From: a virus
IMG/VR virus record: IMGVR_UViG_3300035670_000768
Location: 1-34,351 of that record
Length of the DNA stretch: 34,351 nucleotides
Reading direction: 5' to 3' (one strand)
Part shown: piece by piece, positions 1-34,351 of the stretch
Layout: every line of letters begins with the position of its first letter
Numbering within the stretch: position 1 is the stretch's first letter
Program-made: the position numbers and the translations under genes
The notes under the pieces: generated by a model
Seen by the model: the letters and a program-made list of their open reading frames with translations, nothing else
Databases searched by the model: none
What the model was told of the DNA's origin: nothing

Positions 1-53
1 CCAATCTTTTCGCAGCCGCGGGTTTCAAAGGGCGGGGGGTCGTTTGATTTTGC

Positions 54-81
54 TTGGCTTCTGCCGGGCTAGGATTATACT
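54..81 (+). promoter_or_regulatory. Promoter of the first gene, leaderless type
   Basis: A TTGGCT -35-like hexamer (54-59) is followed after 16 nt by TATACT (76-81), close to the sigma70 -10 consensus. The end of the -10 lies only 6 nt before the ATG at 88, so transcription would start at or next to the start codon. No Shine-Dalgarno sequence is seen there, which agrees with a leaderless mRNA. The rest of 1-87 shows no gene. Confidence 0.5.
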
Positions 82-87
82 TCGCGC

Positions 88-1476
88 ATGACGATCGCGC
101 TTATTTTCGCATTCTCGGCCGTGCTGGTCTGGTGGCTACTGCGAACGCCGAAACCTCGCTCTGCGCAATTTTCCGCCGCTGCATGCACGCTCGCTTCATC
201 TGCCAGTCGTGCCGCAATTGTCGACTGTGAGACCACGGGCCTCGATGCCAATCGCGACGAAATTGTCGAATTGGCCGTCCTGCTGATTGACTGCAGTAAT
301 CCTGAGAGCCCCGAGGAGCTGGGGTTTTACTGCGGGACTCGCGAGCCCTCCGTCCCCATCAGCGCCGGTGCCGCGAGAGTGAACCATATGACACTTGATA
401 TGGTACGCGGCACCAAGCTGGAGGATGCAAAGATCGCCGCGCTCATCTCGCAGGCCGATGTTTGCATCGCGCACAACGTGAACTTTGAGCGCAAATTTCT
501 CAGGCGGATTTATCCCAAACTTTTTGCTGGCAAGAGCTGGGGCTGCACTTGCTGGGGGATCGACTGGCCGTCCGAGGAGTGCGAACGTCGCGCGCTCGAT
601 TATCTGATGGCCCATTATTCAATTGCCGACAAGGCAAAGCATCGGGCCGGCGCGGATTGTCGAGATTTACTGACACTGCTGCAGAAGAGAAACCGAGAAG
701 ACCAAACCTTTCTATCCCTCCTTTTAGCCAATGCTGGTCGCCCTAAGGCGAAACGGCCAGAGCCCTCCGGTCGTAAAAGCCCATCAATCGGCATCTCCCT
801 GAGCGACGAAGGCGTAACGCTCGACTACTGCGGAAAGGAAATCTCCCAGTCTCAATTAGATAAATGGAAGCGGCCAGCTGAAGCACGGATCGAGGAACTC
901 ATGGAATTGTTGAAATCGATCGTGGCGGACGGTCAGGTTTCTGATGAAGAGTTCAACCAGCTCGATCAATGGCTCGAGGAAAATTCGAGTGTTTGCCATC
1001 GTGACTGTTGGCCCGAGAATGCCATCTTTCGGCGCGTGTACCAGATAAAAGCCGACGGTGAGATAGGCGCGGACGAACTGGAGGAGCTGCGGGACCTGGT
1101 CCTTCACGTCCTACAGCCAGGCGCGATTGCGAAGCTTGCCGGCCCCGTCCAGACCGCGGTGCTCACAGAGCCGCCTCCGGTGGTTCAACTTCGAGGCCGG
1201 GCTATTGCTTTTGCGGGCAAGTTCGTTGCGGGCACTCACGCCGCAGTGGGCCGGATGATCCAAGAGCGGGGAAGCCGAGCCGTTTCTGCGGTCGGCGCGA
1301 TCACGGACTATCTCGTGATCGGTGGACTCTCTCTCGACAACCTTAACACGGGGCGAGCCCGAGCCAAGCTCGAGCAGGCAGTGACGTTGATAAAGGGCGG
1401 CGCTCCGATCTCGATCATCTCAGAGGAGCGGCTCATGGCAGCCCTCGAAAAACAGCCCGACTCGCAGGCCGCATAG
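88..1476 (+). CDS. Membrane-anchored DEDDh exonuclease with TerB-like and BRCT-like regions
   Basis: The product has 462 residues. Residues 1-18 are a hydrophobic segment (IALIFAFSAVLVWWLL), so the protein is probably anchored with the rest in the cytoplasm. Residues 42-200 look like a DnaQ-type 3'-5' exonuclease. Exo I is D46-C-E48 in VDCETTGLD, Exo II is HNVNFERKFL with Glu134 where Asp is usual, and Exo III is H185-x4-D190. Residues of about 265-350 are helical and acidic with VADGQVSDEEF and KADGEIGADEL, a TerB-like tandem pattern. Residues of about 370-450 resemble a BRCT domain (RGRAIAFAGKF...ITDYLVIGG), as found in NAD-dependent ligases. The family role would be trimming or sensing DNA ends. 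It lies just upstream of the terminase genes, with its own promoter. The Exo II substitution may alter activity. The domain calls are from pattern recognition only. Confidence 0.8.
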   Translation: MTIALIFAFSAVLVWWLLRTPKPRSAQFSAAACTLASSASRAAIVDCETTGLDANRDEIVELAVLLIDCSNPESPEELGFYCGTREPSVPISAGAARVNHMTLDMVRGTKLEDAKIAALISQADVCIAHNVNFERKFLRRIYPKLFAGKSWGCTCWGIDWPSEECERRALDYLMAHYSIADKAKHRAGADCRDLLTLLQKRNREDQTFLSLLLANAGRPKAKRPEPSGRKSPSIGISLSDEGVTLDYCGKEISQSQLDKWKRPAEARIEELMELLKSIVADGQVSDEEFNQLDQWLEENSSVCHRDCWPENAIFRRVYQIKADGEIGADELEELRDLVLHVLQPGAIAKLAGPVQTAVLTEPPPVVQLRGRAIAFAGKFVAGTHAAVGRMIQERGSRAVSAVGAITDYLVIGGLSLDNLNTGRARAKLEQAVTLIKGGAPISIISEERLMAALEKQPDSQAA

Positions 1477-1495
1477 GCGCCGCCTTCGCCGCCTG

Positions 1496-1504
1496 TGGTA
1501 TAAT
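1496..1504 (+). promoter_or_regulatory. Extended -10 promoter for the terminase operon
   Basis: TGgTATAAT is a perfect consensus extended -10 element, with TATAAT at 1499-1504. No good -35 is visible, as is usual for extended -10 promoters. Six bases separate it from the ATG at 1511, so the small-terminase message should be leaderless or nearly so. No Shine-Dalgarno sequence precedes the ATG. Confidence 0.6.
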
Positions 1505-1510
1505 TAGATC

Positions 1511-2035
1511 ATGGGACGGCGCGGACCTCCGAAAAAACCAACACAGCTCCGGATCCTGCAGGGGAACCCCGGCAAACGGAGCCTAAATACCGACGAGCCG
1601 AAGCCGCCCCGCGCGCAGGCGTCAGAGCCTCCGGCTGACCTGGACGCCGCGGCGCAGGAAATCTGGATCGAAAACGTGCCGCGCCTGGAGGCACTAGGCC
1701 TGCTCTCGGTGCTCGACCTGGCGACGTTCTGGCGATATTGCGACCTTCGCAGTAAATTCAAAAAGGCCAAAGATTTCCTCGATAAGAACGGATTCTGCTA
1801 TGCGATTTATCACGAGCAAACCGAGGGGGAGATCGCCGCTCACGCAAAGCCGCGGCTGAAATACATGGCGCAGTTTCCGCAGGTGAACATCTATTCGCAG
1901 CTCAGCAAAGAGATCACCCGGCTCGAGCAAAACTTCGGCATGACGCCCGCCTCCCGCGCCGGGCTCAACGTGATTCCTCCTGAGAACCAGACCGGAGAAA
2001 CCACCGAGGATTTTCTGTATGGCGCCGGCGACTAA
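1511..2035 (+). CDS. terS: Phage terminase small subunit, P27 family
   Basis: The 174-residue product begins MGRRGPPKKPTQLRILQGNP, the typical basic opening of P27-family small terminases (GRPPKPxxLxxLxGxPGKR). A helical middle (DAAAQEIWIENVPRLEALG...FWRYCDL) and a C-terminal region with SQLSKEITRLEQNFGMTPASR also fit the family. This subunit binds the packaging site on concatemeric DNA and loads the large subunit. The stop at 2035 lies two bases before the GTG of the large terminase, so the two are co-translated. The start is the ATG six bases after a consensus -10 element. Length is normal for the family. Confidence 0.9.
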   Translation: MGRRGPPKKPTQLRILQGNPGKRSLNTDEPKPPRAQASEPPADLDAAAQEIWIENVPRLEALGLLSVLDLATFWRYCDLRSKFKKAKDFLDKNGFCYAIYHEQTEGEIAAHAKPRLKYMAQFPQVNIYSQLSKEITRLEQNFGMTPASRAGLNVIPPENQTGETTEDFLYGAGD

Positions 2036-2037
2036 GC

Positions 2038-3744
2038 GTGTCCGATTTTGACGGCATACCGAAGCACTGGGGGCGGGGCCATTACCGCGATGTTCCGATC
2101 TGCAAATGGGCGAGGCTCTCCCGGGAGCGCCAGGTGCGAGACCTCGAGCGCTCACTGAGCGGAGATCCCGAGTTCCCCTATTACTACGACGACAAGGCCG
2201 CCGACCGGGTCGTGAAGTTTTTCTCTCAGCTCCGGTTCTACGATGGCGAGTGGGCCGGGCAGCGCTTCATTCTTGCGGACTGGCAAGAGTGGGACCTGAT
2301 TCGGGTGCTATTTGGGTGGAGGAGTCGGCTCGACGGCCTGCGCAGGTTTCGGCGCGCGGATATCATCGTGCCAAAAAAACAGGGCAAAACACCGATCGCG
2401 GCCGGCATCGGCGCCTATATGATGCTCGCCGACAGAGAACCGGGCGCCCGCGTGCTCTGTGGAGCGACCTCGAAAACTCAGGCCCGGGAGGTTTGGGACG
2501 CGGCGATGAAAATGATCCTGCGCTCTCCAGAGCTCCGCGGCCAGGTCGTCGCGTTCAAGCAGGCACTCTTCAACCCAATACTCGGATCCTCGTTCGTGCC
2601 GATCTCGCGGAGCTCCGAGGCCGCGGACGGCCCGAGCGTTCACTGCGGCATCATGGACGAGATTCACGCGCACAAGGACCGCGCGCTTCTGGATATCGTC
2701 GACCGCGCACTCGGCGCCCGCCGGCAGCCGCTGGTGCTCAACATCTCGACGCTTGGTGTGATCGGAACCTCTCCGGTGTGGGATATCGTGAAGTTTATTA
2801 AGGAGGTTCTTGAACGGCGAAAGGACAACGAAAAGCAGTTCTGTTACTTCACGACAGTCGACGACCCTGAAAAATGGACTGACCCGGTCGAGTGGCAGAA
2901 GGCGAACCCGAACCTCGGGATCTCGATCTATCCGGCTGGCTTTGCCGACGACATCAAAAATGCAGTCGACATGCCGTCAAAGCAGAACCTCGTGAAATGC
3001 AAGAACCTGAACATCCCGGTCACCGCCGAGAGCAAGTGGCTGAACATGGAGGACTGGGACTTATGCGGCGGCACGATAGAGCCGGAGACGCTGAAGCACA
3101 AGCCCTGCTACGGAGGTCTCGACCTGGGAATTTCGAAGGATATCTCCGCCCTGGCGCTCGCCTTCCGGCTTGGCGCGGTGGAGATAAACGGCCAGATCCG
3201 GCCGCTGATCTGGCTCCTGATGCGCTATTGGGTGCCGGCGGAGGGGATTTTGACCCGCTGGCAGGAGGACGGGGTCGACTATCCGCAATGGGAGCGCGCC
3301 GGCTGGATCAAGGCGCTGCCCGGCAGGACCACCAATAACGACATAATCCGAGGGGATATCATTGAGTTAGGCCGGGAATACCAGATCAAGCGCATCTCAG
3401 CAGACCGCGCGCACGCTCACGAGCTCATGACCCACCTGGCGGAGGATGACTTCGAAATCCACGACCACCTGCAGACGCTGCGCGCAATGACGTTCCCGGT
3501 GCGAAGCTTCGAAGACCTGGTGCTCGAGCACCGCCTGCGGCACCAGGACGACCCGGTACTGAAGTGGATGGCCGGCAACGCGGTCGTGATCCAAGGTGGC
3601 GATAACATGATAAAGGTCGTGAAAGACAAAAGCCCCGACCGAGTCGACGGAATCACAGCCGCCGTCATGGCGATAGGTCAGCTCCTCATCGCCCCAGCCG
3701 ACGAGGAGAATGTTTATGCCACGCGGACCATGGCGTCGGCTTAG
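2038..3744 (+). CDS. terL: Phage terminase large subunit (packaging ATPase and nuclease)
   Basis: The 568-residue product has an N-terminal ATPase with a Walker A-like PKKQGKT (112-118) and Walker B GIMDE (204-208). The C-terminal nuclease part has GGLDLGISKD with D362 and D368, and later SADRAHAHE and PDRVDGITA acidic motifs. This is the arrangement of the YmfN/P27-partner type of HK97-like terminases. It cuts concatemers and pumps DNA through the portal. The GTG start at 2038 follows the small-terminase stop by two bases. Length and order are normal and both active sites look intact. Confidence 0.95.
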   Translation: MSDFDGIPKHWGRGHYRDVPICKWARLSRERQVRDLERSLSGDPEFPYYYDDKAADRVVKFFSQLRFYDGEWAGQRFILADWQEWDLIRVLFGWRSRLDGLRRFRRADIIVPKKQGKTPIAAGIGAYMMLADREPGARVLCGATSKTQAREVWDAAMKMILRSPELRGQVVAFKQALFNPILGSSFVPISRSSEAADGPSVHCGIMDEIHAHKDRALLDIVDRALGARRQPLVLNISTLGVIGTSPVWDIVKFIKEVLERRKDNEKQFCYFTTVDDPEKWTDPVEWQKANPNLGISIYPAGFADDIKNAVDMPSKQNLVKCKNLNIPVTAESKWLNMEDWDLCGGTIEPETLKHKPCYGGLDLGISKDISALALAFRLGAVEINGQIRPLIWLLMRYWVPAEGILTRWQEDGVDYPQWERAGWIKALPGRTTNNDIIRGDIIELGREYQIKRISADRAHAHELMTHLAEDDFEIHDHLQTLRAMTFPVRSFEDLVLEHRLRHQDDPVLKWMAGNAVVIQGGDNMIKVVKDKSPDRVDGITAAVMAIGQLLIAPADEENVYATRTMASA

Positions 3745-3763
3745 TCGGCGGCGACTTTTGGGG

Positions 3764-3769
3764 TAGAAT
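3764..3769 (+). promoter_or_regulatory. Possible -10 element before the portal gene
   Basis: TAGAAT lies 35 nt before the GTG start of the portal gene, in a 60-nt gap that is unusually long for this tightly packed operon. No convincing -35 is present, so this is a weak call. Confidence 0.25.
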
Positions 3770-3804
3770 AGAATTAGGAACCACAACGAGGGCGAGCGGA
3801 ACCA

Positions 3805-5481
3805 GTGAAACTCTTATCCCTGTTTCGATCCGAGCCGGAAGCGAGACCCAGAGACGACGACGATTTTTGGTATGAGGGCGCAGCTGACCAGCTGCGGGGC
3901 GGGGTGACGCCGGCGGCGGCCTGCACGCTTGCCGCGGTGTATGCCTGCCGGATGGCGATAAGTGAAACTCTCGCCATGTGCCCGGTCGGGGTAATCGAGA
4001 ACACCGGCCCCAAAACCGTTCGTCAAGCCACTGAACACCCGCTCTATTCCGTGCTGCATGATGAGCCCAACTCCTTCACCGACTCTTTCGCCTGGTGGGA
4101 CGCGCAAGTCCGAAATCTCATCGACCATGGAAACTGCGTCGCGCTAATTGAAAGGCCAAGGACCAACCCAAACGCAACCTTTAACGAAGCGCCGCGCGGC
4201 CTGCAGATCATTCTCCCGGAGCTCGTCACCGCGAAAAAAGAAGACGGCCGCCTTAAATTCACGTTCACCGAGAACGGCATCCGGCAGACGAGAGACCAGG
4301 CGGAGATTTTTCACGTTTCAATCAACTCCCGCGATGGCATTTGGGGCAAGAGCCCGTTTCAGATCGTCGGTGAGTCGTTCGGGCTCGGGCTCGCCGTGCA
4401 GCGTCACGCCCTGAAGCTTTTTGAGAACGGAGCGTTTTTTCGCGGCTTCGTCGAGACTCCGAAAAAGTTTCCGGATGACGAGTCCGCGAGAAACTTCATT
4501 CAGAGCATCGTCAAATTCATGCGCCGCGGAAACGTCGGCCTCCTCGAGGGCGGGAACAAGTATGTCCCAGCCACGATGGACAACCGAAACGCTCAGATGA
4601 TCGAAGGGCGTCAGGCGTCCGTGCTCGATGTTTGCCGGATCCTCCGCGTGCCGCCTTCTTTTGTTGCCGTAACCGAGGGCAGCAAGAGCTATGCAAGCGT
4701 CGAACAGGACGCCATCTTCTTCGTGCAGTATTCGCTGCAGACCTACGCCACCCGGTTTGAGCGCGCCGGGAACCGGCAGCTCCTGAACCGCGACGGTGAA
4801 AAGGGCCGCTACTTCATGAAGTTTAACCTCGACGCGCTGCTCCGCGGCGACCTAAAGAGCAGGACCGAGGCGATCGTCCAATCACTGCGCGCCGGTCTCA
4901 GGACCATCAACGAGTCTAGATATCTGCTCGATCAAAATCCGATCGAGGATCCGATGGGCGACGTGCCGCTCATCCAGATGGACCTCATGCCGATTAACCA
5001 GGTTGGAAAGCTCAAGGAAACTCCCGCACCGCCAGCAAAGAAGGCGAGTGAGGCGGTGGTCGCGCCAGCGCCGGAGAATCTCATCGGAGACGAGCCGGCG
5101 GAGAAGTCTTTGCCGCCGGCGTTACCGCGGACGCGCTTTGTGCCGCTCTTCCAGGACCTCATGGCGCGGGCGGTTCGCCGCGAGGTCCGAGCGCTGCAGG
5201 CCCTGCAGCAGCGGCCGGCGTTCCTCAAAAAGGCGGCGGAGTTCTACGAGGGGCACGAGGCGCACCTTCGCGAGGTGCTCGGCCCGGCCTGCGGCGCCTT
5301 CCGGCCCAGTTACGAGCATAAGCTCGGCGAGTTCTTGACGAAATTCAAGGCGGCCCGAGCGGAGCAGCTGACTGAATCGCCGGAAATGGACCTCTCGCTG
5401 CTAGAGTCGGAGGCGCCCTGGTATGCCAACAAACTGCTTTCCCTTCTTGAGGACAAAAACCCATGGAATCTCAAATCATAA
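3805..5481 (+). CDS. Phage portal protein, HK97 family
   Basis: The 558-residue product has the portal core at residues of about 35-400: ACTLAAVYACRMAISETLA, the LYSVLHDEPN box, an FxFTENGIR segment, and PPSFVAVTE followed by the YSLQTYATRFERAGNRQLL helix. It forms the dodecameric ring at the head vertex through which DNA is packaged and to which the tail connectors attach. After about residue 405 a Pro/Ala-rich linker leads to an extra helical C-terminal part (FQDLMARAVRREVRALQAL). This extension is longer than in many HK97-type portals. Translation starts at GTG 3805, with only a weak upstream Shine-Dalgarno. The end overlaps the protease start by 19 nt, which suggests translational coupling. 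Confidence 0.93.
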   Translation: MKLLSLFRSEPEARPRDDDDFWYEGAADQLRGGVTPAAACTLAAVYACRMAISETLAMCPVGVIENTGPKTVRQATEHPLYSVLHDEPNSFTDSFAWWDAQVRNLIDHGNCVALIERPRTNPNATFNEAPRGLQIILPELVTAKKEDGRLKFTFTENGIRQTRDQAEIFHVSINSRDGIWGKSPFQIVGESFGLGLAVQRHALKLFENGAFFRGFVETPKKFPDDESARNFIQSIVKFMRRGNVGLLEGGNKYVPATMDNRNAQMIEGRQASVLDVCRILRVPPSFVAVTEGSKSYASVEQDAIFFVQYSLQTYATRFERAGNRQLLNRDGEKGRYFMKFNLDALLRGDLKSRTEAIVQSLRAGLRTINESRYLLDQNPIEDPMGDVPLIQMDLMPINQVGKLKETPAPPAKKASEAVVAPAPENLIGDEPAEKSLPPALPRTRFVPLFQDLMARAVRREVRALQALQQRPAFLKKAAEFYEGHEAHLREVLGPACGAFRPSYEHKLGEFLTKFKAARAEQLTESPEMDLSLLESEAPWYANKLLSLLEDKNPWNLKS

Positions 5482-6095
5482 AGCGAAGTTTCACGGTTGA
5501 AAACTTCCGGGCGGAGGCCGTTGAGGGCAAAAGTCTTCCCGACCTAGTGGGACATGCCGCGGTGTTCAATGAGCCAATCGACCTTTACTGGTTCACTGAG
5601 AGCATCGCTCCGGGCGCATTCAAGGCGTGCCTCGAGCGTGGCGACGACGTGCGCGCGCTGTTTAACCATGACCCTAACTTCGTCCTTGGCCGTAATCCCA
5701 AGACATTGTCAATGAACGAGGACGGGACCGGCCTCCTGGTCCGCATCTCGCCGCCCGATACACAACTCGGCCGCGACATGGTCGTGAGCATCGGCCGCGG
5801 AGATATCTCTCAGATGTCATTCGCTTTCTGGAGCGAAAAAGAGGAGATGGACGACAGCGAGGACCGAGAGAAGCCGCACTTTACAATCAAGCAGGCCAAG
5901 CTCTTTGATGTTTCTCCAGTCACGTTCCCCGCATACCCGACCACGGACATCGGCGTCGACCGCGCCCGAGGCGTGACTAAGGAGGAGTTTGAGGCGAGAT
6001 GTCGCCGCGCGCTCGCGGCACGAAACGGAAGTGCGGATCCGGCTGCGGCGAAGCAGCTTCGCGAGCGCCGGCTGCAGCTCCTGCTCGCGCGCTGA
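5463..6095 (+). CDS. Prohead maturation protease, HK97 type (peptidase U35)
   Basis: The 210-residue product shows the serine protease signature of the HK97 prohead protease. His69 lies in LFNHDPNFVLGR and Ser119 in ISQMSFAF. The N-terminal LVGHAAVFNEP and the C-terminal LFDVSPVTFPAYPTT segments are typical of the family. It cleaves scaffold (delta) regions from the capsid protein during head maturation, then itself. It overlaps the portal gene and precedes the capsid gene, the usual order. Length is typical. The last 30 residues are basic and rich in Arg and Ala. Confidence 0.95.
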   Translation: MESQIIKRSFTVENFRAEAVEGKSLPDLVGHAAVFNEPIDLYWFTESIAPGAFKACLERGDDVRALFNHDPNFVLGRNPKTLSMNEDGTGLLVRISPPDTQLGRDMVVSIGRGDISQMSFAFWSEKEEMDDSEDREKPHFTIKQAKLFDVSPVTFPAYPTTDIGVDRARGVTKEEFEARCRRALAARNGSADPAAAKQLRERRLQLLLAR

Positions 6096-6117
6096 AAAAA
6101 AAATTCACGCACCCCTC

Positions 6118-6147
6118 TTCGGACTCACCGAGATCCCGTGGTATTCT
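6118..6147 (+). promoter_or_regulatory. Promoter inside the capsid leader
   Basis: TGgTATTCT forms an extended -10 (TATTCT at 6142-6147). A weak TTCGGA -35 candidate lies 18 nt upstream (6118-6123). Transcription would begin near 6154, so the capsid mRNA would carry a leader of about 190 nt that starts just before the first of two matching hairpins. Confidence 0.4.
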
Positions 6148-6159
6148 GAAAAAAGAAGA

Positions 6160-6214
6160 CACGGAGCCGACGTTCCGTGCCACCCATGAAAGTGTGAAGC
6201 CGACGTTTCACACT
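6160..6214 (+). promoter_or_regulatory. Twin hairpins with an identical GCCGACGT loop, 5' leader of the capsid gene
   Basis: Two stem-loops lie in tandem. The first (6160-6179) is CACGGA / TCCGTG around GCCGACGT. The second (6191-6214) is AGTGTGAA / TTCACACT around the same GCCGACGT. The stems differ in sequence but both pair perfectly, including a G-C to A-U change next to the loop, while the loop is unchanged. Within the loop, G-U and C-G pairs could leave a CGAC tetraloop. This is the pattern of a conserved RNA motif bound by a protein. No known riboswitch was recognised. The 6096-6342 gap holds no gene that can be supported. Confidence 0.6.
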
Positions 6215-6295
6215 CCGACATAGCCCCACCGCGACCCAACGGTCATGGTTCCAACGAAATCCGGCGGCGCGGGAAATCACAACAAGAGGAAATTT

Positions 6296-6328
6296 GTTTG
6301 CGCGCAATGTGTGCGCGGAAACTTTTTT
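6296..6328 (+). terminator. Terminator-like hairpin directly before the capsid ribosome site
   Basis: GTTTgCGCGC (6296-6305) pairs with GCGCGgAAAC (6313-6322), nine base pairs with one G-G mismatch and a 7-nt loop. Six T residues follow (6323-6328). The Shine-Dalgarno GAGGAG at 6331 starts two bases later. As an intrinsic terminator it would act as an attenuator for the capsid gene. It could also influence ribosome access. Confidence 0.5.
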
Positions 6329-6342
6329 ACGAGGAGACATCT

Positions 6343-7686
6343 ATGCTCTTGGAACAATTGCGTAAGCGCCTCAACGAGCTAATCGAGGCCATGACAGCCC
6401 TCTCGAATTCCGTTGTGGACAAAGACGGCAAGTGCCGCTCCTTCACGGAGGACGAGGACAAGAAATACAAAGCCCATGAGGTGGAGCTCGCGGAAGTGCG
6501 CTCGCAGATCCAGCGGCTCGAGAACGTCGCCGCCGCGAGGGCGCAGGCCGCCGGCATCGCAGAGGCTGCCACCCCCGGGAATCCTCAGATTCAGGTGGTG
6601 CGCGAGGCCAATTGCAACGAGCAGGGTGAGTATCGTGGATTCCATCACTTCGGCGAGCAGCTCCAGGCGATTGCCCGATCGAGCATGCCCGGCCAGCCCG
6701 TAGACAAGCGGCAAGAGGCCCTGCAGCGCTCCGTGAGTGGGGCCAGTGAGGGCATCGGCGCCGACGGCGGGTTCCTGGTGCAGACCGACTTCCAGCAGAA
6801 GCTGAACAAGAAGGTCCACGACAGCGCAATCCTTGCGTCGCTGTGCGAAGAGGTAACCATCTCCTCGAACTCCAACGCTCTCGAATGGGTGGAAATCGTC
6901 GAGGACTCGCGCGCCGAGGGGTCGAGAAGCGGCGGCGTGAGAGTGTACCGCGACAAAGAGGCGGGCAGCGTGAGCTCCTCAAAGCTCGTGACCCGAAAAG
7001 ACCGCCTGCAGCTCGAGAAGATGACGGCGCTTTTCTATGCGACCGAAGAGCTTCTCGAGGACGCCTCCGCCCTGATGAGCCTGGTCGAGCCGGCGTTCGT
7101 CGAGGAAATGGCGTTTGTAACGGACAACGAGGTCTTATGGGGCGACGGCGCCACCGGCGAAATGCTGGGCGTCATGAACTCCCCGGCGCTGATCACCGTC
7201 GCGAAAGAGTCGGCGCAGACCGCGGATACAATAAAACACGCCAATGTCCGCAAAATGAAGGGCCGCATCTGGGCGCCCTCCAAGCCGCGCGGCATTTGGG
7301 TGATCGGCAATGGTGTTGAAGAGGAGCTGGAGAGCATCTCCTTCCTCGACGGCTCCACAACCCCGGTCCCGATCTATCTGCCGGCCGGCGGACTGTCTCA
7401 GCAGCCCTACGGCGTGCTCTATGGCCGCCCGGTGCGCGAGGTTGAGCAGGCTAAGCCCCTCGGCGACAAAGGCGACATCGCATTCCTCGACCTGTCCCAG
7501 TACCGGATCGCCATCAAAGGCGGGATCAAGGGGGCGGTATCCCAGCACGTACGCTTCCTGTACGGCGAGAACACCTTCCGGTGGACCCGCCGCATCAACG
7601 GCAAGCCGATGTGGAGGTCACCGCTCACTCAGGCCAACGGCGGAAACACCAAGTCTCCGTTCGTGGTTCTGGCGGTGAGGTCATAA
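6343..7686 (+). CDS. Major capsid protein, HK97 fold
   Basis: The 447-residue product begins with a charged helical region (residues 1-90, LLEQLRKRLNELIEAM...) that fits the scaffolding delta domain removed by the upstream protease. The HK97-fold core follows: SEGIGADGGFLVQTDF, a central LEKMTALFYATEELLEDA segment, and the P-domain pattern FVEEMAFVTDNEVLWGDGA followed by GEMLGVMNSP. It assembles into the icosahedral head. The ATG at 6343 is chosen because GAGGAG lies seven bases upstream; an in-frame ATG at 6307 or codons further upstream would run through the hairpin leader. A 7-bp hairpin follows the stop. Confidence 0.95.
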   Translation: MLLEQLRKRLNELIEAMTALSNSVVDKDGKCRSFTEDEDKKYKAHEVELAEVRSQIQRLENVAAARAQAAGIAEAATPGNPQIQVVREANCNEQGEYRGFHHFGEQLQAIARSSMPGQPVDKRQEALQRSVSGASEGIGADGGFLVQTDFQQKLNKKVHDSAILASLCEEVTISSNSNALEWVEIVEDSRAEGSRSGGVRVYRDKEAGSVSSSKLVTRKDRLQLEKMTALFYATEELLEDASALMSLVEPAFVEEMAFVTDNEVLWGDGATGEMLGVMNSPALITVAKESAQTADTIKHANVRKMKGRIWAPSKPRGIWVIGNGVEEELESISFLDGSTTPVPIYLPAGGLSQQPYGVLYGRPVREVEQAKPLGDKGDIAFLDLSQYRIAIKGGIKGAVSQHVRFLYGENTFRWTRRINGKPMWRSPLTQANGGNTKSPFVVLAVRS

Positions 7687-7702
7687 CCCAGCAACCCAAG
7701 CA

Positions 7703-7723
7703 CGGCCGCGAAGTTTGCGGCCG
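7703..7723 (+). terminator. Perfect hairpin after the capsid gene
   Basis: CGGCCGC (7703-7709) and GCGGCCG (7717-7723) form a 7-bp stem with a 7-nt loop. A T-run appears only 16 nt later (ATTTTTT), so it may be a weak terminator or an mRNA-end stabiliser that raises the level of capsid message. Confidence 0.4.
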
Positions 7724-7757
7724 AGTCCTTTAACTGAATTTTTTGAGAGACGGAAAA

Positions 7758-8243
7758 ATGGATCAGCTAGTCGAAAAAATTAAGGTCGTTCGGGGAACAA
7801 CCCCTAGCTCTGACATGTACAACGGCAGCCCGGGTTCCGACATCGTAAGCCTCCGCGATTATCAGGAGGCGCTCTTCGTCGTAAGCCAGAAGACCGGCGG
7901 CACAAATACCGGCGTCGCAACGATCACCATTGAGGCGTGCGATGACGTGAGCGCGAGCAACACGAGCGCGATCGCCTTTGACTATTTCAAGAACGAGGCG
8001 GCCGCGAGCTCCGACGACTTCGGGGCCAGGCAGAGCGTCGCCGCGACCGGTTTTGCGACCACCGCCAACAAGGACGCGATCTACATGATCCCGGTCAAGG
8101 CGAGTGACCTTCCGGATGGGTACCCGTTCGTTCGCCTGAAGACGGCGGAGGCGGTCGACGACCCGGTGCTCGGAAACGTGCTGGTCATCCTGTCGAAGGG
8201 ACCGCAGAGCGATCCGAACATCGCCCCGACGGTCATAGCGTAG
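7758..8243 (+). CDS. Probable head decoration or capsid-associated protein
   Basis: The 161-residue product is mostly beta-rich, with alternating hydrophobic residues and segments such as ALFVVSQKT, GVATITIEACDDVS and YPFVRLKTAEA. No catalytic motif is seen. It lies directly after the major capsid gene and before the head-tail connector, the position of decoration or cement proteins in many siphophages, so a head-surface role is inferred from position and fold type. The ATG at 7758 is used because GAGACGGA lies just upstream. An in-frame TTG 15 nt earlier is less likely. Confidence 0.6.
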   Translation: MDQLVEKIKVVRGTTPSSDMYNGSPGSDIVSLRDYQEALFVVSQKTGGTNTGVATITIEACDDVSASNTSAIAFDYFKNEAAASSDDFGARQSVAATGFATTANKDAIYMIPVKASDLPDGYPFVRLKTAEAVDDPVLGNVLVILSKGPQSDPNIAPTVIA

Positions 8244-8263
8244 GTTTCTCTCCCATGGTGCGC

Positions 8264-8303
8264 CGAGATCGTCAGTCAAATTCATGCTTCCCTGACGATC
8301 TCG
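8264..8303. repeat. 12-bp perfect inverted repeat in the 200-nt gap
   Basis: CGAGATCGTCAG (8264-8275) and CTGACGATCTCG (8292-8303) are perfect inverted repeats with a 16-nt loop. The stem can extend by three more pairs past a bulged C. No T-run follows. The gap 8244-8445 otherwise shows no gene with a ribosome site or recognisable protein. Confidence 0.6.
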
Positions 8304-8445
8304 CGCGCCAGTTTGACGACCCAACTTGCCGGCGCCGCGTTTCCGAGGACGAGCGACAGGACCTTCCCGAAAATCGCATGGTGGAAATCGAGAGAAACGC
8401 GGCGCTTTTTACCAAGAGGTTGCCCGGGATTCCCGCGGGGGTTAA

Positions 8446-9024
8446 ATGCCGACGACGTTAGAGACAGCGCCGGCCCTCGAGCCGGTGACACTGGACGAGG
8501 CAAAGGCTCAGTGTAGGGTCACCACGACCACGGACAACACCTATCTCACGAGCCTCATCACCGCCGCCCGCGAGAAGGTCGAGAGGGACACCCGCCGCGC
8601 ACTCATTGAGCAGACCTGGCGCGCAACGCTTCCGAGCTTTCCCTCGGGAAGAATCATCCGCCTCGAGCGGGCGCCGCTTATCAGTGTGACCTCGGTCAGA
8701 TATTACGACGCCGACAACGCCGACACACTGCTCGCTACTGCCGATTACACCGTCAACGCCAAGCCCACGCCCGGATTTGTCGAGCTGAACTGGGATAAGA
8801 CCTGGCCGGTGACCTATGACCGCGCGGATGCCGTGACGATCTTGTTCAAAGCAGGCTCGGGAGCTGCGGCTGCGGCAGTGCCCGGCGCCTTGAAACTTGC
8901 CGTCCTGCAGCTCGTCGCGCACTGGTACACGCAACGCCAGCCAGTCAACGTCGGCAATTTGGCAACTGACATCCCGCACACATACGAGAACCTGATCGGA
9001 CTCCACGAGGTGAACCTGCCATGA
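8446..9024 (+). CDS. Head-tail connector, gp6-like
   Basis: The 192-residue product opens LEPVTLDEAKAQCRV and continues with NTYLTSLITAAREKVERDT, the helical signature of the HK97 gp6 / phi-29-like connector family (Phage_gp6-like). The later VRYYDADNADTLLATADY and C-terminal ALKLAVLQLVAHWY also fit. Subunits form a ring below the portal that seals the packaged head and receives the tail. The ATG at 8446 follows GGGGG. The stop overlaps the next start by four bases (ATGA), so the genes are coupled. Confidence 0.9.
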   Translation: MPTTLETAPALEPVTLDEAKAQCRVTTTTDNTYLTSLITAAREKVERDTRRALIEQTWRATLPSFPSGRIIRLERAPLISVTSVRYYDADNADTLLATADYTVNAKPTPGFVELNWDKTWPVTYDRADAVTILFKAGSGAAAAAVPGALKLAVLQLVAHWYTQRQPVNVGNLATDIPHTYENLIGLHEVNLP

Positions 9025-9338
9025 ACATCGGCGCCATGGACAGGGAGATTATCGTCGAGCGGAACACGCCGACCATCAGCACCAACGGCGCGGAGCTCGC
9101 GAGCTGGGCGACGCTCGTGTCGCTTTGGGCCGAGAAGCGCGCGGTCTCGGGGCGGGAAACGTTTCAGAACACTGATCGGTTGATCTCATCTGAGACCGCG
9201 TCGTTCTACACGCACTACTACTCCGGAATCACCACCAAGGACCGAATCAAAGAGGGCGCGAAGTATTGGAACATTCGCTATGTCCGAGAAATCGGCCGCG
9301 GAGAAGGGCTTGAGCTTTTGGCGGAGGTTGTGGAGTGA
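9021..9338 (+). CDS. Head-tail adaptor / joining protein
   Basis: The 105-residue product fits the phage head-tail joining family: MNIGAMDREIIVERNTPT, SWATLVSLWAEKRAVSGRE and a C-terminal beta-hairpin with WNIRYVREI. Members stack under the gp6 ring as a stopper or adaptor. Its start overlaps the upstream stop and its end overlaps the next GTG. Length is typical. Confidence 0.85.
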   Translation: MNIGAMDREIIVERNTPTISTNGAELASWATLVSLWAEKRAVSGRETFQNTDRLISSETASFYTHYYSGITTKDRIKEGAKYWNIRYVREIGRGEGLELLAEVVE

Positions 9339-9778
9339 GCAGCGAAGTCATCCTCCGCATGGATGTTAAAGGGATTGCCGAGCTTAAGAAGAAGCTCCAA
9401 GGGCTGCCGGCGGAACTGATCCAAAGGATGGACCGCGCCGCGATGAAAAAGGGGCTGCGTCCCAGCTATGACGCAGTGATGAAATACGTGCCGGTTGGCG
9501 AAACCGGCAACCTTGCAAACAGCGTGAAGATCACAAGTAAAGTCGTCGCGTCGGGGAAGAGTAATTACATCTATGGAATGGTCGAGGCGATCGCCCCGCA
9601 CGCCCACCTGGTGGAGTACGGGCACGAAATGTGTGACCACGATGGGAAACCCACCGGAAAGACAGTACCTCCTCATCCGTTCATGCTGCCGGCGCTCGTC
9701 GAAACCGCTCCTGAAGTTGTCAACATCATCGCCGAGGAGTGCGGCAAAGGTCTGGAAAAATGCGGGGTACTCACATGA
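9335..9778 (+). CDS. HK97 gp10-like tail-joining protein
   Basis: The 147-residue product has the gp10-like pattern: MDVKGIAELKKKLQGLP at the start, a DRAAMKKGLRPSYDAVMKYVP helix, ETGNLANSVKI, then HAHLVEYGHE and PPHPFMLPALVE. The family joins the connector to the tail tube. Start is GTG 9335 after GGAGG. An HEMCDHDGKPTGKT loop sits where family members carry a variable insert. Confidence 0.88.
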   Translation: MSSEVILRMDVKGIAELKKKLQGLPAELIQRMDRAAMKKGLRPSYDAVMKYVPVGETGNLANSVKITSKVVASGKSNYIYGMVEAIAPHAHLVEYGHEMCDHDGKPTGKTVPPHPFMLPALVETAPEVVNIIAEECGKGLEKCGVLT

Positions 9779-10167
9779 TCGACGCCGCGATCGTCTCCAG
9801 ACTTTCGAGCAGCTCCGCCCTTGTGGCGCTTGTTTCAACGCGAATCTATAAAAGCGTGCTGCCCGAAAAGTGCACGCTGCCTGCTATAAGCTTTCACTAC
9901 ATTAGCGCACTGCCTCGCGAGACCCCGCACGACGGGCCGCTGAAAGACCGCGCGAAGTATGTACAGATTTCCTGCTGGGGCCGAAACCCTGACGAGATGG
10001 AATCAATCGCCAAGCTCGCCGCCGATCTCTTCGACGGTTACAAGGGCACCATCGGAGGCCACACCATCGAGCTCTCATCGGTGGAGAACGAGGTCGACGT
10101 GCCCGGCGTGGAAAACGCCCAGTTCCTCAAAGCTTTAACCCTTCTGATTAACTACAAGGAGACCTAG
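9775..10167 (+). CDS. Tail completion / terminator protein (DUF3168-like)
   Basis: The 130-residue product has the DUF3168-type layout: IVSRLSSSSALVALVSTRIY, then LPAISFHYIS, a central VQISCWGRNPDEMESIAKLA and a C-terminal FLKALTLLINY strand. This family caps the tail tube at the head-proximal end. The ATG at 9775 overlaps the preceding TGA (ATGA), which makes it preferable to an in-frame start 36 nt earlier. Order after gp10-like is standard. Confidence 0.85.
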   Translation: MIDAAIVSRLSSSSALVALVSTRIYKSVLPEKCTLPAISFHYISALPRETPHDGPLKDRAKYVQISCWGRNPDEMESIAKLAADLFDGYKGTIGGHTIELSSVENEVDVPGVENAQFLKALTLLINYKET

Positions 10168-10169
10168 TT

Positions 10170-10592
10170 ATGACCGCTGCGACACCGAAACTAGCGCATG
10201 GTTCGATTCTGCAAATGGGGGACGGCGCCTCGCCGGAAGTGTTTTCGGCAATCGGCTCCCTGGTCGGGGACGTGACATCCTCCGAGTCGGTTGAGGTTGC
10301 GAAGGCATATCCTCACGATGTGACCGCCTACATTAAGAAGGCGGCCGGCTACGACCCGGGGACGCTGAGCTGCCAGATGCTCTATGACTCGGCCGCCACC
10401 GCGCACGCGGCAGTTCAGACCGCAATGCGCGCCCAGACGGAGAAACACTTCAAATGGATCAACGTCGATACCGGCGCGGAGCAGGACGCTTTCACCGGCA
10501 TCATCACGAAGTGGGACAAGATCGCGCCTGAAAAAGACTTCATGCGAGCTTCGATCTCCATCGAGCGCAGCGGGGCTATCGTTTCTTCATAG
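10170..10592 (+). CDS. Major tail tube protein
   Basis: The 140-residue product fits TP901-1/lambda-type tail tube proteins: LAHGSILQMGD, SIGSLVGDVTSSE-like strands, the DVTAYIKKAAGYDPG loop, and a C-terminal EKDFMRASISIERSG strand. It polymerises around the tape measure to make the tube. AAGGAGA lies eight bases before the ATG. It sits directly before the chaperone genes, the conserved order. Confidence 0.88.
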   Translation: MTAATPKLAHGSILQMGDGASPEVFSAIGSLVGDVTSSESVEVAKAYPHDVTAYIKKAAGYDPGTLSCQMLYDSAATAHAAVQTAMRAQTEKHFKWINVDTGAEQDAFTGIITKWDKIAPEKDFMRASISIERSGAIVSS

Positions 10593-10601
10593 CGGTGACC
10601 C

Positions 10602-10976
10602 ATGGCAACCGATAGGGAAGTCGCAGATCCCGGTGTGCTGATCGTCCTTGGCGGCAGGGAGCGGCGCTTGGTCTATACCACCTGGGCGTGGATGCAGCTT
10701 GAAAAACTGCAGCAGAAATCGCTCCTGGGGAAGCAGATCGAGTTTCGCTCCCTGACCGACATCATCCATTTCGCATGGGCGGGATTGCTTGCGCACCAGA
10801 AGGATCTCGACGGATTCATTTCGGCTAACGGGGAGCCCGGCGCCAGGGCTGACGCGGGTATCCGGAAAGTGGCCGAGTGGGTCAAGCCCATCGATGCCGG
10901 CGAGTTCGTGATTCCGAAAATCTTGGAAGCCCTCGATGCTTCTCAGCCCAAGCCCGAGGCGGACGAAAAAAACTAA
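10602..10976 (+). CDS. Tail assembly chaperone, short form (gpG-like)
   Basis: The 124-residue product has the compact helical pattern of GTA-gp10-type tail chaperones: RRLVYTTWAWMQLEKLQ, LTDIIHFAWAGLLAHQ and KVAEWVKPIDAGEF. It binds the tape measure before tube assembly and is absent from the virion in known systems. It ends DEKN followed by TAA, and the last codons form a slippery heptamer, so a fraction of ribosomes should continue in the -1 frame. It sits between the tube and tape-measure genes. Confidence 0.88.
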   Translation: MATDREVADPGVLIVLGGRERRLVYTTWAWMQLEKLQQKSLLGKQIEFRSLTDIIHFAWAGLLAHQKDLDGFISANGEPGARADAGIRKVAEWVKPIDAGEFVIPKILEALDASQPKPEADEKN

Positions 10977-11317
10977 GCGCGGACTCCAGCGAGTCCGCAA
11001 AGGAGCTTAGCTGGATGGAGATGCTGGCAACTGCGCAGGTGGACCTGGGCCTTTCGGAGCGAAGGTTCTGGAGCCTTACGCCGGCGCAATATGCAGCTCT
11101 CCAGCGAGTGAGGCTAAACCAAATTTTCAGGCGCAATTACCGAGCCGGAATCATCGTTGCCACAATTCGCGCGGCGCTTGGAGACCAGGAAGCAAAGCCC
11201 ATGGACTCGTTCGAAAGGAGTAAGGCGGCGGCTGAGCGCGAGGCGATTGAGGCGGCTGATTCGGCGCTGCGCCGGCAGATGAACCGAGAGGCGAGAGAGA
11301 GGAAGGGACGTGTCTAG
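10602..11317 (+). CDS. Tail assembly chaperone, frameshifted long form (gpGT-like)
   Basis: A -1 slip at 10967-10973 joins the short form to a second frame that reads LSADSSESAKELSWMEML from 10973 and ends at 11317, giving a product of about 238 residues. The T-like part is helical and basic, with LGLSERRFWSLTPAQYAAL and a charged DSALRRQMNREARERKG end. That kind of tail recruits the tube protein in lambda. The second frame has no convincing start of its own, and in-frame ATGs begin only after the stem. The end overlaps the tape-measure start by eight bases. The shift itself is predicted. Confidence 0.85.
10967..10998 (+). promoter_or_regulatory. -1 ribosomal frameshift signal of the tail chaperone
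   Basis: The heptamer A_AAA_AAC (10967-10973) is in the zero frame GAA AAA AAC TAA. After a 5-nt spacer, GCGGACTC (10979-10986) pairs perfectly with GAGTCCGC (10991-10998) around a CAGC loop. This is the classic X_XXY_YYZ plus downstream stem arrangement. The -1 frame stays open to 11317. Confidence 0.9.
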
Positions 11318-14300
11318 AGGCGGGACAATTCGAGTCGGCGGAGTGCGCATTGATGCGTCGATGGAGACCGCCGTTCTTGAGAAAAACATCGCCGATATTA
11401 ATCGGAAGCTGGACAGGTTTGCCGAGGGCACAAAGGAAGTATTCAAGGGCCTTGGCGTCGGGCTGAGCATTCGCGGGCTCGAGGGTTTCGTCTCCCAGAT
11501 GGGACGCCTTGCGGCGGAGGGGCAAAAAATCCAGAGCCTCAAGGCTGGGTTTCAATCGCTCGGGGGGTCGTTTGACTGGGTTTCAAAAGCCCAGTCTGCA
11601 CTCAAGGGGACCGTCGACGATACTACGCTCTTGATTAACGCAAACAAGCTTCTCATTGGCGGCCTTCGCCCCACCGGGGAGCAGTTTGCTCAGGTCGCAG
11701 AATATGGCGCGCGGTATGCGCAGGTAATCGGCGTCGATGCGGCGGACGGAATTGAAAGGGTCACGCAGGCGATCTCAAAGGGAAAGCCGAAACAGCTTGA
11801 GATGCTGGGATTCCACATCACAGGGAAGACGCGCGCGGAGGCGCAGGCGCAGGCGGTTGGGCAGCTGGCCGATCGGATCACGGAGCTCCCGCCGATTCCG
11901 GACTCGGTCGACACATCATTTAGGGCTCTGGTTACCACGCTTGGAGACGCTCGCCAAAATATGGGCGAGACCGTTAATAAGTCCGACCTCTTCAAGAAGG
12001 GCCTCAATGCCCTCAGTGGCGCAATCAAGGATGTTGACATCGACGCCTTCGGCCGCGCCTTCGGCCGCCTGGCGGGACTCATCGCCGGGACCACGGGAGA
12101 GCTGATAAAGTTTGTTGATTGGCTCACGGATCCGGAGGGTATCAAGCGGGGCTTCGATGTGTTCACAGGCTGGGCCGGAAACGTGTTCGATAAGCTCACG
12201 TTCGGCGGCGGCACGTTTCAAATGCCGGAGTTTGCCGCAATCGCCGAGCAGAACATTAACGATATTTTCGAGGGCGGAAAGGGCCTCGCCACTAATTTTA
12301 GCTGGGATCAATTCGGAGAAAGTGTTGCCGCAGCCGGGAATGCCGCCGCCGGCGCCGCGGGAAAGGTACACCTTACCGCCGAAGAAATCGCGGCGGCGAC
12401 GCAAAAGGCAGATCAATCCTCTCAAGCACTCGCGACGCTTCAGAGCAAGCTTTTAAGCCTGCAAGTGAAGGGCCTTGAGGGGAAGCTCACCGGCGCGCTG
12501 CAGGCTGGCGACTTTGCCATGGTGGAGCAGCTCAAGCCGGCATACGAGCAGGCGCTCTACGAAGGCCAGATGGCAGGTCTGGCCGAGTACATCAAGAAAG
12601 CGGGCCCGCTCGGGAAGGAGCTCGCCGACCAGGTGGCGACTGCGGAGACTCAGGCCAAGCTTGACGACATCGACGGGCAGCTTAAAGAGCGGCTCCTCAG
12701 CATTCACGGCGAGGCGGTCTCGTTCTGGGTGACTGCCTTTGAAAACGCAATTACCGGAGAGACCTTCAATCTCGAGGACGCCTTTAAGCAGCTTGCGATC
12801 GGCTTTGCCGCGGAGCTCGCCGCGCAGGTATCAGAACAACTGCTGGGTATCGACTTTTTCAAAGGCATCACTTCACTCAAAGAGGCTGGCGGCACTTTTG
12901 CTCAGTATATCCTCGGCGGAAACCCGATGTTGTCATTTCTCGGTGGTGGCGCCGGCGGAGAAGGGGGCGCTGCGGCCGGCGGAACCAGCGGGCTCATCAC
13001 TGGCGCTGCTGGCGGCATCGGAGGAGCCGCAGCTGCGGGCTGGCTTGGCTCCGCGGGGATGAGTGGCAGTGCTGCCTATGCCGCGGGCCTGCAAGGGCCG
13101 GTGATGGCAAATGGGATGTTTGCAAGCGGCAGCGGCGTTATGGGCGCTGTTAGCACCGCCATGCCGTACATTGCGGCCGCCGTGGCCGCCTACTATGTCG
13201 CCGACCGCACGGGGCTGATCGGTGGCATTATGGCATCCTTGGGGCATGGTGAAACCTCACCCGGTGAGCTCGCGAGGAGAGAGTTCAGCTCCTGGATCAC
13301 GGAGCAGTTTAATAAGCTCAGCACCGCGGCGTTCATTGGGCCTGGTGGGCAGATGGTCACGGGGAAGGCGCCGGGATTTCAATTCGATGTATCCGACAAG
13401 GATATCAAGCGCGCCGAGGGATACTTCGCCGGACTAGGCTCCGACGCGCAGAATACGTTCTCGGCACTCGGCACCGCGTTTAAGCGCCTGGCCGGACTTA
13501 CCGAGGAGCAGAGCCAGCAGATCGCTGCGGCGCTCGCGCATGATCTGCTCGGCAACATAGATAACGCGCGCCTCCTGGTCTACCAGCTCGGGCTCTCCTT
13601 CGAGGATCTTTCCGGCGTCCTCCTCGAGACCGCAAAGTCTGGTGAGATTCGGTGGAGCGAATACAACGCTCAGATCGCCGGGCTTAAAGATGCGTTCGAG
13701 CCGGGACTGAAGGCCGTCGGCGACTACGGTCAGGCATTCCAGAATCTCATCAACTCCGGCGGCCGCGGAATGGCGGCGCTCAAGGCCGTGCAAGACACCG
13801 CGGTCGAGGGCATGGAAGCGGGGATGTCGACGGTAGACGACCTTGCCGAGGCGCTAAAAGCCAAGGGGCTCGATCCCGAGTGGGTTGACTCCTACGTGAG
13901 CGCGATCAAATCCAAGGGCATCAACACCCTCGAAGAGCTTAACGCCGCAAGCGATGAGACCCTCGGCGGAATCGTCGGCGATATGGAGGGTGCGAGTCAA
14001 AGCCTATCTCAATCTTGGCAGGAGATGGGGGAGGGGCTCGATGAGCTCAATACGAAACTCGATGAGCTCAACGGCAAGACTGCCGAGACCTGGATCATCA
14101 CGCATCACGTCGAGACCTATGAGACCGAGGGCGAAGGCGGCGGAAGCACTACCCCCGGCACTTACGGTTATAACGACGATGGCACGGCTGACAATGATGG
14201 TGATAAGACTAACTCGATGGCCCGCGGCGGAATCGTAACGCGCCGGATGCGGGCAATCATCGGTGAGGCAGGCCCGGAGGCGATCATCCCGCTCCGCTCG

Positions 14301-14504
14301 GCGAATAGCTCGCTGCTGAATAGCCTCATCGGGCACACTCCATCAGCCCGCCTGAGTCCCGTGATCTACAACATTGACGCCAGGGGTGCGCAGCGGGGGG
14401 TGAGCCGCGAGGTGCTGGCGGCGCTGCGCAGCGTACATGCCGCGGCGGTCTCGGATGCTGTGAATGCCGTTGCTGACCACCAGGCGCGCGGGAGGATGCG
14501 GTGA
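11310..14504 (+). CDS. Tail tape measure protein
   Basis: The 1064-residue product is the longest in the tail block after the fibre protein. It is mainly helical, with N-terminal IADINRKLDRFAEGTKEVF, a Gly/Ala-rich hydrophobic stretch at about 540-640 (GGIGGAAAAGWLG, YIAAAVAAYYVADRTG) and the C-terminal GGIVTRRMRAIIGEAGPEAI box common in tape measures. It sets tail length and is thought to be ejected to help DNA cross the host membrane. At 0.15 nm per residue the tail would be about 160 nm. Start is GTG 11310, overlapping the chaperone stop. No peptidase domain was recognised. Confidence 0.92.
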   Translation: MSRGGTIRVGGVRIDASMETAVLEKNIADINRKLDRFAEGTKEVFKGLGVGLSIRGLEGFVSQMGRLAAEGQKIQSLKAGFQSLGGSFDWVSKAQSALKGTVDDTTLLINANKLLIGGLRPTGEQFAQVAEYGARYAQVIGVDAADGIERVTQAISKGKPKQLEMLGFHITGKTRAEAQAQAVGQLADRITELPPIPDSVDTSFRALVTTLGDARQNMGETVNKSDLFKKGLNALSGAIKDVDIDAFGRAFGRLAGLIAGTTGELIKFVDWLTDPEGIKRGFDVFTGWAGNVFDKLTFGGGTFQMPEFAAIAEQNINDIFEGGKGLATNFSWDQFGESVAAAGNAAAGAAGKVHLTAEEIAAATQKADQSSQALATLQSKLLSLQVKGLEGKLTGALQAGDFAMVEQLKPAYEQALYEGQMAGLAEYIKKAGPLGKELADQVATAETQAKLDDIDGQLKERLLSIHGEAVSFWVTAFENAITGETFNLEDAFKQLAIGFAAELAAQVSEQLLGIDFFKGITSLKEAGGTFAQYILGGNPMLSFLGGGAGGEGGAAAGGTSGLITGAAGGIGGAAAAGWLGSAGMSGSAAYAAGLQGPVMANGMFASGSGVMGAVSTAMPYIAAAVAAYYVADRTGLIGGIMASLGHGETSPGELARREFSSWITEQFNKLSTAAFIGPGGQMVTGKAPGFQFDVSDKDIKRAEGYFAGLGSDAQNTFSALGTAFKRLAGLTEEQSQQIAAALAHDLLGNIDNARLLVYQLGLSFEDLSGVLLETAKSGEIRWSEYNAQIAGLKDAFEPGLKAVGDYGQAFQNLINSGGRGMAALKAVQDTAVEGMEAGMSTVDDLAEALKAKGLDPEWVDSYVSAIKSKGINTLEELNAASDETLGGIVGDMEGASQSLSQSWQEMGEGLDELNTKLDELNGKTAETWIITHHVETYETEGEGGGSTTPGTYGYNDDGTADNDGDKTNSMARGGIVTRRMRAIIGEAGPEAIIPLRSANSSLLNSLIGHTPSARLSPVIYNIDARGAQRGVSREVLAALRSVHAAAVSDAVNAVADHQARGRMR

Positions 14505-15103
14505 CGATATCTTACCCCCTGAGCGTTCCGTCATACCCCGCGCCAATAGAGGTGATCTGGCACCGCGGAGACCCGTCACTTATCTCGATCTCTCCCTTCA
14601 CCGGGCATCAATACACCGTGGTGTATGGCTCCGATCTCTGGCAGGTTGAGGTGACCTTTGAGCCTCTCACCCGGGCTCAGGCGGCGCCCTGGCTCTCGTT
14701 CTTTGAAAAGCTCCACGGTAAAGAGGGGACATTCCTTTTTGGCGACACGCTGCAGGCCACCGCCCGCGGCACCCCGAGTGGCACCCCGAAGGTGAAGGGC
14801 GGCAGCCAGGTCGGGTTCTCTCTCATTACCGACGGCTGGACGCCGAGCACCCTGGTGCTCAAGGACGGAGACTTCTTTCAGATCGACAGCCAGCTTTATC
14901 GAAATCTTGGGGACGCAACGAGCAATGGATCGGGCGAAGTAACGCTCGACATCTGGCCGTCGCTTCGCGGGCACGTCGACAACTCAAACCTTGATTGCAC
15001 CGCCCCAAAGGGAATTTTCCGCTTGATCACTGTCCCCTCTGACCGGGCCGCGGAGGATCATCTGTATTACCTCGACTTCGCAGCCATAGAGGCGAGGTCA
15101 TGA
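14501..15103 (+). CDS. Distal tail / tail tip structural protein
   Basis: The 200-residue product carries the segment EPLTRAQAAPWLSFFEKLHG followed by GTFLFGD, a pattern shared by siphophage tip proteins that sit between the tape measure and the hub. The rest is beta-rich, with FQIDSQLYRNLGDAT and a C-terminal YYLDFAAIEARS strand. It probably belongs to the ring that joins tube and tip. GTG 14501 overlaps the tape-measure stop by four bases and its own end overlaps the next ATG by four. Confidence 0.7.
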   Translation: MTISYPLSVPSYPAPIEVIWHRGDPSLISISPFTGHQYTVVYGSDLWQVEVTFEPLTRAQAAPWLSFFEKLHGKEGTFLFGDTLQATARGTPSGTPKVKGGSQVGFSLITDGWTPSTLVLKDGDFFQIDSQLYRNLGDATSNGSGEVTLDIWPSLRGHVDNSNLDCTAPKGIFRLITVPSDRAAEDHLYYLDFAAIEARS

Positions 15104-15699
15104 GGACCATCTCGGCCGCAGCACTGGCCGCCCTCACCGGCTCGGTGGTTCGGCCCTTTTATCTGGTCAGTATCGAGCTAACATCGAGCACGCTTTACCT
15201 CTCGACTCTGGGCTTTAACGTCACATGGGACGGTCACACCTGGCTTGGAAACGGGTTTATCAAAGACCCCGGTGCAATTCGCGAGACCGGGGATCTCACC
15301 GCTGAGGGGATGGAGGTGCAGCTCTGTGGAGAGCCGAGCGCCCTGGTGAGCATCCACCTGCAGAGCGTTGAGCAGAATAAGGCCGCGAAGGTCTATCTCG
15401 GATTTCTTTCGGCCGCGCAAGCGGTGATCGCCGATCCGATCCTGATCTTCTCTGGAGTCGTGGACAACTCAAAGCTCGTCGACGCGGCCGACACGGCGAC
15501 GCTGACGTTTTCCCTGGAGAACGATCTGGCGGATCTGGACCGGCCGAACGACCTCCGCTACAACCACGAATCGCAAAAGTCCTTGTATGCGCTCGATCTC
15601 TTCTTTGAATACGTTGAGCAGCTCCAAAACGCCCATTTCTACTGGGGCAAGAAGAAGCGAAAGAACCCGAAGAAAAATAAGAAAAAGGGTTCCGAATGA
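15100..15699 (+). CDS. Tail tip hub-associated protein (DUF2163-like)
   Basis: The 199-residue product shows a tip-protein pattern: LVSIELTSSTLYLSTLGFNV, then GDLTAEGMEVQLCGEPSAL, KVYLGFLSAAQAVIADPI and FSGVVDNSKL. The C-terminal FEYVEQLQNAHFYWG is also typical of proteins next to the J-like protein. The last 20 residues are almost all Lys/Arg/Asn (KKKRKNPKKNKKK), unusual for a structural protein and perhaps a contact with DNA or an acidic partner. It overlaps its neighbours by four bases on both sides. Confidence 0.75.
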   Translation: MRTISAAALAALTGSVVRPFYLVSIELTSSTLYLSTLGFNVTWDGHTWLGNGFIKDPGAIRETGDLTAEGMEVQLCGEPSALVSIHLQSVEQNKAAKVYLGFLSAAQAVIADPILIFSGVVDNSKLVDAADTATLTFSLENDLADLDRPNDLRYNHESQKSLYALDLFFEYVEQLQNAHFYWGKKKRKNPKKNKKKGSE

Positions 15700-18600
15700 C
15701 CGAACGGAAGGCACCCATCATATCCCGGCCGGTATCGGATGCGCCCTGGTCGATCAAAGACGTGCGAAAACCCGAGGCGATCGAGTGGCTCAAGGAGCAT
15801 CGCCCAAATCTCAAAAAATATTCAACGAAGGTAATTAGGCGCACCCGCCGCAAGCTTTCACGCCGAGACTGGAAAAAGTCGCTGCCGCGTGGACGCGATG
15901 AGACCATTTCTGCATCTGACATCAGCCGCGACATCATCTATGGTGAGGTTCGGGTCGGTGGAACGATAAACTTTCTCCATGTTAAGAAAGCCCATAAGGC
16001 TTGGTATCACCATATTTTCTGTATCGCGGGCCATGAGATTGACTCGGTCCAAAAAATGTACATCGACGGGATCGAGATTCAGTTTGCCAGCTCTGGCGGA
16101 AGCATTTACGGATGGGCAACTGGCCCGACGGGAGAGGAGCCCGGCACCAAGGAGTCCGACACGGAAAGGGACTTTACCAACCGGGTCTTTGTTAAGGTGG
16201 TCCATGGCGCCTCGGACCAGCTGGCCGACGGTGAGATCCTGGCTCAGCTTGAATACATCCCTGACGGAGAGAGCGACGTTGTGTGGAGCGAATCGCATCG
16301 CGGCCGCGGCGTGGCATATGTGTATGTCATTTTCAACTGGAGTGCGGCGGCCTTCGGAGAAGGCGACAACGAGGTGGAGTTCCTCGTCCGTGGTAAGAAG
16401 GTTTACGACCCGCGAGATGCGTCTACAGCATGGAGCCAGAACGCCGCGCTCTGCATCGCGGATTATTTGACCGACACGAGTTATGGGAAAAAGATCCCCT
16501 GGGCCAAGATTGACACCGCCGATGCCTCCGGCGGGCTCCATTGGGCCGCGGACGTGTGCGACCAGTCCGTCTCGATCGTCGGCGGGAGCGAGGCGCGGTT
16601 TGCGCTGAACGGGAAGACCGATCGATCTCAGTCTCCGCGGCAGATTCTTGAGGCAATGGTCACGGCGTTTGCTGGCACAATCGCGCCCATCGAGGGCAAG
16701 TGGAAGTTTTTTCCCGGCTGCTGGCGCACCCCGGTGTCGGTCGAGCTTACCGAACAGGACCTCCGCGGTCCTATCACCATTGAGAGCCTCATCTCAAAAA
16801 GCGAAACCTTCAACGCCATTCGCGGAACCTTTGTCGACGCCGCCAACAATTACGAGGAGACGGACTTTCCTTCCATCAACCTGGCCGGCGTCGGCGATGA
16901 GGTGATGTGGGAGGATATTCAGCTGCCATTTACGACATCAAGCACGACGGCGCAGCGCATCGCGCGCATCTATTTGGCCGAGGCGATCCGGTCGGCCACA
17001 ATCACCGCGCCGTTTTCATTGAAAGCCCTGCAGCTTACTTACGGCGATATTCCCACCGTTACCATGAGCCGGTATGGATTCTCGGCGAGCACCTATCAAG
17101 TTGAGGATTTCGATTTCGGCCTCGACAACCTGGAGCCGATCATCAATTTGGTGTTGCGCGCAATTGACGCGAACGCCTACGCCGACACGACCGAGCAGGC
17201 GGCGCATGAGGCGCGGGTCACGATACTTCCCAGCCCGTCATCAGCAACGAACCCCACGGGCTTGACACTTGCCTCCGGCACCGATCACCTTGACATTCGC
17301 GCGGACGGAACAATCTTCTCACGCATCTATGCCGAGTGGACCGCGCCGGACGATCCCTTCGTCACCGACGGCGGGCATATTGAAGTGCAGCGAAAGAAGA
17401 GTACGTCCAGCACCTGGACGGGTCAGACCCTCCTGCCCGGTGACACCACGCATGTTTACATTCTCGACGTTCTCGACGGCGTGAATTATGACGTCCGCAT
17501 CCGGTCGATCAACGCTCTAGGGAAGGCGTCTGCCACTTGGCTCACCGAGTCGAACCATAATGTCATAGGCAAGACCGCGCCGCCCGCCGACGTGGCATCA
17601 ATCGACGTGGCATCTGACGAGTACGGGATCAATATCGTGTGGGACGCCGTGGACGACCTCGACCTTAAACACTATGAGCTCCGCTACGGCGGCAGCGCCT
17701 GGGGAGACTCTACGCTGATCACGCGCGTGAAGGGCACGGCCTACACCTGGGCACGCAAAACGGCGGGCTCCTACACGTTCCGCATCAAAGCGGTGGACAC
17801 GAGCAACAACTACTCAACCAACGAGACGACCGACACGCTGACCATCTCGGGGCCGAGCACGCCGACCCTCACTCTCACGATTGAGGGTGAGGACGTGCGC
17901 ATCTCATGGCCCGCCAGCACGGGCACGCACGCCATTAAGGAGTATGAGATCCGTTACGGCTCGACCTGGGCGGGCGGCACCTCAATCGGGCGGTTTAACA
18001 CGCTCTCGCACAAACGCAAGGTCGATTGGAGCGGGTCGCGCGTCTGGTGGGTGGCGGCGTATGACGTGGCGGGGAACGTGAGTACGGCAGGCTCCGAGGA
18101 CCTCAACATTGTCGTGCCGGGCCAGGTGGCGTCCCTGACCAGCACGCAGGTGGACAATAACGTGCTCATCGACTGGGAGGTGCCGGCGACCGGGACGCTG
18201 CCTGTTGTGAAATACCAGTGCTACAAAGGCGCGACGTTTGCCGGCGCGACCAGCATCGGCTCGGTGGACGGCACCTTTAAGCCGCATTTTGAGCAGCTGG
18301 GCGGCGCCTATACCTACTGGGTCCGTGCGGTCGATTCGGCCGGAAACGCGGGCAGCGAGCGGAGCATCAGCCTAAACGTCCAGCACCCGCCCGATTTTAT
18401 CCTGCGGGCGGATGACTACATCACGACCACCAGCGGTGACACCGAAACCAACATCATGACGTCCAACGAAAACGCGGACCTCACCACGCGGCAAATTTAC
18501 GCCAATACCACTCGCGGGGAGACGTGGACGACGCATTTTACAAATAATTCGTGGACCTGCATCCAGGACGCCATTGACGCGAGTTATACCCAGTGGCTGC

Positions 18601-19175
18601 AACCAGCACCGACCACCGGCGTGTTTGAGGAGGCGGTGGATCTTGGCGCGGTCATGCCAGGAAGCCTCATCAGTGTCACCTGGGCCAAGAGCGACCTGGT
18701 AGCCGGTATTACTGTTACGCCGCGGATTTATTACAAAAAACTGGTCGGTGATGCATGGACGGCGGGCACGGATGGTCTATCGGAACTTTACGCCGTCGAG
18801 TTTCAGTACATCAAGGTAAAGCTCACCTTCACCGCCGCGACTGACAAGGCGCAGGCCATTATCACGGACGTGCATTACCGGGTGACTGTGAAAAAACAGA
18901 CCGACAGCGGCGTCGTCTCTGTCACGGCGACCGGCGGGACGGCTGTGACGTTCAATCTGGATTTTTTGGATGTGGAGAGTGTTGTGGCAACGCCGCAACT
19001 CGTGGGGTCGGGGACGGTTCGCGCAAAATTCGCGATTGTGGATTTTACCGATGTGCCCAATCCGACCGGATTTGTCCTATACCTTTTTGACAAAGACGGC
19101 GCGGAGGTGAGCGGAGGAAATTTACCCGTGAGCGTGAGATGGACTGCCGAAGGCGTTGTCGACGTGGTAACATGA
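15696..19175 (+). CDS. J-like central tail fibre / host-specificity protein with four FN3-like modules
   Basis: The 1159-residue product opens with a basic region (IRRTRRKLSRRDWKK), then the tip domain of J-type proteins: IIYGEVRVGGTINFL, CIAGHEIDSVQKMYIDG and a later CDQSVSIVGGSE. From residue 515 to about 900 four fibronectin-type III-like modules follow, with repeated motifs YDVRIRSINALG, YTFRIKAVDTSNN, VWWVAAYDVAGN and YTYWVRAVDSAGN. The C-terminal 250 residues are beta-rich and likely to be the exposed tip. It forms the central fibre under the tail and recognises the host surface. Start ATG 15696 overlaps the upstream stop. Confidence 0.9.
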   Translation: MTERKAPIISRPVSDAPWSIKDVRKPEAIEWLKEHRPNLKKYSTKVIRRTRRKLSRRDWKKSLPRGRDETISASDISRDIIYGEVRVGGTINFLHVKKAHKAWYHHIFCIAGHEIDSVQKMYIDGIEIQFASSGGSIYGWATGPTGEEPGTKESDTERDFTNRVFVKVVHGASDQLADGEILAQLEYIPDGESDVVWSESHRGRGVAYVYVIFNWSAAAFGEGDNEVEFLVRGKKVYDPRDASTAWSQNAALCIADYLTDTSYGKKIPWAKIDTADASGGLHWAADVCDQSVSIVGGSEARFALNGKTDRSQSPRQILEAMVTAFAGTIAPIEGKWKFFPGCWRTPVSVELTEQDLRGPITIESLISKSETFNAIRGTFVDAANNYEETDFPSINLAGVGDEVMWEDIQLPFTTSSTTAQRIARIYLAEAIRSATITAPFSLKALQLTYGDIPTVTMSRYGFSASTYQVEDFDFGLDNLEPIINLVLRAIDANAYADTTEQAAHEARVTILPSPSSATNPTGLTLASGTDHLDIRADGTIFSRIYAEWTAPDDPFVTDGGHIEVQRKKSTSSTWTGQTLLPGDTTHVYILDVLDGVNYDVRIRSINALGKASATWLTESNHNVIGKTAPPADVASIDVASDEYGINIVWDAVDDLDLKHYELRYGGSAWGDSTLITRVKGTAYTWARKTAGSYTFRIKAVDTSNNYSTNETTDTLTISGPSTPTLTLTIEGEDVRISWPASTGTHAIKEYEIRYGSTWAGGTSIGRFNTLSHKRKVDWSGSRVWWVAAYDVAGNVSTAGSEDLNIVVPGQVASLTSTQVDNNVLIDWEVPATGTLPVVKYQCYKGATFAGATSIGSVDGTFKPHFEQLGGAYTYWVRAVDSAGNAGSERSISLNVQHPPDFILRADDYITTTSGDTETNIMTSNENADLTTRQIYANTTRGETWTTHFTNNSWTCIQDAIDASYTQWLQPAPTTGVFEEAVDLGAVMPGSLISVTWAKSDLVAGITVTPRIYYKKLVGDAWTAGTDGLSELYAVEFQYIKVKLTFTAATDKAQAIITDVHYRVTVKKQTDSGVVSVTATGGTAVTFNLDFLDVESVVATPQLVGSGTVRAKFAIVDFTDVPNPTGFVLYLFDKDGAEVSGGNLPVSVRWTAEGVVDVVT

Positions 19176-19188
19176 GAAAGGAGCAATT

Positions 19189-20271
19189 ATGACTGCTGTG
19201 AATTTTTCCAATCCGACGAACTCAACCGCGTACGCGACCGTTTTGGGCGAAATCCGCGAGGCGATCTCGCACGTCGGACAGATGACCTTTACGTCCGACA
19301 CGAACATTCCGGCGGGCACCGTTCGCCGAAACGGGGCTGCTCTGGAGTACTATGTGAGCGGCTCCACCTGGACTCAGTTTCTTGGCGCCGCGCAGATCGA
19401 TCACAACTCGCTGCTGAATTACGATGCCAACAAGCACGCCGACAAGACCGGGACCGTGACGGTAAGCGGTGCGTGGACTTTTAACGCGGCGAAATTTGCG
19501 GCAGATGCGGTTGTGACTGATTTGAACTGGTACATTTTGGGGGCCACTTCCGATGGGACCGATAACGGGCTGATCGGGATCTGCCCTGGAGGGGCCTATG
19601 CTTATACGAGGGGAGCGTGCCTGAGACTTTTTGGAAATGAGTATACAGGGTACGAGGGGAGGGTCGAGCTGTTCGCCGGGACTGACTCGGATGATGGGCA
19701 GATCCTATTCGGCACACAGGGCGCTATCCGGGCGATAATCGACTATAACGGCGGCTGGCAGATTTTTGATGTGACCTCGGTGCAAACCCCGTCAACCAAT
19801 GGGGTCAATATCCATTCAGATACGGGAGTGCTCCGGGTTAGAAACGACGCGGGAGATGATTGGGCGCTGGTGGGGGCTGCCTTTTACACCATTGAATCAT
19901 CGAGCAATCAGACCAGGACCACGGCAAACACTAGCTGGTATGACATGAGCAGCAGCAGTGTCAGCGTCACAGATGTGCTAAGTGGTGACACGATCATGGC
20001 CTGGGCCACGGTGCATTTGTACAATGACACAGCCCCGACCAGTGAAATCCGGGCGCGGATCGCGATTAGTACAGATTACGGCCAGGGTGTGCGATTTGAA
20101 GACATCGGCACATTGCAGCAGGGTATTTCCCTGACGCCGATCCACAAAGCCACCGGGCTGACCGGCACCGTGACCGTGAAACTGCAATGGTGCACACCTG
20201 ACACTCCTGGTGACACGATTGAAAGCGACCAATTCCAGATGTTTGTCTGTCACATCAGAAGGACAAAATGA
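19189..20271 (+). CDS. Tail fibre-like protein
   Basis: The 360-residue product is rich in Gly, Thr, Ser and Asn. N-terminal FSNPTNSTAYATVLGEIREA is followed by a DTNIPAGTVRRNGAALEYYV region and NSLLNYDANKHADKTGTVTV, a motif often seen in phage fibres. The C-terminal 140 residues alternate polar and hydrophobic residues like a trimeric beta-structured head. AAAGGAG precedes the ATG by six bases. It follows the J-like gene, so it is probably attached to the tip. The receptor is unknown. Confidence 0.75.
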   Translation: MTAVNFSNPTNSTAYATVLGEIREAISHVGQMTFTSDTNIPAGTVRRNGAALEYYVSGSTWTQFLGAAQIDHNSLLNYDANKHADKTGTVTVSGAWTFNAAKFAADAVVTDLNWYILGATSDGTDNGLIGICPGGAYAYTRGACLRLFGNEYTGYEGRVELFAGTDSDDGQILFGTQGAIRAIIDYNGGWQIFDVTSVQTPSTNGVNIHSDTGVLRVRNDAGDDWALVGAAFYTIESSSNQTRTTANTSWYDMSSSSVSVTDVLSGDTIMAWATVHLYNDTAPTSEIRARIAISTDYGQGVRFEDIGTLQQGISLTPIHKATGLTGTVTVKLQWCTPDTPGDTIESDQFQMFVCHIRRTK

Positions 20272-20567
20272 AAACCGAGACGATTGCCGTCGAAACCTCC
20301 GCTGGCGTTAATGCCGCACAGTTAGCTGCTGAGTTGCAGCAGCTCTATCCGGGCACGTCTATCGCCCTCATCTGCGATGAGGCGCGGCGGGTCAAGGAGG
20401 TGCAGCTCGATGTGAGTGACACGACCGTGCTGGACGAAAAGGCCGTGCGGGACATTGTGAAGGCGCACGTACCGCAGCCGCTGCCGCCGCGCGTCACGCT
20501 GCACGACCTGGCGGCGAGGCTTTCGGTGGTTGAGGGGGAGATTCTCAAACTTAAAGGGGAGAAGTAG
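20268..20567 (+). CDS. Small protein of unknown function, tail region
   Basis: The 99-residue product is acidic and mixed alpha/beta. An N-terminal ETIAVETSAGVNAAQLAAEL part and a C-terminal helix (LHDLAARLSVVEGEILKLKG) with coiled-coil spacing are visible. No known family is recognised. Its ATG overlaps the fibre gene stop by four bases, and it is followed by another small gene, so it is probably co-translated with the fibre. A fibre-attachment or chaperone role is possible but not shown. Confidence 0.65.
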   Translation: MKTETIAVETSAGVNAAQLAAELQQLYPGTSIALICDEARRVKEVQLDVSDTTVLDEKAVRDIVKAHVPQPLPPRVTLHDLAARLSVVEGEILKLKGEK

Positions 20568-20568
20568 C

Positions 20569-20763
20569 ATGACGGACGAACAGAAGGCAGTAGATGAACG
20601 GCTCCACCAGGCGCAGCAGCTGCTAAGCCAGACGCGCCTGCCGGGGGCGGGCGCGGGCGAGCTGATGCAAATCTGCATCCACTTGCAGGCGGTAGGCGTG
20701 ACGATCCAGCAGGCGCGGGACCTGCTCGCGGGGAAGCCGCCAGGCGGGGCGCCGCCGAAATAG
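20569..20763 (+). CDS. Small helical protein of unknown function
   Basis: The 64-residue product (MTDEQKAVDERLHQAQQLL...) is largely helical with a Gly/Pro-rich end (GKPPGGAPPK). AAGGGGAG lies upstream and the ATG follows the previous stop by one base. No family is recognised. Confidence 0.6.
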   Translation: MTDEQKAVDERLHQAQQLLSQTRLPGAGAGELMQICIHLQAVGVTIQQARDLLAGKPPGGAPPK

Positions 20764-20768
20764 ATTTA

Positions 20769-20811
20769 GTTCCGCCAATGGGGGCGGAGCAGAACGGGCC
20801 GCCTCGGCGGC
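20769..20811 (+). terminator. Two tandem hairpins, possible terminator
   Basis: TCCGCC (20771-20776) pairs with GGCGGA (20783-20788), extendable to eight pairs. GCCGC (20798-20802) pairs with GCGGC (20807-20811) around CTCG. TTTATTT follows a few bases later. The pair fills the 74-nt gap before the next gene and may reduce read-through. Confidence 0.4.
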
Positions 20812-20837
20812 TGCGGTTTATTTGGTAAGGAGACATT

Positions 20838-21275
20838 ATGGCGACTGACACCATCATTTCCAACGCCGCAGCTATTGCGGCGTGCGACGCGATTGTTGAC
20901 CTGCTGGACGCGGGAAGCGCAGCAGGGCATCTCAAAATCTACTCCGCGGGCAGCGGTGTGCCAGCGGACGTGGATACCGCCATCACCGACCAGGTGCTGC
21001 TGGCGGACCTCACGCTGAGTGACCCTGCCTTTGGCGGTGCGGCGGATAACACCGGAAAGGCGACCGCGACGGCAAGCTCAATCACTGCAGACTCGAGCGC
21101 AAACGCCTCGGGCACGGCGGCCTTTTTCCGCGCCGAAGATAGCAACGGCGTGGCCCGGATTCAGGGGACGGTCGGCACTTCCGACTGCGATCTGAACCTG
21201 AACTCCGTGGCCATTTCCAGCGGTGCGCAGGTGAGCATCACATCCTGGACCTTCTCGGTGCCGGAACAGGTATAA
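20838..21275 (+). CDS. Phage structural-type protein of unknown role
   Basis: The 145-residue product begins with a short helix (ISNAAAIAACDAIVDLLDAG), then GHLKIYSAGSGVPADVD, ADLTLSDPAFGGA and an Ala/Ser/Thr-rich beta stretch. Proteins with this layout occur as unassigned phage genes near tail or head loci, in my recollection. AAGGAGA lies before the ATG. The beta-rich C-terminal half (VRIQGTVGTS-like strands) suggests a virion surface component. Function is not known. Confidence 0.65.
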   Translation: MATDTIISNAAAIAACDAIVDLLDAGSAAGHLKIYSAGSGVPADVDTAITDQVLLADLTLSDPAFGGAADNTGKATATASSITADSSANASGTAAFFRAEDSNGVARIQGTVGTSDCDLNLNSVAISSGAQVSITSWTFSVPEQV

Positions 21276-21280
21276 CCTAA

Positions 21281-21314
21281 CCTGCATGGCGGTGCGCGGG
21301 TGCCGCCATGCAGG
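21281..21314 (+). repeat. 12-bp perfect hairpin between two structural-type genes
   Basis: CCTGCATGGCGG (21281-21292) and CCGCCATGCAGG (21303-21314) form a perfect 12-bp stem with a 10-nt loop. GGAGGG for the next gene follows at 21320. There is no T-run, so an mRNA-processing or translation-control role is as likely as termination. Confidence 0.6.
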
Positions 21315-21331
21315 GCTTTGGAGGGCGTAAG

Positions 21332-21823
21332 ATGGCTGATAACATTGCCGTGACGCCGGGCAGCGGCGCAACGATCGCGACCGACGAGGTGACGCGCAAC
21401 GCCGCGTCCGAGCATCAGCAGATTGTGAAACTGTCACTCGGGGCAGAGGGCGCATTTGACATGCTACTGGACTCCGGTCAGCAGACCTCGGCCAATTCGC
21501 TCCCCGTGGTACTGCCATCCGACCAGATTGTGGCAATGCAGCCTACGCGGGGCGGGACGGCGGCGGTCACGGCGGTTGCGGCGTCTGGGTCGAGCACGAC
21601 GTTGCTATCCGCTGAGTCCGATCGACTGGGCGCTTCAATCTTTAATGACGCCGATCAGGCATGTTTTGTAAAGTTTGGCGCAACGGCAAGCAGCACCAGC
21701 TTCACGGTCAAGATCGCGGTGAACGGCTATTTCGAGTTTCCGCAGCCGGTCTATACCGGCGTGGTAGATGCCATCTGGGAGAACTCACCGTCAGGGAACG
21801 CACGGATCACCGAGTTGACATAG
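21332..21823 (+). CDS. Beta-rich phage protein of unknown role
   Basis: The 163-residue product begins MADNIAVTPGSGATIATDEV, continues with QIVKLSLGAEGAFDMLLDSG, LPVVLPSDQ and a C-terminal FTVKIAVNGYFEFPQPVYTG and ends GNARITELT. The layout resembles small virion proteins from phage structural regions, but no family is certain. The ATG at 21332 is preferred because GGAGGG lies upstream; an in-frame ATG 24 nt earlier sits in the hairpin. A surface or fibre-accessory role is an inference from position. Confidence 0.65.
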   Translation: MADNIAVTPGSGATIATDEVTRNAASEHQQIVKLSLGAEGAFDMLLDSGQQTSANSLPVVLPSDQIVAMQPTRGGTAAVTAVAASGSSTTLLSAESDRLGASIFNDADQACFVKFGATASSTSFTVKIAVNGYFEFPQPVYTGVVDAIWENSPSGNARITELT

Positions 21824-21833
21824 GAGACACGCG

Positions 21834-22268
21834 ATGCCGCTATATAATCCTGAGATCAACTGCTACGACTGCTCCTGTTATGACTGCTCTTGCTACGATT
21901 GCTCAGTCTCTTGTTATGACTGCTCCTGTTACTGCTGCTATGACTGCTCCTCATGTTGTTACGTTGATTGCACGTGCTGTTACACCTGTAACGACTACAC
22001 GACATATTGCTGTTTCGACTGCTCCTGTTATTCAGCCACTCCTGGCGGATCGGGCGGGTCCGTTCAGTATAATAGTAGCAGTTGTTTTGGGGGAGATTCG
22101 TATTTTACCTACGATTGCAGCACTTACTGCCTGGCGGTGGGGTCCGGCTATAATGGCACTATCAATACCAGCCAGTACGTCTCCTGCGGCTGCTGCGGCC
22201 TGAATGCGAATTGCAGCGGATTCAGTTCAATCTGCGTGATGGGCGGGCTGGTCGTGGCGCTGTCATAA
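21834..22268 (+). CDS. Cys/Tyr-rich repeat protein, CYDCS repeats, function unknown
   Basis: The 144-residue product is one of the strangest in the window. By my count about 30 residues are Cys and 18 are Tyr. Residues 10-70 are near-tandem copies of CYDCS with CC pairs. The C-terminal half is Gly/Ser/Asn-rich with more Cys (YVSCGCCGLNANCSGFSSIC) and ends in a hydrophobic GGLVVALS. The repeats use varied synonymous codons (TGC/TGT, TAC/TAT, GAC/GAT, TCC/TCT/TCA), so selection acts on the protein and not on a simple DNA repeat. GGAGA precedes the ATG. No family is recognised. Metal binding, disulphide or tyrosine cross-linking on the virion are possibilities. It is followed by a methyltransferase and a glycosyltransferase. 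Confidence 0.85.
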   Translation: MPLYNPEINCYDCSCYDCSCYDCSVSCYDCSCYCCYDCSSCCYVDCTCCYTCNDYTTYCCFDCSCYSATPGGSGGSVQYNSSSCFGGDSYFTYDCSTYCLAVGSGYNGTINTSQYVSCGCCGLNANCSGFSSICVMGGLVVALS

Positions 22269-22278
22269 AGGGGGCGCG

Positions 22279-22758
22279 ATGAAACGGCTGAGCCTTGGAT
22301 GCGGAGAGGAAGAGCGGGCCGGATTCGTCGGACTAGACAGCGACCCATCCGTCTCCCCTGATGTGGTCTGGGATCTGGAGCAGACACCGCTTCCGTTCGA
22401 GGACGGCGAGTTTGAGCTGGTGCGGGCCTCGCACATTCTGGAGCACGTCCACAACCTCATGCCGTTGATGCAGGAGGTGCGGCGCATCCTGACCCCTGGC
22501 GGCATTTTTGACGTTGCGGTTCCCATGTTCGGCTGCAAGGCGGCTATCATTGATCCCACTCACTGCCGGTATTTTTTGCCGGAGACTTTTTTCATGTTTC
22601 AAGCGGCGCAGCCGGGGCAGCACCCGCCGCATTTTGCTGGACGCGGCTGGTTTGCGGTGCAGTCTCTGGAGGTCCGCAAAATTCGCGGGCCGAACGAGGA
22701 CGAGAAAACGGCGGGGGCGTTTTTCACAGAGATTCGAGCGAGGTTGATTCGGGCGTGA
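22279..22758 (+). CDS. Class I SAM-dependent methyltransferase
   Basis: The 159-residue product opens with motif I, KRLSLGCGEEERAGFVGLD, then DVVWDLEQTPLPFEDGEFEL (motif II region) and SHILEHVHNLMPLMQEV with RRILTPGGIFDVAVP (motif III). That is the small Methyltransf_11-like fold. The substrate is unknown: protein, glycan or small molecule are all possible. The C-terminal part is short, so no separate substrate domain is visible. Its stop overlaps the GTG of the glycosyltransferase by four bases, so the two are translated together. Confidence 0.85.
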   Translation: MKRLSLGCGEEERAGFVGLDSDPSVSPDVVWDLEQTPLPFEDGEFELVRASHILEHVHNLMPLMQEVRRILTPGGIFDVAVPMFGCKAAIIDPTHCRYFLPETFFMFQAAQPGQHPPHFAGRGWFAVQSLEVRKIRGPNEDEKTAGAFFTEIRARLIRA

Positions 22759-23696
22759 ACGATTGCAAACGTGTAGTGCTTAAAGTTGATGGCGGGCTGG
22801 GCAAGAACGTTGCAGCGACCGCGCTGGTGGTAAGCATTAAGGCCAAGTGGAACCTGCCGCTTATCGTCATCGCATCGCACATGGAGCCGTTTTACGGCAA
22901 TCCGCTGGTGGACCGGCTGCACACTTACCGGAACCTCTCGTACCTCTACGCCGATTATTTTGCAGACCGAGCAGTTCAGATCCTCTCTGGCGAGCCCTAT
23001 ATGCACTCATCCTACCTGACCGGCTCTCACATCATTGAGGTCTGGCGGGAGATGTTTGGTCTGCCGACTTGTGACGTGGCGCAGCCGTGTCTGTTCATTG
23101 ACGCCGCCGAGCGGGAGTGGGCGCTCACATACCTAGCCGGGATGAAGATCCAGCCTGAGAAACTTATCCTGCTCCAGTGGCAGGGCGGCGCGGCGCCGCC
23201 CGCGCCTGGTCAGTGTTCGGCGCAGCAGCGGCGCACGCTGCGGCGGGTCACGGCACAAGCCCTGTATGACGGGCTCGTCGGCATGGGGTACGATGTAATC
23301 TCGATGCAGCTTCCCAGCCAGCCGCAGCTTGAGCGGTGCCTGGTGCCGACTGCGGGCCGGGGACAGGATGGGCAGCCGCTCCCGCTCAATCCCCGCCAGG
23401 CCCTCGCGCTGGTGTCGGTGTGCAAGAGTTTCGTCGGCATCGACTCCTTTGTGCAGCACGCGGCGGCCGCATTGGGGAAGCCCGGCATCGTGCTCTGGGG
23501 CGGCACGGACCCCCGAAATTTAGGTTATCCAGAACACAAAAACCTGACAGCAAAAGTTAAATGCGAAACCCCACACTGCGGCAGACCGAACAGTTTCCTG
23601 TTTGACGTAGACGTTTTCGGGCGGCCCTGGTCGTGCCCGGTGGGGGATATGTGTCTGGATTTTGATCCTGACGAGATTTTGGACGAGTTCGCCTGA
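22755..23696 (+). CDS. GT9/heptosyltransferase-like glycosyltransferase
   Basis: The 313-residue product has an N-terminal VVLKVDGGLGKNVAATALV, like the donor-fold start of GT-B heptosyltransferases, and a C-terminal CKSFVGIDSFVQHAAAALGKPGIVLWGG, the conserved acceptor/nucleotide box of family GT9. Residues from about 275 on carry a Cys cluster (KCETPHCG, CPVGDMC) that may bind metal. The family transfers heptose or related sugars from nucleotide donors. The substrate here is unknown. It is coupled to the methyltransferase upstream, and its stop overlaps the start of the long repeat protein (TGATG). Confidence 0.85.
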   Translation: MNDCKRVVLKVDGGLGKNVAATALVVSIKAKWNLPLIVIASHMEPFYGNPLVDRLHTYRNLSYLYADYFADRAVQILSGEPYMHSSYLTGSHIIEVWREMFGLPTCDVAQPCLFIDAAEREWALTYLAGMKIQPEKLILLQWQGGAAPPAPGQCSAQQRRTLRRVTAQALYDGLVGMGYDVISMQLPSQPQLERCLVPTAGRGQDGQPLPLNPRQALALVSVCKSFVGIDSFVQHAAAALGKPGIVLWGGTDPRNLGYPEHKNLTAKVKCETPHCGRPNSFLFDVDVFGRPWSCPVGDMCLDFDPDEILDEFA

Positions 23697-26281
23697 TGCT
23701 GATATTTTTCTGGAATACGGAGGCGACGGGGGCTATCACGGGCACCGCGGTGCAAACGTGCGCACCTGCCTCCCAGGCGGCGGCTGGGTCCGAGTTATTT
23801 ACGGGGTCGGCTGTTCAGGGCCAGGTCGCGGCCCAGCAGCTCGGCGCCGGCGTCGAGATATTTCAGGGCACGGCAGCGCAAACAGCCGCCCCCTGCTCCC
23901 AGCAGGCGGGAGGGGCGCAGGGTTTTGTCGGCTCCTCCGCCCAGCTTCACCCGCCGGCGAGTCAATCGGCGGCCGGCGTCGAGGTGTTCGTCGGTGCCGC
24001 CGCCCAGCAGATAGCGCCCTGCACGCAGGCGGCGGCGGGCCAGGCGGCGGGCGCCCCTGTTACCGGCACGTCCGTACAGCTCGCGGCTCCGTGCTCTCAG
24101 GCGGCGAGCGGTATCGAACTCTTTGCCAGCGCGGCAGTCCAGCAGTCTGCGCCCGCGAGTCAGGCGGCCACAGGGGGGCAGGGGTACGCGGGGACGGCGG
24201 CGCAGACCGTCCCGGCCGCCAGCCAGGCGGCGAGTGGCGTAGAGACCTTCCTTAGCGTAGCAGCTCAACAAGCCCAGCCTGCAAGTCAGGCAGCTGCTGG
24301 CGCACTCGGGCTTGCCGGCGCGGCGGCCCAAACGCTCGCACCAGCAGTGCAGGCCGGCTCTGGGCTTGAGACGTTTCTCAGCAGCTCGGCTCAGCAGTCT
24401 CAGCCAGCGCAGCAGTCGGTCGGCGGGGGCCTTGGCATCAGCGGGGCGGCCGACCAGGCACTGGCAGCCGCGGCTCAGGCGGCGTCTGCTCTTGAGACTT
24501 TTATCGGCCAGGCCGCGCAGGTGCTCGCGGCAGCCGCGCAGTCCGCCTCGGGCGGGGTCGGCATCACGGGCACCGCCTCCCAGACCGTCGCCGAATCCAC
24601 GCAAAGCGCCGCGGGCCTGCTCACGTTCCTCGGGGCGGTCGAGCAGCCCGCGAGCGCGGCGGCTCAGGCGGCAGAGGGGGCAGAGAGTTTTATCGGGCAG
24701 ATCGCGCAGCAGGCACAGCCGGCGGCTCAGGCTGCAAGCGGCGGGACAGGCATTGTTGGCACCGCCTCCCAAAGCCTCCCGGCCTGCACGCAGGCGGCGG
24801 AAGGGCTCGAGGTATTCCTCGGGGAGGCAGCTCAGGCGGCAGTTCCCTGCGCACAAGCCGGCGCCGGCGCCCAGATATTTACGGGGGTGGCCGCTCAGAC
24901 GCTCGCTGCATGTTCTCAGTCGGCTGCCGGTGGGACGGGGGTCATTGGCGTAGCAGTCCAGACCTCTGCCTCGGCGCACCAGGCGGCGGACGGGATTGAG
25001 AGCTTTGTCGGCAGCTCCTCACAGCTTCATACGGCAGCCGGCCAGGCGGCGGCGGGGGAGCTTGCTTTCATCGGCCAGGCGGCGCAGCAGACCACCCCCT
25101 GCTCTCAATCGGCCGCCGGTGGGGGCGTACATGTCGGCGCCGCCGCCCAGCAGACCCAGCCCGCGGCTCAGGCCGCCGAGGGCGTGGTCGAACATCTGGG
25201 CAGCGGTGCGCAGACCACAGCGCCGGCCGCCTGCGCAGCCGCCGGCAGTTTGGACTTCATCGGCGCAGCAGCGCAGATCGCCGCGCCGGCCTTCCAGCTC
25301 GCGGTCGGCGAGGGGTTGGGGACGGGGGCGGCAGCACAGATCGCCGCGCCGGCAACTCAGGCCGCCGCGGGCAGCCTCGATTTCATTGGCGCGGCGGCGC
25401 CAACCACCGCCCCCGCGCTGAGTGGGGCGAGTGCTCTGGAGATATTTACCGGGACCATCTCTCAGGACGCCCGGCCCGCGCTCCAGGGAGCCACAGGCGC
25501 ACAGGGATATACGGGCACAGCTGAGCAGACCGCCACACCCGCCAGTCAGGCGGCAGTCGGCGAGGAGGCGTTTATCGGGGCCGCAGCCCAAGAGGGCCAA
25601 GCCGCAAGCCAGGCCGCCGCCGGGGAGGTGGTCGGGACGCTCGCGGGCACGATTGCACAGATCGCCGCGCCTGCCTTCCAGCTCGCAACCGCGCTGGAGA
25701 CGTTCATCGGCCAGGCCGCTCAGGAGCACGTCGTCTGCAGCCAGGCCGCCGTTGCGATGCTGGCGATCACGGGGGCAGCGGCCCAAGAGGCGCAGCCGGC
25801 AGTACAGGCCGGCACAGGAGCGGTCTCATTCGTTGCCTGGGCGGCGCAGACCCTTGCGGCGGCAGAGCAGGCCGGCACGGGCACCGAGACGTTTGTCGGC
25901 ACCATTGCCCAAACATCACCGCCCGCCAGTCAAACCGGCGAGGGCATCGCGTACTCGATGCTGGTGAGCGGGGAAGCGGCGCAGCTCGTCGCAGCCTGCA
26001 CACAGTCGCTTGACGGGCAGGAGTCGTTTGTCGGCACTGCCGCCGAGCAGATCGCCGCCGCGTACCAGGCCGCCGCGGGCGTCTGGTTCTACCCGGTCAC
26101 TAAGGATGTCGCGCTCACCGGCACGTTCACTCTCGACACCGCGCTCACCGGCACCTTTACAACCGACTTCGCGCTGGTCGGAACCTTCACAATCGATTTT
26201 GCACTCACCGGCACTTTCACTCTTGACTCAGCGATGACTGGGACTTTCGTCGCGGAACCAAGCTTAACCGCAACCACATGA
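23696..26281 (+). CDS. 861-residue protein of about 37 tandem 21-residue repeats plus five 10-residue repeats
   Basis: Almost the whole protein consists of about 37 copies of a 21-residue unit with consensus F(I/V/T)GxAAQxxxPAxQAAxGxE. Some units start with I, L, Y or V, so units partly alternate. A last part (from about residue 803) has five copies of a ten-residue unit ALTGTFTxDx. No signal peptide or membrane segment is visible. The period and the small residues suggest an elongated, repetitive beta structure or fibre, but this is an inference. It starts by overlap with the glycosyltransferase, and glycosylation of its many Ser/Thr residues is a possible link. Opposite-strand reading frames here are compositional shadows. 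Confidence 0.85.
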   Translation: MLIFFWNTEATGAITGTAVQTCAPASQAAAGSELFTGSAVQGQVAAQQLGAGVEIFQGTAAQTAAPCSQQAGGAQGFVGSSAQLHPPASQSAAGVEVFVGAAAQQIAPCTQAAAGQAAGAPVTGTSVQLAAPCSQAASGIELFASAAVQQSAPASQAATGGQGYAGTAAQTVPAASQAASGVETFLSVAAQQAQPASQAAAGALGLAGAAAQTLAPAVQAGSGLETFLSSSAQQSQPAQQSVGGGLGISGAADQALAAAAQAASALETFIGQAAQVLAAAAQSASGGVGITGTASQTVAESTQSAAGLLTFLGAVEQPASAAAQAAEGAESFIGQIAQQAQPAAQAASGGTGIVGTASQSLPACTQAAEGLEVFLGEAAQAAVPCAQAGAGAQIFTGVAAQTLAACSQSAAGGTGVIGVAVQTSASAHQAADGIESFVGSSSQLHTAAGQAAAGELAFIGQAAQQTTPCSQSAAGGGVHVGAAAQQTQPAAQAAEGVVEHLGSGAQTTAPAACAAAGSLDFIGAAAQIAAPAFQLAVGEGLGTGAAAQIAAPATQAAAGSLDFIGAAAPTTAPALSGASALEIFTGTISQDARPALQGATGAQGYTGTAEQTATPASQAAVGEEAFIGAAAQEGQAASQAAAGEVVGTLAGTIAQIAAPAFQLATALETFIGQAAQEHVVCSQAAVAMLAITGAAAQEAQPAVQAGTGAVSFVAWAAQTLAAAEQAGTGTETFVGTIAQTSPPASQTGEGIAYSMLVSGEAAQLVAACTQSLDGQESFVGTAAEQIAAAYQAAAGVWFYPVTKDVALTGTFTLDTALTGTFTTDFALVGTFTIDFALTGTFTLDSAMTGTFVAEPSLTATT

Positions 26282-26288
26282 GGACACC

Positions 26289-26630
26289 ATGACAACCGAG
26301 AATCAAGACGTTTCCATCGTACAGGGCGACTCCGTCACCCTGACAGTGACGGTCACCAGCGGCGGGGTCGCCAAGAACCTCACCAGCGCGACGATCAAAT
26401 GGTCCTGCGCCAGGTCTGCGGATGGCTCAGCCGCGCTGAGCAAGACGACGAGCAGCGGCATCACCATCACGAACGCGGCGGGCGGCATCTTTCAGGTCGC
26501 ACTCTCAAAGACCGACACGGCCGCGCTGCTCGGATATTACTATCACGAGGCCGAAGTCACCGACGCGGGCGGAAACGTTAGTACGGTAATGACGGGGCAC
26601 CTCACAGTGACGCAGGACTTGATTGCATAG
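26289..26630 (+). CDS. Small BppU-like beta-sandwich protein
   Basis: The 113-residue product is beta-rich: DVSIVQGDSVTLTVTVTSG, NLTSATIKWSCARS, GIFQVALSKTDTAALLG and YYHEAEVTDAGGNVSTV. The spacing resembles the N-terminal domain of BppU-type baseplate proteins and other phage Ig-like modules. It follows the long repeat protein by eight bases and could be a tail or fibre accessory. The name is by resemblance only. Confidence 0.65.
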   Translation: MTTENQDVSIVQGDSVTLTVTVTSGGVAKNLTSATIKWSCARSADGSAALSKTTSSGITITNAAGGIFQVALSKTDTAALLGYYYHEAEVTDAGGNVSTVMTGHLTVTQDLIA

Positions 26631-26640
26631 GGGGGCGCGT

Positions 26641-26952
26641 ATGGATCTTCAAGATGACAACGGAAGGGATAAGGAGAAACCGTGCTGGCTGGGGACTGAG
26701 TGCCAGCTCGCGCGGGATCAACAAACTGGCAATGACCTATTGCGTGACATCCTGCGTGAGCTTCGGCATGTCAATAAGAGCTTAATTGGTCCCGCGACCG
26801 GAGCAAACCGCGTGCCCGTGCGCGTTCTGCTTTGGGTAATAGTTGTCTTTACCGCGCTTCTAGTCCTAGAGCGGCTCACAAAGAGCGGATATGAGCTTGA
26901 CGCCTCAGCAAATCACCTTGCGGTGACACAGGCAGAAAAAAAAACTGAGTGA
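26641..26952 (+). CDS. Single-pass membrane protein in the lysis region
   Basis: The product has 103 residues from the ATG at 26641, preceded by AGGGGG. Residues 1-54 are polar (MDLQDDNGRDKEK...LRDILRELRHVNKSL), followed by one hydrophobic span (VLLWVIVVFTALLVLE) and a polar tail of about 25 residues with a run of Lys. A spanin-like or holin-like role is possible from its position beside the lysozyme gene. No family is recognised. A TTG 18 nt upstream would add six residues but has no ribosome site. Confidence 0.7.
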   Translation: MDLQDDNGRDKEKPCWLGTECQLARDQQTGNDLLRDILRELRHVNKSLIGPATGANRVPVRVLLWVIVVFTALLVLERLTKSGYELDASANHLAVTQAEKKTE

Positions 26953-26953
26953 C

Positions 26954-27520
26954 ATGAAAGCATCTCGCGAAGCCTTTGAATTGATTAAGCGGTTCGAATC
27001 GTTCCGGTCGAAGCCGTACATGTGCCCCGGCGGGCAGCTCACAATCGGATGGGGAACAACGACCGGCGTGATACCGAACATGGAGGTCAGCATCGGTCAA
27101 GCCGACGAGTTGCTCCGTCAAGACGTGATCGAGATCGACCAGGCGCTAGCACAAATGATCCGAGTGCCACTTATGCAGCACCAATGGGATGCCCTGGTGA
27201 GTCTCATTTATAACATCGGAGAGGGCAGTTTTGAGATGAGCACCCTGCGCAAGATCATTAATCGAGGCGAGTTCGACCGGGTGCCGGCCGAGATCAAACG
27301 CTGGCGCCGCGCAGGCGGACAGGTGCTGCCCGGCCTGGCGGTGCGCCGCTCGGCCGAGGCTGCGCTCTGGCAGGGGCGTCAGCTTCCGCCGGTCCCGCCG
27401 CTCACGCCGCACCTCAACTTTGCCCGTGAGGCTGTGGAGCAACCGGCCCGCGCCTGGCGTATCAGTGTTCCGCTCAAAGACGTTGTTAACTGGTTTTGGA
27501 GACAACTTGGAGGAGGATGA
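26954..27520 (+). CDS. Endolysin, T4-type lysozyme (GH24 muramidase)
   Basis: The 188-residue product has the GH24 triad spacing E15-x8-C24-x5-T30 in FESFRSKPYMC...LTIGWGTT. Cys at the second position replaces the Asp of T4 lysozyme, as in some lambdoid endolysins. VSLIYNIGEG and LRKIINRGEF are conserved core segments, and the GLAVRRSAEAALW box closes the domain. It cleaves the MurNAc-GlcNAc bond of peptidoglycan at the end of infection. A tail of about 45 residues after the domain is Pro-rich. No signal-anchor-release segment is seen, so it should depend on a holin. Confidence 0.93.
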   Translation: MKASREAFELIKRFESFRSKPYMCPGGQLTIGWGTTTGVIPNMEVSIGQADELLRQDVIEIDQALAQMIRVPLMQHQWDALVSLIYNIGEGSFEMSTLRKIINRGEFDRVPAEIKRWRRAGGQVLPGLAVRRSAEAALWQGRQLPPVPPLTPHLNFAREAVEQPARAWRISVPLKDVVNWFWRQLGGG

Positions 27521-27521
27521 T

Positions 27522-27818
27522 ATGGGCCTTTTCAAAAAGCTCTGGGCTCTCGTGAAGTTTTTGAAGGCGGGCACATACGACAAGGCGACCGACGCGATCT
27601 TGCCGGTGGTGCTCGAGAACCAGGTGGTGGCGCCGTTTTTGGCGCAGAACAAGACGGTAATCGGGTTCCTACTGCTCTCCACCTACGTGGTGCTCCAGGT
27701 CGCCGGAATCTTCTTTCCGGGAGTGCCATGGTTCGAGCCCGCGCTGGCGGTGCTCGGCGTCATACTCACGGCGCTCGGCATCGCGCATCGAGGCGTGAAG
27801 GATCGAGCGGGGTTCTGA
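27522..27818 (+). CDS. Probable holin
   Basis: The 98-residue product has two hydrophobic spans (TVIGFLLLSTYVVLQVAGIFF and ALAVLGVILTALGIA) with a short loop, plus a charged N-terminus (FKKLWALVKFLK) and C-terminus (HRGVKDRAGF). AGGAGG lies five bases before the ATG. It follows the lysozyme by one base and looks like a holin or a holin-like membrane protein. Small phage holins vary too much for a family name. Confidence 0.65.
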   Translation: MGLFKKLWALVKFLKAGTYDKATDAILPVVLENQVVAPFLAQNKTVIGFLLLSTYVVLQVAGIFFPGVPWFEPALAVLGVILTALGIAHRGVKDRAGF

Positions 27819-27916
27819 TGATCGACACGGCGAGGGGCCTGTTCATCGCACTCGCCCTCTCGCTCCTGCTGTGGAGCGCGATTGTCTGTGTATTCTGCTG
27901 GGTGCTTCGGACATGA
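27818..27916 (+). CDS. Very small membrane protein
   Basis: The 32-residue product is one hydrophobic helix (LFIALALSLLLWSAIVCVFCW) with a polar start MIDTARG. It overlaps the holin stop (TGATG) and the next start (ATGA), so it is placed like a coupled member of the lysis operon. A regulator or second component of the holin is possible but not shown. Confidence 0.55.
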   Translation: MIDTARGLFIALALSLLLWSAIVCVFCWVLRT

Positions 27917-28701
27917 GGGGGGCGCTGCTTAAGTTCGGCCTCATTCTGCTTTGCTCCGTCCGGTGCGAGGGGGACCACCGGGGAATATCGCTCTACGGAA
28001 TCCAGAACAAAGCCTGGCCCTGCGCGGCGTCGCTTCGCGAGGCACGGCGCAATCGGCCGCCCGCGATCTCGATGGTCTGGTCCAGTCTAGGCGCGCAGAC
28101 CAACTGCCTCAAACGGTTTCTCAGGCGGCCCGGCCGGAAGGTGCTGCAGATCCAAGTCTCGAATGCCTGCTGCCAGCGTCGCGGCGACTGCCAGCGTTAC
28201 GAGATGCTGCACGGATGGAGCTTGGCCGATTGGCGGCGCGCTGTGGATAATGACGACCCGCGGGCAAGGCGGGCATTTCGGAAGTATGCGCGGCCGGCGG
28301 CAGCGCTTATCAAAGACGCACGGCGATTAAAGTGTCTAATCGCTCCCGAGCTGGAGAGCAACTTGACCGCGCCCGAGCAGGGCCGACTCATCGAGTGGAT
28401 CCGCGATCTGTTCCCGCCGCGGTGCAAGTTCGTCTCGTATCGCGGACTCGCGCCGGGGGCGTCGTTCGTGGAATACCACGGCGCCGTCAGCCGCCGGCAT
28501 GCGCCCTGTATTTGGAGCAACGACGGAACCGAGCTCTCCGGGTGTGATCTCCGCAACGTCGCCGAGTGTGAGTACTCCTTCCTCTGGCACCACCGCTTCA
28601 ACGGCTGGCCTGACCACGGCGAGCCCACCGACCGGCGCCGGCAGCGCACCGACTGGCCCACCACGGAGACTTGGGAGATGGTGAGGCAGTATCTGCTATA
28701 A
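27913..28701 (+). CDS. Exported Cys-rich protein of unknown function, possibly a lysis-region hydrolase
   Basis: The 262-residue product starts with a signal-like MRGALLKFGLILLCSVRC segment. The mature part has about a dozen Cys, which fits disulphides outside the cytoplasm. Repeated strand-like segments (RGISLYGI, AISMVWSSLG, VLQIQVSN, LIAPELES, KFVSYRG, FVEYHG, CIWSNDG) resemble the core strands of a TIM-barrel glycosidase, with acidic residues E in IAPELES and D in WSNDGTE as possible catalytic sites. This fold assignment is an inference. It follows the holin genes, overlapping by four bases, and ends nine bases before a leftward gene. Function is unknown. Confidence 0.7.
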   Translation: MRGALLKFGLILLCSVRCEGDHRGISLYGIQNKAWPCAASLREARRNRPPAISMVWSSLGAQTNCLKRFLRRPGRKVLQIQVSNACCQRRGDCQRYEMLHGWSLADWRRAVDNDDPRARRAFRKYARPAAALIKDARRLKCLIAPELESNLTAPEQGRLIEWIRDLFPPRCKFVSYRGLAPGASFVEYHGAVSRRHAPCIWSNDGTELSGCDLRNVAECEYSFLWHHRFNGWPDHGEPTDRRRQRTDWPTTETWEMVRQYLL

Positions 28702-28709
28702 GTCGAGGT

Positions 28710-29012
28710 CTACTTCTTGCAGCAAATCGCAGTTACTGTCAGGGTATAAGCGAAGCCGTCATCAACCCGAACAGTCACGCCAGTCGGAATATTCTTCTTG
28801 CCGATAAGTAATTCAGCGCGGACAAGATTCGCGTCATCTTGCGATGTGGTAAAGCCCCAGTTCTGTAAATATTCGCCCGACTTGCATTGCACCGTCGCAG
28901 TCGCATGGTAAACATGCTCCTCCGCGCTTGCGGTTCTTGTCTTGCAAGCCCCGGGGGCCGCGATGGCAAGAGACGGCAGGACAAGCAGTAGCAGCATAGC
29001 AATCGTTCTCAT
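28710..29012 (-). CDS. Small secreted protein, possible lysogenic cargo
   Basis: The 100-residue product has a clear signal peptide (MRTIAMLLLLVLPSLAIA) with a probable cut after AIA or APGA. The mature part has four Cys (GACKTRT, VQCKSGE, AICCKK) and beta strands. GAGGG lies upstream of the ATG. It is the first leftward gene, next to the integrase and outside the lytic operon. It may be expressed in the lysogen and act in the periplasm, a guess from its position. No family is recognised. Confidence 0.7.
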   Translation of the reverse strand: MRTIAMLLLLVLPSLAIAAPGACKTRTASAEEHVYHATATVQCKSGEYLQNWGFTTSQDDANLVRAELLIGKKNIPTGVTVRVDDGFAYTLTVTAICCKK

Positions 29013-29019
29013 TTTTCCC

Positions 29020-30042
29020 TCACAGTTTAAGTTTTAAACCGGCATGCTCCGCGAGTGACCGGCGGCGCTTGTCGTAACGGTAGCACATATCGAGTGTGGC
29101 AAAGCGGCCGAACTCCTGAACCTCGTGCGGGTCGACGCCCTGGCGCAGGAGCTCCGTCACTCCGGTCGCCCTCAAGGAATGCGCCGCGAATTTGCTCTCA
29201 TCGAGCCCGACCCGCGCGCAGGCGCGTTTTACTATGCGGTTGATGGTGCTATGCGAGATTGGAGCCAGGTTGGCTCCAGCCCCAAAATGCGAGACGAAAA
29301 GGGGAGAGCGGGGAAGGGCCCCCGCGGCCGCCCGTTCATCGCGCCAGGCCAGCACCGCCTCAGCCGCCCATGAGGGCAGCGGCTGCAGGGGGCTTGTCCC
29401 GTTTTTGGTGGCCCTGAGCCTGAGCGCAGTGACCCCGTCGACCTCCTGCACATCGTCGAGGGTAAGTTTGGCCGCCTCGCTTCGCCGCAAACCGCCGCCG
29501 ACGAGCGCCGAGAGCAGCGCCCGCGCAGAGAGTTCTGGCGCCCCCAGGATGAGCTCCGGCAGCACGCCCGGCGGTAGCGCCCGGGTCGGCCGTTTTGGGG
29601 CCGCCCTGAGGAGAGTGACACCCTCAAAGGGGTTGACGCGGGCGACGCCGGCAGCCTGGGCTATCCGGAAAAACTTCCGGAAAATGAGAAGGCGCTGATT
29701 GGTTGTACCCGAGGCCCGATAATCCACGGCATCTCTCCGCGCGCCGCGCCGGCGCTGACTCCAGGCCTTATAGCGCAGCGCCGCGGTGGCATCCAAGGAA
29801 ATCAGCGCCCGGGCCCCGTCGGCGCATCTCAGAAACGCCTCGAGGTCATGCAGCGCCGCATTGTAGGGCCGTTGATTTTTGTGTGTGCTCACGTAACTAC
29901 GCCAAAGCTCTAGTAAGGGATTTTCGCATATAGAAACTGAGGCTCTCCTTGCCATGATTTCCAAACGCCTTCCCGGCTCCCGCGCCGCCAGGTCCCGGCA
30001 AGCCGGCGCCGCATCCCGGCCGCTTGCGCTCATTATCCACAT
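29020..30042 (-). CDS. Tyrosine recombinase (phage integrase, XerC/D type)
   Basis: The product has up to 340 residues. The N-terminal part (LLELWRSYVSTHKNQRPYN) fits the core-binding SAM-like domain. The catalytic domain has ArgI in ALVGGGLRRSEAAKLTLDD, the Lys hairpin in RATKNGTSPLQPL, H-x-x-R in AAHSLRATGVTELL and the nucleophilic Tyr in CYRYDK. The usual LGH just before the Tyr is FGR, so the second His is replaced by Arg. It inserts and excises the phage genome. No att site can be found by eye. Start is uncertain: ATGs at 30042, 30033 and 29955 are all in frame; 30033 has GAGG nine bases upstream. It reads leftward, next to the rightward regulator. Confidence 0.9.
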   Translation of the reverse strand: MWIMSASGRDAAPACRDLAAREPGRRLEIMARRASVSICENPLLELWRSYVSTHKNQRPYNAALHDLEAFLRCADGARALISLDATAALRYKAWSQRRRGARRDAVDYRASGTTNQRLLIFRKFFRIAQAAGVARVNPFEGVTLLRAAPKRPTRALPPGVLPELILGAPELSARALLSALVGGGLRRSEAAKLTLDDVQEVDGVTALRLRATKNGTSPLQPLPSWAAEAVLAWRDERAAAGALPRSPLFVSHFGAGANLAPISHSTINRIVKRACARVGLDESKFAAHSLRATGVTELLRQGVDPHEVQEFGRFATLDMCYRYDKRRRSLAEHAGLKLKL

Positions 30043-30086
30043 CCTCGAACGTTTTCAGAAAAAGTTTCCTGCCATCTCAAAAATAA

Positions 30087-30228
30087 TATATTGCGCACGA
30101 AATAGGGGCAGTGTACCAATCAGCCAGAGCCACCGAATATTGACCGATAAGTAACGAAATCGTTCATCTATTCGGGCGCTCCGAACTAAACGGGGCCCCA
30201 TGCCACTATTATATTGCGATTGCGATAG
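30087..30228. promoter_or_regulatory. Candidate operators and promoters between integrase and regulator
   Basis: TATATTGCGcacGAAATAG (30087-30105) and TATATTGCGattGCGATAG (30210-30228) are near-identical. AACGA-AA-TCGTT (30153-30164) is a short dyad. TTGACC (30140-30145) is a possible -35. These lie in the 157-nt region between divergent genes and the first part of the regulator gene, the usual place for binding sites of an XRE repressor. None is proven. Confidence 0.35.
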
Positions 30229-30529
30229 TACTCAACAAGATTCCGCGCCTCAAAAGCTAGTAAATCCGGTCTTCTCCGGCGCCCGCGTGAAGGAAGCGCG
30301 CGGCCGCGCCGAAATGTCACAAGCTGCGCTCGCCGCCGCCTGCGGCATGAGCCAGGGCAATCTATCCCAAATTGAAGCCGGGAAACGCCGCGACCCATCG
30401 GGCGGCGCCGTCGCGCGCATCGCCGCGGCGCTTGGCGTGAACATCCACGATTTTTTCATCGAGGGAGAGAGTCATGTGCAGGAGATGTCCGCAGGAGAGA
30501 GCCCAGACCGCGATCTCGGAACGGTTTGA
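30200..30529 (+). CDS. XRE-family regulator (Cro/C1-like helix-turn-helix)
   Basis: The product is up to 109 residues. A Cro/C1-type helix-turn-helix spans about residues 28-85: ARVKEARGRAEMSQAALAAA, CGMSQGNLSQIEAGKRRD and AVARIAAALGVNIHDFF. It probably controls the lysis-lysogeny switch or the recombination operon. The start is uncertain. The first 27 codons are unusual for the family and contain the TATATTGCG element, so translation may begin at a later GTG such as 30287. The last 56 nt overlap a small membrane gene with a strong ribosome site. No dimerisation or protease domain is present, unlike CI. Confidence 0.75.
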   Translation: MPLLYCDCDSTQQDSAPQKLVNPVFSGARVKEARGRAEMSQAALAAACGMSQGNLSQIEAGKRRDPSGGAVARIAAALGVNIHDFFIEGESHVQEMSAGESPDRDLGTV

Positions 30530-30632
30530 ACGCGTGGTCTATCACGTCTTTTGGTTCGCGTTTCTGGCGGCCGCGGTCGCGCTCTCGATCCCGATCGTCC
30601 AGTGGTGCTGCCACGGCTGCCCGGTGAGGTGA
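30474..30632 (+). CDS. Small membrane protein overlapping the regulator gene
   Basis: The 52-residue product has one hydrophobic span (VFWFAFLAAAVALSIPIV) between an Arg/Glu-rich start with two Cys (MCRRCPQERAQ) and a Cys-rich end (WCCHGCPVR). GAGGGAGAG lies just before the ATG at 30474. It overlaps the regulator by 56 nt in another frame and ends three bases before the nuclease start. The ribosome site and TM pattern make translation likely. Function is unknown. Confidence 0.55.
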   Translation: MCRRCPQERAQTAISERFERVVYHVFWFAFLAAAVALSIPIVQWCCHGCPVR

Positions 30633-30635
30633 GCC

Positions 30636-31460
30636 ATGGAAAACCTCATCGAACAACTACCCGGCTCCTACTCAAACGTTCCGGACGAAACCTATCACCG
30701 ATGGAAGGGCGCCTCGAACTCACGGCTTTCCGACCTTCTCAGCTCTCCCGCGCACGCGCTCTTTTCCATGACCTACCGGGACAAGGTGACGCCGGCGCTA
30801 AAGCGCGGCTCGGCGCTTCACTGCCAGGTGCTCACGCCTGGCGCGTTCGATTCTCGCTTCGAGGTGCGACAGGACAGAAAGACCTCGCCGGATGATGCGT
30901 GCACACTCGGCGCGAACGATTACGCCTCCGTGGTGGGCATGGCCGAGGCGATTTCGGAGCACCCTGTCGCCTCCGAGCTCCTCGCCGATTGCTTTCTTCG
31001 CGAGCACTCAATCGTCTGGGACGACTGCGAGAGCGGAGTTCGCTGCAAGGCGCGCATTGATCACATCTGCAAGGAGCGGGATATCGCGATTGACCTAAAG
31101 ACCACGACCGATGCAAGCCCCACCGAGTTTGCGCGCTCGATTTACAACTACGGATACCACCGCCAGGGCGCGCACTACCTTCAAGCGCTCACCGCGAACG
31201 GCACCCCTAAGCGCCATTTCGTCATCATCGCCGTCGAGAGTGAAGCGAAAATCGCCCGCAACGGAAAGCCGACCCACGCGATCGGCGTTTACGTGCTCGA
31301 CTCCATGGCCATCGAGATCGGCACGAAAGAACTCTCGCCGCTCCTTGCGACATGGAAGCGCTGCGAGACCTCGGGAGAGTGGCCCGCGTACCCGGAGAAG
31401 ATTCAAGACATCAGTCTTCCGGGCTGGGTTTTGAAACGGGAGGAGAAGCAAGATGAATGA
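30636..31460 (+). CDS. RecE-like PD-(D/E)XK exonuclease
   Basis: The 274-residue product fits the exonuclease VIII / YqaJ-like group (PDDEXK): YHRWKGASNSRLSDLLSSP, then GSALHCQVLTP, and the active site D142 in KARIDHIC with D153-L-K155 in IAIDLKTTTDAS. YHRQGAHYLQAL supplies the conserved Gln and Tyr. It resects double-stranded ends 5' to 3' and hands single strands to the partner coded next. GAGGTGAG lies before the ATG. It overlaps the annealing gene by eight bases. This is the two-component SynExo arrangement. Confidence 0.88.
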   Translation: MENLIEQLPGSYSNVPDETYHRWKGASNSRLSDLLSSPAHALFSMTYRDKVTPALKRGSALHCQVLTPGAFDSRFEVRQDRKTSPDDACTLGANDYASVVGMAEAISEHPVASELLADCFLREHSIVWDDCESGVRCKARIDHICKERDIAIDLKTTTDASPTEFARSIYNYGYHRQGAHYLQALTANGTPKRHFVIIAVESEAKIARNGKPTHAIGVYVLDSMAIEIGTKELSPLLATWKRCETSGEWPAYPEKIQDISLPGWVLKREEKQDE

Positions 31461-32493
31461 CGTGACGGAAAACCTGCCGGCCGCGCCGCCGGATCATTTG
31501 CCGACCAGCAAAGAACTCATGGCTCAAGTGCCTGGGATTTTCGAGAGCCCGGATCTTACGCTCTCCGACCAGAGCATGAATTTTAAGGAGATGTGGCAGT
31601 TTGCACAGATTATCTCGAAGGCGGACTGCGCGCCGAAGCAGTGGAAGGGGAAGCCAAACGACTGCTTTCTCGCCGTCGGCCTTTCGATTCAGCTCCGGGT
31701 GAATCCCTTGGTATTCATGCAGCACTGCTACCCGGTTTACGGGAAGATTCGCGCAGAGGGGAAATTCGTCAAAGCGCTCATCGACACAAATGGCCCATAC
31801 TCGGACGGCCTGCATGTCGAGGGGCCGACCGGGACGGGCGAGTCGCGCCGGTGCACCGCCTGGGGAACGCGCCGCTCGAACGGGGAACGGGATGAGCTCG
31901 CCTTCTCGATGCGCGACGCCGGCGCCGCGGGGTGGCTCAGGCCCAAACCGGACGACAACCGAAACGAAACCAACTGGTGGCTGAAACTCCCCGACCAGAT
32001 GCTCGTGTACCGCACCGTCTCTCTCTTTTGCGATCGATATTGCCCCAACGTCCGGATGGGCCTGGAGACGATGGAGGAGGCGCACGACATCGGCGACGGC
32101 GTCACGGTGCTCCGGCCTGCCAGGGCATCGAGCGAGCTCAACCAGACGCTTGAGAGCGTGAGAGGGAAGGCCGCCGCGGCCGAGTCTCAAACCGATACCC
32201 CAAAAGATAGTGCCCCCGCCAGACCAGCGAATGTGGAGGAAGCGGGGACGCCTGCGGGTTCCGCATCCGCCGGCGGGGGCCGTGTTTCTGAGACGCCCGA
32301 GCTGCTCCGGTTACTGCTCGATGAGGCGGGGCGACACAAGGTCACGGAAGCGATGCTGGCCGCGCGCATGAAGCGGCCGGTCTCGGAGTTCGACGACAAA
32401 AACATCGAGACACTACTCGATTTATTCGAGTTCGTCCGCAACGGGCAGGTTGAGATCGGGAAAGAGTTCCCCGAGCTGCGGGCGGCGGCATGA
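31453..32493 (+). CDS. RecT-like single-strand annealing protein
   Basis: The 346-residue product has the pattern of phage RecT-superfamily proteins: FKEMWQFAQIISKADCAPKQ, KPNDCFLAVGLSIQLRVNP, YPVYGKIRAEGKFVKALID and an AWGTRRSNGER / AFSMRDAGAAG core. Residues after about 235 form a variable Pro/Ala-rich linker and a helical tail (LLRLLLDEAGRHKVTEAM). It anneals the single strands made by the neighbouring nuclease. GGAGGAG lies upstream and the start overlaps the nuclease stop. It is a strong contextual call, less certain on sequence because the superfamily is diverse. Confidence 0.82.
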   Translation: MNDVTENLPAAPPDHLPTSKELMAQVPGIFESPDLTLSDQSMNFKEMWQFAQIISKADCAPKQWKGKPNDCFLAVGLSIQLRVNPLVFMQHCYPVYGKIRAEGKFVKALIDTNGPYSDGLHVEGPTGTGESRRCTAWGTRRSNGERDELAFSMRDAGAAGWLRPKPDDNRNETNWWLKLPDQMLVYRTVSLFCDRYCPNVRMGLETMEEAHDIGDGVTVLRPARASSELNQTLESVRGKAAAAESQTDTPKDSAPARPANVEEAGTPAGSASAGGGRVSETPELLRLLLDEAGRHKVTEAMLAARMKRPVSEFDDKNIETLLDLFEFVRNGQVEIGKEFPELRAAA

Positions 32494-32525
32494 TTCTGTA
32501 CATCGACACATTGCACAAACATTCA

Positions 32526-32572
32526 ACCCGGCGGCGGGCCGCATCGAGGGCTCTAACCGCCGGGTCTTTTTT
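32526..32572 (+). terminator. Rho-independent terminator after the annealing gene
   Basis: ACCCGGCGG (32526-32534) pairs perfectly with CCGCCGGGT (32557-32565), 9 bp with a 22-nt loop. A C and then TTTTTT (32567-32572) follow at once. It separates the nuclease/annealing pair from the two genes downstream. Confidence 0.8.
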
Positions 32573-32583
32573 CTGACGGAGCT

Positions 32584-32784
32584 GTGAGGAACTTGGGCTG
32601 TGACAAAGACATAGTTTTTATTGCGCGCGACGGCGGCTTTGTGCCGGTGAATCTCGACATCTCAGAGCCTACACTCTGCGAGCTAAATGGCGAGCCGATC
32701 ATCTTTTCGCCCGCCGGCGAGAGCCAGAAGGAAAAACTCCGCAGGGGATTTGAACGGAAGTTTGGTCAGGGAGAGAAAGAATGA
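32584..32784 (+). CDS. Small protein of unknown function, coupled to the ATPase
   Basis: The 66-residue product begins at GTG 32584 with GGAG upstream. It shows beta-rich DKDIVFIARDGGFVPVNLD, then LCELNGEPIIFSP and a charged helical tail (KEKLRRGFERKFGQGEKE). The stop overlaps the ATPase ATG by four bases. A role as partner or inhibitor of the ATPase is possible from the coupling only. Confidence 0.65.
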   Translation: MRNLGCDKDIVFIARDGGFVPVNLDISEPTLCELNGEPIIFSPAGESQKEKLRRGFERKFGQGEKE

Positions 32785-34124
32785 CATACATCAAAAAATG
32801 CAGGGTTGAAAATATTCTCGGCGTTCGCAAGGTGGAAATCGCGCCGCCCACGAATGGCGTGACCATCGGCGGCGCCAACGGCAGCGGCAAGACCTCAGCA
32901 ATTTGGGGCTTGATTATGGCGCTGGGCGGCCGGGGGCAGCTCCCCCCCGAGCCGGTGCGCCGCGGCGAAGAGAGGGGCAATGTCATCATCGAACTCGACG
33001 AGTTCAACGTGCGCCTGCAGATCGACAAGCTTCGCCGCTCGCAGCTCATAGTCGAGAGCAAGGACGGCGCACAGTACCGCCGCCCGCAGGAGATGCTCGA
33101 CAAGCTCTTCGGCGGGCTCTCGTTCGACCCCGGCGCCTTCAAGGAGATGGACCCGCGCAAGCGCTATGATTGTCTGCGCGAGCTCGTGAAGCTCGACTTC
33201 AGCGACATGGATCGCCAGTACGAGAAAGCCTACGAGGGGCGCCGCGATGTCGGCCGCCAGGTAAAAGAGCTCGAGGGGAAGCTCGCCGGCCGCAAGCTCC
33301 ACGAGGGGGTGCCGGATGAGGAGCAGGATTCGGCCGCGATGGTGGCGGAATGGAAGGAGCTCTGCGCCAAGAACCGCGCTTATGACGAGCGCCGCCGCAA
33401 CATTGCAGCTGCCGACCGCGAATGCGCACACCTCGCCGACGAGAACAAGCGCCATCGGAGCGAGATCGCCAGAATCACCACCGAGATCGAAAGGCTCACC
33501 GAGCAGGCGCGTGAAATTCAGGAGACGGTGGGCGCCAACGAGGAGCTCCGCGAGCAGCTCCGGGCGCAGGCCGCGGCAGAGGAAAAGGTCCTGGCCGAAT
33601 CCGATGAGGTAAAGAGCCGCGCGCGGGCCGAGAGCTTCCACGCTCGCCTCGGCGAAATAGATGTCATCAACCGGAAGGTGCGCGAGAACCAGGAAGCACT
33701 GCAGCTCAAGCGGGACTGGCGCAAAAAGAAGGACGAGCACGAGCAGCTCGAGGCGCAGCTCTCCGGCATCGAGAAGGCCAAGAAAAACCTGCTGGCGGCG
33801 GCACCGTTTCCAGTCGTGGGGCTTTCATTTGCGGAGGACGGCGTCACGTACCGCGGGATCGCCTTTGAGCAGCTCAGCGAATCCGAGCAGTGGGAAATCA
33901 GCCTCGCGATCGGCTTCGCGCTTAACCCCAAGGGCATAATGTTCATGCGCAATTCGGGCGGGCTCGACAAGCGCACGCGCGCTCGGCTGCGCGAGAGGGC
34001 GGAGGCCCTGGGCGTGCAGCTGTTCCTTGAGGTGGTCGATGACGCCGAGGATGTGCAGCTGCTGATCGAGGAGGGAGAGGTGAAGGAAAATCGTTTAGGG
34101 GAGGCATGCCATGCGAATAGTTAA
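32781..34124 (+). CDS. Rad50/SMC-like ATPase, possible recombination helper
   Basis: The 447-residue product has Walker A G31-ANGSG-K37-T38, a long charged coiled coil (about residues 140-335, e.g. EIERLTEQAREIQE) and a C-terminal ABC-type half with QLSESEQWEISLAIGFAL (signature region, near residue 364). The Walker B place reads IMFMRNSGGLD: Asn/Ser stand where the catalytic D-E is usual, as I recall in related phage proteins (ILIKNGSLLD). It is short for a Rad50, with no zinc hook. It probably helps recombination or end processing together with the nuclease and annealing pair. A GGAGAG site precedes the ATG at 32781 and overlaps the small gene. Confidence 0.82.
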   Translation: MTYIKKCRVENILGVRKVEIAPPTNGVTIGGANGSGKTSAIWGLIMALGGRGQLPPEPVRRGEERGNVIIELDEFNVRLQIDKLRRSQLIVESKDGAQYRRPQEMLDKLFGGLSFDPGAFKEMDPRKRYDCLRELVKLDFSDMDRQYEKAYEGRRDVGRQVKELEGKLAGRKLHEGVPDEEQDSAAMVAEWKELCAKNRAYDERRRNIAAADRECAHLADENKRHRSEIARITTEIERLTEQAREIQETVGANEELREQLRAQAAAEEKVLAESDEVKSRARAESFHARLGEIDVINRKVRENQEALQLKRDWRKKKDEHEQLEAQLSGIEKAKKNLLAAAPFPVVGLSFAEDGVTYRGIAFEQLSESEQWEISLAIGFALNPKGIMFMRNSGGLDKRTRARLRERAEALGVQLFLEVVDDAEDVQLLIEEGEVKENRLGEACHANS

Positions 34125-34351
34125 ACTCACAGCGGAACATTTCACTGAGCGAAACGGGCGGAAGGAGTACGCCGGGCCGGAGGCGCTCGAAGGCCAGGCG
34201 GAAATCTCCGTTGAGATTGCCGCGGGCCTCGGGCGCGTGTGGTTCCCGCGACTGGAGGTGCGGGGATTCATACGGGCGTTCGCCGGGTCTGGCATCAGCG
34301 CCGGGGATGGCATCAGCGCCGGGGATGGCATCAGCGCCGGGGATGGCATCA
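34111..34351 (+). CDS. Start of a GISAGD hexapeptide-repeat protein, cut by the window edge
   Basis: From the ATG at 34111 (AGGGGAGG upstream) the frame stays open to the edge, so this is partial. About 60 residues (MRIVKLTAEHFTERNGRKEY...) are followed by GISAGD repeats: three exact 18-bp copies (GGCATCAGCGCCGGGGAT) at 34291-34344 and a fourth begun at 34345. Related phage proteins with GIKAG-type hexapeptides form right-handed beta-solenoids. It overlaps the ATPase end by 14 nt. The function is unknown. Confidence 0.7.
   Translation, partial: MRIVKLTAEHFTERNGRKEYAGPEALEGQAEISVEIAAGLGRVWFPRLEVRGFIRAFAGSGISAGDGISAGDGISAGDGI
34291..34351 (+). repeat. Exact 18-bp tandem repeat
   Basis: GGCATCAGCGCCGGGGAT is repeated three times without mismatch and a fourth copy starts at the window edge. 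In frame it codes GISAGD. Exact identity suggests recent expansion. Confidence 0.9.

Follow-up and report, generated by a model that had tools for sequence, protein, structure and literature searches.

The window analysed here is a virus record of 34,351 nucleotides (IMG/VR record IMGVR_UViG_3300035670_000768, positions 1 to 34,351), and the virus is a temperate siphovirus. Its genes run from an HK97-type capsid and portal through a tape measure (called by length and position), a lambda-J-like central tail tip protein (15696–19175, + strand; phrog_5616 and phrog_31) and a variable cassette to apparent lysis genes and a tyrosine integrase. The last of these, a XerC-like tyrosine recombinase (29020–30042, − strand; E 3e-15), is consistent with a temperate phage. 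Relatives of the capsid and tail-tip proteins occur in Bradyrhizobium, Caulobacter and Roseobacter phages, from which the hosts can be placed, loosely, among the alphaproteobacteria. A search against the defence library returned no match.

The variable cassette (19189–26630) lies between the tail tip and the lysis genes. On the + strand it encodes a member of the virion structural protein family phrog_3758 (20838–21275; E 1e-34), a probable virion appendage protein with the N-terminus MADNIAVTPGSGATIA (the MADNIAVTPG-leader protein; 21308–21823), the Cys/Tyr-rich protein that is the subject of this study (21834–22268), a methyltransferase (Methyltransf_11; 22279–22758) directly 3′ of it, a glycosyltransferase-family-9-like (GT9-like) protein that follows next (22755–23696), and an 861-aa protein of Ala/Gln-rich near-repeats (..AAQ..ASAAQ..) with ALTGTFTLD-type repeats at its end (23696–26281). 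The cassette also holds a gene for a BppU_N-like protein. The 861-aa protein, which has no significant Pfam or PHROG match, is possibly a stalk or fibre. The MADNIAVTPGSGATIA leader is common to otherwise unrelated phage proteins (it fronts differing remainders in L005–L008 as well as in the gene at 21308–21823), and it resembles a docking leader exchanged among virion appendage proteins. The cassette is mosaic: the neighbouring genes are non-syntenic in relatives, and the loci of 37 relatives of the phrog_3758 gene and four relatives of the MADNIAVTPG-leader gene contain no orthologue of the Cys/Tyr-rich protein.

The Cys/Tyr-rich protein, P0001, starts at an ATG and is 144 residues long. A Shine–Dalgarno-like AGGAG (21822–21826, + strand), which partly coincides with the stop codon of the preceding gene, ends 7 nt before the start codon. 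The protein contains 30 Cys (20.8%), 18 Tyr (12.5%), 23 Ser, 10 Asp and 4 Phe, and is devoid of Lys, Arg, His and Trp. The remaining predicted genes in the window average 0.98% Cys, and the binomial probability of at least 30 Cys in 144 residues is ∼1e-30. Thus, the preliminary description of a phage-coded protein with about 30 Cys and 18 Tyr behind a good ribosome site is borne out. A second ORF (21661–22203) overlaps the gene in a different frame; we prefer the CYDCS frame because both the homology module and the third-position bias described below lie in it. In order, P0001 consists of a leader, MPLYNPEIN (residues 1–9; 21834–21860, + strand), a Cys/Tyr/Asp/Ser array (residues 10–66; 21861–22031, + strand), the stretch SATPGGSGGSVQYNSSSCFGGDSYFTYDCSTYCLAV, and a C-terminal tail with a CGCC motif, ending CVMGGLVVALS (residues 103–144; 22140–22265, + strand), for which no relative was found.

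The array packs 22 Cys and 11 Tyr into 57 residues (>30% Cys). It had been described as a run of near-tandem CYDCS units, which is right as to the units and the CC pairs and overstated as to their arrangement: six C[YF]DCS units begin at residues 10, 15, 20, 27, 35 and 60, with spacings of 5, 5, 7, 8 and 25 residues, and the five-residue phase is broken by CC pairs. A regular solenoid is therefore unlikely, as the units are only partly tandem and CC-interrupted. A pentapeptide-repeat (quadrilateral beta-helix) protein was rejected on the same interrupted phase and on the lack of a Pfam match. P0001 has 11 CxxC, seven CxC and five CC pairs, and eight Cys lie outside the array, some of them in CGCC and some at variable module positions. 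Structure prediction performs poorly on the array, with a pLDDT of 31.5 in single-sequence mode and 50 with an alignment.

Is the pattern maintained at the level of protein? Pairwise nucleotide differences among the C[YF]DCS units number 0, 5 and 32 at codon positions 1, 2 and 3, and variable columns make up four of the five third positions and one of the ten others (hypergeometric P = 0.017). Differences that fall almost entirely at third positions indicate selection on the CYDCS reading frame, in agreement with the earlier suggestion that selection on protein keeps the pattern. Such variation, together with the ribosome site and the in-frame homologous module, also rules out an antisense or low-complexity artefact.

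Protein-based scans of viral contigs, genome contigs, phages and plasmids yielded no close relative of the whole protein, and no homologue of the array among the matches listed. DNA-pattern scans for CYDCxCYDC and CYxCxCYxCxC likewise gave no array relative among the matches listed; most of the CYxC-pattern matches listed were either low-complexity repeats in antisense-type readings or short stretches bounded by stops. In the open-licence literature we found no account of a phage protein of this kind.

The preliminary description also held that P0001 matches no family, which stands for the array and the C-terminal tail, both orphans, and fails for residues 69–102 (22038–22139, + strand), which belong to a widespread phage fibre module, PGGS..VQ[YF]N....FGGD..FTYD. 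We make this assignment because the profile score, the alignment, independent matches and a predicted hairpin agree. A PHROGs search gave a non-significant tail-fibre match on residues 69–114, tblastn against phages gave weak matches on the same residues in tail-fibre or hypothetical proteins, and a consensus query then picked up the module in proteins annotated as tail fibres, from cyanophages among others, one of them an S-CBS3 'mtd' protein. A DNA-pattern scan yielded many module carriers, and a profile built from 36 of them scores P0001 at 45.9 bits, against a maximum of 9.3 over 5,000 composition-matched shuffles. Aligned with 25 relatives, P0001 conserves every one of the nine invariant and four near-invariant columns (P, G, V, Q, N, F, GGD and FTYD), and its Cys fall only at variable columns. 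It thereby matches at 13 of 13 such columns the form PGGSxTQVQ[YF]NDxGxFGGDSGFTYDxxTxxLxV of the module found in the S-LBS1 tail fiber protein, S-CBS3 'mtd' and Virus Rctr41k, its own version reading PGGS..VQYN....FGGDSxFTYD...LAV. When 385 genomes from a single alphaproteobacterial class were compared with P0001, the best matches fell on the module stretch in very long ORFs, four of which carry the module by profile. AlphaFold, run with an alignment, predicts a beta-hairpin at residues 91–94/99–102, where the block pLDDT values are 71 and 76, other blocks being below 60. Searched by profile against the PDB, the module gave only chance-level matches, to the hairpin of protein G (E ≥ 0.33), and a scan for the pattern CFGGD..FT gave two matches, both due to chance. 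A second fibre-type repeat, DAGGDGSFTYDSATGxFTYTGPSAxEVRAH, occurs in tandem in many viral contigs (e.g. L311, L323 and L270) and has GGD..FTYD in common with the module.

P0001 is nevertheless no conventional tail fibre. The 43 other carriers sampled are long and Cys-poor (open frames from 178 aa upward, median 532; median 0.14% Cys, maximum 1.5%), whereas P0001 is short, Cys-rich and without a long shaft or receptor domain. A conventional tail fibre has a shaft and a receptor-binding or chaperone region; P0001 has 144 residues and nothing recognizable past residue 102. What appears to be new at this locus is an orphan array and C-terminal tail joined to a known fibre module.

Two other Cys-rich proteins invite comparison. 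A scan for the start MPxYNPxxxC, with which P0001 opens, found a single Cys-rich analogue, a viral protein of 297 aa with 35 Cys that starts MPSYNPAIVCCC and is encoded at L404:1966–2859 (− strand) in a virion-type cassette, with a DUF6734 gene next to it. It shares with P0001 the start pattern, the richness in Cys and the type of cassette; however, the two cannot be aligned past the start (BLASTP E 5.5), and the longer protein has neither the fibre module nor CYDCS units. It matches no Pfam or PHROG family, and a search of the phage collection gave nothing convincing. The second, a planctomycete (Gemmataceae) protein, was met as a minus-strand match at L130:3870–3902; here, a Cys/Tyr/Gly-rich, CYxC-type array precedes a small domain, as in P0001, but the array is Gly-rich and without CYDCS, the domain is TIGR03000, and the protein is cellular rather than of phage origin. 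Membership of P0001 in the TIGR03000 group was rejected, as P0001 has no NCBIfam match and the planctomycete protein does. We regard both proteins as analogues, neither being a relative of P0001.

What, then, might such a protein do? The reading that we tentatively prefer, at somewhat less than an even chance, is that P0001 is a small virion appendage protein, composed of fibre module and Cys/Tyr array, whose cysteines form disulphides after lysis. P0001 would be a minimal polypeptide of the tail-fibre type, its short leader and short tail flanking the PGGS/VQYN/FGGD/FTYD beta-hairpin module, and the 57-residue array would have arisen in it by insertion or expansion. The module would dock the protein to the fibre or tail-tip complex, or permit oligomerization within it, and the array would be kept reduced in the host cytoplasm. 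On lysis, the oxidizing surroundings would drive the formation of dense intra- and inter-chain disulphides, with packing of the Tyr residues, and the outcome would be a stalk or knob that is hard and resists proteases, in the style of keratin-associated proteins. We infer the location in the virion from the module and the neighbourhood; the gene sits among tail-tip, phrog_3758 virion and BppU_N-like genes and 5′ of the lysis genes, so that the virion role first suggested for the protein is plausible, with metal binding, disulphide packing and Tyr cross-linking as candidate chemistries. Against this, the module is short (34 aa), and the proteins that carry it vary in location, mostly unproven. 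The disulphide mechanism itself we hold with moderate confidence, and the oligomerization and disulphide state are presumed. Joint enrichment in Cys and Tyr without basic residues or His resembles cross-linked structural proteins, by analogy. For example, Cys can exceed 21% in lamprey KRTAP-like proteins, where it is considered, together with Tyr, to promote interactions between molecules (PMC12101200). Like keratin-associated and KRTAP-like proteins, P0001 is small, high in Cys and Tyr, and without a specific fold (PMC12101200); the KRTAP-like proteins are eukaryotic, Gly-rich and non-homologous to P0001, and the likeness is compositional only. Against the disulphide reading, the array has no homologue among the matches listed and no predicted structure, so extreme a Cys content would have to be protected in some way while the protein is in the reducing cytoplasm, and the CxxC, CxC and CC spacings also suit metal thiolate clusters. 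More boldly, P0001 may represent a new phage virion element, a self-hardening fibre part that is docked by a standard module and whose array is cross-linked by oxidation, or loaded with metal, after release; this we consider speculative and rather unlikely.

The main rival, a serious one that we still judge to be on the unlikely side, is an appendage loaded with metal. The thiolates of the CxxC, CxC and CC motifs, whose numbers are given above, and the oxygens of Asp and Tyr would bind Zn, Cu, Cd or an Fe–S cluster, and the metal would stabilize a fibre-linked protein or be delivered to a host receptor, a role already suggested for HxH iron sites elsewhere among tail fibres. Metallothioneins are almost devoid of aromatic residues. 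P0001 resembles them in these motifs and in the Cys content of its array, but differs in its many aromatics (18 Tyr and 4 Phe), in its fusion to a fibre module and in having no Lys or Arg, the residues that in classical metallothioneins balance thiolate clusters. No metallothionein profile matched it in searches of Pfam (to E 1) and NCBIfam (to E 10). Tail fibres that hold metal are nevertheless known: the T4 fibre tip contains seven irons, and phage R22Y has six predicted HxH sites (PMC11705849). Like these fibres (T4 gp37 type; phage R22Y), P0001 is fibre-linked with candidate metal sites, but it has no His, which removes the known HxH mechanism and the candidate identity of an HxH iron-binding tail fibre. 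A multihaem c-type cytochrome was rejected on the same grounds, CxxCH being impossible.

Could the array instead be a low-complexity expansion, neutral or under weak selection, in an accessory gene that evolves fast and is perhaps confined to this lineage, its Cys having no specific role? Slippage or duplication typically leaves near-tandem units, the array has no homologue among the matches listed in the collections searched, and the cassette is mosaic, with neighbouring genes that are non-syntenic in relatives. We nonetheless consider it improbable, since the near-restriction of unit divergence to third positions indicates selection at the protein level, the frame is intact, and eight Cys lie beyond the array.

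More doubtful still, and in our view very improbable, is a scheme in which the array is the substrate of the adjacent methyltransferase and GT9-like enzyme, which would methylate or glycosylate its Ser, Tyr or Cys residues and so yield a RiPP-like product or a modified decoration of the surface. Both enzyme genes lie immediately 3′ and in the same direction (22279–23696), which is a matter of adjacency only, and the Cys-rich virion-cassette gene of L404 is likewise followed by a gene, that for DUF6734, which might encode an enzyme. However, DUF6734 has no assigned function and these are two cases only; phage tail regions often carry enzyme genes of this sort, whose products may act on something else, and no dedicated RiPP enzyme is seen in the window. 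Finally, an unpackaged, intracellular metallothionein-like protein or redox buffer made late in infection would account for the richness in Cys, yet the fibre module and the position in a virion-appendage cassette speak against it, and we give it hardly any credence.

As a fibre-module protein with so much Cys and Tyr, P0001 would represent a compact, testable case of phage redox or metal chemistry that builds or arms the virion exterior. It could also serve as a small tag, encoded genetically, for cross-linking or metal binding. Should the array turn out to be inert, it calls for caution over low-complexity expansion in accessory fibre genes. With neither Lys nor Arg in its sequence, P0001 is invisible to trypsin.
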